Shown piece after piece: positions 1 to 64,000 of a stretch of DNA of 64,000 nt. Each line of letters begins with the position of its first letter. The stretch's first letter is position 1. The notes beneath the pieces are model-generated. The model saw only the letters and a list, made by a program, of their open reading frames with translations, was not told where the DNA came from and searched no databases. The position numbers and the translations under genes are program-made. The DNA comes from Patiria pectinifera (Eukaryota > Echinodermata > Asteroidea > Valvatida > Asterinidae), in contig CM057129.1 in the NCBI GenBank assembly GCA_029964075.1, positions 12,019,430 through 12,083,429 on the forward strand. The letters run 5' to 3'.

Positions 1-736
1 ATATTTATTCCCATTCATAAATACCTTATCCGTAAAAAAATTTCAAATAATTCGTTCAAAAAATCCCAATTTTGTTCAAACAGTTCACTTCATGCTTTTT
101 GAGACATCCCTCTAGCAAAATAATGGAGTGTTCAGCTGGCGAGTAAGATGTAAACAACCCTTTTATGGAGATTGACGCGCGCGTAGCATGTTCTGCGCGA
201 TGTCACGCAGAATGCACCTGGGGCGTTGCGTTTTGAATTTAGAACTATAAAATTCTGACTCGCATGTAGTGTTGCGCATGCCTACATGAGGATTGTGAAC
301 GTTCAACCAATGAAACGGTAAGAGGCACTGGATTTTTAGGAGTCCACATTTTATTGTGACACTGGAAAAGTGTTTAAGACCAGCTAGCCATGTCTTTATC
401 ATCCGTTTATTTTTGAATTTACACTTTTCCATGCGAACGTATGCCCATTTGAAGTAAGCGATATTGCATACATGGACTGTAGGTCAAAACAGAGAAACTG
501 GTTGTTCAAATTTTGGGTAATTCTTGAATGGCAACACCTCTACAAATCATCCCAAAAATCACCTGTAGCTAGGTAAAATGCTGGTCTAAACTTAATGAAA
601 ATTTGTTCAGCCAATTTGTTCAGTGACCATTCAAACTACGACACACATGATGAAGTGAGAAACGATGTTTTTTTCTTTTTTTTCGGAACAGTTTTACGGT
701 TTAAATGTGTCACTCAAATCTGTTCTCTGTGTCCAG
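1..736. other. Upstream InR intron sequence with a MITE-like piece
   Basis: No coding exon was found. About 190-395 resembles the short elements at 16459-16615 and 30425-30605: it shares a TGCGCATGC box, a TGAACGTTCAACCAAT-like box and an end in TGACAC. It is probably a degraded copy of that family. Upstream InR exons are presumed to lie left of the window. Confidence 0.5.
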
Positions 737-887
737 TACAAAAATCACCGGTGCATTCAAGCGGCTGAATGCCCGCACTATTGGAAGCTGCACAACGGAG
801 AGTGTATCGAGGAATGCCCCACCAGTTTCATCACCAACATTACCAATGCACGCTACTGCCAACCGTGTGATGGTCCTTGCCCTAAAG
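737..887 (+). CDS. InR: InR exon: end of furin-like cysteine-rich domain
   Basis: The acceptor is tgtccag before 737 and the donor is GTATGG after 887. It opens in phase 0 and ends in phase 1. It encodes cysteine-spaced sequence ending in [13 protein letters not shown], which matches the C-terminal end of the cysteine-rich domain of INSR/IGF1R. The GPCPK/VCE junction with the next exon is conserved across the family. Earlier exons are outside the window. Confidence 0.93.
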
Positions 888-3800
888 GTATGGAGATGGG
901 TGATGAAGGGGCGCGGAACGGGTCGGGGAGGGGTGAAGAGGGGGGAGGGCTAGGGGGCAGGGGCAGGGTGGAGCAGGGGTGAGTAAGGGGTTGGGCAGGG
1001 GTGGAGAAGGGATGGAGAAGGGGTGGAGCAAGAGTGGAGCATGGTTGGGACGGGCGGAGAAGGTATGGGGAAGAGGTGGAGAAGGGATGTGGCTGGGGTA
1101 GAAAGGGGTGTGGCTGGGGTGGAAAAAGGGGTTAGGCAAGGGGAAAGGGTTCTGCGGGGCATTGAAGGGTTGAGGCCGGGTGGTAAAGGGGTTTGGCAAG
1201 TGTGGAGAAGGGTTGGGCTATCCGCTCCGTTCACAAGTACCCCCTCACCGGCAAAGAAGGAACAGTTGGGGGTGACCGACCGACGCCATTTTGCCTGACT
1301 GTAATTCATTTGCCGCGAAGCGCGGCCACTGCGTGTAGGCCTACATAGTACAAATCCCCTGGTGTACGTGCGTCACAAACAAGGAACGGTGCGCGTCAAC
1401 CAGCCAAATGTCCCGCCCATGGGACGTCATTGCTAGGTAAAAGGGTGCCCTCTTTTGTCGGTATGGGTGGAGGAGGGTGGACTGCAGAAGGGTTGGACAG
1501 AGGTCGAGAAGGACACTGAAGGGGTACAATGTAGGTCAGGGGCAGAGAAGGGATGAGGCAGGGAGGGTGAAGGGTCTGAGCTTAAATGGAGAAGGCATGG
1601 GGAAAGGAGTCCCCATAGGCATGGGTAGAGGATTGGGGACAGGGTGGAGTATCGGTAAGTGCAGAAAAGGGATGGAGCAGGGGTAGGGGGAAGAGCTTGG
1701 GTGGAGAAGGGGAAGGGCTTGGGTGGAGAAGGGGAAGGGCTTGGGTGGAGAAGGGGAAGGGCTTGGGTGGAGAAGGGGAAGGGCTTGGGTGGAGAAGGGG
1801 AAGGGCTTGGGTGGAGAAGGGGAAGGGCTTGGGTGGAGAAGGGGAAGGGCTTGGATGGAGAAGGGGAAGGGCTTGGGTGGAGAAGGGGAAGGGCTTGGGT
1901 GGAGGAGGGGAAGGGCTTGGGTGGAGAAGGGGAAGGGCTTGGGTGGAGGAGGGGTGGAGCAGTTGTGGGATAGGGTTGGGCCAAATGTGGAGCTGGGGTG
2001 GGGGAAACGTGAAGAAGCTGTGGGACAGAGGTGGAGAACCTATTGATGTACTGAAGTTGATTTAATCGAAATGGTTTCATCTCTGCTCTGTTTTAGAACC
2101 TTTTCTGATTGCTTTTCCTTATTTCTGATTGTATTCTTTGATTCTTCAGTTTGTGAAGGCCGCATGGTAGTCAACTCCGTGGGGGACGCAGCAAACTTGG
2201 CCGGCTGCACCATCATCAACGGGTCCCTGGAAATCGGCATCCGGAGTGGAAGTAAGTGGTTTTGATGGGTCGAAATCCAATCTCACTGTGACTTGCCTTA
2301 AAAATTGTGAGTTCTATTGAAAAAAGGACTTAAAAGTTCTCTTCAAGTTTTATTAATTTGTAAGTTTTTACTTCATCTGAATTAGTGGTGTACATCGGAT
2401 CCAAGTACCCGACCGCTGATGCCAGGAACCGGTTCCAGATTATGGGACTGGGTACCTGTAACCAACTTTACAAATTACTCAGTAGCTTCTCAGACAATGA
2501 AAAAGAAAGGTTTTGAAAACCATTTGTGGGGAATTTTTTTTTTAGGGTCTCAAATTAGTCTGATTTTGAAACTTTGTTCTATTTGAAACCTTGTTCTATT
2601 CTTGTTCTATCCTTCATGTTGCTCGCAATTAAGAAAATCAAAGACCTCAGTGATGTGCCTAAGCAACACTGATTACTGTGTCTGCGATTGTACATTTTCC
2701 CTCAATCACGAAGTCACGTTCCATTTTTCCTACTTGTACATGTATGTCGAAAATCAGAATCTGTCTTTCTGCCCTGGTGGAGTACGTGCACATGCACATG
2801 TACGTACCGGTAGTCAAATTATTTCACATTTTGTACCTTTTTAAAATTCTTGCTATTGCCATTGTTGAAGGTTGCTCCTCAGTTTAAAACAAACAAAAAC
2901 ACTGACATCGGTAACATAAATCTGAAACTGTCCTGTCCCGACGAATGGTCCAATTATTTCACCTTTTGTAATTGTCTTGCTAAAGCCTGCGGCACATTCG
3001 CTGAAGGTATATGTACCGGTACATGTATGTAGCTCCTAAAATTAAAAAAGAACACTAACATAGCTGAAATATGCATGTGAGATTATGAAGACCCCCCTCC
3101 CCCTCCTCCAAAAAAATACAAATAAAAATAATATTAAGGTTTGATATAACTTAAGCCACAAGGTAACAGGTGGAATAGCGGACATCTATGGTCCAGCATC
3201 CTTGGATGTAAAGCTTCTTTCCCGCCCACGCTCAACCAAATATTTTCAAAGATTTGAATCAAGTACATGACAAGTTAGACATTTGAAACAGTTAAGAATG
3301 ACTACATGTACATGTTAACAAAATGACTGTTACTGACTGTCATCTGGAATATCGTACTACAGGGTCTTCTCAATGGAAAATAGTAAAGTTTGACCGTCTA
3401 AAACCAAAATAATATTTGGGTACACCTGTGTCACTCCTAATACTTTGGGGTTTTGTGTACAAGCTAAATACAAGTGCCGATGACAAGAAATTCACTCATT
3501 TTCAAAGTTAACTTCTGCCCCTTGAAATGCACGCCTAGGAGTAATTGGTTCATGATGGCATGATGTCATTTGTTAAAGCGTGATGATTGGATGAATAGTC
3601 CATCTCGCGAATAAGTAATCTCGATAAGTCAAACTCAAAACAACTTTTAAGTCAAACAAAGAATCCATTCCCATAGTATAACAAAGATATACAAGCCTGC
3701 TTGACTCCAAACTCTGCTGAAATCAAATTTTGAACCTGTTCCCTTGAGGTTTGACGTAGGGAGATTTCACTGTATTTGAAATACAGGACTTGCTTATTGT

Positions 3801-6800
3801 TACCTAAAATCCACACGGTTTCAGCCCAGTCTAAATCTGACAGTTCCAATTTGGATCGCATTTTGTGATGTCTCCTATTCGGATGCATGTGATGTTTTGC
3901 AAGGAGTAATGTCATATTTATATCTCACAATATATCAACCAGATTGACAGGCCCGACAAACAAACAAACCAGCCCAGCATGAGCTGCTCCCATTCCACCC
4001 AACTTGCCCCTGTTCCATCATCGACCTCTCTCGCGGTCACGAGCCCCTAAAGTACAGCCCTAGTGGTCCCATAGTCTCCCAAAGTACACCCACAATTAGC
4101 TGACCCCCAGAGGAGGGAGGAACCCAGTGGAGCCCAGAGACCTTGGTACCCACAAGGGGGCCAATTTGGTGGGGGAGCTGGGTAAAACAGAAAGTTGCCA
4201 AGTACAGAAGAGAGTTGCTGGTTTACCGGTTAAAGTGTGTACATTGCTTGTGACTGGTACTCGGCTAATTTTTGCAAAGCGTAAAAAATTGCTAAATAAC
4301 ACCTTTCTCCATGAAATTGTCATTCACCTGCCAAAGACATGGCTCTGTTCATAATTACTGACTAACCTGGGCTGTTAATCCAGATAAAAAGGTACATACA
4401 TACATAGTCCCAAAGGGGGTAGAACCACAATGTATAGGGTAGTATCCCAAAGGGGGTACGGTAGGACCTCATATAATTCCAAAGGGGGTAATAGCTTAAA
4501 GGTGATCCATTCAAGGGGGTTACTTAAAGGGAAAACGCAACATTTGCAAACATCAAAAAATAAAACTACCAAATTATTTTGAAATACCTTGCTGGACTGT
4601 TAGTGAATGACAGTCTAAAGCATCCTGTAAAATCATGGCACCTGGTATACTGTCATTTTCAAGAAAAGTGGTATTTTTGTATCAATTTCCAACAATGGTC
4701 GGCCGACCCGCGTTGGAAAAAAACTGGCTTATTTCAAATACTGGCCCCAATTGACCATATTTAGACTAGTTACCCGGTATAGTCTTCATTTGTTTGCAAT
4801 CGATTACACACATGTGAACGGGTACAAGCCAGATAGACTGGTTCCCTGACCTTACAATTCCCCATCGTTTATAAATTGCTCTGTTTCATTTTAAATGGAG
4901 TCAGGGAACCAGACTACAGGAAAATGATTGTTTTTCTTGGATTTTGTAGCATCTACGAACCCAAAAAGTCAGTGTAACAATATTTGCTATATATTACCAA
5001 CCACCCATATCCATCCATTTCTGAAAATTACAGCAAATGCAAATGATGTATATTCCCTTTAAGACAACATATTTTTTTTCAAAGAGGGTAAGACCACTGT
5101 TATCCCAAAGAGGGTAATAAGACCACATATCACCCCAAAGGGGGTAAGACCACACATTATCCCAAGGGGGGTTGACAACATAATTATCCCAAAGGGGGTA
5201 AAACCTTGAAGGACTGGTAAAGAAACTCTGAAGTGGGGTTAATCCTTAGAGGGGGTAGACCTTGGACTGATTCTAAATCTTGATGGGTGATTTTGTTTTT
5301 ATCAGAGATTTCAAGTTACTGTGGTTTCACACTACTTTAAATACTTGATATCGTGAATCTTGCTCAGTCTTACTAAAGTGGTATAACTTTATTTGAAATG
5401 TCCCTGGGATTATTCATGGCTGTCAGAAACCATGCAGGTACAGGTAGTTCCATGAAGAAACTTAGCAAAATATCTTTCAAAACTTCACACAAAAACAACC
5501 CCCAAAAATTTAAAATTAAAAACCTTACCTGGACTAAAGATTTGGACTGATGCCACATGGCCTACAAAAGTATTCCGTCGTGGCATTTCGAAGAAAACTG
5601 TGGCATTTGGAAGATCATTATTAATTTGTGGGTTACATTTGAAGATCTTGACACAGCTTGTTTTTTTTTTTGGGGGGGGGAGGGGGGGTATATTGTTTGG
5701 ATGAAAGCTTTAGTAAGAGTACCAGTAGAGTAGGAGTTTCAATATACATTAAACGAAAGTAAATTTGGCCTCAGGTCGACCTGCGATTTTCTTAAAAATG
5801 CGCCGCAACGGAACCATCGGCATCAAGCACAGGTCACAAAACTGAGAAATTGTATGACTATTGTGGAACTGGCGGCATTTTGGCACAAAATAATTGCAAC
5901 CATGCTCATGTCACCCACAACGCAACGACAATTCTACCGGTACCACATACTGGTAGAGAGTCATGTGACCTCCTTAACGATAGCGGATAATGTTCATTCA
6001 GCCGTTTTTGCTGATTGGCTGCATGACTGCAATTGATTCCCTGCACCTGTCGGGAACACGTCGCAGAAGTTGAATTTTTTCTACTCTTGCGACTGTTGGT
6101 TTTTTATAGTGCCGACTGATGCCAATTCGGGCGATTCACAATGCAGTGCACCGTCAAGAGTTTGCCACGGAGAGTTCATTTTTCCCAGTGCATTGTGGGA
6201 GATGGTCGACAAATTCGCAGCGTGGGACATTTGAAATTGTTAGTTTTTCCGGTCAGTAGTTTCGTAAGCGTATAATTGGAGTGTACGTTTGCCCTTTTCT
6301 TTTCTTTTTATCAATGTGGTGTTTTTTGTAAGGCGGCAGAACGCTCTGCCCCAATCTATAACAAAATAGCTCAAGTTGTCTAATGATACTCGTTCAAATG
6401 GGCCATGTTTTGTCATCCGTAAACTTGAAAAATGGACTCTCCATGGCAAACTCTTTGTGGCACACTGCATTGTGAATCACCCAAATTGCCAATGGTCTTA
6501 ATATCGTTGCAGTTACTGTACACTCAGGTCGCACAAAATTGGCAACTCACTTCGAATAGCTCAGGCGCAGCCTGAACCTGAAGTCAGTTGCGGACTGTTC
6601 TGTGTCGTTGCAGCAAGGTCGTCCTGAGAGTGGCTGAAGAATTTCAATAAAAAATCCTCCACTGACTCATTACACCAGAGAAACAATCATTTTTTTTTTA
6701 CCAGCTCGGTCTGATATCTTAAACATCTGTGCACCAATGAGAGTTAATCTTCATGTGACGAGAATATCATATGAAACTCCGGTAGATGATTTTTTCAATT

Positions 6801-9800
6801 TGGAAAAAATTTGGACGACGTGATAATGAAAACAAGGCCTGGATTTCATGTGTTTTTTTTGTCTAGGAGAGAAAATGACTTGTGTGTAGGGGTACGGCTT
6901 TAAAGGGTTTATGTACTGGATTTTTAAAAATTTTTAATGCAATCCTCTAAATGTACCTCTGTGTTGCATTTAGCTTTATTTGTAATCTTCATATTGTCAT
7001 TTTAAGGGCATTTGGGTGCCTTTTGGGTATATGTGACCGGCTCCACAAAAAAGGGTATTATGTCGCAACAAGTGAAATTGAGTTATATAAATGGTTGGAA
7101 AGCCCACAATGTAAGCTTTCATTTGGTATATAATAGAGCTCCGTAGCCCCTCCCGTTCTGAAAATATGACGTATTTGCATATTAATTATTTCCATTGAGT
7201 CGAAATTACATAACTGAGAAAACAGGCTTTGAAATAGCTGGCTTTGTTGTAGAACAATCGAACGATGCACACAAAATGGTTGTTTTTTCCAATTTGTTCA
7301 TCAAAATCAACATTTCTGTAAATGAAACCTGAAACTGTAGGTATCAAAGATGTCATTCAAGACAAAAAAATGAAAATCAGACTTTGATGAAATTTTCACC
7401 CTCTCAATGTTGAGCCAGCCATTACACAATAATGCTGAGTGCGACTTAATACCCTTTGTGGAGCCGGTCACATATGCTGATGCAAATTTCCATATTCATG
7501 AGCAAAACTGTGATGTCATTCAAAGCAGAAACTTCAGTTTCTCATCTGCTTCAAAATAAAAAGTCACTATAATTTTTAGGGGTTTGCTGTGGTTACTTTT
7601 CTGCTTGCCGTTACTTCATTGTTCTTTCAGTATACAATGCGAAAACTTTATGCAAAAATGTTAGCCTAGATCCATCCGCCGAGCTCATGAATAAAAGTTA
7701 TACCCTAAATATATTCTATATTAGAGAGTTCTGAGAGCCATAAAATTGGGGAATTGAAGAAATATGACAATGAACCGCTGGCCCGAACTTGGGGCTTCCA
7801 ATTCTGAGCATTTTGGATGCAATTGGGCTCGAAAGTGGCGCTATTTTGCCATGTTGTGGAGGGATCGTTTTTCAAGATGGCTTCTTTTCCGTTTTGGGAA
7901 AAATAGGGGTCGTCTTCTTTGGGTGAGAATTTCTCGAAAACTCAATGGTCAACCCACCAAAACTTGAAAAGAAAATGAAAGATGCCATGTCGATCATCAT
8001 TTTTCTGTGCAGCTTAAATATTATACTTGTGAGAGTTCTGAGTATTTTTAAAAGAATTTTGAAGTATGGGCATTTAGCACTAGTGGCTATGGGAATTTTA
8101 ATACAGTGGTGCATCCTAAAGTGACATTAGTTATCAGGAAAAGCATGAAACATTTTAACCTTTTAAAATCGTGCACGTTGCAAAAATTTTACCAAAAAAG
8201 GGATATCTCACAGTTTTTATACATGTATACATGTACGTGTTCATCTTTTCAAACCGTGGACGAAAAATACAAGAGAACAAAAGAGAACAATATCGTCCAC
8301 GATTCCCAGCATACGTCCGCGATTGGGGTCGTGTACAAAACCTATGGGAGTCTTCCTAAAAAGTACAAAGAGTACAAACAAAAGAGGGACAATAGGACGT
8401 CCACGATCAACGGTGAACACATGTTTGCGTGTACGTGTACATGTGCAATTCAGAGGAATGGATAATATCTGTTGCAAATATGCTCCAGTGTAAAATTCAT
8501 GTCAAGGAACCTTTAAGTTTTGAGTGATAGATCCCCCAGACACAATTCAATTGTGGGACAGGCTCCCCTACAGAGGCTAGGGAGAAGGCCGGCCTTGCAG
8601 GGGCAATCTGCAGGGAGCAGGGCTGTGGAAACATCAACCAATTTGTTACAAAATGAAAGCGGGAGGAAAGCTGTAATATGCGGTTGAGTGTTATTCGCAA
8701 GTGTATCAATTATGTATTTTTTTCTGTTCCAATTCCAGTCACAAACAACTGTGACCGATTTGACTCTTATGTTGTTCCATAGAAATGAGTCGCTGTGGTT
8801 TGTGAGTTTTTTTTGTATTTTTCGGGGGGAGGGAGTTCTGTAGTGACTTCTGAAAAGAATTGAAGTCACAAAAGAGCCAGTCGAAACTGATCAACACAGA
8901 TGCACAAACAGGGTTGTTGCGCTGATTGCAAACGGGATAGAAATTGTAATTAAATCGGGACTTTGGTGGATCATCCCAAGCCATTAATTTCATTCTTATT
9001 CTTAGACTTGAATGCAAGACCAGTAATGGAGAGCTATTACGATAGCTGTTCTAAACGTCTGAAGACTCGCTTTTAGAATTTCTTCAATTCTTTTTGAAAA
9101 ATGTTTATATGATATGTTAGGACGTGTCCTGGCCTGAGTTGCACACAGGCTGTGGTATCTCTAATGGACCATTTCATATACATGTAACGCTAACTCCCTA
9201 GGGTGATTTGCTGGGAACCTTCCTCGTCCTTGCAAATCCCAACACCATATGGTAAACTGTGCACATAAACAGTTGGACTCTGTTTATTTGTGGTATGCCT
9301 AATTCCACGTAAAACACAGTCAGTTTTACTGGGGTCTAGGGTAAGAATTTCAGGGAACATCTGTACTGGGGAACATAGGTATTGGGGAACATAGGTATGC
9401 AGCCAGTTTACTAGTGCAGTACTCATCCTGACAGATTCCAACAATTCCTGGTGTTAGAGTTTGGCTGGTTGAGGATCGTTAATAAAACAATTTGCTCATG
9501 AAAACAAAAAAGGCTCTTGAAATTTGGTCCAGAATCCTCCAACTGATTTGGAGGGGGCATCTCTTGCGCAGTTGAGCTATTTTCGTGGCTATTTTGTTTT
9601 ATTTAATCATTTGAATAAACTATTTTTAATGTGAATTCCATTTTGATGCACACAAAACGAAAAAACATGTCCCATAAAATCAACACTGGAATTGGCATGG
9701 GAACGTTAGAACGCGTCTGAATATCTTGTCTAGAAGCAATTGGCCAGGTCTTGACCCATTACAACTACATGGGAACAAGCTGACAATAGACCTAGCCGTA

Positions 9801-12800
9801 GCTCTTACGGACGCTGAGCCACGCTGCGGCAGCATATACAAGTGGGGCTACCGGTATGTCCCATCACCACTCTGTGATTGCGGTGAACCTCAGACGATGC
9901 ACCACAGCATAGTGGAGGACCGTCTGCTCAATCACCCGCCTGGATGGGGGGCAATGCAGTCCTACACCAAGCTGAGGAACAGGCTATTGAATGGCTGACG
10001 GACATTAGAGATCAGAAACAGCATACGACGACATCATCATCATCAGCTCTGGAAGCCTGTTTCCGACACGTCATCAGAACCAAGAAACGGGGTTCCCGGC
10101 CACTCTGAAAATCAGGGAAAACCTGGAAAATGAGTTTCATTTTTCCAGTCAGGGAAAACTAAAGGAATTTAGGAAGAAACACCAGATACATGTATCAGAG
10201 GAAACTAGGGCAATGTGACAGTGACCCAGAAGGGAAAGGTGTTCACCAGTTTGGCGTATGTGCGTCTTGTACCATGTGTCCAAGTTGTGTTCATTGACTG
10301 ACTGGCTATGGTGGCTTGTTAGTGCTTACATGTACAACGTATATGCAGTGAATATTACACACCTCTCTAGACAATAACATTTAGCTGTGCTATATGTACC
10401 TCTTGACTTCCCAGCAACTTTGGTATTAAAAGTGAACATGTTTCTCATGGTAATTTGGAAAAGCGGAAAAAACTTAGGAATTTTGTTTTCATAAAGTGCT
10501 GGTAACCCTGAAGAAAGCATTGTTTGACTGGTCAAAGATTAACCCTAACCAAACTCAACCCATCAAACTCCAATGGCATGTTTTGTTGGAATCTGTCAGG
10601 ATGGGTACAGTACCCCTAAACTGACAGTCTTTTACATTGGGTTGGCACACCTCCAGAATGTAAGTCAGAAATATGTGTGTGCAGTTTCCCATATTGTGTT
10701 GGAATTTGCCAGGATGGGTATGGTTCCTAGTAAATCATGCCAGGGAGTTAGGGTTAATTATCTCTTGCTTAAAAGCTGATCTAAAGGGTGCCAACAAAAC
10801 AATAATGTACATGTACATGTACAGCTCCAACTCCAACTTCCATACCGGCAGCTTTTATAATATGTTACATATTGTTGGGTGCACCACGAAGTGACGTATT
10901 GTCTATGGACTTTCTGCACATGATAGGTCACTTCATGGTGCGACCAGCGATATAATATACAAGCTCATTTAAACTTGTCGGGCATCTCAACAACTTGTTG
11001 ACAAATGTGCCGTGGGCCTGAACTTAAGATTTCCATTTTGTTCTTTGCGCAAACAGCCAACATCATGAAAGAGTTTGAGAAGAACCTTGGTATGATTGAG
11101 GAAGTGACTGAGAGAATTGTCATCAGGATGGCCTACTCTCTCGTCAGTCTCAACTTCTTGAGACGTCTCAAGCGCATCGGCGGAACCTCTCTGGAAAACG
11201 GGTAAGTGGTTAATAGTGTTGTAGTCGCGTCAGACACATATACAGGGTGAGTAATAAAAAAACGAAACACAAATTTCGGGACCATTGTTTTAGTGAAGTT
11301 CTGCATGTAGCACTTTCAAAATCTAGGATATGAAAGCCCAATTCATCAGCTTTCCTTTAGTACAAGAATCATTCACATCACTAATGTACTTTTCAAGTTA
11401 CGGGGTTTTAAACTAAATCACTGTTTTAAAGTTCTGTCCACGGATCACTAAAAAGGTGTGTGTTCTTTCAGCAAAACGAAAAACAATTCACACACATCCG
11501 TATGTGATTTGTTTTCATTTTGCTAAAAGAACACTCAACGGCGGTTGTGTTTAAAATTCCTTAACTTGAAAAGTACATGAGTGATTCGAATGATTCGTGT
11601 ACTAAAAGAAAGCTTATGAATTAGACTTTCATATCCTAGATTTGGAAAGTGCTACATACAGAACTTCACTAAAATAATGGTCCCGATATTTGGGTTTCGT
11701 TTTTTTTTACTCACCCTGTATAAGTCCATATTTATTTAAAACTTTAACTGTGTGTGATACCCTCAATAGAATCAGAATAAAACTTCATCGGTCAAGTTAC
11801 CATAATTTTATCTCGGTTTGCCTTCGCCAGGTTGTACTCCTTTTACCTGCTGGACAATCGGAATCTTCAGCAGCTCTTTGACATCCGTAACTACCCCAAC
11901 ATCACCATCGGCAACGGTTCCCTCTTCTTCCACAACAACCCCAAACTCTGCGTCTCCAACATCACCACGTTTGAGTCCCAGGTCAACTTTCTGGTCCCGC
12001 CCAAGAGCAACAACTTTGGAACCAATGGCGACCAAGTAGCATGTAAGGATCTTTCAGTTGTTGATTTCGCTGGACCTTAAGGGCTCTGGCTGATTGGGCC
12101 ACTGACTGACTGAGTGTCAATCTCAGCTAACTGGGAAGCATGTATACCGCTCAGTGCTGCTATGTCAGCACAAAACCAGCTACATAAAAAATCAATCACA
12201 ATAGGCTTAATTCACAGTCGGCCATATTAAATTGAAAGTGAGGTAAATCTTCATTTCTGGAACTTGCAATAGAAATGGACATAATGAAATAAAGATAATT
12301 ACAAATTAATACCAATCTGCTCTGATGAATAATTTAAAATTTGTGAGTAATTATACGCTAATGTTTTAAGCCACATTTAAAGAAAAATTGAAAGTGAGGC
12401 TTGGAACGCATAAATAGTCTGGCACCATCCCATTCAACAGTTTACAAGGCCCATTTACACAAACGTGATTTTGTCGCAACGACTAAGTTGTGCGGCAGTG
12501 TCGCACACGCGCATGTGCGAATGAACAAATACGCGATATGTTGCGCGATTTTTTTAATTAGCGCGATAAATCGTACGACTTTGTCGCGTATATATATGTA
12601 TATTCGCTCATTGGTTTGTGCACATATATAAAAATGCGCGAAATTATTGCGAGACAAAATCACGTGTAAATAATATTCAGGGAACATGATCAATATGGCT
12701 TCCTGGTGAATAAGGTTAATAATAACCTCTGCCCTCAAACGCACTCGTTTACTCCTGGGTGAAGAGAAGAAAATAGTGATAAAGTATCTTGCCTATGGAC

Positions 12801-15800
12801 ATACATGTACCTATGCATCCCAACCCAGGCTGGACTTGAACCCAGAACCTGCAGAACTCAGCAAGTTCGTGCGAGGACCATTAGTTGACTACTGGTTAAT
12901 TTGTGATGTAACTTAACGCCTGTGCACTGATAGCTCCGCATAAACGCCTCTAGTCAAACCATGACAGTCAAAAGTCATGTTCCTGGCTCTCCGCTGTGCT
13001 TTATGATGCGGATGGCTATTGGTAACCAGCGATGCAACCATTCCAAATGCTCCGGTTCCAAATAGTGGACTAGACTAGTTGAACCATTCTTCGTTCGAAC
13101 AAAGTTAGTCGAACTATTGTCAATACAATTTGCGCCAGAACTTGCTCGTTATTGACAGATTTTGAGTTTGGTGCTCCAGACCACGAGGCCATGGACAGAC
13201 CCGTGTCCATAGCCAGCCAGCTTGTTAACTTTTTTTGTCTTTTTCATTAAATCCGCCTTTTTCTGTTCTGTTTTTTTTCCTTTCTTTTCTGACATGCAGG
13301 CAGCATCCACAAAATTAACGTCTTCGCCAAACCGGGCAAAAGCACCTTGATACTGCGTTGGCAGTTTGAGACCAGCCAGATCAGCGATAAGCGCAACCTG
13401 CTGGGTTTTATCGTCTCGTACAGAAAAGCGTAAGTGCATAGAGCGCCCTCAATGTGGACGGGCTTTGTTATTTAAATTAAGTGACAATGAAAGTAGGAAG
13501 TTTCTGCCCGGAAAAAAAAACCTGCCTTCAGTGTTCTTTGTTAGTTGTCTATTCTAAAAAACCTGCCTTTAGTGTTCTTTGTTCGTTGTCTATTCTAAAA
13601 AACCTGCCTTCAGTGTTCTTTGTTAGTTGTCTATTCTATTTTTTAACGAAATCCTTGGAAATTACCAAAATTTCTATTTTTCTCATTAAAAAAAAACACC
13701 TAGCTCTGGCACATATGTTATCTTAACAATTTAAACGTTACAACGATTTTCGATGCATACCAGTAGGTATTACATATGAGAAAGTACATTGATTTCATGA
13801 CAATTTATTAAAAATAAATTACCGCTTCGTCTCACATTGGCTTTGACCTCCCCGCCCCCTGTGGGCATAGTTAACAACAACCCCCGCCCCTCGTGCATAC
13901 AGTAGGTACTTCAAGGACGGCCTTTAAGTGAACGTGAATATGAATTAATGATGTCGGAGCATGTTTTCGCACTGCTAACTCTCAAAAGTTGAACACACTT
14001 CAACTCCAGCAAATTTCGCAGCGAACGTTTTGTGATGTCAAATTCGCTTCGCAATCGCATGAAGTATGAACGGTTAAGAAACGCATGCTTCTTTCTTTCT
14101 TTTCTTTGGAAAGGCCGTACAAGAATGTGACCATACTGGACGGAGAGGACGCGTGTGGGACAAGTCAATGGCAAACAGTCTATGAGAATCCGGACAAGAC
14201 GGGCACCATGCTGGTAGGCTTGGAACCCTGGACACAGTACGCCATCTTTGTCAGGTCCTACCTGATCTCCAACACGGAGGAAGGAGCCCAAAGCGACATC
14301 AAGTACATAACCACCAAAGAAAAAGGTAGGCGCAGGGTACCAGCCTATGGCACAATAACAGATGTAGTTGCTGTAAGGTAGGCATTGGGTACTAGACAAT
14401 TGCTTGCACAGGGTGTTGCTTCAAACCAAAAAAACCTGCACAAATGACAAATGATACCCTACATTTAACTTGAACTCCAGATACCTCACATTTTTTATCC
14501 ATTCCCTTAAGATTTGGCTTAACGAGAGTTTACTATACATGTACACTTGGAGTGTGTCTTTATTTTCCCTTTGAGAGCCACAAACTATTTATAACTATGA
14601 TATAAAATAGGATTACATACAGATGTAAATGCTATCATCAAGTATAAATGTTTTTTTTTGATGAACAAAAGAAAAAAAAACCATTTTTTGTGCATCGCTC
14701 TGTTGTTCTACAACAAAGCCAGCTATTACAAAGCCTGTTTTTCCAGTGGAGGAGGGGGATGGAGGGCTATATATATGTATATACCAAATGAACGCTTACG
14801 TTGTGGGCTTTCCAACCATGTATATAATTCAATTTCAATGTTTTGCGACATAATACCCTTTTTTTGTGGAGCCGGTCACAAATAAATAGGTGCAATTTTT
14901 TCCTTTGATGAAGGAATTTGACCATATTTTCTTTGCCTTTCCTGTTCTTCCCCGGTAACAGAGCCAGGCCCGCCGTCTGATCTCATGGTGCTAGCCGATT
15001 CCTCCAGCCGACTCATCGTGTCCTGGGGCCTGCCCAAGAAACCCAACAGTAACATCGTGGAGTACCTGGTGCGCTGGCAGAAACAGGAATTGGAAGTCAA
15101 CATGTTCAGCACGCGGGACTTCTGCAGAGAAAGTAAGAGAAAAATGAACGATGTAGGCCAAATAAAAAAAACCTTCTTGTCCAAAGTCTTTGGAAAAAAG
15201 GAGAATGTAGGGGTTTTTTTCGGGTTTTTTTTGGGGCCAATGACGGATCCAAGATGGCAGATGGTCTTTTTTCAAGACATGCACCACTTTCTAGTGAATT
15301 TTTTTTTCCAAGACAGCGTATGATGTTTTTTCCAAATTACCATCACTTTCTAAGACTAGCTTTTTAACCTCAAAATGGCTACTCCTTCGTGTTGGACACA
15401 AATATTAAGGCATAAGATATTTCTGATGGTGAAAATATAAGAAAATATGGCATGTTTTGCTGTTAAATAAAGAGGACATTTAAAAAAAAGATTTCTTTTT
15501 TACAAGTTTTTGGATGATTTTGGGCCCGACCATTTATGCAGGCGGATCTTTTTGCGCATTGTAGTGAGCAAAAACAACTCAAAATAAAAGCGTCTGAAAC
15601 AGACCAAAAGGTTGTGTTTTTTTAATTTATATAAAACATACAAATTAAAAACTTGTTTGGAGAAGAAGAAAATTGTCTGTGTTAAAGAGCACAGTGACAC
15701 CAATTTTAAAAGCATATGGGATCATTGGCGTCTATCATAAAAGTACTTACCAAATTTTATCAAAATGTTTACTCGGATTAAAGATCGTACTGGTGCTAAA

Positions 15801-18800
15801 CACCCCGTGAAATTATGCCATCTGGTTTGCTCGACGAAATCAAGTTTCGTGATCAAACGGTTGTGCAAGGTTCTTTTACTGTTTTCTCGAAAAGTGTAAT
15901 ATCCACCGAGCTCTAACTTCAACAGGCTTTAGAACATTATTCTTTGGATTTTAAGTGGTGTTTGATTATTAGAAACGAACAAAACGCATGAGAAGCAAAT
16001 GTGACCAGTTCCACAAAAAAGGGTATTATGTCACACAAAAAAAGTGAAATTGAGTTATATACATGGCTAGAAGGCCACCAATGTAAGCTTTCTTTTGGTG
16101 TATAATAGAGCTCTGTAGCCCCTCCCCGTTCTGGAGATATGACGTATTTGCATATTAATTACTTCCTTGGAGTTCAAATTACACAACTGAGAAAACAGGC
16201 TTTGAAACACCGGTACAGTGGAGCTGACTTTATTGTAGAACAACAGAATGATGCACACAAAATGGTTGGTTTTTTCACTTTGTTCATCAAAATCAGCATT
16301 TTTGTGAATGAAACCTGAAACTGTAGGTATTAAAGATGTCATTCATGACAAAAGATGAAAAATGGCATTTTGACAAAATGTTCACCTTCTCAATGTTGAG
16401 CGGGCCATTACACGATAATGCTCAGCGCGACTTAATACCCTTTTTTTGTGGAGCCGGTGTAGCATGAATTTAGGTTTTATGACATACGGACTCATGGTGA
16501 CATTGCGCATGCTCATGCATAGATAATTAGGAGAGGGACCGGTCACATGAGAGGGTTTAACCAATAAAAGGGGAAAAGAGTCCCGAGTTTCATAGAGTCC
16601 GATTTTCATATGACACCGGTCACAAGTGATCTTATGTGCCTTTTAATAACAGCCGTTGCTTTTTTGTCTCCGTGGTAGAGCCACCCACTCTGGTATCGGG
16701 GATCATTGTCAAACCGGAGGAGGAAACCACCGATATGAACCAGACATGTCAGCATGGATGCTGCGCCTGCCCCAAGGACAAAGAACAACTCAAGCTTGAG
16801 GAAGAAGAGGCGTTGTTTCAAAAACAATTTGAGAACTTCTTGCACAATCACGTCTTTATTCAGAGGTATGGCTGCAGCATATTGCAATACAGACATCACA
16901 CAATGTCGAAAATTTCAAGTGATTGACACAATAAAATATACACAAATAATTATTTGTAATTTACATGAAGAATGTTGCATACCTGCCAATATTGGTGTTG
17001 TAGGGCACTACATCATCGTTACCCCTGCTCATCACGCCTATGAAAACATTCCAAAGACAATCTCGGCTACCTAGGAAGTGTACAGCTTGATGCTGCCATT
17101 TTGCAATGGCAAACAAAAAATTCAACGCTAGCCATTTTTGCCCTCACAAGAACAACACCCCCCCCAAATAAAAAACAACAATAACAACAACAACAACAAC
17201 AAAACCATTAAATTCACTCACTGGTGGTGTTATGAAAATGATTTCGTCACATGTTTTAATACTACACATTATTTTTTTTTTGTAAAAATATACTGTTATC
17301 TCATTTTCTTGAAACAAGAAGACATTTCCTAAAGAAAGGAAGTTTGGCTGTTATGACACGAACAGTTAACATGTCCGGGAAACAGTTGACACTGATGATT
17401 TATTGTGACTCAGAAAAAAATTCAAAAGTGTCGCAGGTTTCTGTTTTTAGTACATTTTTATTCATTTATTTTATCCTTGCGTTATTTCTTGTGTGCCTTA
17501 GAAAATACGCTCTCTTAGGCATGGATTTAGTTCCAGATTTTTTAAAGAAAAAAAAAGTACATGGCGCAAACTGAACTTGAAACTCACAGCATAATCACAA
17601 AAACAGCAGGACCAAAATTCCACAATAGCTTAACAAGCAATTTAAATATTTTACGATCTTTCACTAAAACAAAAATTACTCATGCTAACAGTCCGATTGT
17701 GAGTTGATGAATATCTCTGAAGCATCATGATGTACTGGTATAACGGTGCATTCAACCTGACAAAATTGATAAAATCTTTCACCAACGCATATTGCCAGAT
17801 GAACTGTAAGCGGATTATCTAGTGAATTTTTTCACTCCATATTTTAGTCTTTTGTGCATCATTTTAATTGCAAATTTGTTTCAGAGAAAGTGATTTAGAA
17901 GTTTTTGAATGAAAATTATCACCAGTGTCATCACACGGCTAGAAACTCTAACTCTCAGATTGCATATGACGAAAAACAAAAATCCCTTAACGCAGCCAAA
18001 ACCAAAACATGCCAGCATCCTATCAGCATTGCTGATCCTCTTTTAAAAAAAAACACACTGACAATATTAATTTCTATGTTGTAGTGGAGTCCTTTTTCCA
18101 AGTCTTACATGTGGGGGATGTTGCAGTTGTTTTCTTTAGTCTACATGTTTGTCACAAAATATGGAATACTTAATTGTTTTTAAGGTTGGTTTCGAATACC
18201 TGGTTACCAAAATCGAAATTGAATAGTGGAGCTCAAACCCAATGTGAAAAAATCCGGATTTATATCCCACCACTACTTTTTAACATACATGTATTGATCC
18301 TGAATGCTACATGACTAATGTGATTATATTAACTCTTTCAGTGCCTGCAAAATTTGAAAAGTTTAACCCTAATTGTGCCCAACTTCGAGCGTTTTTTTTT
18401 TATTGTTCAAAATTCTGTAAAAAAAAAAGGAAATCAGTTTTACTCACTAAATTTGTTGTTGTTGCTCTCTGGTATATCCTTGGTACATTGGAAAGTCAAT
18501 AGTAGTCACGTACATAGTGATACACCCTGAAACACTGTCCTGCACACAGGGGAATTCCGCACTTTTTGCAGAAAATACAAGTGTCAGTGCTGCGCCCTCT
18601 CGCAAGAACTCGAATGAAACAAATAAATACAGGTCGTACCTGAATGAAAATGATATTATTAGAAAGAGCAAGAGCGCCCCCTTGTGATAACATGCTTACT
18701 CTACCTCGTACATGTACGAGGTTTGGCGATTTTAAGTACGAACATTACCGCGTACATGTACGAGGTTTGGCGATTTTGAACTAACAAATATACCTCGTAC

Positions 18801-21800
18801 ATGTACGGCTTTGGCACTGAAAGAGTTAATATACAGATGCTCTTAACTACAGGGTTATTTAACAACTAACTTTCCTGTTTTATATCCCTTTAACAAGCTG
18901 CTTGTTTTTACCCTCGTTTCAAGCCACCATCGCATTATAGTGTCTCCAGCATTCCAGGGAGACCCAATCAAAGTGCTTATTAGAAGACCCAATCAGTTCA
19001 TCGGAATCAAAAAGCAACTTGTAGAAAGAGTCTACATGTAGATCTAAAAACCATTTTCATTTGTAGGCAGATCCATGCTGTTTGCTCGTACGCCTCCATG
19101 AAAAGAAAATACATCGTTGAGGCTTGTTGCCACGGTTTAATGCATCATGTGTTGGCCCCCATCTCATCCATTTGAAAATTGTGTGTGCTAGTCGGTGGAC
19201 CAGTCGTAGAGGCGCCACATTTCATAGTTATGCCTAGTTTACGTAAACATGCTCCGCTTCTAAAAACAAAATCAGAATGGGTGAACTTCTTTGAAAGTCC
19301 GCTCTGTTTTTGTTTCGTCAAATTTCATTCTCCGCATAAAGAGCGTGAACATTGTCATCTTGTTGCATCACTTGCTCAAAAAAAAAACAACTAAAAGTCG
19401 TGGGCTAAAATCATCCTGTCTTGTTAAAAGTCAGAACAATTTTTTTTTTAATTCATCATTGTTTACTTTCCTTCAGTGATTTTAAAATTCTTGATTATGT
19501 AGATCGATTTCTAGTATGCGTTAATTTGGAAGCTTAAAGCAGCATTGTTTAGGGAACTAAAATTTATTTGATTTGTAGATACACGACGCCAAAAGGGTTT
19601 CTATAAATTGCAAAAAGAAAATGCTTTGATCAAAGTAAAGAATTCCTCCTTATCATTTAGCACTTGGTTTGAAGGCTTTTAACGATAGTCTACATAATTG
19701 AATGACTCATGAACATAACATGCATTTATTTTGGGTTGCACATGTTTATTTTTTTTTGGATTGGTCAGCTAATGTCATTGGGTCAAAGGTGGTGGTCAAT
19801 TAATTCATTTCGATTATTTGAAAAACAATTTTTTTCTTTCAGTTGAGGGAGATTTTCATCAGTTCATACCTTTGAATCTTGATTTGGGTCTCATAAGATT
19901 GGTTGCCACGGTTTTGGTTGAAAAGCACAATCCGTAGAATTTCTTGCTTTGAATTCCGCAGTTTATAATCTCGACTTTGCGTTCCGAGTCGAGCTCTGAC
20001 CGCATCCCAAAAACTGACGTACATGTAGGAACGACTGATGCTATTTTAACCCAAAAAAACAAAAATAATTGACTAATCTTCTAATTTGCCTAACCCTAAC
20101 GTCGCCTCTCTCTCTCCCTCTTTTGGGATTTTCCTCCTTTTTTCCCCGCCTTCTTTCCTTCTCCATCCATCCAATGCACCACTTTTCCTTTCTTCCGATT
20201 CCTCACACGACACTTATTAAAGGGATTACGGCCTGTTAAACCGAACGAGCGTCAGGTAAGGTGCCGGTGCCTTGTTTGGTCATGTCTCCGATAAATTGAT
20301 CATTAATTTGCATCCGTATGGCTGTTACCTCGACCAGACTCACTCCCTGTGTTTTATAGCTGGGAATGGTTTAGCAGCACCGCTCGTTTTTTTTACCGCT
20401 TTTTTTTTTTTTTTGGCTTAAATGCTTTGCAGTGTTTAGCTTTAATGTTTGTGTATTTTTTGGCAGGGACGCTTTGCTGAATCACTCATTTGCATAAATT
20501 TGCATAAATGTGCATGTGTTTGCCAAAGGCCACACCCACGCAACACCTGCATGATGTAGATGCACCATGTATATTTATACAGTTTTTCTCCATCAGGAGT
20601 GGAATTGTATATATAGAGATGATATATTACTCAGTGTGCTAAGTGATAATGTTCTCCGGAGTTGGTTCCCTATATAAATGTTCTTGTGTACAGACTTTCA
20701 GAGCCAGAGTTTAAATTAACAGTGAGTTTAATGTAAGCAACAAACACCTGTCTATTACAGTCCCAATTTGTGGTTATAGGCTCATTTGCCCGATATTTTC
20801 TTTGTAATGCATTTTGTCTATTGTTTGCACCTGAAATTAGTGTACACGTACAGTACTAGTGCCTATTATATGTGACTTAAAATATCCTTGTAATTTTGTG
20901 ACTTGATTTCACACGGACTACACACATGATACATGTTGACCATCATCGGAACACTCAGAAAGTTCTCCCCAATCCAGGTTCCAGTATTCCTAACAATGAA
21001 ATTCTTAAGGGCGCAACAGTTCACTTAAATGGACAATGATTCCGACCCCTAATTCAAAAAACAAATTATAATATAAAAACAAAACGCCCTAGATTTATGA
21101 TAATCTTTTGCTTTAAATTCCTAAATGTATTTGAAAGTGCGAACTGTTGCCGTGACAACACAAGTTCGCTTTTGTGTTTGCATGATTTGTGCAGGGTATG
21201 AATCCACCCTCAGGATCAATCACTTTACCCCTTCAGGTCGTGCCATCTTCTGAAATTGACCAACAGTTGGTCTTTTGCTTGTACCCCCCGCCATGCAAAA
21301 AGGGCGCTGGGAAGGGCTGATGCCGCTTTACAGAATCTTGTGAAGGAAAAGGGGACGGCATTATGGGTAACTTAATATCGTGACCTTCGCGTGCAGCTAG
21401 TGCGCTCTACATATGATATAACAGATGCAGCGCGTTTGTGTGCTGCGTGCTACGTCACAGGTCACGCAAAATCTATCCAATGAGAGCTCCAAGACATCAG
21501 CCCTTCCCAGTGTCCTGTTTGCAGGGCGAAGGGTACGGGAGAACAATCGGTCTGTCTTGCCTTGTTCCCTTTCTACCTGAGGTCAAAGTTCAAAGGTCAT
21601 GTGACCACTCCTGGGTCAAGTGACCTCTCCTGGGTCAAGTGACCTCTTGTACTTGTTCCTGATTGCAGCAATTCAACAACAACAAAAACAAAAAAAGAGA
21701 CATTTGAAAGGCTACTTTTTCGTAGCTTGTTATTTGTTTTTTAAAAATCAGTTAATTAACTTTTGTTCTTTTTTAATCAGTTGATTAGTTTTGTTTCTTT

Positions 21801-24800
21801 GGTTTTGGGTCATTCCATATATTTGGGGTCAATTTATTTTTTCATGTTCCTGTTATATCAGATATAGAATTGTTAATTTCCAAGAATGAAAAGCAAAGAA
21901 CCTGCCAAATAAATTTTTAAAAAATAATTTGAAGTCAATTTTAATGATACTTGTATGGCAACTTACACAGGTCTGGTGTAACAGGGACACACGAAATGTC
22001 CCACTTTCGGATCCCACACCATGGAATGACCCTTATAGAAAGCATTCATGACTTTTCACATTACGTTTCGTTTTTTAGTCATGATATCTAACAAATAGAT
22101 GTAACAAATGTGGAGGTGGACATGAAAAATAGTTGGCCATATTATATAGAAGAAAGAATTGACTTTGTCACCAAGCAAATTTTTGAGGATTATGGTTAAT
22201 TTTTTTCATCCTTGTTATCTAAGTTGAACAAAGAAGGAAAAAAGAATAACCAAAAAAAAAAAAGGAGTTCAACTTCAATCTGATGGATTATTTGTTTTTT
22301 GTTATTGTCGGTGTGTGAATTGGGACATCCAAACACAAATTGGGAGAAAAAATTGCTTGGTGACAAACTAAATCAGTTCCAATAGACAATTCGACTCATT
22401 AACTGCATAGTTCACATTTTTGTGTTTTTAATTTTGGGATACCAGTTGAGCATAAACATGAAACCATGCCAGCATTTTTATTTTGGAGCTATAATAGTGA
22501 AAACACATGTAAATAACCATTCACCATTCCGCTTACAGGCAAGCAATACTTGAAGTAAAATTTGGTTTATTTTCCTAATTGATTTTCAAGGAATGTTTGG
22601 GAATGTCTTTTCAGGCCAAGTAAAAAAAAAAAAGTTTCTCGTCCAGGCTTTTTGGAAGAGGCAGCCTTTTTTTCTTTTTCTTTTTACCAAGATGGCAGAT
22701 TTTCCAAGATGGCTGATGGATTCTCCCATTTTCTTGATTTTTTTTGCTGACGCTTTTTGTCCAAAGGAGCCATCACCCTTTCTACCAGATTTTTAACTTT
22801 GCATGTAGCTACAAGTTGGCTGGAAACAAATGGAAAATAACCGAAAAGATATTGCAAAGGTATGATTAAAAAAAAAAGGAACCAAAAAAAACGAAGAGGT
22901 GGGCGGGGAAACAAAAAGTGGGCGGAGACGAGAAACCGTTTTTGTTTTTTTACTTGGCCTTATTTGTGAGATGGGCAAAATGTGTATTGGACTAGACTCA
23001 ATTGTGAATCTGAAAACTCAGTATATCTGGTAGAATTTTTATCTCTTCCATGGGATTTCGTCCCGCATTTTAAGTTGTTTAAATAATTGGTGGTATCCTT
23101 GATGTTGGAGGGCAAATGTTTTGAACGTACAGTCTTAGCCCTGTGAATGTTTGTCAGTTTGCTTGTCCTGTACATATGTACCTCTAGTGACCTTAGTCTG
23201 TGTGTGCAGTGATCTGATACACCGTGCCCTCTGGAGACATGCACACAATAGGGAACAAAATATTGTATACATCTCCACAGGGCAATTTCTATAGATGAAT
23301 ACGTCTCAACAAGGTTTTCACGAAATGGATATATGGATTTTACTCAAAAACTAGGAATTTCCAAGATATGTTAATTCGTCACAAATGATAGAGTTTTAGA
23401 AAAGGGACATTAAGTCCGAATTTCAGCCAAGGAAATTAATTCTGGTTAAAATAAGAGCATTTTGAAACTGTATTTTCAAACTTGAAAACATTTCTATACG
23501 AGAACAAAGACATGTCTCCACAAGGATACAAATTTCAGTATGTGTGTTTGTAATTTTCTTTCATGAAAATTGTTTTTTTTTTTCTGTAGATAAACCTAAA
23601 AAACTATATATGGCTCTGGTTTTTTTAACATGCCCATTTTTGTCAACCAAGAGGGTAAAAATTGAAAATATGTTAACACACTTGAAACATGTAGTTTTAG
23701 CATCAAAACTATTTATATTTATGAGAAATGTAAAAAACTTGTGAAACATCCATGAACATAACAACATTTGTATATTTTACTACGGACTGTTACACATCTC
23801 AAAATGGTGATATTCAACTCATGCTTTACCAACTTCTTTAGCAATGAATGTTAATGTTAAGAGCATGGTTCAGAGATTATTTATGCCAAGTTTTGAGTTT
23901 CTATCACAAAAAATTACAATTTTACATTGCTCGAAAGTCAAATATAGCCAAAAATACTGGGTTTCACCATTTAAAGTTTTTGTTTGGTATGGAAGAATGG
24001 GGTTTTCTTGGGTCAAACTTATTGCATGTAAACCATGGATGATAAAATATAGTTAAATAAAAAAATGTTTCGGACGTTTCGGACGTTACACTTTGTTAAC
24101 ATCTCAACTTGTCTCACATTTTATGGCATTGCTTTGGTATCATTGGCCTGTTAGCTTATTTGCAGGCAGAAAATACACTAACATATTAACATTTATGCAA
24201 TTTCTGTATTCAAATTGCCACAGAAATAGTTTAGCAGTGTGTTCTATTACCTTAAATACGGTATATACAGTAAGGTACATTTGTACATTATGCACTTTTA
24301 TCTGTACTTCAGAACGTTATGTTGCATACATATGAAAATTGCAAAATATGAACTTGATTGCAGTGGTAATCATAAAAAAACCTGAAAACATACTGAACTG
24401 CATTTACTACGGTACAAAAAGACAACATGTCATTTTGTTTAATGTTAACATCAGATCATCAATTTCTACAAACTTTGCTAATGTTTGATCTGTTTGCTTT
24501 GTTATTTTTGGCTCACCCACATCATATACAGTTACAGTATCCCATGTAATAATTGAAAATCAATTTTGGAATGAAACCTGTAGAAAACCACGATATTAAA
24601 GGTAAACTGATGGATTCGTGCTTATTCCACAGTTAGTTTTGTTACATTTTAAGCAATGTAACACCACTATTTGGGCAACGCTGACAAAAGTTCTAACATA
24701 CCAAAAAGAAACTCATATCCAAACTAAAGACCTCTATTTGTACATAATTTTCACCTTTCTCTAAAATACAAAACTTATACATAGGCCCCTAAATACCATT

Positions 24801-27800
24801 CAAGTTTTGCATGTTAAAACAAGTTGTCAAAATTTGTACCAAAATCCATGATTTTATCAAAAATTCCAGGTTATTTAACCAAAATTCACGCTTTGCTTCA
24901 TGTCATCTTGCTGCAACACCAAATCTTGTTGTCTCCTTTAATTTGATACCACACTTATTGTTGTTAACTTTCTAAAGATATAACAAATTTCATGTTTTTT
25001 TTAATTTGTCCACCTTTTCATGGAATTTGCCTTTCAAGTTCTTTGAGCACTGCATATGTAATTTTAAATCAAAGATTGAAATACTAGTACTGACCAATTA
25101 GTGCAAATTATTACACCTACTTGTAAGCTGTATTCATTGAGGGAATGTAATATTTTACCTTAAAAGTCTCATTTTTGTTTGTTTCGGATGTTACATTATA
25201 CATGTTAACAAACTGAACATGTCCATCAAAATAGAATGGTAAAAGTACAAAGTACATAGTCTCCCACCATACAGTACATGTGGAACTGGAATAATCCATT
25301 TTGTTAATAGAGGTGACCAGCATGCATGTAGAAAGTTAAAATCTAGATCTAAATTCGGTGTACTATAGTGTAAAATTGCCATACAGGAATTGAGAAATAG
25401 ACTTTACTTATATTGTATAAGTTGGAATTACCTTCATAGAAGCAAGACCAGATAAAATATGAAAACAAAACACAACAGGGGGACTTAAAATGTTGAAATC
25501 TATTTTTCAATGTAAGAGTTTTCCCTCATTTGAACTTGTCTGACGTTAAAAATGTTTGTTAACCATATGCTGTAGACAACAATACCCCAGAAAGTATTAT
25601 TTATAGGGCTCAAGAATTCTGATGAGTAGTTGTGGTTGACATTGTTTTAGTTAAGTAACAGTTAGGTTATTTTTGAACAATCCACCAATGCCATGCATCA
25701 CATACAGTGTCTTTAAACATTTCATTGTTACCAATTTAATATAGTAGAAAGCTTAGAAAGTTAACAGTAAATTTGGATTTTGGCATCAAATGCATATTAT
25801 AATTACTTTTAAAACTGAATGAAATGGTTCAAATATTTTTCTTGACAAGATAAAACAATGAAAGAATCATAAAATATTGATATAATCAAAATGCATGACA
25901 AATGGCAATTTTGTGTTAACAGTACAACTGTGTAACGTCCAAGCAATTTCTTGTGCTACGAGAAATTTGTTGGATATCAAAGATCTAATTTATGTATAGA
26001 TTTGTTTTAAAACTAACAGTGGTTTATTTCATGATGATTGATTCACTTCAGGTACCCTCTACTTTGAGTTATTAGCTGAGAAACGGTATTTTTGTTTTGT
26101 TTTCGATGTTACAACTGTTAACGGAAAATTTGTTTTGCTGATATAATGGTAATGTAATTAGATACTGCATTAATTTATGGAGCTTCCTCCAAAATGAAAT
26201 AATAAATAGGTTCTGCAATTCCTTTTTTTTCTGAGACTCCAAAATTAAAATTGTTTCGGACGTTACAAAACTGTTTACGGAAAATGAGATAACTTTTTCC
26301 TTTGATAAAAAAAGTTTTAAACAACATCACTGCAATAAAATAATGTTACTTTCTTTTTAGGCATTGAAATGGGGTAACCAGAAAGTGTATTTTAATACTG
26401 ATATCATATAATTTAATTGTAGTCCTAGTGTGTCAAATGAGGGGTAAGATTGTTTACGGAAGATGTAACGTCCGAAACACCATTTTCAATTGCACCATTC
26501 CATGAAAATAATCAAGACAGTTCCGATTAATGTTCGCTTTCTTAAAGTTCCACTCATACTTATTCATTATATATAGGAAAGAAAATTATTATTTCTGATT
26601 TTAATTTTTTTCCAACCAAAACGAAATTGTCTCTTGTTTTGGTTGACAAATAACATTTGGCTGTTCAGCAACAGGATTTTCATTAAGCTATGGGAGATCA
26701 ATCTAGGTCTATGCTACAAAAAAAAAAGAAAACTGATTTCCAGCTCTGTATCTTTACAAAATTTGAGGCTCTCAAAGTGCCATTAAGCTTTTTGGTATAT
26801 GTTAAAAAAACCAGAGCCATATCCTGGAGGGAGTGGAATTTTGTACATTTTCATGATGTGATTGCCAGTCATTTTTGAATCCCAAACTTTTAACCCCTTT
26901 TTACCCGTGATGGTATTTTTTTCTTCAAACTTCAGACTCTTTTGTTACTTTTTTGATAACGAAACTAGTTTTGGGGTAAAAGATTGTGATGTGAAACGTG
27001 AACAACTGAACTGAAAATTATTTAAAAAAAAACGTGTTTTTCTTTACTGTTTATAAATAAATCTTCACAGATGTACTTAGCGTTGGTTCTTAGCATGCAA
27101 AGTTGTCAGAAGTTTGTTATTGCACAGTTTGGAGCTGAAAGGGGGCACGGATTCTACCTCCCTCATTTTTGACAAGCGCAACCCCAAAATAATGGGTCTC
27201 GTTTTATTATTTTATTCTTTTGAGCACGCAAGAGTTTCAAAACTTGCTTGGGCCTTGAGAAAATATCTTGAACTGATATTATCTGTATGGTCTCTGTGAT
27301 TGCTGTATCGTGGTCTGTTTTGTGTTTTGATTTTGTTTTTCTGTTTACTGAATGTGACAAAAAATATCTTGCACCGCTAGTCTTTTTCTTGTGGAGTTGA
27401 CACTATAGTACTGCACAACGGCACGCTGTGAGTTGACTGTAGTAGCAGGGTGTTTGTTTAATTTCTAGCTGTACATAGTGTGTAGGAAAAAGTACATGTA
27501 GGAACAAGTGTAGGTTGAACTACAGTGAGTGTTGGGAAGAAATAGTTTGCAATCAAACGGAGTAAGTTTTTTCTTTATTGATGGATATTAATAGAGACAT
27601 TTTTGGTGCAGGTTTGCCTACTTGCGTGCTAGGCTAGTGTAAACGAAGTTGTTGTTTGCATTACCATGTTGGATGTAAATATGGCCTCCATTGACATATT
27701 AATCCATTTTTTTTCTCAAAGCATTGCTTTTGTTAACTCGCTTCATTCTTCATTATTTCTCCCAAATCCATTTTTCCTGGATTTTCTGTGCCCCTCCCCC

Positions 27801-30800
27801 TCCTTCTGCCACACCTTCCCATAGGCCTGACGCTAAGAGACGCCGCCGTGAAGCCCCGGATGACGCCCTTGCGGGTACCCCTCCTGCTGCAACGGTCTTG
27901 CCCGCTAGCGCACGGTTCAACAGCACCACCCCTAACCTCTTTGCCCCCATGGGGACCTCCCCGGCCCCTACCCATTTGCTCTTCAAGGAGCAGTTTGTGG
28001 CCAACACGACCGTTGCCCTGATAGACTTGGACCACTTCACGGAGTACGTGGTGGAGGTGCTGGCTTGCAACCGTGAAAAGTGCGGCCTCAAAATGGCCAC
28101 GTTTGGACGGACGCTACCCAAGCGTGAGTAAATTTTATAATTTTGTTTCGCCCCTCCCGAATTCTACAACCAGTGTTGTAGAAGTCTTGGCTCAAGACGC
28201 TAGTGATCGATAGTGGACGGTGCACAGTGTGCCCTCTAATGGCACAAAAATTAGACCAGCGGCCTACTCGCACTAATTTACCGAGCGACAGTAGTTATTA
28301 CCACATGGTGAGATTTGAAGGTTTCCATGGTGGAAAGATACTAAGACAAGATAAGTTTGCGGTAGCACCATGTGAATAAATCTCTTTTGTGAGTATGTGT
28401 GGCTCTGAAAAGAACCGAGCATGCTGTTCGAAACGTTGAGTCCCTCTGGTTCTTTTCAGAACCACACATACTCACAAAAGAGATTTATAAACATGGTACC
28501 ACGTACATGGTGTTACTGCAAACCAAAACAATATTGATACAATGATACCATACTGATACCGACACCGACATCATGATTAAGAGGGGCACTGTGACGCCTG
28601 CACTTGAGAGAGACAAAAATCCATCTTGTTTGAATTTCCTGCAGCTGATGCGGATGCCATCCCGCCCACTGTGATGGCCAACATAACCTCTAAGGACCCC
28701 CAGGACCGGCGGGTCAAGCTGAGCTGGGAGGAACCCCCGTCCCCCAACGGCATTATCATCCTCCACGAGATCGTCTACTACAAGATGGGCACCCAGGAGG
28801 CAGGGGAACCTCGGCCAGAGGAGAGAGAGGCTAATGGTGAGACCAACGGCGAGGGTAACGGTGAGAATCCCATCAGGCAAGAAGCAACACCAGCAACCGA
28901 GGTATGCGAACAAGTTTTTTTTGTCCTGTGCGGGCAGGGGGAACGTCTTTGAATAATTTCACACAAGTGTACATATTTTTTGTCTCCACAAATTTCCGAA
29001 TGGAATAATTTGTGTTCCTAAGGGAACCAATACATGTATGTGCGTGGCTGGTTTTAAACAAGTACATTTAAAAGCGGCTTATGGCCTGGATGCAGTTTGG
29101 GGACGAACCTTATCATCGACCAGGCCCCAAGCCGGTTTTAAACGTACTTGTTTAATACCGGCCAAGCTAATAGTTATTTCCATGCATAAATACCTTTCTG
29201 TCAAAAACCAGCAACCGAGGTACATGTATGTGAACAAGTTTTATTTGTCCTGTGCGGGCAGGGGGAACGTCTTTGAATAAATTTCACAAAGTGTACATTA
29301 TTTTTGTCTCCACAAATTTCCGAATGGAATAATTTGTGTTCCTAAGGGAACCAATACATGTATGTGCGTGGCCGGCTTTAAACAAGTACATTTAAAAGCG
29401 GCTTATGGCCTGGATGCAGTTTGGGGAGGGACGTTATCATCGACCAGGCCCCAAGCCGGTTTTAAACGTACTTGTTTAATACCGGCCAAGCACATAGTTA
29501 TTTCCATGCATAAATACCTTTCTGTCAAAAACCAGCAACCGAGGTATGCGAACAAGTTTTTTTTTGTCCTGTGCGGGCAGGGGGAACGTCTTTGAATAAA
29601 TTTCACAAAGTGTATATTATTTTTGTCTCCACAAATTTCCGAATGGAATAATTTGTGTTCCTAAGGGAACCAATACATGTATGTGCGTGGCCGGTTAAAC
29701 AAGTACATTTAAAAGCGGCTTATGGCCTGGATGCAGTTTGGGGAGGGACGTTATCATCGACCAGGCCCCAAGCCGGTTTTAAACGTACTTGTTTAACCGG
29801 CCACGCACATAGTTATTTCCTTGCATAAATACCTTTCTGTCAAAAACCAGCAACCGAGGTACGCGAACAAGTTTTTTTTTTGTCCCTGTGCGGGCCGGGG
29901 GAACGTCTTTGAATAAATTTCACAAAGTGTATATTATTTTTGTCTCCACAAATTTCCGAATGGAGTAATTCGTGTTCCTAAGGGAACCAATACATGTATG
30001 TGCGTGGCCGGTTGCTGGTTTTTGACAGAAAGGTATTTATGCATGGAAATAACTATGTGCTTGGCCGGTATTAAACAAGTACGTTTAACACCGGCTTGGG
30101 GCCTGGTCGATGATAAGGTCCCTCTCCAAACAGCATCCAGGCCATGAGCTGCTTTTAAATGGCCTGGATGCTGTTTGGGGAGGGACGTTATCATCGACCA
30201 GGCCCCAAGCCGGTTTTAAACGTACTTGTTTAATACTGGCCAAGCACATAGTTATTTCCATGCATAAATACCTTTCTGTCAAAAAGTCAAAACAAGTCAA
30301 AAATGATAAATTTCCAACGATTTTGTGCAACTATTTTACTTCGTGTTTAGTGAAACACCCCCTAGCTAGGGTACCGGTATGGTACCGATGTGGAGGTTGG
30401 TGCGTGTGGCAAAACTGCGCGATTTGACATAAAACGCGGCGGTGCGAGTGTCGTGTGAATTTTGGACTCTATGAAATTTAGGACAGACGCATTGGTAGTA
30501 GTGCGCATGCTTAAGTGAAGATCGTGAACGTTCAACCAATAAAAGGGTAAAAGAGACTAGATTTCCTGGGAGACCAAATTCATGTAACACTGGAAAAAAA
30601 TGTTTACATGTAAAACCAGTTGGTGTTTTATCAACCATTCAAAACCACCCACGTGACGGGCTCTCGACCAATAGCAATGGGTAAACTGTCTCGGGTATTT
30701 CCGAATATCAATTAATGCTATTCATTCTTTACTTCGTGATGTTTGTCCATGATACCAATTCCTTGGTTTTCCATTGACTAGAAAGTTAGGTTAGTGCACC

Positions 30801-33800
30801 CTTTCACAGGTGGTTGTGTTTAGCTAATGATTGATGTGCTTTCTCATTCCCAGGGCAAGCCGGAAGGCAAGATGATCTGCCTATCAGAGGCCAGATTCCA
30901 CCAGCAGCACGGATATGAGTTTGTAGGCTTAGACCCTGGCAACTACTCGGCTAAGATTCGGGTCATATCATTGGCCGGAGAGGGACCGTGGACCGAGCCC
31001 TATATGTTCACTGTGCCGGAACCTGTCCATGGTTGGTTCCCATTCTTTTACAGTTTACATCTAAACGCTGTAGCCGTATTAGTTAGTAGACTTTTCCATC
31101 ATTTGCAGCTGTGCAAAAATAAAAAAGGAAGGTCATGCAAAAACAATAAAAGAAGGTCATTTCCAAAGATGCATCTAAAGATGCTTTTTGGAAATATCCG
31201 TTAGTTGGTTTTTGGTTCGGTGAAGCCGTGAATGGGTGTGCACAAACGTTGACACGAGGCACACATGCACGTAGTTGCTTTAATTAGTCAGTTGAGTGCT
31301 TGACATCGCGTAACTGCAATCAGCTGAATGAGAACGTGTCCCGGACGCTGATTTCGGGCGTAATTCAAAACATTACTCGGCAACTTTTAAATTGAATGGA
31401 GATCCTATTTTTTCGGAATATACGACATTCATTGAGCTAAAAGTTCATCGTATTTATTGTTAAGCTCCCGTCTTTAGATTTTGAGCACTTTTGTTGCTTC
31501 CGAAGATTTGTTTCTTCAGATTTGTGTCTACTTTTAAGCTAGGCCGCGCGAATGTGCCAACCCCAAAATGGAACGATAATGTCATTAAAAAACAGGTGTC
31601 AAAATGGCGACGCCCTGCATGCCAACCCGACAAGTGTCACTGTTTGAAAAGCAGCTTTTAAAATCCTCAAATTGTTTTCGAATGACGGAAGTAAAATGTT
31701 GCAAGTAATATGTGAACTCATTGTGACTGGAGGTGAATATTTCCCACTAAAAGATGTGTGCAAACTTTTTGAATGTTGAAAAGTCAAGGTTTTGGCCCCG
31801 TCAAAATCATCATGTTCATTGTGTTCGACGGCGATTTTGGAAAACGTAGCGAACAACTCAGGAAGACCGTTTGTCTTGGTTGCTGACATTTACCAACATT
31901 GGTGCAAAATGGTCGGTCCCACTTGCACTAGGGGTGTGCATTTACTGGCAGTACAGGAACCGGGTACCCCATTGAAAAAAATATGGCTACCCGGGTACCT
32001 GTTAAAGAAACCTCAGCCAAAAGTTCAAATGTGGGAGTTGCTGTTCAGATTGTTCATAAAGGTCCGCATGATAATACTACCACATCGGTGCAGCAATACG
32101 GCTAGTTTAGGGTGTATACAGTGAGCTCTTTAGCTATGTGGTGAAAACTGCAACTTTCGCAAGCATCCTAAAACGTGAAATTGGTTTTGGTTTTTCGTGT
32201 GTCCTGTTTTCCACTGACATTCGAAACATTTCTTTTTCCTTGGCTGAGAAGCTACTAAGTAATTTGCAAAGTTGGTTACGGGTACTCGATTCCATAATCT
32301 GGAACCGGTTCCTGACATTAAAGGTCGGATACTTGGGTACCCAGTTCCGATGCACAGCCCTAACTTGCACAAAACAAACGTAGCCAACAGTAAATGTTTA
32401 CATTGTTCTCGTAAATGGGACTACCCCGGTCACATACCATACCTTTTCAGTTATTTTTTGGTGACACAGTTTGATAATTTTCTTTGTGCTGCCTCTCATT
32501 TCAGAACCGACTTCAGCCCCAGACTCAGGCCTAGGGGCCATGGGGATCACTATAGGCATCTGCGTGGCTTTTGTCTTCATTCTTGTCGCAGTCATCTGGA
32601 TCCTGGTTAGGTGGAGGTAAGTTTAATACTTTTTATTCAAAGAGAAAAATGGGAACTGCCAACCTAGGGCTGGATAGCTCAGTTGGTAGAGCACTGCAAC
32701 GGCAGTTCAGAGCTCGCAGGTTCAAACCTTGCCTCCAGTCAATTTCTATGTTCAACCTTAAAATAATCACTCAGAAGTGATTACCGTTAGTCAATAATTG
32801 AAAATGAATAGGTTGTTTTGAAAATTGTCTATCCTCGTAACAACCACTTTTTAGTTTTTTTCACAGTATTTTGGTTGACTTTTGCCACACAGATACAAGA
32901 AGAACCAAATGCCGGACGGTGTGCTGTATGCCTCGGTCAACCCTGAATATATGAGCACCAGCGACAGTAAGTACTGGTGTACAACTAGGACACCGGGCTG
33001 GCACTCTGGGAACATTACAACTTTTTTTTTGTCCGAATGCTCATAAATTATTATCTTCTGCTGTTGGCGCTGCATGCACTTTGGGAATTGGTACTCAAAT
33101 GTCCATAATCTCCAGGAATGTGAGTCCTGCAGTTGCACGTTTTGAGGCCTGCTTAAATTGGCGCTATACGTGTGTGTATACTTTTTCTGTATTATTGCGT
33201 GTATCCTCTATTAGAAACTTCTGAGAGAAAACAGTCAATCTAACTGTAAACTGGCCAGCCCTCTAATCCTTTGTCTAAACAGTGGCTTTATAATCCCTAA
33301 CACTTAGTGTAATGAAGCTACACGTGCTGTCACACAGCTGATATTGACAAGTGCAGGGGATTAGCAGCAGTGTCTGATAACAGGGGCCAGTTTGTTGATA
33401 AAGGGATTAACAAGATAAGAGTGTACCACTAGAAGTACTGTATTCTTTCCGAGTTTACAGGCCCCAACTTGGAAAGCTGCTACATAGAAGCACTTACACC
33501 TGACATTGATTGGCGCGGACATCCAGGAGCTTCCGAAATATCCTTATCTGGCTCCCAGACCTATTTTCATCAAACTGAATGGTTCTTGAGTCTGGAGCAG
33601 TGAATGGTAACACATAGCAAAGATGTTTTCATAGGCTTGGCTGACCATGACGTAATGCCACGCCATCCAATACTGGTACCTCTAATTTCCTACCAAAACT
33701 TTTGAGCATTTTCCTAAATGCCTATAGGGAGAAAGATCGGTAGCACTCGCACCTACTGACCTGTTTGTCTTCTTGCTTGCAGTGTACGTCGCAGACGAGT

Positions 33801-36800
33801 GGGAATTTCCACGGAATCAACTGGACATCATCTGTGAGCTGGGCAAGGGAAGCTTTGGCATGGTGTACGAAGGCCGTGCCAAGAAGATTACCCCTGATGA
33901 GGATGTTACAACGGTCGCCGTCAAGTCTGTCCAAGCAAACGCCTCCATCCGGGACCGGATAGAGTTCCTGAATGAGGCTTCTGTCATGAAGTAAGTCTGT
34001 TAAACATTCTGTTGCCATCTTTGTCTAGTTCCTGTAGGTACGGTATCATAAAGGAGTGAGACGCAAATAGGCACCTGCCTGATAAGACGCGGTTTTAAAT
34101 CCAAGTTTGTAGAAAACAAGGCAAAATCTATCAGGTCTAGGACACTGATTCAAACTCCCCTATGTGAGACCCCTCCCCAAAGTAAGAAGGAAAATTAATA
34201 GGGCATTACGGCCTGAAATCCCCAAAATGTGTATGTTTTGGAATCTTTACTTATCCTATTTCAAAAATCTGGTTGAAAGGAAACTACCGGTAACCTGATG
34301 TCTTACCGTTCCTAAGAGGTTAGACAAAATAACCTGGTTGGTTACATCAGGTAGGGACTGAAAACTGAATTCACATGTGGACCAGGGCAGGAATCAAACC
34401 TGGGTCACAAGGCAAGGAAAGAACCGCTGCGCAAACCTAACTCCCCATATTAGCCAGGATTATTAGCAAGATACTGCACAACTTCCCCAGAACCTTCATG
34501 CTTCCATTGGAAGTTGTACAGAATCCTGCAGATAACAATGGCCCTTGTGTGGATAAACTTGTCCGAAACGTTTCCCAGCCAGTTATGGATATGATTTCTT
34601 ACAAAACCACCTTTACAACTTGCTCAGGGCCATCAATGCACACCACGTGGTCCGGCTACTCGGCGTTGTGTCCAAGGGCCAGCCTACGTATGTCATCATG
34701 GAGTACATGGCGCAAGGGGACCTCAAGAACTGGCTACGGGCACGCCGGCCGGAGAACCAAACCGACGTACCAGTAAGTATACATGGATCACTCTGTAAAT
34801 TTGGGGTCCGTTTTTTTCCCTGCCCCTGTTACATCTGACATCTATGATTTTACAATTCTGGTGACTTCTTAATGCAGTCGTCCTCCTAGAGTGATTATAA
34901 AGTAAATGCAGTGTCTTTCTTTTAAAGATGTGCTATCTGTAACTCGTCAACAAATAAAACTTGGCCCAATGAAATTATGTGTTTAACGAAAAAAAAAACT
35001 CCTTTTTTTCTATTTGAGCATCTGCAGCTCTCTGTAAATTAAAAGGTGCCCCTTAAAACTGCCAAGTTTTCTGCGATCACCATACAAACTTTTCATTCCA
35101 CAGCTTCAAAACAGAAAGTACCCGCCCAGCCTGACAGACATCCTGAACATGGGAGCGGAGGTCGCGGACGGTATGGCCTACCTGACCGCCCATAAGTATG
35201 TCCACCGCGATCTCTCGGCCCGTAACTGCCTGGTGTCGGAAGAGAACACCTGCAAAGTGGCCGACTTTGGCCTGGCCAGGGACATCTATCAGTCGGACTA
35301 CTATCGGAAAGAGAAGGGGGGTATGCTGCCCATACGCTGGATGGCTCCGGAGTCCATCAGAGACGGGGTGTTCCAGGCAAGCTCCGATGTCTGGTAAGAT
35401 AAACAAAGTGACTTAAAGTTGCTCTCTGCATGCTATTCAACAAATTTGATTTGTCAATTCAGATGTTTTACTTTGACAAAAAGACTCGCCTTTATGCCTG
35501 AAACAAAAAAATGCGGCGGGGAAGCCGACAAGGGGGTGCTCTTCCACCAGAGCAATGCTTCAGTCCCCAAGCCCACAGTGTCCATGCCTGCCATCCAGCC
35601 ACGTTGATTCGGACTGGTGGAACACCTGCCCTATTCTCCTGATTTGGCACCCTTTGACTACTACCTCTTCCCGAAGACGAAGAGCACCCCCTTGTCAGCT
35701 TCCCCCGCAGCATTTCTGATTCAGGATCTCAGGAACCGGTGATTGTCAAGGTTTAATTATCTGTCACCAAAAAGGAGGAAAAAATAATAACTTCAAACTT
35801 TCGTGTAATCATTCAACAAGTTGAACTGCACACAATATCAGTCAAAATTGTATAGCTCATCTTCTTCTTCCTTAGGACACGAACTTATCAATCACCCCTC
35901 GTAGCTTTTCCTCGAATCAGAAGTTGAAAAACACTGTATGAAGTCTTGTAAAGCTTGGAATTTCCTGTTATTTTGTTGCTTCCCAGTTGCATGCCTGTTT
36001 TCGGGGATGAACAATAACAGAGTGTTGTTTTTAACACAGTCAAATGATTGTCTTTGACACAGTTTATTTGAATAGCTTTTGACATGACTGGAGAACTTGT
36101 GATTCACATGTGGTAGAGTTGTGAGGGCTTGTGAGGACTCTTGAGGGCTTGTGAGGACTTGTATTGGACTTGTGAGGACTCACAAAGACTTCTGAGGACT
36201 TGTGGGGACTAATGATGTATTTGTAAAGGACACATGAGGACTTGTGATGGACTTGTGAGGACTTGTAAGGACTTTTAGGACTTGTGAGGACTTACAAGGA
36301 CTCTTGAGGACTTGTGAGGACTTGGAGTCTTGAGGACTTGTGAGGACTCTCAAGGGCTTTTGAGGACTCTCAAGGATTTGTGAGGACTCTTGAGGACTTG
36401 TTAGGATTTGTGAGAATTTGTGAGGACTTGTGAGGACTCTTGAGGACTTGTGAGGACTCTTGAGGACTTGTGAGGGCTTTTGAGGGGTTTTTAAGATTTT
36501 TGGTTTAATGTGGGGAGTCTTTATTTTTCTCTTCAGGTCCTTTGGCATTCTGATGTGGGAGATAGCAACACTGAGTGAGTTGCCGTACCAAGGAATGTCA
36601 AACGAAGAAGCTGGCGAATACGTCAAGAATGGCAACGTCTTAAGCAAGCCAGAGGGTTGCCCCGATACGTTGTGAGTATAACGGCATTGGTCTGCAGCAA
36701 GGCTGGGTCATATTCCATGGGTTTTCAAAGGACAAACATTTGCAGAGAAGAACATTTTCCGACTTTTTCAAATATATTTCCAAAAGTCAGATTTCTTCTT

Positions 36801-37980
36801 ATGATCTTTCCCCCGCAAAGGCTGATTTTTTAAAATTAAATTTCAATGAATTGGATGAATATGGCACCATGACATCTGTGTTGCTAGCGCAATTTTTGGA
36901 TGGCGTAGGACGGCAAAGGGCAATAAAAGATAAATTTCACAGACGGTTATTGGACGGAAAAAACGATAATGCTGATTTTTTGTCCCACATATGTGAGTGG
37001 AGTTGTTTGGTTGAATGGTGCATGGTCTTGGAATTTTTCCTCGACTTTCTCAAGGAAGAAATGAATTTCTTTGTTAATGAGTCTGTTACTCTAACCTTAA
37101 TTCAGGCTTTTCAATGTTATGGAAACACCGAACATGTTTCACATCGTAGAATTTCGTTAAGATGTAAAATAAAACAGGAAATTGGGCACAAAGTTTATTG
37201 TACATAAGTACATGTGTAAGTGCGGCGTGGCTTAGATTTTGCACAAGGATTTTTGATCGGCCTATTTTCCGATGATTTTTTTTCACATACAGTGTAGGCC
37301 TGTGAAAATTTGCAGTGGCACAAAGTCTTTCTGCTAAATAGAGAAATTAACTGTTGTGCTTATAAAGAAACCGTTTTTTTTTTTTTTTAAACCCACCCAA
37401 TAAATCTTCATTCTGACCAATCAGTATGGTTGGTCTCGACAGTAATATCACCCTGTAGTTATTTAGCATTTTTGAAAAATCTGCATAAATTTACATAATT
37501 CTGTTATATCACGAAATGCTGATTGTCATAGTCCCGTTGTGGTTTCCATAAAACTGTAAATGGACGTTCCAGGCAAAGCGTGATATCCAAATAGTGGTAT
37601 TTGACTTTGGATTTTTTTTTTTTTTTCCCTCCTACTTAAGGGATGAGATCATGATCATGTGCTGGCAGTACAACGAGAAGCTTCGCCCGACGTTCCTGGA
37701 CATCATTCAACATTTTGAGAACACGGGCGCCATCTTACCCCGCTTCGCCCAGAATTCCTTCTACCACAGCGATGAGCGGCAGCAAGCCACCCACGACAAG
37801 CTCAACGACGACGAGCTGGAACGGGTCTCCATCTTGAACGGCAGCGAGAAAGACGCCTACGAGAATATGGCTCCTAAGGAGCGCAAACGGACCCCAAAAA
37901 ACGGACTGGTTCCGGCCAACGGCCGGGCTGTCCATAACGGCTCGAGCGACAGCTCCATAGGCAAGGTCACCCAGTGCTAA
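737..37980 (+). CDS. InR: Insulin/IGF-type receptor tyrosine kinase gene, 3' part (18 exons)
   Basis: Spliced exons: 737-887, 2150-2251, 11057-11201, 11831-12042, 13300-13429, 14114-14325, 14962-15132, 16679-16865, 27825-28123, 28645-28901, 30854-31031, 32505-32616, 32893-32966, 33783-33990, 34628-34772, 35104-35393, 36537-36671, 37641-37980. They total 3348 nt, and every junction keeps frame with GT-AG introns. The partial product (1115 aa) is a membrane receptor for insulin/IGF-like peptides that signals through its cytoplasmic tyrosine kinase. Seen in order: end of the cysteine-rich domain, L2, FnIII-1, FnIII-2 with the CCACP insert (402-406), alpha-CT FENFLHN (425-431), furin site KRRRR (441-445), FnIII-3, TM helix (about 694-716), NPEYM (735-739), GKGSFG (764-769), HRDLSARN (895-902), DFG (915-917), activation tyrosines 923/927/928 and a YENM tail motif (1076-1079). 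L1 and most of the cysteine-rich region lie upstream of the window. Vertebrates have INSR, IGF1R and INSRR; this invertebrate copy cannot be assigned to one of them. Confidence 0.96.
888..1220 (+). repeat. Purine-rich G-tract stretch
   Basis: Irregular GGAGAAGGGG/GGGTGGAG-like words fill the start of the intron directly after the donor at 887. The + strand is almost free of pyrimidine runs. The long open frames here on both strands are a by-product of the skewed composition, not genes. Confidence 0.7.
1688..1957 (+). repeat. 22-bp purine-rich minisatellite (about 12 units)
   Basis: The unit is GGTGGAGAAGGGGAAGGGCTTG repeated head to tail with few substitutions (an A-for-G change near 1854 and AGGAGG variants near the end). 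Because 22 is not a multiple of 3, all three frames are open and give similar Gly/Glu/Trp/Arg repeats. It is intronic. Confidence 0.9.
2150..2251 (+). CDS. InR: InR exon: start of L2 domain
   Basis: The acceptor is attcttcag and the donor GTAAGT. This 102-nt exon begins and ends in phase 1. It encodes [20 protein letters not shown], then a [14 protein letters not shown] strand. This is the entry to the second leucine-rich (L2) domain, which in the family reads VCE...L.GCTIF.GNL.I.IR.G. Confidence 0.93.
4407..4525 (+). repeat. CCCAAAGGGGGTA short repeat, cluster 1
   Basis: Four copies of a YCCAAAGGGGGTA word at spacings of about 30-40 bp alternate with AT-rich filler. The same word recurs in cluster 2 at 5078-5205, and related CCCAAAGTACA words lie at about 4078. 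Confidence 0.7.
5078..5205 (+). repeat. CCCAAAGGGGGTAAGACCAC short repeat, cluster 2
   Basis: Five degenerate units of about 27-30 bp (CAAAGAGGGTAAGACCAC, CCCAAAGGGGGTAAGACCAC and others). It is the same family as 4407-4525. Confidence 0.7.
6126..6486. mobile_element. Non-autonomous inverted-repeat element (MITE-like)
   Basis: The ends form imperfect inverted repeats of about 59 bp. The left end carries GATTCACAATGCAGTG and GAGTTTGCCA. The right end carries TGGCAAACTC and CACTGCATTGTGAATC. There is no coding sequence inside. Superfamily and target duplication are unclear. Confidence 0.75.
7032..7472. mobile_element. MITE with TGTGACCGGCTCCAC ends, TA target site
   Basis: The left end is TGTGACCGGCTCCACAAA and the right end TTTGTGGAGCCGGTCACA. 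TA stands on both sides, as for Tc1/mariner-type insertion. The same sequence recurs as a half copy at 14652-14880 (reverse orientation) and an interrupted copy from 16000, so it is a family. No transposase is encoded. Confidence 0.85.
7857..8115 (+). repeat. Dispersed repeat, copy 1
   Basis: About 260 bp starting TGGAGGGATCGTTTTTCAAG and containing CAATGGTCAACCCACCAAAA and GCATTTAGCACTAGTG. It recurs in the same orientation at 52877-53132. No termini or coding capacity were recognised. Confidence 0.8.
9726..10060 (+). mobile_element. Decayed non-LTR retrotransposon (LINE) C-terminal fragment
   Basis: The translation contains [20 protein letters not shown] followed by MHH, which resembles the C-terminal C-x-C-G-x-x-Q-T-M-x-H zinc-knuckle-like segment after the reverse transcriptase of Jockey/RTE/CR1-type elements. 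A second frame then gives [11 protein letters not shown], a typical ending of these ORFs, so a frameshift is present. Only the last part remains; reverse transcriptase motifs are absent. Confidence 0.65.
10877..10946. repeat. Short inverted repeat (hairpin)
   Basis: GGTGCACCACGAAGTGAC and GTCACTTCATGGTGCGACC form roughly 18-bp arms around a loop of about 35 nt. It is probably a remnant of a palindromic element. Confidence 0.55.
11057..11201 (+). CDS. InR: InR exon: L2 domain, middle
   Basis: The acceptor is gcaaacag and the donor GTAAGT, after an 8.8-kb intron. The exon enters in phase 1 and leaves in phase 2 (145 nt). It encodes a [19 protein letters not shown] strand followed by [18 protein letters not shown]. 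This matches the family pattern ELENFMGLIE.VTGYVKIR.SHALVSLSFL of the L2 right-handed beta-helix. Confidence 0.95.
11243..11718. mobile_element. Palindromic mariner-type MITE (CAGGGTGAGTAA ends)
   Basis: The termini are CAGGGTGAGTAAT and ATTACTCACCCTG-like (right end TTTACTCACCCTG), with TA (or TATA) on each side. The two halves are inverted copies of each other over most of the length (for example ATCTAGGATATGAAAG against CTTTCATATCCTAGAT). A partial copy lies at 51985-52285. CAGGGTG termini with TA sites are typical of Tc1/mariner relatives. Confidence 0.85.
11831..12042 (+). CDS. InR: InR exon: end of L2 domain
   Basis: The acceptor is cttcgccag and the donor GTAAGG. It encodes [18 protein letters not shown] and a following [13 protein letters not shown]. 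Both are hallmark strings of the INSR/IGF1R L2 domain (YSFYVLDNQNLQQLWDW, FNPKLC). The end, GDQVA, leads to a junction cysteine completed by the next exon. N-glycosylation sequons (NIT) are visible. Confidence 0.96.
12453..12671. mobile_element. Inverted-repeat element with ATTTACAC ends
   Basis: The left ATTTACACAAACGTGATTTT and the right AAAATCACGTGTAAAT form imperfect terminal inverted repeats. The interior is unusually rich in CpG words (TCGCGTATA, GCGCGAT) for this AT-rich intron. Confidence 0.7.
12715..12900 (-). repeat. tRNA-derived SINE-like fragment
   Basis: Read on the - strand it has a Pol III B-box-like GGGTTCAAGTCC followed by a tail with TTCTCTTCACCCAGG. This layout is seen in tRNA-derived SINEs of marine invertebrates. 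The A box is poorly preserved and the boundaries are approximate. Confidence 0.5.
13300..13429 (+). CDS. InR: InR exon: FnIII-1, first half
   Basis: The acceptor is gacatgcag and the donor GTAAGT. It encodes [20 protein letters not shown], then a WQF strand and [11 protein letters not shown]. The core Trp and the Y-R-K-A strand that precedes APYKNVT are typical of the first fibronectin type III domain of insulin receptors. Confidence 0.93.
13519..13638 (+). repeat. 41-bp tandem repeat (3 units)
   Basis: Three nearly identical units begin AACCTGCCTTCAGTGTTC and end GTTGTCTATTCTAA, about 90 bp after the donor of exon 13300-13429. Unlike the arrays elsewhere in the window, it does not copy exon sequence. 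Confidence 0.85.
14114..14325 (+). CDS. InR: InR exon: FnIII-1, second half
   Basis: The acceptor is tggaaag and the donor GTAGGC. It encodes [20 protein letters not shown] and a later [15 protein letters not shown] segment. The PYKNVT..DG.DACGS.SW and L.PWTQYAV.V strings are diagnostic of this family. In INSR/IGF1R the DACG cysteine forms an inter-alpha-subunit disulphide. Confidence 0.96.
14652..14880 (-). mobile_element. Half copy of the TGTGACCGGCTCC MITE
   Basis: It ends in TTTTGTGGAGCCGGTCACA at 14880 and, read on the - strand, follows the left half of the element at 7032-7472 (ATTGAGTTATATA-like, TTGGTATATA-like words). The other terminus is missing. Confidence 0.75.
14962..15132 (+). 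CDS. InR: InR exon: FnIII-2, first part
   Basis: The acceptor is ccggtaacag and the donor GTAAGA. It encodes [20 protein letters not shown], then [20 protein letters not shown]. This corresponds to the family pattern P..PLDV.S.SNSSSQLIV.W..P..PNG....Y.VRW of FnIII-2. It ends in CRE just before the insert domain. Confidence 0.94.
16000..16624. mobile_element. TGTGACC MITE interrupted by a second element
   Basis: The outer copy starts TGTGACCAGTTCCAC at 16000 and follows 7032-7472 to GTGGAGCCGGT at 16458. It resumes as CCGGTCACA at 16616-16624. The 157 bp between are foreign, flanked by the repeat CCGGT (16454-16458 and 16616-16620), which looks like a 5-bp target duplication. Confidence 0.8.
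16459..16615. mobile_element. Nested 157-bp element with CCGGT duplication
   Basis: The element shares with 30425-30605 and about 190-395 a GCGCATGC box and an AACCAATAAAAGGG-like box. Its right end, read in reverse, starts GTGTCATATGAAAATCGGAC, close to GTGTCGTGTGAATTTTGGAC at 30436. It has no coding capacity and its superfamily is unknown. Confidence 0.65.
16679..16865 (+). CDS. InR: InR exon: insert domain with CCACP and alpha-CT helix
   Basis: The acceptor is ctccgtggtag and the donor GTATGG. It encodes a variable linker, then [20 protein letters not shown] and [16 protein letters not shown]. The CC-A-C-P cluster matches the inter-subunit disulphide region of the insert domain. FENFLHN is the alpha-CT helix that, in characterised receptors, completes the hormone-binding site with L1. 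The following intron (about 11 kb) is the longest in the gene. Confidence 0.95.
18333..18825. mobile_element. piggyBac-like non-autonomous element with TTAA sites
   Basis: TTAA at 18329-18332 and 18826-18829 flanks termini CTCTTTCAGTGCC and GGCACTGAAAGAG, perfect inverted repeats. TTAA targets and C(T/C)CTTT-type ends are the piggyBac pattern. No transposase is present. The right part contains three copies of a CGTACATGTACG palindrome (18704-18808). Confidence 0.85.
18704..18808. repeat. Tandem CCTCGTACATGTACGAGG palindromes (3 units)
   Basis: An 18-bp perfect palindrome at 18704-18721 is repeated with small changes at 18748-18765 and 18793-18808. The first two are followed by TTTGGCGATTTT. 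The period is about 45 bp. The array sits inside the right end of the piggyBac-like element. Confidence 0.85.
21306..21511. repeat. Inverted-repeat element, about 206 bp
   Basis: GCTGGGAAGGGCTGATG at 21306 pairs with CATCAGCCCTTCCCAG near 21495. No target duplication was resolved. A short direct repeat of TGACCTCTCCTGGGTCAAG follows at about 21598-21650. Confidence 0.6.
22613..22960. mobile_element. MITE-like element with AGGCCAAGTAAAAAA ends
   Basis: The left end AGGCCAAGTAAAAAAAAA, followed by GTTTCTCGTC, mirrors the right end GACGAGAAACCG followed by TTTTTTACTTGGCCT. The interior repeats AAGATGGC words. A similar left end occurs near 15155, and an A-rich GGCC end also bounds the element at 47652-47970. 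Confidence 0.75.
23608..26822. mobile_element. 3.2-kb segment bounded by a perfect 24-bp inverted repeat
   Basis: The ATATGGCTCTGG-TTTTTTTAACAT arm at 23608-23631 has its exact reverse complement at 26799-26822. The interior is very AT-rich, has no long open frame, and carries repeated TTTCGGACGTTAC-like words in both orientations near 24068, 25187, 26097, 26253 and 26465. It may be a non-autonomous DNA transposon, but true termini and target site are not established. Confidence 0.5.
27825..28123 (+). CDS. InR: InR exon: furin cleavage site and start of beta chain
   Basis: The acceptor is cttcccatag and the donor GTGAGT. The first residues are [14 protein letters not shown], a polybasic proprotein-convertase site equivalent to the tetrabasic alpha/beta cleavage site of INSR/IGF1R. 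After a Pro/Thr/Ala-rich spacer with sequons (NST, NTT) it returns to FnIII-2 with [20 protein letters not shown]. The exon is GC-rich compared with its flanks. Confidence 0.95.
28350..28545. mobile_element. Fold-back element, relative of 53943-54233
   Basis: The ends GTTTGCGGTAGCACCATGTG and CATGGTGTTACTGCAAAC match the terminal sequence of the element at 53943-54233. Inside, inverted arms of about 39 bp (28379-28416 and 28449-28487, with CTCTTTTGTGAGTATGTGTG) surround a short loop. A further TTATTACCACATGG piece lies at 28295-28310. Confidence 0.7.
28645..28901 (+). CDS. InR: InR exon: FnIII-3 with an acidic Asn/Gly-rich insertion
   Basis: The acceptor is tttcctgcag and the donor GTATGC; the exon ends in phase 0. 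It encodes [20 protein letters not shown] and VYYKMG, the A-C strands of FnIII-3 (family: LKWPEPENPNGLILMYEI.Y). It then has a low-complexity stretch ([17 protein letters not shown], ending in EATPATE) with no clear counterpart in vertebrate receptors. The last bases of this exon and its donor are repeated four times downstream, so the exon end may have been remodelled by tandem duplication. Confidence 0.93.
28891..30000 (+). repeat. Tandem repeat of exon tail and donor (about 320 bp x 4)
   Basis: CAGCAACCGAGGTA starts at 28891, 29209, 29533 and 29848 (spacings 318, 324, 315). The first copy is the real end of InR exon 28645-28901 with its GT donor; the other three are intronic. Each unit also contains TGTCCTGTGCGGGC, a GAATGGAATAATTTGTG-like segment and an internal inverted repeat (GGCCGG...AAACAAGTAC against GTACTTGTTTAA...CCGGCC). 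Confidence 0.9.
30018..30285. repeat. Large palindrome made from the tandem unit
   Basis: TTTTTGACAGAAAGG at 30018 and CCTTTCTGTCAAAAA ending at 30285 are the outer ends of two arms of about 130 bp, centred near 30151. The right arm has the orientation of the tandem units before it and the left arm is inverted, so part of the last unit has been duplicated head to head. Confidence 0.85.
30425..30605. mobile_element. Copy of the short GTGTC...GACAC element family
   Basis: It contains GTGTCGTGTGAATTTTGGAC near 30436, a GTGCGCATGC box, TGAACGTTCAACCAATAAAA and an end in GTAACACTGG. It shares these blocks with 16459-16615 and about 190-395. Boundaries are approximate. Confidence 0.6.
30854..31031 (+). 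CDS. InR: InR exon: end of FnIII-3
   Basis: The acceptor is cattcccag. The donor is the weak GTTGGT after 31031, chosen because it alone gives the phase-1 end needed by the transmembrane exon. It encodes [20 protein letters not shown] followed by [13 protein letters not shown], matching L.PGNYTARI.ATSL.GNGSWT.PVFF in FnIII-3. Confidence 0.9.
31032..32504. other. InR intron with a hAT-like element
   Basis: 31040-31900 shows no recognisable feature. The hAT-like element occupies 31929-32362. Confidence 0.7.
31929..32362. mobile_element. hAT-like non-autonomous element with 8-bp duplication
   Basis: ACTTGCAC stands at 31921-31928 and again at 32363-32370, an exact 8-bp target duplication. The termini are TAGGGGTGTGCA and TGCACAGCCCTA (inverted, one mismatch). 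Both are hAT hallmarks. The interior has scattered GGGTACC/CCGGGTAC words and no transposase. Confidence 0.88.
32505..32616 (+). CDS. InR: InR exon: transmembrane helix
   Basis: The acceptor is ctcatttcag and the donor GTAAGT. It encodes the short extracellular juxtamembrane piece [14 protein letters not shown], then about 20 hydrophobic residues ([20 protein letters not shown]), followed by basic RWR at the cytoplasmic face. The size and position fit the single-pass helix of the family. Confidence 0.92.
32668..32740 (+). tRNA. tRNA-like sequence, probably a SINE head or tRNA pseudogene
   Basis: A 73-nt stretch has a TAGCTCAGTTGGTAGAGC D-arm/A-box, a GGTTCAAACC T-loop/B-box and a GGCTGGA/TCCAGTC acceptor pairing. 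The anticodon arm has a mismatch, the loop lacks the usual U33, and there is one extra base before the 3' acceptor strand. I therefore do not call a functional tRNA. It lies in the intron between the TM and NPEY exons. Confidence 0.6.
32893..32966 (+). CDS. InR: InR exon: juxtamembrane NPEY motif
   Basis: The acceptor is gccacacag and the donor GTAAGT. This 74-nt exon encodes [20 protein letters not shown] followed by M. The LYASVNPEY string is nearly invariant in insulin and IGF1 receptors. The NPxY tyrosine is the docking site for IRS and Shc PTB domains in characterised receptors. Confidence 0.96.
32967..33782. other. InR intron, nothing recognised
   Basis: I saw no repeat, RNA or coding feature. 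Both borders are good consensus splice sites. Confidence 0.6.
33783..33990 (+). CDS. InR: InR exon: kinase N-lobe
   Basis: The acceptor is gcttgcag and the donor GTAAGT. It encodes the DEWE juxtamembrane link, the glycine loop ([13 protein letters not shown]), the VAVKS beta-3 lysine and [11 protein letters not shown] with the helix-C glutamate. All catalytic N-lobe residues expected of an active kinase are present. Confidence 0.97.
34340..34450 (-). repeat. tRNA-derived SINE-like fragment
   Basis: The - strand reads GACCCAGGTTTGATTCCTGC, a B-box-like core, followed by CCTGGTCCACATGTGAATTC. This resembles the tRNA-related head of SINEs elsewhere in the window. The rest of the intron 33991-34627 is unremarkable. 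Confidence 0.45.
34628..34772 (+). CDS. InR: InR exon: kinase hinge
   Basis: The acceptor is aacttgctcag and the donor GTAAGT; it ends in phase 0. It encodes [20 protein letters not shown], then [20 protein letters not shown]. This is the hinge and helix-D region. [19 protein letters not shown] is a family signature. Confidence 0.97.
34773..35103. other. Short InR intron, nothing recognised
   Basis: 331 bp between the hinge and catalytic-loop exons, with consensus borders and no repeat seen. Confidence 0.6.
35104..35393 (+). CDS. InR: InR exon: catalytic and activation loops
   Basis: The acceptor is tcattccacag and the donor GTAAGA. It encodes [10 protein letters not shown], the catalytic loop [35 protein letters not shown] and [16 protein letters not shown]. 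The HRD aspartate, DFG and the three activation-loop tyrosines (Y-x3-YY) are intact. The loop reads HRDLSARN where vertebrate receptors have HRDLAARN. Confidence 0.97.
35510..35715 (+). pseudogene. Decayed mariner transposase fragment in a fold-back
   Basis: The + strand frame reads [10 protein letters not shown], then an in-frame TGA, then [20 protein letters not shown]. These are the second and third catalytic blocks of mariner transposases (family: LFHQDNA...[17 protein letters not shown]). The second-block aspartate is Ser here. The fragment is bounded by inverted repeats with AATGCGGCGGGGAAGCCGAC on the left and GTCAGCTTCCCCCGCAGCAT on the right. It is not functional. Confidence 0.8.
36113..36490 (+). 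repeat. (ACTTGTGAGG)n-type minisatellite
   Basis: A 10-bp word ACTTGTGAGG and its variants (ACTCTTGAGG, GCTTTTGAGG) are repeated more than 30 times. The array ends about 50 bp before the acceptor of kinase exon 36537-36671. The same words occur near 53810-53880 on the opposite strand. Confidence 0.9.
36537..36671 (+). CDS. InR: InR exon: kinase C-lobe
   Basis: The acceptor is tctcttcag and the donor GTGAGT. It completes the Trp of DVW and encodes [20 protein letters not shown], then [20 protein letters not shown]. It matches WSFGVVLWEIATL.E.PYQG.SNE. A tandem (ACTTGTGAGG) repeat ends about 50 nt upstream of the acceptor. Confidence 0.96.
36672..37640. other. Last InR intron; one uncharacterised open frame
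   Basis: A 155-codon open frame runs at 36740-37207 (+). The translation is not repetitive and shows no motif I recognise. Such a length can arise by chance in a window this size. A T-tract lies at 37374-37388. The acceptor at 37641 has a strong pyrimidine tract. Confidence 0.45.
37641..37980 (+). CDS. InR: InR terminal exon: end of kinase and C-tail
   Basis: The acceptor is cctacttaag and the stop codon TAA is at 37978-37980. It encodes [20 protein letters not shown] (end of the kinase C-lobe), then a tail of about 80 residues. The tail contains [10 protein letters not shown], a YxxM consensus for PI3-kinase p85 SH2 domains. The rest is polar and Lys/Asn/Ser-rich. Compared with the long tail of Drosophila InR this is short and resembles the vertebrate size. 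Confidence 0.95.
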
Positions 37981-38681
37981 GAGGATCTTGCGATGTGTGC
38001 GACGACACATCCTACACGAAGAACCGAAGTCTGGCGCGAAATCTCGAGTCGATATTTGAGTGTGGTGTCCGCAACAGGGGAACACATGTATGTATATTGT
38101 GTATGTATCATAAAATGTCTTTACCTGTGCATATTTGTCAGAGACCTGTTGGGAAAACAAAGAAAAACTGTGCAAGACTTAAATAACCTTATTATTTTTT
38201 TTGCTGTTAGTAGTCAGACACTTCAAGAGAATTGTTGTACATGTTAAAATTCACGGAACTTTGTTGTTTAAAAAAAATGTGCTAAATTGTTAATAATTGA
38301 GTTATATCGGAATCGGTATGATGACTTTTTTTAATCAAATATGTGAATTATTCATGACTGCGTTATGAATTAGTCATGAATGCGAAAGCGAATTATTCAG
38401 GAATTGATATTGAGTGGTGCGCAATTGGCACGTGGTCATTGTGATTTTGTTGGTCTATTGAAGATTGATTAGATGACTCGGATTTGTGGAACCGAAAAGC
38501 AATTTGGTGGTGCTTAAATTGAAAATTGGTCAACATGTCGTTTGAAAATACACAAAAGACATCCGTACTTTCATCTAGTAGCAATTCTAACATTGTATTT
38601 CTTGGCGTGAAAACCAACAATGAATGAATTACACGTACCTCTTTTGTAAAAAAAAATTAAAAATATTGCAAAAAAAAATTG

Positions 38682-38687
38682 AATAAA
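38682..38687 (+). terminator. Candidate poly(A) signal of InR
   Basis: This is the first AATAAA hexamer I found downstream of the stop codon, about 700 nt away. A TG-rich stretch follows at 38814-38846, further downstream than usual. More AATAAA-like words occur later in this AT-rich region, so the true cleavage site is uncertain. Confidence 0.35.
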
Positions 38688-39299
38688 ATAATTATAATAA
38701 TGACTTCAACTAGCATGAATTGACAACTTGACCATACTGGTCCCAACAAATATGATGTTTTTATAAAGCAAAACGTGATATATTATAGAAGAAAGAGTTT
38801 ATTTTGTACGGCGGGGTGTGTGTGTGTATGTGTGCATGTGTACTTGTCGTGCTTGTGTTTGCTGGCATGTCGAAATCTGATTTTTCAAACTTCTGTCATC
38901 AAAACCTACATTCTATCAACGATTTCCAAATTATTTTTAACTATTCCCTTACAAATAAAAAATTCAATTTATCAGGCACGTATGGAGTGCCAAATATAAA
39001 CATTTTGATATCATGAAAACTGGACGTGCTACCTCAGTAGATGCTAGCATCACACGAAATCCCTTTTTGCAAACATTCAGCGATTTAAGAAGCTGAAAAA
39101 ATGACTAGAACTCTCAAAAGATGAGCTTTTTTTCCCCACAGTCATTACATACTGTCCTTTATCATAAATGGGGAACTGTCATTAAGACCGCTCCAAACAC
39201 CATAATTCAATTTGATTTCATACCTAGTCAAAGGTATTATTATTAAAAATTTAAAAATTAGCACCGTGGTTCCTAGTCGAAAAAGATTTTAATTATGTG

Positions 39300-39850
39300 T
39301 AGATAGCACCTCGTGAGATAGCACCTCTTGATATCACCTCAGTCATAGCACCTCAGAGAGTATACCTCAGAGAGATAATACCTCGGCAAAAATGATAGCA
39401 CCAGGAAAAAGTGATTGCACCTGGGAAGTAGAAGCTCAGAGGCAGCACACGTAAGAGATAGCTGAGAGATAAGACCTCAGGCATAGCACCGACCAGGTAC
39501 TCAGAGATAATGCCACACAGGTTACAGGTGTGCCTCAGAGATAGCTCCTAGGAAAAAAAGAACCTCAGTGACATCACCTTAGAGGTAGTGCCTCAGTGGT
39601 CAAAGGTAGCACCTCAGAGTTCAAAGGTATTACCTCAGAGGTCAGGGGTAGTGCTTTGGAGGTCATAGGTAGTGACTATGAGATGGCACCTCAGTTGCAG
39701 CAATCCAGGGGTAGTTCCTGAGATGTAAGAGGAGCCTCAGAGGTCAGAAGTGCACCTCAGAAGTCAAAGGTGATACCTCAAGAGGTAGTACCTTAGAGAC
39801 AGCACCTTAACGCCAGCTTCTCAGAGGTACTGCCTCAAATATTGCAGGGA
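39300..39850 (+). repeat. Degenerate (AGCACCTCAGAG)n tandem repeat
   Basis: Words such as GATAGCACCTC, CACCTCAGAGGTCA and TACCTCAGAG recur about every 15-25 bp over 550 bp. Sequence decay is strong, so this is an old array. Confidence 0.8.
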
Positions 39851-42101
39851 TATCATCTGAGGAGTATCACTGCACTACTAATCCATGATCACAATTTGAT
39901 TACAATTTACACAACTTGATCGATGTAAGTACTACGTGATTATGTCACAAGATTTCTTTGAACGTTCTTTTTAATTTGAAATTCCAAACTCATATTTTTG
40001 TACATGTTGGCTTCACAATGTGTGTTTTGTCAAAACACGTTCTTATTGTGTGACTTTTGACGTTCGTATTGTACTTGAGAATTTCACTGTGAGACTGTGC
40101 ATTGAGTGGTGGTTGTGTGAGGCAGATTTTCCCCGTGTAGAAATATTTGTACATAAAAAATACTGAAGTTAGATATATCACCACAATATCTATATAATAG
40201 TTTACCATAGTGCTTTAAAAAGATAGTGGAAATGTTTAATGTGTGTTATATTTTATGTTTGTGCCAAAGTGACAAAAAGTAAGTAGAATTTTTGTACAAA
40301 TATTTAGAAAAACATTACCAGAGAATATTGGTATTTTTTGTCAAATTCTGAGTAATGATCAGAGAAGTAATGGTCCGCGAACATTTACTTGATCCCAAGA
40401 ACAAATCAAGAAAAAGCGACTTTTGGTTTTATTCATGAATTGGTCCAAAATTTCAGAATTGTAACCCAAAATTTATTTCAGAGCGATGACTGTATACAGC
40501 ATCAAATTAGTATTCAACTTTGAACACCAGTAGAGATGAATTTTCACACTGGCTTACATATTAATGGAAAGATTGCTATGGAATTGTTTCGGCTAAAAAT
40601 TGTGTGTTTTTAAAAGTGTATTTTGTGTGTACAGTGTAGAATTTACATACTTTCCTCATGAAATACTCAGCATATCCAGTTCATATTGTGGTTATGATTC
40701 ATTTTAAGAATAATCAGAAATGCTTCAGACTTTGAAATCATGGAGTATATAAGTCCACATTTCGCGGATTGACTTACCCCAGAATATCGCTCAGCAAATT
40801 TATGTACTGAACCAAAATCAGCGGGGAACCAGTGACACGCGATTACATCATGTGACTTGTGTGTAACTGGTAACCAACCTGTTTTTGCTTAGCCAGTATT
40901 TCGCGTGCTTCGCAGCTCCTAAAAATATAACTTGTATAATTTGTTTTTTTTTTTTTTTCCTTTTTTTTACTACAAACCGTACCTCTTCAATTGGTCCAGT
41001 AAGACTTTTTTTTTTTTTTTTTGGTAAATTAATATTACTCAGATAAAGCCTGGTGCAATATTTGTTGAATGTGCTGAGTGCCTTGTCCTGCTGTGCAGAC
41101 ACTAAAGTAAAACTGGGACAAAAAAAATCCAAAATATCAAAATTCAAACAAGCAAAACGATGTTACGTTTTGCATGTGTTGGTGAAACAATGATTTTTAA
41201 GCATGCTGCAAGCACTGTAGAGCAAGGCTGATCAGTTGTTGGTTGGCAAGTTTTAAATGTTCTTTTTCGTTACCTCTGCAGAATTTTCTGACTTTTAAAA
41301 CTTTTTGGGGCCAAAAATTGTCAAATCGTTAATGCAGTGCTTTGCAAGAAGCACATACAACAGTTTGAAAACTTGCGATGTGGCAAACCTCTGTTTAAGC
41401 TGAACCTTTAAAAATCCTGCGAGATTTGACGAGAATGCAGCACATCTGGGCACCGTGTGTAAGACCTACACGACGTGTGTAACATCCCATTTTTTTGACA
41501 TTTATTTTGTGTCCTGACTGGGCCCGTCCAATCAAGGGTAGTATTAATGGATATTTGAAAGAAAAGAGAGCGTTACAATTTACAATATCATGAAAGTATT
41601 GCAAATTGACGACTTTTATAAAATTGAAACTGTTGACTTCAATTTCGGTTCAATCAATTCCGCAGATAACAATTGGGTACATTCAAACACGGGGCCTGTG
41701 ACTAAACTAGTACCATGCCGTTCACTCATGAAATATCCCATTCCGTGAGCCCATTCTGGAAAAACGTGGCCACAACTTATTCCAGATATGTTTATGCGGC
41801 GACTCCTATAAGGCCAACTATTGCTCACCATATTTCTTGTACAAACTTGCTTATATTAGTTACATTATATTTGAAATGAGCCAGAATTATTTTTATTAAC
41901 CGGACGATCAATTGCCAATTTAAGAATAAAAAATTTAAAGAGAATCAACTCATAAGGTATAATTTGTGTAAAGGATGGGGTTGTAATGTGCTTGTATAGC
42001 ACCCTGCTGTCGTTTCTAATGAATTTCTCTACAATAATGACAATTTTTTTCCCCCTTTTTCCTTACCTGTGGACTGTTTATCTACGGCGTTTTAATATCT
42101 A

Positions 42102-42250
42102 TCAGGCATGCAACTTTTCCTCGGATCAGCTGATTTCCTATTTTTGGACCTCCCATGTGTATCATTGAAAATAGAAAAATACTGTACAAACCTCTTGGAA
42201 AGAATTTAATTTCCTCTTTTTTTGTAACTTACCAGTTGCATGCCTGATCT
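42102..42250. repeat. Small inverted-repeat element (ATCAGGCATGCAACT ends)
   Basis: ATCAGGCATGCAACT near 42102 mirrors AGTTGCATGCCTGAT ending near 42250. A related sequence with CTTTTCCTCGAATCAG and CCAGTTGCATGCCTG lies at about 35905-36000 in an InR intron. Confidence 0.65.
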
Positions 42251-45200
42251 ATGTAACTATCAAAATCCACTCACAAAAATCGACAAGGAAAGAAGGCAGT
42301 ATCCAGACACCACTTCTTTGGTTGTGTACAAAGTCTATGGAGAGTCGAGTGCATTTTCAAAGTATTTTCTAACAAAAATATATGATGAGAAAAGTGGCAT
42401 CAGGATGCAACATTCTTTCCATCGACCACCCCTTTGAATTTAGAATTGTTCCCATTTAACTGCAAAATGGCAATTTTTCAATCGGGCTCATGTTGAGATG
42501 ACAGTTACATACGGTATACGAATTGATGAATTTGTAAAAACTAAAAAAAAATATATATAAATATGAATGGCCCACGTAATACAGAGACCTCCCACCGAAA
42601 TACCGTCCTCTTTTATGTTGGATGTGGACATATCGTTATACCTACACTGTAAATGAATGGAACGTTGTATATTGAATTACAAGTACTGTATAAAAAATGT
42701 ACTTATCAAGCCATAGGGTTATAATTAAACAGATTATTTTGATTAAGATGATTATACAGAAAGTACTACTATCGGTGAACATCTACATAATACCTTGGCA
42801 CTTTCATTCAGTGATTCTGTGTGTCAACTGCTGTTTCATGTATGCTTTGCCAAAGTCAAACATATACAGTGACTCAGTTGTCGAAGGTTTTTTTTCCCCT
42901 AACAATGCATGTTACGAAGGCCTTACCTTTTGTATTCATCAACTATTATCTAATTAAAATTCACTCTTTGTTTAATTGACAGCCTGGTCTTAGATTAAAA
43001 AAAAAAATGTGACTGTAATTATTTATTTATTTATTTGACACAACTCATTGGATATTTTATGTTTCGTAGAACAGATAGTATTGTCAGTGATAGTCAGTAT
43101 AAGTAGTCATAGCTCATGTGTTTGTTTGTGCTAAAAGTAAAAAGAGCGAAAACAAATCAGGCATTTTGTCATTTTGAGTATTTTTTAAGCCTGAGTGTGA
43201 TACTTCAGCATGTGGTATTGAAATAACTGATAATTATAACTGAAAATGGGACCAAAAATAGCCTTTAAAAAATATGACAGCTGAGAAGCAGTCATTTTAT
43301 CCCCTTAGAGTTAGGAGAAATATTAAAACTTGTGCCGTCAACTAGTTGTTGTTGAATGTAGTTGTGATAGTAGAATCCACTCATACCAACCATTTACTCC
43401 GTTTTTGTGAACATATCCCTGTGCCAGGGTGAGTGAAAAATTCAGTCGTGTTGGCATCACCGCCTTTCAAGCGTTGACAAATTGAACATGTAAAGGGAAG
43501 GACAGATTTTGTGTCCTGTTCCATCGATACACAAGGAAAAGGTGTGTAAATTCAGATACAAATTAAGAAGTACTTATGTTTACTTGCGACAGTACTGGGA
43601 CATGATTGATGTGAGTTTTCAAAAACCAATGGGAGATTGTGCATACATGTTGATAAAATTTAATTTTCAGGGAATTTTTCTTATGACCAAATTGTGCTAT
43701 AATAAAGGAACACCCTACAGTCAGCATATGGCTGATGAAACGCAGGCAGTCATGAATGTGTATATGTAGAAGTCTGGGTTCCAGACAGTTTGAGGCGTGG
43801 CCATTTTTGAAGCTTTGGCTTTCTTTCGGTATTGCCTAAAAGACTTCAACATTTCAACCAAATGAATAAAAAGTAATTGAATAAATGATATCGAAAAATA
43901 TTTTAAAAAAAAACAGTCTGCCTCATATTCACGGATTAGACATTGCCATAGGATAGCAAAAAGCAAAAGTTCGTATCGGAGTGTGTCCATTAAAAATGTT
44001 TGACCCAAAAATCCTCTAGCCACATCTGGAGACGAAGTCGTGGTTTGAGAAATGGCCAGAAACACCTATTCTAAAGATGGTTGCTGTTATTGTTGTGATT
44101 GTATGTAATATTGAAGACCAATATATGTTTTCGAAATTTTCAGACATCAAAATTTGTTGATAAGTTGTCTGGAAATCATGTATTATGAGGTCTTGGCATG
44201 GAGTCAATTTTATTGGAATGAAAGGGAGGCTTTGCATGCAAAGTAATAATGCCGTAACGGTGGAGAGTGTGGAAATAATGGGCAGTGTGTTGTACAAAAT
44301 CATTTATCACTCGCCCCAAATGTTGTGTACATATTGGAATGGACAATTGAATTCTGTATCAGATTTCTACACTTTTGTTCAGTGCACGCTCTTTACCTCA
44401 AGGCTTTGTTTTGGTCGAATCGTTAGTTGAAAAAAAAAATAACTTACAGACGCTAGTTTTCTACCATTGCTTGCCCCTTGCCTGTTGAAAGAGAACATTT
44501 TAGGCGTAAAGAGAAGAAAAAAAATGACATTTCAAGCCAAAAATGCCCTTTCAAAGAAATGAAAGCGTTTACCTGTACATGTATAGGGACAACTTTTAAA
44601 TGGTAATTTTTTTAAAATTTTTTTTTTTACATTTATCAAACTACAAATGGACATAATTTTGCAAAGGGAAGTCCTTTTTTTAAAGTGAAACCGTCACTGC
44701 ATGGAAAGGTAAAGATGTAGGCCCTGTCGAGAATATTTCAAAACAAAAACGTTTTCGATCAGCTGCCCAGAAGAGTTTATTATTAACGGCCTCTTTCCGC
44801 TGTTCCAGGACAGAAAACATATATGTATGCATAAAATGATCCAACATACAATGAGTACCTTGCAGGTTTCTTAAACGCTTCTTTGTCCCAGTCAACACTT
44901 TAAAGACGAATGAAACAAAATGAATCGTATATTTTTGGACACCATTTGCTTGTAGCAGTGTAGAAGTACATGTAGGTCTTGCACGCAGTTTTCAGGTCGA
45001 ATTCCTACGACCAAATGTACATAGCCAAACTTCGAGTAATTTCTGTTTATTTATTGAATCATGATGTCTTGTACATAAGACGTATTTTTATGTCTAGTTC
45101 TTTTTTTCTCAAAATGTGTACATCTTGTCCCCCACTTGAAAAAGACGATCCATGCCTATCGATAAACAAAATATCGTTTATAATTTTGTCCAATTAAAAA

Positions 45201-45938
45201 AACGTGTATTGTTACCATTTTCAGATTTTTATGAATGGTGTCAAAAAGGAAAGTTAAATAAAAAGTCATATTTATGCCGGAGACACAGTTTTGTTTATAT
45301 ATTAAAGTTAATTTTATACGTGGTGAAAGAATCAATGCCAAATGGATTTTTTTAAATTTTGGCCAGAAATTGACTTTTCTCCAGACAACGTAGACATTTT
45401 CGTTTGAAAAGAATATATGCCCAGAATCGAATGGTACAGTGCACTAATTCTAGTGAGAATTCCTACGCGAAATCATTAGCTTAAAAGACCCCCCCCCCCC
45501 ACCACCACCAACTTCTTTTGAAAACGCAGACCATTTGGCTTTAAAAACGGCGGTATTAAATATAGCCCAGGATCAACTCCCTGGTGTTGAGGCTTCCATC
45601 TGAGGGCAGGCTTGATAAAATTACGGTCGAAGAGAAAGTGAGAAAGTAGAAGGTTGCCACTTGTAAAATGGCTACATGCAGGTTTGGGAACTATCACTTT
45701 AAATTTCGAGAGGAATAACTTATAAGTAAAAAATATTATGACCAACACAATGCATAGAGTTTGAAACGCGACACATAAACAATGAATTTGAGTCAACCTG
45801 CGTGGGACAAAAACAATACTCTCGTTGTGGAGACGATAACTCAAGAAATATTTATCAAATTAGCGTGAAATTTTATCTAGTAATTGGTCATTGCATGTGT
45901 AACACAAAGCGCTTGAATTTCGAGACGAATCATGTATT

Positions 45939-46608
45939 TATGGAAGTGTAGATAGGACATGGTTAAAAATAAAACTAATTCGTACGTACGAATTACTAAA
46001 CCGTACGTACGAATTACTAATTCGTACGTACGAATTACTAAACCGTACGTACGAATTATTAATAAATCGCACGTACGAATTACTCAGTGGCGTAGCCACG
46101 GGAGGGCGTGGGGGCAGTGGCGTAGCCAGTAATTTTTCAGGGGGCGCTGAAGGGCTGGAACGCCACGCCACTGCGACAGCCCCCATGAAACCTTGTCGCC
46201 CCCATGCAAGTGCCCCACTGAGATTTTGAGTTTTAAAAAAATTATCATTGATCTACATAACGCCCCCAACCTGAAATGTTCCAGCCCCCCCCCACACACA
46301 CACACTGGAAAATTCCTGGCTACGCCACTGGAATTACTAAACCGTACGTACGAATTACTAAATCGTACGTACGAATTACTAAACCGTACGTACGAATTAC
46401 CAATTATTTCGTACGTACGATTTAGTAATTCGTACGTACGGTTTAGTAATTCGTACGTACGGTTTAGTAATTCGTACGTACGATTTAGTAATTCGTACGT
46501 ACGATTTAGTAATTCGTACGTACGATTTAGTAATTCGTACGTACGAATTAGTAATTCGTACGTACGAATTAGATTTATTTTTAACCATGTCCTATCTACA
46601 CTTCCATA
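45939..46608. repeat. Large inverted repeat of a 21-bp GTACGTACG array
   Basis: Outer arms TATGGAAGTGTAGATAGGAC (left) and GTCCTATCTACACTTCCATA (right) are perfect inverse copies. Inside are 21-bp units of the type CGTACGTACGAATTACTAAAC. Units point one way up to about 46400, then the reverse way from about 46411 to 46570. A hAT-like element (46085-46330) splits the left arm. Confidence 0.9.
46085..46330. mobile_element. hAT-like element (CAGTGGCGTAGCCA ends) inside the array
   Basis: CAGTGGCGTAGCCA at 46085, again at 46115, and TGGCTACGCCACTG ending at 46330 form terminal inverted repeats. GAATTACT flanks both sides (46077-46084 and 46331-46338), as expected for an 8-bp hAT duplication. The host array also contains this word, so the flank is supportive rather than proof. 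Confidence 0.8.
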
Positions 46609-47651
46609 TGTATTAATAAAAAATAATATAACGAAAACAATGACACGAGTTCAGGGGGAAATACAAGGCGAATTTGAGTCAACCTTCATGACACGAAAGC
46701 AACACACTCGGTTTCCAGTCGATAACTCATGAAGTATATGTTGCAATTAATTGAAATTTCGTAGTTTTATCAAACAAGATAGATAATAGAAATCTGTTGA
46801 ATTTCGAAATGAATTTGTGATCATTAAACAAAAATATAACCCAGACAACGTGGCGTGTTAAACGCGAAAAATACACGGCGAATTTGCGTCAACCTTCATG
46901 GGACAAAAACAATACACTCGTTGTGGTGACAAGAACTTACGGAATATCTGTTGAATTAAAGTCAAATTTTATCTAGTGATTGGTCGTCATAGATTTCATA
47001 AAGTACATGAATTTGGAGCGGCATCATTAAGCAAAGCAAATAATACAACCTAACAAAAAAACGTAGCGTGTCTAGCGAAAAAAAGAGGAAGCCAATAATT
47101 ACCGACTTATTGAGACAAAAATGAAGAATTTTTGCAAATTTTGACCCAAATTATCGACGCAATTCTTCTTTTAAATGCCCAAACTCTCCAAAATTCCGGC
47201 TCGACTGTGCTCTTGGGTCCTTCAGGCATATTCCCTGCAACTTTCAAGCAATTTCATTTTTCGGCCAAAGTTGAAAAAAATGCAAGGGGTTAGCCTTACA
47301 TTTTTGATCAAATTTGGCCCCAAAAAATGACTTTTCTCCAAACAACTCAGAAATGTCTTGGAATGCAAGAGGAGCATCAATCGACCTTTAAACACTGAAC
47401 ATATTGAAGATTTGGGCAAAAATCACCGACTTATTGAGACAAAAAATGAAAAATGAATAATTTTTGCTAATTTTGACCCAATTGCAAATTATCGACACAA
47501 TCTTACTTTAAAATGCCGAAACTTTCAAAAATCCCAGCTCGAATGTGCTCTAGGGTCCTTCAGGCATATTCCCTGCAACTTTCAAGCAATTTCGTTTTTC
47601 GGCCAAAATTGAAAAAAATTGCAAGGGATTAGGCCCAAAAAAGAAAAAAAT

Positions 47652-47970
47652 TCGGTCTCTGGTCAGACCAAAGTTCCCGAATTGACGCGGCCGCGCGTTT
47701 TGTTTTTTTCTTCAAGCTTGGATTGTACAGACAAGGTGGGTACTATTTTGCTTTTTTGGTGTCCTCATGTACATTGGTGTCCTCCATAATTTGCCTTGGT
47801 GCTTTCGATCATCTGCCTTGGTGCAATTTCCCATTCCTTGGAGCTCTTTGGTAAAAAAAATTGAGGACGTGCGGAAATAGAGGGCGCTGTTGGAGCTACC
47901 GCATAACATTTTGGAAAAAAAAAGATCGACGCGCATGATTAAAATCGACGCGCGCGCTGACCAGAGACCG
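47652..47970. mobile_element. Inverted-repeat element inserted in the satellite
   Basis: TCGGTCTCTGGTCAG and CTGACCAGAGACCGA are perfect 15-bp inverted ends; A- and T-tracts extend the pairing out to GGCC on both sides. The interior contains CGACGCGCGCG-type words and TTGGTGTCC repeats. The insertion explains the doubled spacing of the satellite landmarks here. Confidence 0.82.
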
Positions 47971-48805
47971 ACTTATTTTTTTTTTTGGCCTTAGCCTTAC
48001 AATTTCGATCAAATTTGGCCAAAAAATGACTTTTCTCCAAAAAATTAGAAATGTCTTGGGATGCAAGAGGAGAATTAATCGACCTTCAAACACTGAACAT
48101 ATTGAAGATTTGGGCAAAAATCACCGACTTATTGAGACGAAAATGAATAATTTTTGCAAATTTTGACCCAAATTATCGACGCAATCTTACTTTAAAATGC
48201 CCAAACTTTCCAAAATTCCAGTTCGAATGTGCTCTTGGGTCCTTCAGGCATAATCCCTGCAACTTTCAAGCAATTTCATTTTTCGGCCAAAATTGAAAAA
48301 AAATGCAAGGGGTTAGCCTTACATTTTTGATCAAATTTGGCCAAAAAAATTACTTTTCTCCAAACAACTCAGAAATGTCTTGGAATGCAAGAGGAGCATC
48401 AATCGACCTTTTAACACTGAACATATTGAAGATTTAGGCAAAAATCACGGACTTATTGAGACAAAATGGAATAATTTTTGCTAATTTTGACCCAAATTAG
48501 CGACGCAATCTTTCTTTTAAATGCCCAAACTGTCCAAAATTCCAGCTCGAATGTGCTCTAGGGTTCTTCAGGCATATTCCCTGCAACTTTCAAGCCATTT
48601 CATTTTTCGGCCAAAATTGAAAAAAAATGCAAGGGGCTAGCCTTACATTTTTGATATATTTGGCCAAAAATTGTCTTTTCTTCAAACAACTTAGAAATGT
48701 CTTTGAATAAAAGAGGAACATTAGTCGACCTTCAAACACTAAACATATTGAAGATTTGGGCAAAAATCACCATTTTATTAAGACAAAAATGAAAAATGTT
48801 TTTGC

Positions 48806-49890
48806 ATTATTGCCCCTAGAGGTAAGAACCTCTAGGGGCAACCAGGCACTGTCACCACTAGAGGTAAAAACCGTCCAAAGTACCCCTAGGGGCGACCATG
48901 CACTGTCGCCCCTAGAGGTCAGAGCCTCTAGGGGCGACCAGGCACTGTCGCCCCTAGAGGTAAAACCCTCAAAAAGTACCCTTAGGGGCGACCATGCACT
49001 GTCGCCCCTAGAGGTAAGAGCCTCTAGGGGCGACCAGGCACTTCGCCCCTAGAGGTAAAAACCGTCAAAAGTACCCCTAGGGGCGACCATGCACTGTCGC
49101 CCCTAGAGTTTAGAAACTCTAGGGGCGACCAGGCACTGTCGCCCCTAGAGGTAAAAACCGTCAAAAGTACCCCTAGGGGCGACCATGCACTGTCGCCCCT
49201 AGAGGTAAGAGCCTCTAGGGGCGACCAGGCACTGTCGCCCCTGGAAGTAAAACCCTCAAAAAGTACCCCTAGGGGCGACAGTACCCTGTCGCCCCTAGAG
49301 GTAAGAGCCTCTAGGGGCGACCAGGCACTGTCGCCCCTAGAGGTAAAACCCTCAAAAAGTACCCCTAGGGGCGACCATGCACTGTCGCCCCTAGAGGTAA
49401 GAGCCTCTAGGGGCGACCAGGCACTGTCGCCCCTAGAGGTAAAAACCGTCCAAAGTACCCCAAGGGGCGACCATGCACTGTCGCCCCTAGAGGTCAGAGC
49501 CTCTAGGGGCGACCAGGCACTGTCGCCCCTAGAGGTAAAACCCTCAAAAAGTACCCCTAGGGGCGACCATGCACTGTCGCCCTTAGAGGTAAGAACCTCT
49601 AGAGGCGACCAGGCACTGTCGCCCCTAGAGGTAAAACCCTCAAAAAGTACCCCTAGGGGCGACCAGGCACTGTCGCCCCTAGAGGTAAAAACCGTCCAAA
49701 ACACCCCAAGGGGCGACCATGCACTGTCGCCCCTGGAGGTAAGAGCCTGTAGGGGCGACCAGGCACTGTCGCCCCTAGAGGTAAAACCCTCAAAAAGTAC
49801 CCCTAGGGGCGACAGTACCCTGTCGCCCCTAGAGGTAAGAACCTCTAGGGGCGACCATGCACTATCGCCCCTAGGGGTAGGTACCTCACT
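48806..49890. repeat. 96-bp hairpin-rich tandem array (GTCGCCCCTAGAGG)
   Basis: Alternating half-units share CACTGTCGCCCCTAGAGGTA and GGGGCGACCA. One half is closed by GAGCCTCTAGGGG and the other by CCTCAAAAAGTACCCCTAGG. Each dimer is 96 bp, and there are about 11. Each half-unit can fold on itself. Because 96 is a multiple of 3, an open frame of 307 codons exists on the - strand (49947-49024) with RGDSAWSPL repeats; I do not regard it as a gene. It is far richer in GC than its surroundings. Confidence 0.92.
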
Positions 49891-51984
49891 TATTAAGACA
49901 AAAATGAATAATTTTTTACTAATTTTGAACCAAATTATCGACGCCATCTTACTTTAAAATGCCCAAACTTTCCAAAATTCCGGCTCGAATGTGCTCAAAG
50001 GGTTCTTCACGCATATTCCCTGCAACTTTCAAACAATTTCATTTTTCGGCCAAAATTGAAAAAAAAATCAAGGGGTTAGCCTTACATTTTGGATCAAATT
50101 TGGCCAAAAAATGACTTTTCTCCAAACAACTCAGAAATGTCTTGGGATGCAAGAGGAGCATCAATCGACCTTCAAACACTGAACATATTGAAGATTTGGG
50201 CAAAAATCACCGACTTATTGAGACAAAAATGAATAATTTTTGCTAATTTTGACCCAAGTTATCGATGCAATATTTATTTTAAATGCCCAAACTGTACAAA
50301 ATTCCAGCTCGAATGTGCTCTAGGGTCCTTCACGCATATTCCCTGCAACTTTCAAGCAATTTCATTTTTCGGTCAAAAATTGAAAAAAATGCAAGGGGTA
50401 AGCCTTACATGTACATTTTTGATCAAATTTGCCTAAAATTGGACTTTTCTCCAAACAACTCAGAACTGTCTTGGGATGCAAGAGGAGCATCAATCGACCT
50501 TTAAAAAAATGAACATATTGAAGATTTTGGCAAAAATCACCGACTTATTGAGACAAAAATGAATACTTTTTGCTAATTTTGACCCAAATTATTGACACAA
50601 TCTTTCTATTAAATGCCCAAACTGCCCAAATTTCGGCTCGAATGTGCTCTAGGGTCCTTCACGCATATTCCCTGCAACTTTCAAGCAATTTCATTTTTCG
50701 GTCAAAAATTGAAAAAAATGCAAGGGGTAAGCCTTACATGTACATTTTTGATCAAATTTGCCTAAAATTGGACTTTTCTCCAAACAACTCAGAACTGTCT
50801 TGGGATGCAAGAGGAGCATCAATCGACCTTTAAAAAAATGAACATATTGAAGATTTTGGCAAAAATCACCGACTTGAGACAAAAATGAATAATTTTTGCT
50901 AATTTTGACCCAAATTATCGACGCAATCTTTCTTTTAAATGCCCAAACTGTCCAAATTTCGGCTCGAATGTGCTCTAGGGTCCCTCAGGCATATTCCCTG
51001 CAGCTTTCCAGCAATTTCATTTTTCGCCCAAAATTGAAAAAAACGCAAGGGGTTAGTTAGCCTTAACATTTTTGATCAAATTGTGCCAAAAAATTACCTT
51101 TCTCCAAACAACTCAGAAAAGTCTTTGAATGCAAGAGGAACGTCAATTGACCTTCAAACACTAAACATATTGAAGATTTTGGCAATAATCACGAACTTAT
51201 TGAGAAAAAAATGAAAAATGTACACTAATTTTGACCGAAATCTTCGGAGTACCTCTAGTAGCGGCCATGCACTATCGCCACTAGAGGTACGTACCCCTAG
51301 GGTCGACCATGTAATTTCGCCCCAGAGGTAAGTACCTCATTGATATTTGGAAAGACAACAAAAATATAACAACTTGACTGATTTTATCTTTTCGAAATCA
51401 CTTTTTCAATTTTATTTCAAACGGTATTCCTCACAGAAAATGCTTGAACATTATCTACAATTTCGATTGTCTTGAATTACCCTGCAATTCTAACAACATT
51501 AGCAGGCCCGATATTAACTTTTATGAGGGGAAGAATATCGCTCAGGAAATTTCATTAAACTTCGTGGGTGAAAAGGGACACTTCACATGGATTTGGATGA
51601 CACACAAGGCCACGGTAACAGCTAATTTACATATGCACAATGTGTACAAGCATTTGATGTTCATTTTATTTACATAAAAAAATGTTTTTATTTGTCCTTG
51701 AGTAAATAAATAACTTATTACTTACACATGCATGGCATTGAAATGAATGCAGCGTTTTTTTCTGTTGCTGAACTTCAAACATTAAAGAAAAAAATAGAAA
51801 AGAAAACATCACCACAAATGTGAATGACCTTTTAAATCATTTAGGGAGCACATAACTACATGTACAACACACTTGTTTACTATTGTTCTTTACAATGAAA
51901 AAAAGTAATGTTCTGTCAGCATTTTAGACATGAAATATTTTTGCCAGATATTTGAGACGGTGAGTCAAAAAACATGAAATCATG

Positions 51985-52285
51985 ATGTCAGGACCATTGT
52001 TTTACTGAAACACATCACATAGGGATGTGTGTGAATGGTTTTCGTTTTGCTGAAAGAACGCACATCTTTTTTTTGTGATCCGTGGACAGAACTTTAAAAC
52101 GGTGGTTGTGTTTAAAATTCCGTAACTTGAAAAGTATGTGAGTGATTTGAATGATTCTTGTACTGAAAGAAAGCTTATGGATTGGGCTTTCAAATCATAG
52201 ATTTTGAAAGTGCTACATGCAGAACTTTCCTAAAACAATAGCCCCGACATTTGGGTTTTGTTTTTGTTTACTCATCCTGTACAGG
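51985..52285. mobile_element. Truncated copy of the CAGGGTGAGTAA MITE
   Basis: It shares CATGTGTGTGAATGG-like, GTTTAAAATTCCGTAACTTG and AAAGAAAGCTTATG blocks with 11243-11718. It ends in TTTACTCATCCTGTA. The left terminus is missing. Confidence 0.75.
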
Positions 52286-52352
52286 TACACATGTATGGGG
52301 GGTACAATATACTATTTATACTTTGAATAAGGAACCATCCTGAATTCAGGTA

Positions 52353-52580
52353 ATAAGCCAGTTCAGCATCTCGATGAAGTAGTCCGTGTCAAAGGTCATT
52401 TGGGATAAAATCGCTGACGTGATGATACGCGATGTTACACCGACACCCATTCTACTTGTAATTAACGCGCGAGCGCCGTGCGCCCGTCTCCCTGCACGTT
52501 CATGGGACTTTGATTATCCCAAATGACCCGTGACCCATATCATTGTGCGCATTCACAGTTGAAATACCGAACTGGCTTAT
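52353..52580. mobile_element. Inverted-repeat element with ATAAGCCAGTTC ends
   Basis: ATAAGCCAGTTC at 52353 mirrors GAACTGGCTTAT ending at 52580. Further inside, GGTCATTTGGGATA pairs with TATCCCAAATGACC. The centre is GC-rich (ACGCGCGAGCGCC). The family is unknown. Confidence 0.75.
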
Positions 52581-52876
52581 AGCAGAAAGACTTGCAGTAC
52601 ATTGCTGGTGTTAGATTGCAACCACCCAGTAATATGTGGTAATATAGAATTCAATTTTTTCCATCACATTCATCATTTTTCCAGAGAAAGGTTTTAAACT
52701 CTGACTTGCCTGGTTTGTTTCCAACACAGCGTGTTTCCTTGTACATGTATAAACAATGGTAAAAAAATACTGTATAACCAAAAGCCTATACGGAGACGTC
52801 CCTCTCTTAAAGTTAATGTACAGCATTTGCTTTTGCTGCAATTTTCAGAAGTAACTGGACTTGGAGATGAGTATAT

Positions 52877-53132
52877 TGGAGGGATCGTTTTTCAAGATTT
52901 GCTAATTTTCCGCTTTGGAGAAAATAGGGGTCGTCTTCTATGGATGAGGATATCTCTAGAAGTCAATGGTCAACCCACCAAAAAATGAAAAGAAAATGAA
53001 AGATGACATATTGATCATCATTTTTCTGTTCAGCTTAAATACATGTAAGAGTTCTGAGTATTTTTAGAAGAATTTTGGAGTATGCGCATTTAGCACTAGT
53101 GTCTATAGGAATTTTATTGCAGGGTTGCACCC
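52877..53132 (+). repeat. Dispersed repeat, copy 2
   Basis: It matches 7857-8115 in the same orientation through GGGATCGTTTTTCAAG, AATAGGGGTCGTCTTCT, GTCAATGGTCAACCCACCAA and GCATTTAGCACTAGTG. Confidence 0.8.
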
Positions 53133-53629
53133 CTATGGAACTCACGGTGGTCACTTTCATGTGTTACACAGTGTAAAACAGGTTGTCCCACAAAAAAATC
53201 CAACAGTCAAAAACCAATTAATAAAGGTATATTGCATGTGGGTTTTGGAATATTTTTGAATTACCTCTTAAAGTCAGATACACAATCTACCATAACACTT
53301 GCACCTGAAAACAGGCAACACCCTTGAGGTTTGGTTGCTTTGCTTTCTTGATGATGCCGCCATATCTGTGCTCTGATTAGGCTGTTTCTCCGGTACGCTT
53401 CGTGCCAAGCGGAACGCAGTGCATACAAATACACGCCTTGGTCATGAATCTTCAAATTAAAGTTGACCTCCACGCAACATGTCAGTAGGCTGACAACACG
53501 CTAGTAGATCTCACATTCTAAATCCCATCCGTCATCCTGATATTGTTTTGAGACTGCGTTCAGTCCAACTCAGAGGGAAGTTCAGAGTCTCACGTTCTGC
53601 CGTCAGTGTGTTGATGTGATGGTCTTGGC

Positions 53630-53770
53630 TTACTTGAGTTTGATTATCGGGAAGATGTTGTGAGTGCCGAAGTCAAACTCAGGGGGTACTTTGGAGTCCC
53701 TCTTGTGGCCTCCCATGAGCAGCTTGATGACCACCACGTTAGTCTTGGCCACCCGGATCAGTGCATTGAG
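53630..53770 (-). CDS. NAA35: NAA35 terminal exon
   Basis: The acceptor is tctcatttcag and the TAA stop is at 53632-53630. It encodes [20 protein letters not shown] then [14 protein letters not shown] and a short IIKLK end. The family ends [30 protein letters not shown]. Termination is at the expected place. Confidence 0.97.
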
Positions 53771-56700
53771 CTGAAATGAGAAAGGGAAAAACAAATGGGT
53801 GTACTTGAGTCCATCACAAGTCCTGACAAGTCCCAACAAAACCCATCACAAGTCCTCAAGACTCAAATTAAATCACAAGTTGGCCTGTGACATAAGGATT
53901 CCTTTGTTATAAGATTTTAGGCTTTGCATGGCGGAGTATAAGTATCATTTCGGTTTGCGGTAACACCATGTGGTAATAACTACTGCTAGTAGAGATTTTT
54001 TTCTAAAAAGAACTTGTCTGCTTATTATCAACTTTTGCTATTAAAGTAGTAAGAGACTGTAGAGACCAAAGACAAGTTCTTTAGAACTTAAAGCAGGACT
54101 GTCCTTTTCAGAACTAAAACTACTTTGCGAAAGTTGATAATAAGTAGGACAAGTTCTTTTCGGAACTAAATATCTACTAGCAGTAGTTATTACCACATGG
54201 TGTTACCGCAAACCGAAACGATACCGATTCCTTTGTTATTATTCACCCCCTGAACTTGTAGAAAGGACTTGTGTTTTCCTGGCGACCTCGCATGTGATGG
54301 ACTTGTGATGAACTCAACTACTACACTGGTGTTATGGATTGTTTTTGATTTTTAGCTCACTGGAAGAGGTAGTGGGGCATTGAATATTGGGTTTTTCCGT
54401 TTATCAACGTAATTTTAATTAGCAAGGTTTACTCAACCCTGTCCAAGGGATTGCAGGGCTTTTTTCTTTTACAAGTATGCTTGGTGGGACTTGACAACAA
54501 TTTGCTTAGTGGTTGAGTAGTTAAAGACATCTGCACTAGCAAGCAAGAGGTTCTAGATTCGAGTCCCACCCAAGCAAAACTTTTGAATTTTTTTTTCAAG
54601 AGAGCTCTACTGTGTGGAACACACCAAGCGCGTGTACAGGATTTTGCATGTGCATGTACGTTTCACAAGTCATCACAAGTCAGTCACAAGTCAGTAACAA
54701 ATCATCAAGTTTTAATTTAATTTCAATTGTTCATTTCTTGTTATTTGTGATCTGAGCCAAACTTCACGGCTCTGCTGACCACAGCATTCCGCACTTACAA
54801 TCACCATGCAGTGCTAACAGCGTTAGCAGAAAAACTCTTCGCTAACCCTGAGCAGAATCCTTAGTAACAGGATGCACTCAATTTTTACCTCTGGCGTAAG
54901 GTTGGGGATTTTCTCCAGCATCGACGATGCCTGCATGAAGAACTTGTAGGCCGTGTAGTACACATCCAGCGGGGTCCGGTTGGCATCCATCTTACGGATG
55001 TCCGTCATCTCGCAGAACGTCTCGTACTGCACGAGGGGCGGGGTCAGGACCGCGCTGAAGGCGGCGAAGCGGTGCTCAAAGCGCACCTTCTCGTTGTCAA
55101 ACATGCAGTTGGGGCGCTTCAGCTTACCGTCCATGGTGAAACCCACCACAGCCTGTGGCGAAAGAAAATCATGAGAAGTTACAATCATGTTTATTAGCCT
55201 TTTCAAAATCAAGATAAAAATTTGTAGAGAATCAGTTGCCTCAGAGAATCAGCCGTCATACGACCCGTGCATGACCAAAGAGCACAGCCAGAGATCGAAA
55301 GTGTTTGATTTTTTGTGGAGGGAGGAAAAACTGGAGAGCCCGGATAAACCTTGTGGCACAAGAGAGAATCAATGCACAACTTCTACTCACATATGGCCAG
55401 AGTCGCGAGTCGAACCTGGGCCACAGTGGTGAGAAGCAAGCGCTTTATGCACTAGACGGCAGACAAAGTTGCTTGGAAGACTAAAAGTGGGGAAACTTTT
55501 TTGTAAGGACTGGGGATGTTAAACTGATTATTTTCCAAGTGGCACATAGTTTTACAGACTCATGCATCCTTTATTTTCAGCATGGGGGAATTCTCACCCA
55601 TGCTTTTTTTTTTCAATTCATTTGAAACTCACATTTATTTCCATACCAAATGAGAAATTTAAGCAGAGAATACATGAATAAGTAACTCTTTTGAAGGTAA
55701 GGAAAATTTGAAGAAATAAAAAAAAGTCTGGTCGTGAATTGACATACAATATCAAGCTACCTTGTAGTACGCCGAGCACAGAAGCTGATAGGACTGTGCG
55801 ATGGCTAACTCCCGCTCAAACGGTCGTATCTTGCGTCGTTTGCTTTTCTTCTTGTTGCTGCGACTTTTCGCCGTCGGTTCGGTGAACGCAGCCTCATTGT
55901 CCTGTAACATGCTGTCTGCTCTGGTGATGGTGGAGATGAACCAGGCGTAGAGGAAGTCTGCCAGATACCTGCGAGGGAGGTGACAGTTATAGATGCTACG
56001 TTGTTGAACTCAAACTTTCCACAGGAGTAAGGAATGCACTTGTCGATGGTCAGTATTAGGAGCCACAAACTTGATCTCACACGGAGAATTAGTTTGTGCC
56101 AATAAACGTGCCTCTGTAGTGTGTCAAGTTTCATTTATGCTTATTAGCGAAACACACAACTAGAGTTTGCTTTAGTAGGTAAGCGCTCAGATTTTATGTT
56201 TTGTGTGAAAAGATCATGCATTGAGTCCTTTTCATTTTATGGACCCTTTAATGGATAAATAAGTTTTAGCAAACACAGTCACCATCGAGTGCGTATTCAC
56301 AGTGGACACCTTTTAATCTTCTTCTTCTGTGTCATAAAAATCACGGAAAAAAATCCCACATCGATGAGGGTAAACATACCAGTAGATGTAGTGATACTCA
56401 TGTGCTGCATACAGCTCCAGTTCAAATCCCGACAAGACGTAGCGTATCATGGTGCGCAGTGTGTGGTACATGACCCAGCTGCCGAAACACGCTTGATGGG
56501 GCCACTTGGGATCGGACTTGGTCATGAAGGACAGGACGCCTGCGTCGACCTTCTCAGCCTGAGGAAAAATGCCCGATGAGATCAATACAGGCAGTCCCAA
56601 AAAAATGCTCCACTCTCCTTTTTTTACAAATTCAAGCAAACCTGAATGCATAAATGTTTTTATTATGCATGGTAAGAATGCTATGTGTCCTGGATGTTAT

Positions 56701-59700
56701 CTACCAAAAAAATTGGATCATACTATCAATCCACTAGGGACAGAAATGCTTAAATATGAACTCGCCTCCATTTGCCAACTGTGCTGGGGACTCAAATCTC
56801 CAATTTTCAAATGTCAATTTTTGTCAAGTGTGCTTTTCAAAAATTCTACTTGGTATCTATTATGAAAGACCAGTCATCAGTTGTTGTCAAGCAAACAAGA
56901 GGAAACCAACCAACCATGACATTGTCCATTTATTGGACTTTGACTAAAAATACCTATTTGTAAATCAACCACACGTAACAATTGTGAACAATCAGCTATA
57001 GGTGAACAATTGTTACGTGTGGTTGATTTACAAATTGGTATTTTTTTGGGACACCCTGTAAACGTGATGCTTTCTGTCAAAGCCAGACAATTCTTGAAAC
57101 AAGGATATATGACCAAAACAAAACGTGCGACAACATTTGTTTTGATCAAGCTTGCAATTCGGAATTTAGAAAAAAGGAGGAAATTCTAAACCACACAAGA
57201 CTTTGTACAGTGTTTTTGTAATGGCATTAATGAGAAGTAACAAACGAGGAAATCAGCGGAACCAAGGAAAAGTTGCTTGCCGGTTTGATATACAGATTTG
57301 CAAATTCATAATGCTAAATGTCTAAAATATATTTTACAAGTTTGAGATTGTATTTTTTTAATGATTTGTAAAGGTGTAACAATTCCAGAAATGCAAAACC
57401 CATGACAAGGTAAGTTTTTATTTAATTAATTGTAATTAAAGATACGTTGGAAGGAATACTTGCCTCATCTTGGAGATTGGCAAGCTCCTCAAGGACTTGA
57501 CCCAGTTTGTCCCGCTGTCTGGCCCGGTTGTGACCCTGTATCTGTACTATGGTGCACATGGGCTGTGAAGGATGTAAAATAAACAACACTTGAAGTTGAT
57601 GCTTGTAACATCTTGAGACTGATTTTTGTGATGGGTTGGCTTCGGTTGGGATGGGTAAAGTTGGTTAGGTTTGGATTAGGTAATAGGATCTGGATTGCAG
57701 AAATTCCAGTGGGTTTTTGCTCTAGGGCCTCAAAATTTTGACATGTGAAAGACAGCCAAATGCACAGTACACCATAAACACCTTGCAATATCACACATGC
57801 GTATGTGCCTACTTTTAACTTACAATTCATACATCCGTTTATCGAGCTAGCATGGCCATTGCTATCAGGCATTGCATGCAAAAAAAAAAATCTCTGTGCC
57901 TGCTACACAAGGATTTACTTTTCCAGCCTGTGAAGGGATGAAAAAGCCTGAGTTTGCTTTTCCAAACATGTAATGAAAAATCAGGAGTTCAGGCTATATA
58001 GCCTGAAATCTGGCATCCCTGAAATTGGGCTGGGTTGGGTTGGGTTGGGATGGGTTGGGTTAATGGGTTGGGATGGGTAAAGTTGGTTGGGTTGGTTTGG
58101 GTTAGGTTGGGTTGGGCTGCATTGGGTTGGTTTTGGATCACAATTGCGCTGGTTAGGGTTGGGTTAGATTTGGTAGAGTTGGGCTTGGTTGGGTTGGGTT
58201 GGGCTAGGTTGGGTAGAATTGGGGTAGGGTGGGTTGGGTTGGGTTGGGTTGGGTCGGAATGGGTTGAATTGGGCTGGGTTGGGTTGGGTTGGGTAGGATT
58301 GGGTTGGGTTGGGTTGGGTTGGGTTGGGTCGGATTGGGCTGGGTTGGGTTGGGTTGGGTCGGGTTGGGTTGGGTCGGGTTGGGTTGGGTCGGATTGAGTT
58401 GAATTGGGTTGGGTTGGGTTGGGTTGGGTTGGGTTGGGTAGAATTGGGTTTGGTTGGGTTGGGTCGGATTGAGTTGAATTGGGTTGGGTTGGGTCGGATT
58501 GGGCTGGGTTGGGGGTTGGGTTGGGTCGGATTGGGCTGGGTCGGGGGTTGGGTTGGGTCGGATTGGGTTGCATTGGGTTGGGTTGGGTTGGGTTGGGCTG
58601 GGATGCATGCTCTTGTGTCGATTGTTTTGGTCAAGTTTGGTAGGGTTGGTAGGCCTATTTTCAGAGCTTTAGGGAATAGATCCAAGAATGAAGCCTACCC
58701 TGACAGCATGTAGAAGCAGCGAATCCACCATCTCTTTGACTTGAGAGTTGTTGTAGATCGGGGACCTTGGCACAAGCGCCGGTGGGTACACAAAGGATCG
58801 GATGCAATCTCTCAGGGATTCCTGCACCAATTCCACGCCAAAGACCTTCTTGTTGTTGAACGGGAGAAAGAGGAGTTGCAGCACGGAGCGGGACAGTACA
58901 CAGGGACACTGCTTGCTGACCTCACCGGTGAAATCCTGTCATGCAATCAAACACCACATTTCACTCCCTCAAAATCCTTTAAAATCTCTTTGTTGATTTT
59001 GAATGGTTTAAGTTTGAACACACTCACACTCATTTCAGAGTAGAATTCTAAAAGTCCCGTTGAACAAATTTTGAATTAAGTTTGAGATTTTAAACAGTTA
59101 GGAACAGCGACACTCAAAAGTGTCAAGAGATTGAACATCTCAATAGCACTTCGTACAAAGGATAAAAATAGAAGCAAGTACCCGGATCTCAAACACGCAT
59201 GCTGTACGAACTTCTCGTGTGAAGATTACACGCACGCTTGCAACATGCGAATGAATCCGGCCAGATGTGCATGCATGCATGTGTGCGTGTGATTGTTTGA
59301 AAGTTTGACATCCGAGGTATGCGCACGTACGGCGCGGAGCAAAATGGACGTCATTAGTGCGGAGTGCTATTGTTCAGAATGACTCCAGAGTCTACTGGAT
59401 GGGTATTAACGAAATCTATTAATGCAGGTGAGGGGTCTTTTTTGGCTTACCATGATGGCATGGAAGGAGTTTAGATTGGTCACCTCACAGACTGTCCTTA
59501 ACCTCCCTACCAGACCCTCGAAGTATGTGACGGCTGCAGCACGGTCAATGATCTTGGAGTATCGAGGGAAGGTTGGTGGCAGAAGTCTCTGGTTGACCAG
59601 GGGCTCGAAGCCCATGATCAGAGGGAAATCTGGAATAATTGGGAGAGTCACTGGTTAACCAACGGCTCAAAGCCCATGATGAACGGGAAACCCAGGAATA

Positions 59701-62358
59701 ATTGGGGAGTCTGAGGCTGAGCAACGGCTCAAAGCCCATGATCAGCGGAAAATCGAGGAATAATTGGGAGAGTCACTGGTTACCCAACGGCTCAAAGCCC
59801 GTGATGAATGGGAAACCCAGGAATACTTGGGGAGTCGGAGGCTGAGTAACGGCTCGAAGCCCATGATCAGCGAGAAATCTAGGAATAATTGGGAGAGTCA
59901 CTGGTTAACCAACGGCTCAAAGCCCGTGATGAATTTGAAACCCAGGAATAATTGGGGAGTCTGAGGCTGAGCAACGACTCAAAGCCCATGATCAGCGGGA
60001 AATCTAGGAAAAATTGGGACAGTCACTGGTTAACCTACGGCTCAAAGCCCATGATGAATGGGAAACCCAGGAATAATTTGGGAGTCTCAGGCTGAGCAAC
60101 GGCTCAAAGCCTATGATCAGCGGGAAATCTGGGAATACTGACGAAGTCTCTGGTTAACCAGAGTAACTCATGTATCCGTATTTTCAACTGCTGTGGTCTT
60201 AGCGGTCTGTAGTTGGATACCTAGAGGGGTGGGCTTATAGATGACAGGGTACTGGGTTGATGGGGTAATTGGGTACAGGAGTGATGGGTACTGGGCTGCT
60301 TGGATAATGAATGGGTACCAGATTATAACTGTGTAACTGTTGATAGTTGGATGCCTAGATTGATGGATTTCTGGATGATTGGGTACTGGGTTAATGGAAT
60401 AATTGGGTACTGGGTTAATGGAATAATTGGGTACTGGGCTAATGAGTGGGTACAATATTCTACATGTGACTCTGTCCTTTCATCTGTACTGCTCTGAGCA
60501 GTCTCTGGTTGGATGCCTAGATGGATATATTCCTGGATGATTGGGGTACTGGGTTAATGGGGTACAGCATTGATGGATGTTGGGGTAGTAGGTTAATGAA
60601 TGTGTACAATATTCTACCTGTGACTCTATCGTTCCCATCTGTGTTGCTCTGAGCGGTCTCTGGTTGGATGCCTACATGTAGATGGATGGCTTTCTGGATG
60701 ATTGGGTACTGGGTTAATGGGCTAATTGGGTACCAGGGTAATTAATTGGTACAATATTCTGCCTGTGATTCTGTTCTTCCCATCTGTGTCCCTCTGAGCA
60801 GTCTCTGGTTGGATGCCTAGATGGATGGATTTCTTGATGATTGAGTGCTGGGTTGATCGTTCATGAATAGTTAGTTGGGTACTGGGTTGATGGGTTAATG
60901 GGATAATTGGGTACTGGGCTAATGAAAGGGTACAATGTTCTACCTGTGACTCTGTCCTTTCCATCCGAGTCACTCTGAGCGGTCTCTGGTTGAATGTCTA
61001 GATGGATGGATTTCTGGATGATTGGGTGCTGGGTTAATGGGGTAATTGGGTACTTAGGTAATTAATTGGTACAATATTCTACCTGTGACTCTGTCCTTTC
61101 CATCTGTGTCACTCTGAGCGGTCTCTGGTTGGATGTCTAGATGCATGGATGTCTGGATGATTGGGTACTGGGTTAATGGGGTAATTCGGTACCGGGGTAA
61201 TTAATTGGTACAATATTCTACCTGTGACTCTGTCTTTCCATCTGTGTCACTCTGAGCGGTCTCTGATTGGATGCCTAGATGGATGGATTTCTGGATGATT
61301 GGGTACTGGGTCGATCATGCATGATTAGTAAGTTGGGTACTGGGTTGATGGGTTAATGGGATAATTGGATACTGGGCTAATGGTGGGTACAATGTTCTAC
61401 CTGTGATTCTGTCCTTTCCATCTGTGTCACTCTGATCGGTCTCTGGTTGGATGCCTAGATGGATGGATTTCTTGATGATTGAGTGCTGGGTTGATCATTC
61501 ATGATTAGTTAGTTGGGTACTGGGTTGATGGGTTAATGGGATAATTGGGTACTGGGCTAATGAAAGGGTATGATGTTCTACCTGTGACTCTGTCCTTTCC
61601 ATCCGAGTCACTCTGAGCGGTCTCTGGTTGAATGTCTAGATGGATGGATTTCTGGATGATTGGGTGCTGGGTTTATGGGGTAATTGGGTACTTAGGTAAT
61701 TAATTGGTACAATATTCTACCTGTGACTCTGTCCTTTCCATCCGAGTCACTCTGAGCGGTCTCTGGTTGGATGTCTAGATGCATGGATTTCTGGATGATT
61801 GGGTACTGGGTTAATGGGGTAATTGGGTACCGGGGTAATTAATTGGTACAATATTCTACCTGTGACTCTGTCTTTCCACCTGTGTCACTCTGAGCGGTCT
61901 CTGATTGGATGCCTAGATGGATGGATTTCTGGATGATTGGGTACTGGGTCGATCATGCATGATTAGTAAGTTGGGTACTGGGTTGATGGGTTAATGGGAT
62001 AATTGGGTACTGGGCTAATGGTGGGTACAATGTTCTACCTGTGATTCTGTCCTTTCCATCTGTGTCACTCTGATCGGTCTCTGGTTGGATGCCTAGATGG
62101 ATAGATTTCTGGATGATTGGGTGCTGGGTTGATCATTCATGATTAGTTAGTTGGGTACTGGGTTGATGGGTTAATGGGATAGTTGGGTACTGGGCTAATG
62201 AGTAGGTACAATGTTCTACCTGTGACTCTGTCCTTTCCATCCGTGTCGCTCTGAGTGGTCTCTGGTTGGATGCCTAAATGGATGGATTTCTGGATGAGTG
62301 GAAGTAGATCGCCAGCCTGGATAAGAAGCTTCCGTGCTTCCTCCACTCCCTGCTTCAC
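53630..62358 (-). CDS. NAA35: NAA35 (Mak10), NatC auxiliary subunit gene, 3' part (8 exons)
   Basis: Exons in transcript order: 62358-62220, 59629-59451, 58935-58699, 57562-57464, 56558-56380, 55968-55761, 55152-54889, 53770-53630. They total 1446 nt (481 codons and stop), with all phases consistent. The product matches animal NAA35 over its C-terminal two thirds (about 725 aa in human). Recognised blocks include [49 protein letters not shown] with [15 protein letters not shown] and [18 protein letters not shown]35 scaffolds the NatC complex with NAA30 and NAA38, which acetylates N-termini such as Met-Leu and Met-Ile on cytosolic ribosomes. The 5' exons lie right of the window. One intron uses a GC donor and another is built from exon-derived repeats. 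Confidence 0.96.
53943..54233. mobile_element. Fold-back element with roughly 50-bp inverted ends
   Basis: Left TATCATTTCGGTTTGCGGTA then ACACCATGTGGTAATAAC; the right end is their near-perfect reverse complement (GTTATTACCACATGG...CGAAACGATA). The middle also contains paired AACTTGTC/GACAAGTT words. It is related to 28350-28545. Confidence 0.85.
54501..54578 (+). repeat. tRNA-like SINE head
   Basis: TTTGCTTAGTGGTTGAGTAG at the start and GATTCGAGTCCCACCCAAGC at the end resemble Pol III A and B boxes with a paired acceptor end. A T-rich tail follows. The anticodon arm is not clear, so it is probably SINE-derived. Confidence 0.5.
54889..55152 (-). CDS. NAA35: NAA35 exon: RFEHRFA block
   Basis: The acceptor is ttcgccacag and the donor GTAAAA. 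It encodes [20 protein letters not shown] then [20 protein letters not shown] and [13 protein letters not shown], matching FDMDGKVRKP.FELD.E.VRYEHRFAPFN.V.TPP and ILENIPN. It is GC-rich relative to the flanking introns. Confidence 0.96.
55290..55465 (-). repeat. tRNA-derived SINE fragment
   Basis: The - strand reads AGCGCTTGCTTCTCACCACT, then GGCCCAGGTTCGACTCGCGA (B box) and a body ending GCTCTCCAGTTTTCCTCCCT. This layout is well known from SINEs of marine invertebrates. It lies in the intron upstream of exon 55152-54889. The rest of that intron is unremarkable. Confidence 0.6.
55761..55968 (-). CDS. NAA35: NAA35 exon: basic linker region
   Basis: The acceptor is ccctcgcag and the donor GTAGCT. 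It completes the Trp of IYW and encodes [20 protein letters not shown] then a Lys/Arg-rich stretch ([20 protein letters not shown]) and [13 protein letters not shown]. The basic run followed by RP..RE matches the KKxKKKKKVRPLSRE segment of vertebrate NAA35. Confidence 0.95.
55969..56379. other. NAA35 intron, nothing recognised
   Basis: 411 bp with consensus borders. I saw no repeat or RNA feature. Confidence 0.6.
56380..56558 (-). CDS. NAA35: NAA35 exon: LSGFELELY...HEYHYIYW block
   Basis: The acceptor is tttttcctcag and the donor GTATGT. It encodes [20 protein letters not shown] then [20 protein letters not shown] and [20 protein letters not shown]. The last block is highly conserved in NAA35. 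A mariner-type MITE ends only 26-28 bp upstream of the acceptor. Confidence 0.97.
56588..57058. mobile_element. mariner-type MITE in an NAA35 intron
   Basis: CAGGCAGTCCCAAAAAAAT at 56588 and ATTTTTTTGGGACACCCTG ending at 57058 form inverted ends with TA on both sides (56586-56587, 57059-57060). Its right half has a strong internal palindrome (arms near 56945-56985 and 57005-57047 with AAATCAACCACACGTAACAA). No transposase was seen. Confidence 0.82.
57061..57463. other. Rest of NAA35 intron, nothing recognised
   Basis: AT-rich sequence between the MITE and the GC donor of exon 57562-57464. No further repeats were seen. Confidence 0.6.
57464..57562 (-). CDS. NAA35: NAA35 exon: [12 protein letters not shown] block, GC donor
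   Basis: The acceptor is tccttcacag. The exon ends GATGAG and is followed by GCAAGT, a consensus GC-type donor rather than GT. It is 99 nt, phase 0 at both ends. It encodes [20 protein letters not shown] then [12 protein letters not shown], continuing into AEKVDA of the next exon exactly as in the family (LQDEAEKVDA). Confidence 0.95.
58020..58605 (+). repeat. (GGGTT)n pentanucleotide array
   Basis: Nearly 600 bp of GGGTT units with scattered changes (GGGTC, GGGCT, GAATT), mostly in the + orientation, so the NAA35 transcript carries (AACCC)n. It lies just downstream of the donor of exon 58935-58699. A looser version occurs at 57630-57680. The open frames here (Pro/Asn/Thr/Gln or Gly/Trp/Val repeats) are artefacts. 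Confidence 0.92.
58699..58935 (-). CDS. NAA35: NAA35 exon: NNKKVFG block
   Basis: The acceptor is gcatgacag and the donor GTAGGC. Both ends are phase 0 (237 nt). It encodes [20 protein letters not shown] then [20 protein letters not shown] and [19 protein letters not shown], matching family text SPCVLSRSLLQ....DNKKVFG and SFV.PP.L.P..YLYNN.Q. Confidence 0.96.
58936..59450. other. NAA35 intron, nothing recognised
   Basis: 515 bp with consensus borders. A GCATGCATGCATGTGTGCG stretch lies near 59269. No other feature was seen. Confidence 0.6.
59451..59629 (-). CDS. NAA35: NAA35 exon: [19 protein letters not shown] block
   Basis: The acceptor is attattccag and the donor GTAAGC. It encodes [20 protein letters not shown] then [10 protein letters not shown] and [14 protein letters not shown]. 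The first block is one of the most conserved strings in NAA35 proteins. The exon's 5' end and acceptor are the seed of the 125-bp array upstream. Confidence 0.97.
59630..60165. repeat. 125-bp array derived from the acceptor end of NAA35 exon 59451-59629
   Basis: CCCATGATCAG, part of the exon at 59611, recurs at 59735, 59860, 59985 and 60110 (spacing 124-125). Each unit has two related 62-bp halves ending ACGGCTCAAAG. Read on the - strand the copies repeat the exon start (GATTTCCC...ATCATGGGCTTTGAGCC) together with its AATTATTCC-AG acceptor. Three of the four full copies keep an AG at the acceptor position. Confidence 0.93.
60166..62219. repeat. 139/180-bp array derived from the donor end of NAA35 exon 62220-62358
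   Basis: GTCTCTGGTTGGATG words from the exon recur at about 60501, 60656, 60801, 60982, 61121, 61259, 61439, 61620, 61759, 61898 and 62078, with the real exon at 62257. Spacings of 138-139 and 179-181 alternate as a higher-order unit of about 638 bp. Each copy carries the last 70 nt of the exon and most keep the ACAG/GTAGAA donor. Degenerate copies continue left to about 60166. Confidence 0.93.
62220..62358 (-). CDS. NAA35: NAA35 exon (first in window)
   Basis: On the - strand the acceptor is gtcttgcag and the donor GTAGAA. It opens in phase 0 and ends in phase 1. It encodes [20 protein letters not shown] and then [20 protein letters not shown], matching the family segment EAQKLM.QAADLL..I..S...GIQ. 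The last 70 nt plus the donor are copied about 11 times in the following intron. Confidence 0.92.
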
Positions 62359-64000
62359 CTGCAAGACGATGAAAACAAAGACAAAGGCGTAGATGTGTAT
62401 GTGAGTTTAAAGTGGTCAAAATGAGAGTTTGCTGGCGGAGGTCAAAATGAGAGTTGGCAGGAATTGGGAAAAGAATTAAATGTCTCCTTACAATACTGTT
62501 TGCTGCACTTCAATCGAACATACAAATGACAACTTATGGCTGTTTACAGTTTGCATTTATCGGCAAGTCAAAAGAATAAAATACTGAGAAAAAAGGCTTT
62601 TAAAGGGTTCAACTGTTTTGTAGCCAAGTAAATGATAGATGCCGATAGATTTCATTCCACAATCTTTATATTTTTTCTTTAAAATATGTGTAGTTTACAA
62701 ATACAAGATTACAAAAAAAAATTAAAATATGAAATACTGAAAAACAAAATGAGCCCATACGGGTTTTGCATTATTCTCCAGTTTGGCCTGTGCCTGGTTC
62801 CATCTCATTTTGCCAGAGCACCTCACATAATGACAAACTTTGTCTTATGGGGTCCGTGCCCATGCTAGCGAGGGCACTGTTTGACTTCCTGCCAAGAGCC
62901 AAGGGGATTTCTAACCTACAGTTTCTTCACTTTAGGCTTTATGTCTGGCTCCAAAATCATTTTACAGCCTTGTCCAAACAAAAGGGAGATTCTCTAACCC
63001 TTGGCCAGATATTGTAGGATTTGGTGGTCTCAATTCATATCCAAAACGATTTCTGCAGCCAATTTCACGAAACCTTAGTTTATGGCGTAACTCAACTTGC
63101 GCCACATCTTATTGCATAAGTTGCGCAACATTTCACGCTGCGCAGCATTTCACTTATGACACATTTCATGAAAGTCGGATAGTGCATAAGTCCGCGACTT
63201 GCGCAATAAATTATGGCATAACTTGCACAATCATTTTAGGTGGCATAAGTTGTGACGTAGAAACTGAAAATGACATTTTTACCAGCAAATTGGAACTGTC
63301 GTGGAGCCCGTTATAGCACAACTTATCAAAGTTGATACAAGACACTCACAACTTTATGTCTGAAGTAAAAGATTGTTTACTTTACTCATTACATAACTTT
63401 TTAGAGTTGCAGAACGATTCTGAAGAAAGTCGGACAAAATGATGTTCAAAATGGCCGGCTGAGGTGATCCAACGACTGTTTCGTAAATGCTGTTTTTTTG
63501 TCCTCGTCCAAGATGTTAATTAAAACTTTGCGCAGCTACACCAAGTTTTGTGAAATCGATAGTAAGTTTATTGCGCAGCTGCACAACAAAGTTGTTGCGT
63601 ATTAAAGTCTTACGCACGTCACAAGCTGCGCACTTTTTCGTGAAATCGGCTGCTGGACAAGTTGCAGACATTGCATCGGGTATAAATTGCAGCATTCTGA
63701 ACAACTGCCCTGCAATCTTCCCGCAATGAAGTTATCAGTCCTGGTGAGTCAAGCAGTTACTAATGAAAACTTCCCCAGAATATGTCCGCAACAAATGCAG
63801 AGCTTCTTCCGGGCAAAGTGAATGACTCTACAACTTGAATGACCTGCAACTTGTTCAGAACTTGTACCGGATATAATTTTAGACAGGCCCTTACCAAAGT
63901 AGAAGAGGGACCAATGTTGGGCTAGCGTCCCTCAAGTATGGGGCCTTAAAATCGCCTGAAATCAAAGCCGGAGACAAGAACATGTTATTACCTCTTTTTT
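62359..64000. other. NAA35 upstream intron, incomplete
   Basis: No NAA35 exon could be found to the right edge. It holds the TTGCGCA-rich inverted-repeat element at 63053-63655. The rest shows nothing recognisable. Confidence 0.6.
63053..63655. mobile_element. Inverted-repeat element rich in TTGCGCA words
   Basis: GCAGCCAATTTCACGAAA near 63056 mirrors TTTTCGTGAAATCGGCTGC ending near 63652. The interior repeats TTGCGCAAC, GCGCAGC and GCATAAGTT words on both strands. No transposase was seen and no target duplication resolved. Confidence 0.7.

Follow-up and report, generated by a model that had tools for sequence, protein, structure and literature searches.

The 64,000-nt stretch of the Patiria pectinifera genome analysed here (the window) contains an insulin/IGF receptor gene on its plus strand, identified by its match to human INSR (E 2.4e-155), and on its minus strand NAA35, which encodes the auxiliary subunit of the NatC acetyltransferase. 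The joined translation of two NAA35 exons, E1 and E2, matched human NAA35 with E 6.6e-29 (phmmer), and when the further NAA35 exons of the window were included the match reached E 1.4e-152; a Pfam search of the 106-residue E1-E2 stretch alone returned no family. The intron that separates these exons (59630-62219) begins at CACAG/GTAGAA and ends at TTCCAG/ATTTCC (slashes mark the exon borders). In this assembly, it is composed almost wholly of tandem copies of its own two exon borders and their flanks, as an earlier note on this DNA had claimed: non-self copies make up 2576 of its 2590 nt (99.5%), and the two arrays, said to meet near 60165, do so across the 14 bases without a copy at 60161-60174 (Table 1). 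No match linking the donor-side array to the acceptor-side array was found at E 1e-5. The end of E1 (62258-62268) and the start of E2 (59585-59595) have the 11-mer CAACCAGAGAC in common, on the minus strand and in different reading frames; an 11-base match between them arose in 0 of 2000 single-base shuffles, and we have no explanation for it.

Table 1. Features of the NAA35 intron and its flanking exons (window positions).
Feature	Position	Strand	Remarks
NAA35 exon E1	62220..62358	-	139 nt; last ~78-82 nt (62220-62301) served as template for the donor-side array
NAA35 exon E2	59451..59629	-	179 nt; first 46 nt (59584-59629) served as template for the acceptor-side array
Real donor GT	62218..62219	-	CAG/GTAGAA
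Real acceptor AG	59630..59631	-	TTCCAG/A
Donor-side array	60175..62219	-	11 clear copies of E1 end and donor, then degenerate remains to ~60190
First 638-bp block of higher-order repeat	61582..62219	-	181+179+139+139 spacings
Second 638-bp block of higher-order repeat	60944..61581	-	Spacings; identity to first block
Acceptor-side array	59630..60160	-	8 copies of acceptor and E2 start, 62/63-nt spacing
Copy-free remainder of intron	60161..60174	-	Sole 14 intron bases outside non-self copies

Structure of the two arrays

Alignment showed that the repeats do match the exon ends. A 72-nt query spanning the donor border recovered all 11 donor-side copies at 86-92% identity over 69-72 nt (E down to 2e-24), plus a 27-nt remnant, and the corresponding acceptor-border query reached 6 of the 8 acceptor-side copies at 78-84%. 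The donor-side array presents 12 donor sites, the real one and the copies at 62038, 61859, 61720, 61581, 61400, 61221, 61082, 60943, 60762, 60617, and 60463, with successive spacings of 181, 179, 139, 139, 181, 179, 139, 139, 181, 145, and 154 nt. Each unit combines intron sequence and the donor with ~78 nt of E1, and the copied part of that exon reaches up to 82 of its 139 nt. The earlier note had described a plain 139/180-bp array of the last 70 nt of the exon and its donor. The array and its unit lengths stand, but the copied exon part is ~78-82 nt rather than 70, and the units are organised into a higher-order repeat with a degenerate distal end. Spacings of 181, 179, 139, and 139 nt sum to 638 bp, which is also the strongest autocorrelation, and the two successive 638-bp blocks are identical at 622 of 638 positions.

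Likeness among the copies follows these blocks. Border windows of block partners are 97.5-98.3% alike, whereas most copies outside such partnerships differ by 8-26%; the real exon copy is 76-91% identical to the others in the same windows. Compared with E1, the exon part of the eight proximal copies is 91-92% identical, that of the next three 88.5, 88.5, and 85.7%, and the most distal remains (~60190-60290) match at 75% over 48 nt. Since likeness to E1 falls with distance from it, the oldest donor-side copies probably lie deep in the intron.

On the acceptor side there are nine acceptor sites, one real and eight copied, occurring every 62/63 nt (two weak, out-of-register sites at 59960 and 59710 were left out of this list), and the copies take in 46 of the 179 nt of E2. 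Two types of copy alternate. Type A has AG at 60128, 60003, and 59878 and lacks it at 59753, while all four copies of type B (60066, 59941, 59816, and 59691) read GG. The 125-bp array of the 5' end and acceptor of exon 59451-59629 reported previously is therefore present, its period being that of a dimer of 62/63-bp units.

Border copies elsewhere in the window and genome

As a control, copies within 4 kb (E 0.001) were sought for 34 exon borders of the window, 15 from NAA35 and 19 from the insulin/IGF receptor gene, all positioned by hand and accurate to a few bases. Only the E1 donor, the E2 acceptor, and one receptor donor (28901) had any, and at the latter the two copies contain no more of the exon than its final 13-16 nt. 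An array of 3.5 units of 324 bp occupies 28889-30013 at this donor, each unit starting with the final 13 exon nucleotides and the donor, and by eye an apparent inverted copy follows at ~30000-30290. Other repeats in the window include a long (TTGGG)n array, now degenerate, in a different NAA35 intron (58025-58602), within a region of strong G over C skew (~58000-62000); a compound block at 47991-51241, in which 324- and 329-bp arrays flank a 96-bp array with abundant GGGGCGAC/GTCGCCCC motifs; and two arrays whose related 21-bp units contain the palindrome CGTACG (45974-46084 and 46331-46572). When the two border queries were run against the 613.5-Mb genome, they returned 12 and 4 matches, all at the NAA35 locus among the best candidates scored, and one copy of this locus was found in the assembly. 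Dispersed related copies, by which an introner or transposon-derived intron would be recognised, were likewise absent from the rest of the genome among the best candidates.

To place NAA35 among other genes, we sampled exon cores from myosin and kinesin motors (59 of 75 myosin matches and 41 of 130 kinesin matches). Core ends in this sample are the ends of profile matches rather than mapped splice sites, some matches extend into the intron, and positions in the myosin set carry a one-base offset. A uniform test was then applied to 90 loci, one core each, paralogous loci (L030/L032/L034 and L035/L036) included. Border-spanning copies were present at 5 of the 90, four downstream (L020, L021, L053, and L104) and one upstream (L069). 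A kinesin donor, L104 (650-785), carries an exact 67-bp duplication (2.0 copies, 100% identical), apparently a new-born border array. At the myosin locus L053 (1166-1689), a 131-bp unit that includes the donor and roughly the final 30 nt of the exon is repeated 4.0 times at 88%. L021 has one extra copy at 78%, while L020 (donor) and L069 (acceptor) retain degenerate multi-copy remains that the tandem-repeat finder mostly missed.

The idea that exon borders are preferred seeding points was rejected for now, as the 4 downstream borders spanned compare with 5.7 expected from random intronic points among the 90 (P 0.66). Among 30 myosin loci, 7 cores were touched by repeats against 4.8 expected. 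Upstream borders were spanned less often than random points (1 versus 5.7; P 0.047). The same asymmetry appeared in tandem-copy coverage, which over the first 40 nt from the cores was 10.5% downstream versus 1.1% upstream and became equal by 300-450 nt. For spanning cases only, the difference between the two sides was not significant (P 0.38). Arrays starting within 40 nt of the core end were found downstream of eight further cores and upstream of none, so that spanning and adjoining arrays together number 12 downstream versus 1 upstream of 100 cores (P 0.003), or 9 versus 1 with paralogs merged (P 0.02). In the paralogous myosin exons L035 and L036, the same array begins a few bases past the donor (from 1685 and 1676), with copies 132 nt apart that are 93-94% alike. 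Our reading is that tandem duplications of short length form throughout, and that those spanning a donor are kept like any others. The scarcity upstream could, at a guess, reflect selection against duplicated acceptors, perhaps in that each decoy acceptor sits upstream of the real one; it may also have a mutational cause.

Kinesin matches such as C20:16928170 and C20:16454535 form near-equal pairs on one contig and opposite strands, which suggests that the assembly holds retained haplotype copies or inverted duplications. Such retention of paired copies would be in keeping with the NAA35 intron being an assembly artefact, its copy number inflated or its haplotypes stacked at a short duplication, and so would a difference of only 2.5% between the 638-bp blocks. 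Against it stand the 8-26% divergence of most other copies in their border windows and the independent border copies, of unrelated sequence, at other exons. We consider an artefact very unlikely.

Source of the copies and their decoy splice sites

The earlier note had raised the alternative that a pre-existing minisatellite captured both exon ends, the repeats coming first and their exonic use later. The tail of E1 would allow this in part, since it is to some extent lineage-specific, with two short insertions (3 and 4 residues) relative to human NAA35. Nevertheless, human NAA35 can be aligned with the greater part of the copied exon sequence, and closely with the start of E2, and the units occur nowhere else among the best genome candidates. 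Exon-specific changes also speak against capture. E1 differs from all 11 donor-side copies at two fixed positions (one synonymous, one not), and E2 differs at four positions, all synonymous, from the copies where types A and B agree. The changes separating exons from copies as groups are thus synonymous in 5 of 6 cases, against an expectation of ~22% for the E1 tail (P near 0.003, a hand calculation on small numbers with transitions uncorrected).

Simpler comparisons also take in changes of the copies themselves and lean less clearly to one side. The donor-side majority, built from 7 of the 11 copies (4 are out of register through indels), differs from E1 by three synonymous and two other changes; type A differs from E2 by five synonymous and four other changes, and type B by eight and two. 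Among donor-side variants relative to the exon, 9 of 27 are synonymous (8 of 25 once the two fixed differences are set aside). Divergence among copies is 9.4% in the exon-derived part, 16.6% in the adjoining intron-derived part, and 4.0% in the donor 9-mer, and the lower value of the exon-derived part, which runs counter to a simple picture of source and copies, might point either to constraint on the exon part or to exchange with it. Given the alignment of the copied parts to human NAA35 and the preponderance of synonymous exon-specific changes, the exon has the appearance of a source under constraint and the arrays that of copies free to vary; capture of the exon ends by a minisatellite is accordingly very improbable.

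The copies have kept their splice sites to different degrees. GT is present in 10 of 11 donor copies, 9 of which retain the exact 9-mer of the real donor, while AG is present in 3 of 8 acceptor copies. The difference in loss (5 of 8 versus 1 of 11) gave a Fisher P of 0.04, with the four AG losses of type B probably representing one event. Using a matrix trained on the 18 other acceptors of the window, the decoys at 60003, 59878, and 60128 scored 5.6, 3.8, and 1.7, and the real acceptor, which is weak, scored 3.7, below 17 of the 18 training acceptors. Motif strength is therefore unable to single out the right sites. Among the 48 pairs of donors with AG-bearing acceptors, the frame is open in the real-real junction only, and retention of the intron brings a stop after 71 codons. 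Considering this open frame, and the regular splicing reported for the lancelet cases (PMC3087553, PMC3902484), it is most likely that the original, exon-adjacent donor and acceptor still join E1 to E2. Since every decoy use or intron retention brings a stop codon, we infer that mis-spliced messages would be lost to decay.

Elsewhere in the sample, decoys (alignments judged by eye) retain AG in 3 of 3 copies at L069 and GT in 1 of 3 at L053, 2 of 3 at L020, and in the single decoy of each of L021 and L104. Silencing of decoy acceptors as a general rule, which NAA35 had suggested, finds no support at L069, L053, and L020.

The stop that follows every decoy use, the exact donor 9-mer in 9 of 11 decoys, and the low divergence of that 9-mer could together be taken for a regulatory device, with decoy arrays held under selection to tune productive splicing through poison splicing and decay; but stops are expected by chance in intronic sequence anyway, a short motif and recent copying may explain the low divergence, 5 of the 8 decoy acceptors are dead, and copies span downstream borders at no higher a rate than random points, all of which leaves such a device with very little probability.

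Growth of the intron and related systems

We regard it as probable, judging from the pattern of copies, that the NAA35 intron is a two-sided minisatellite of the mirage type, grown from tandem duplications across both of its borders. Two short tandem duplications would have started it, one across the E1 donor border and one across the E2 acceptor border, and the array founded by each would then have expanded by unequal exchange or replication slippage. On the acceptor side, a 62-bp unit would have given rise to the 125-bp dimer; on the donor side, 139/180-bp units would have been assembled into the 638-bp block, and the block itself duplicated. The arrays would finally have replaced the intron's own sequence, with the exon-adjacent sites remaining in use. 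Growth by slippage or unequal exchange at the borders, already proposed in the earlier note, is well supported, since the 638-bp higher-order repeat, the degenerate distal copies, and the exact duplication at the kinesin donor all point to repeated tandem duplication or unequal exchange. The architecture had also been called unusual. This holds for two sides within one intron and nothing between them, but one-sided border arrays are known in lancelets and spanning copies occur at 5 of 90 loci here. The two-sided, whole-intron form is rare but needs no new mechanism.

A broader reading is that border-crossing tandem duplications are a common and continuing form of intron growth in this genome, tolerated on the downstream side of exons and largely purged on the upstream side, with NAA35 as an end state in which both borders have overwritten the intron. 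We advance this only tentatively, as somewhat less probable than its negation, our confidence having been lowered by the decoy sites at L069, L053, and L020, which depart from the NAA35 pattern. If it is true, stages ranging from a recent, still exact duplication to an intron rebuilt throughout would stand side by side in one genome, which could be used to test intron growth and the tolerance of decoy splice sites. This one genome offers a natural series of intron-growth stages, and it raises a testable question: are tandem copies scarce upstream because duplicated acceptors, and not duplicated donors, disturb splicing?

Several known systems resemble the NAA35 intron in part. In the Rogers model, introns are reportedly gained by tandem genomic duplication, the potato RdRp gene (PMC4974935) being a case in point. 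As in that model, tandem duplication at splice-site sequences drives the NAA35 arrays; unlike it, what the arrays show is growth of an intron rather than a new intron position. Introners and transposon-derived introns likewise consist of repeated sequence, but in NAA35 the repeated sequence was copied locally from the neighbouring exons and was not found elsewhere among the best genome candidates.

The closest parallel is provided by the mirages of lancelets, tandem duplications of exon-intron boundaries described in Adh3, TnC, the globins BflGb6 and BflGb9, and PGBD5 (PMC3087553, PMC3902484). According to the portions of these two papers available to us, many but not all mirage copies retain AG or GT, clusters undergo concerted evolution from which the boundary copies are excluded, and RT-PCR showed regular splicing to be undisturbed; either border can be duplicated, haplotypes vary in length, and the globin arrays are one-sided, while PGBD5 has 60- and 108-bp repeats at its 5' and 3' splice sites (PMC3087553, PMC3902484). 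Set against these accounts, the NAA35 units similarly hold an exon end, a splice site, and adjoining intron, and their copies keep GT (10 of 11) and AG (3 of 8) in part. Concerted evolution again leaves out the exon copy, although likeness in NAA35 follows the 638-bp blocks and not neighbouring units. Either border is also affected in this genome, both in the one NAA35 intron and elsewhere four downstream and one upstream among 90 loci. What differs from the lancelet mirages as described there is the echinoderm host, the involvement of both borders of one intron, the 99.5% of the intron made up of copies, and the 638-bp higher-order repeat. The genome itself points to an echinoderm through one bindin match (E 1e-33), whose frame reads without stops as a bindin core similar to that of sea urchins; bindin is not known outside echinoderms. 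Bindin of sea stars is the subject of PMC4063459. A lancelet origin, which the mirages might suggest, was rejected: besides the bindin match, queries with the GFP family and the fluorescent protein mNeonGreen returned nothing, although these two negatives carry little weight. A COX1 query likewise had no match.

A literature search for exon-border arrays under the name mirage, covering mostly papers free of subscription and possibly missing arrays described under other names, yielded lancelets only. As far as the literature was searched, the kind is thus known from lancelets, and the two-sided, whole-intron form and the phylum are new. The NAA35 intron extends the mirage phenomenon from lancelets to an echinoderm, in an extreme form.
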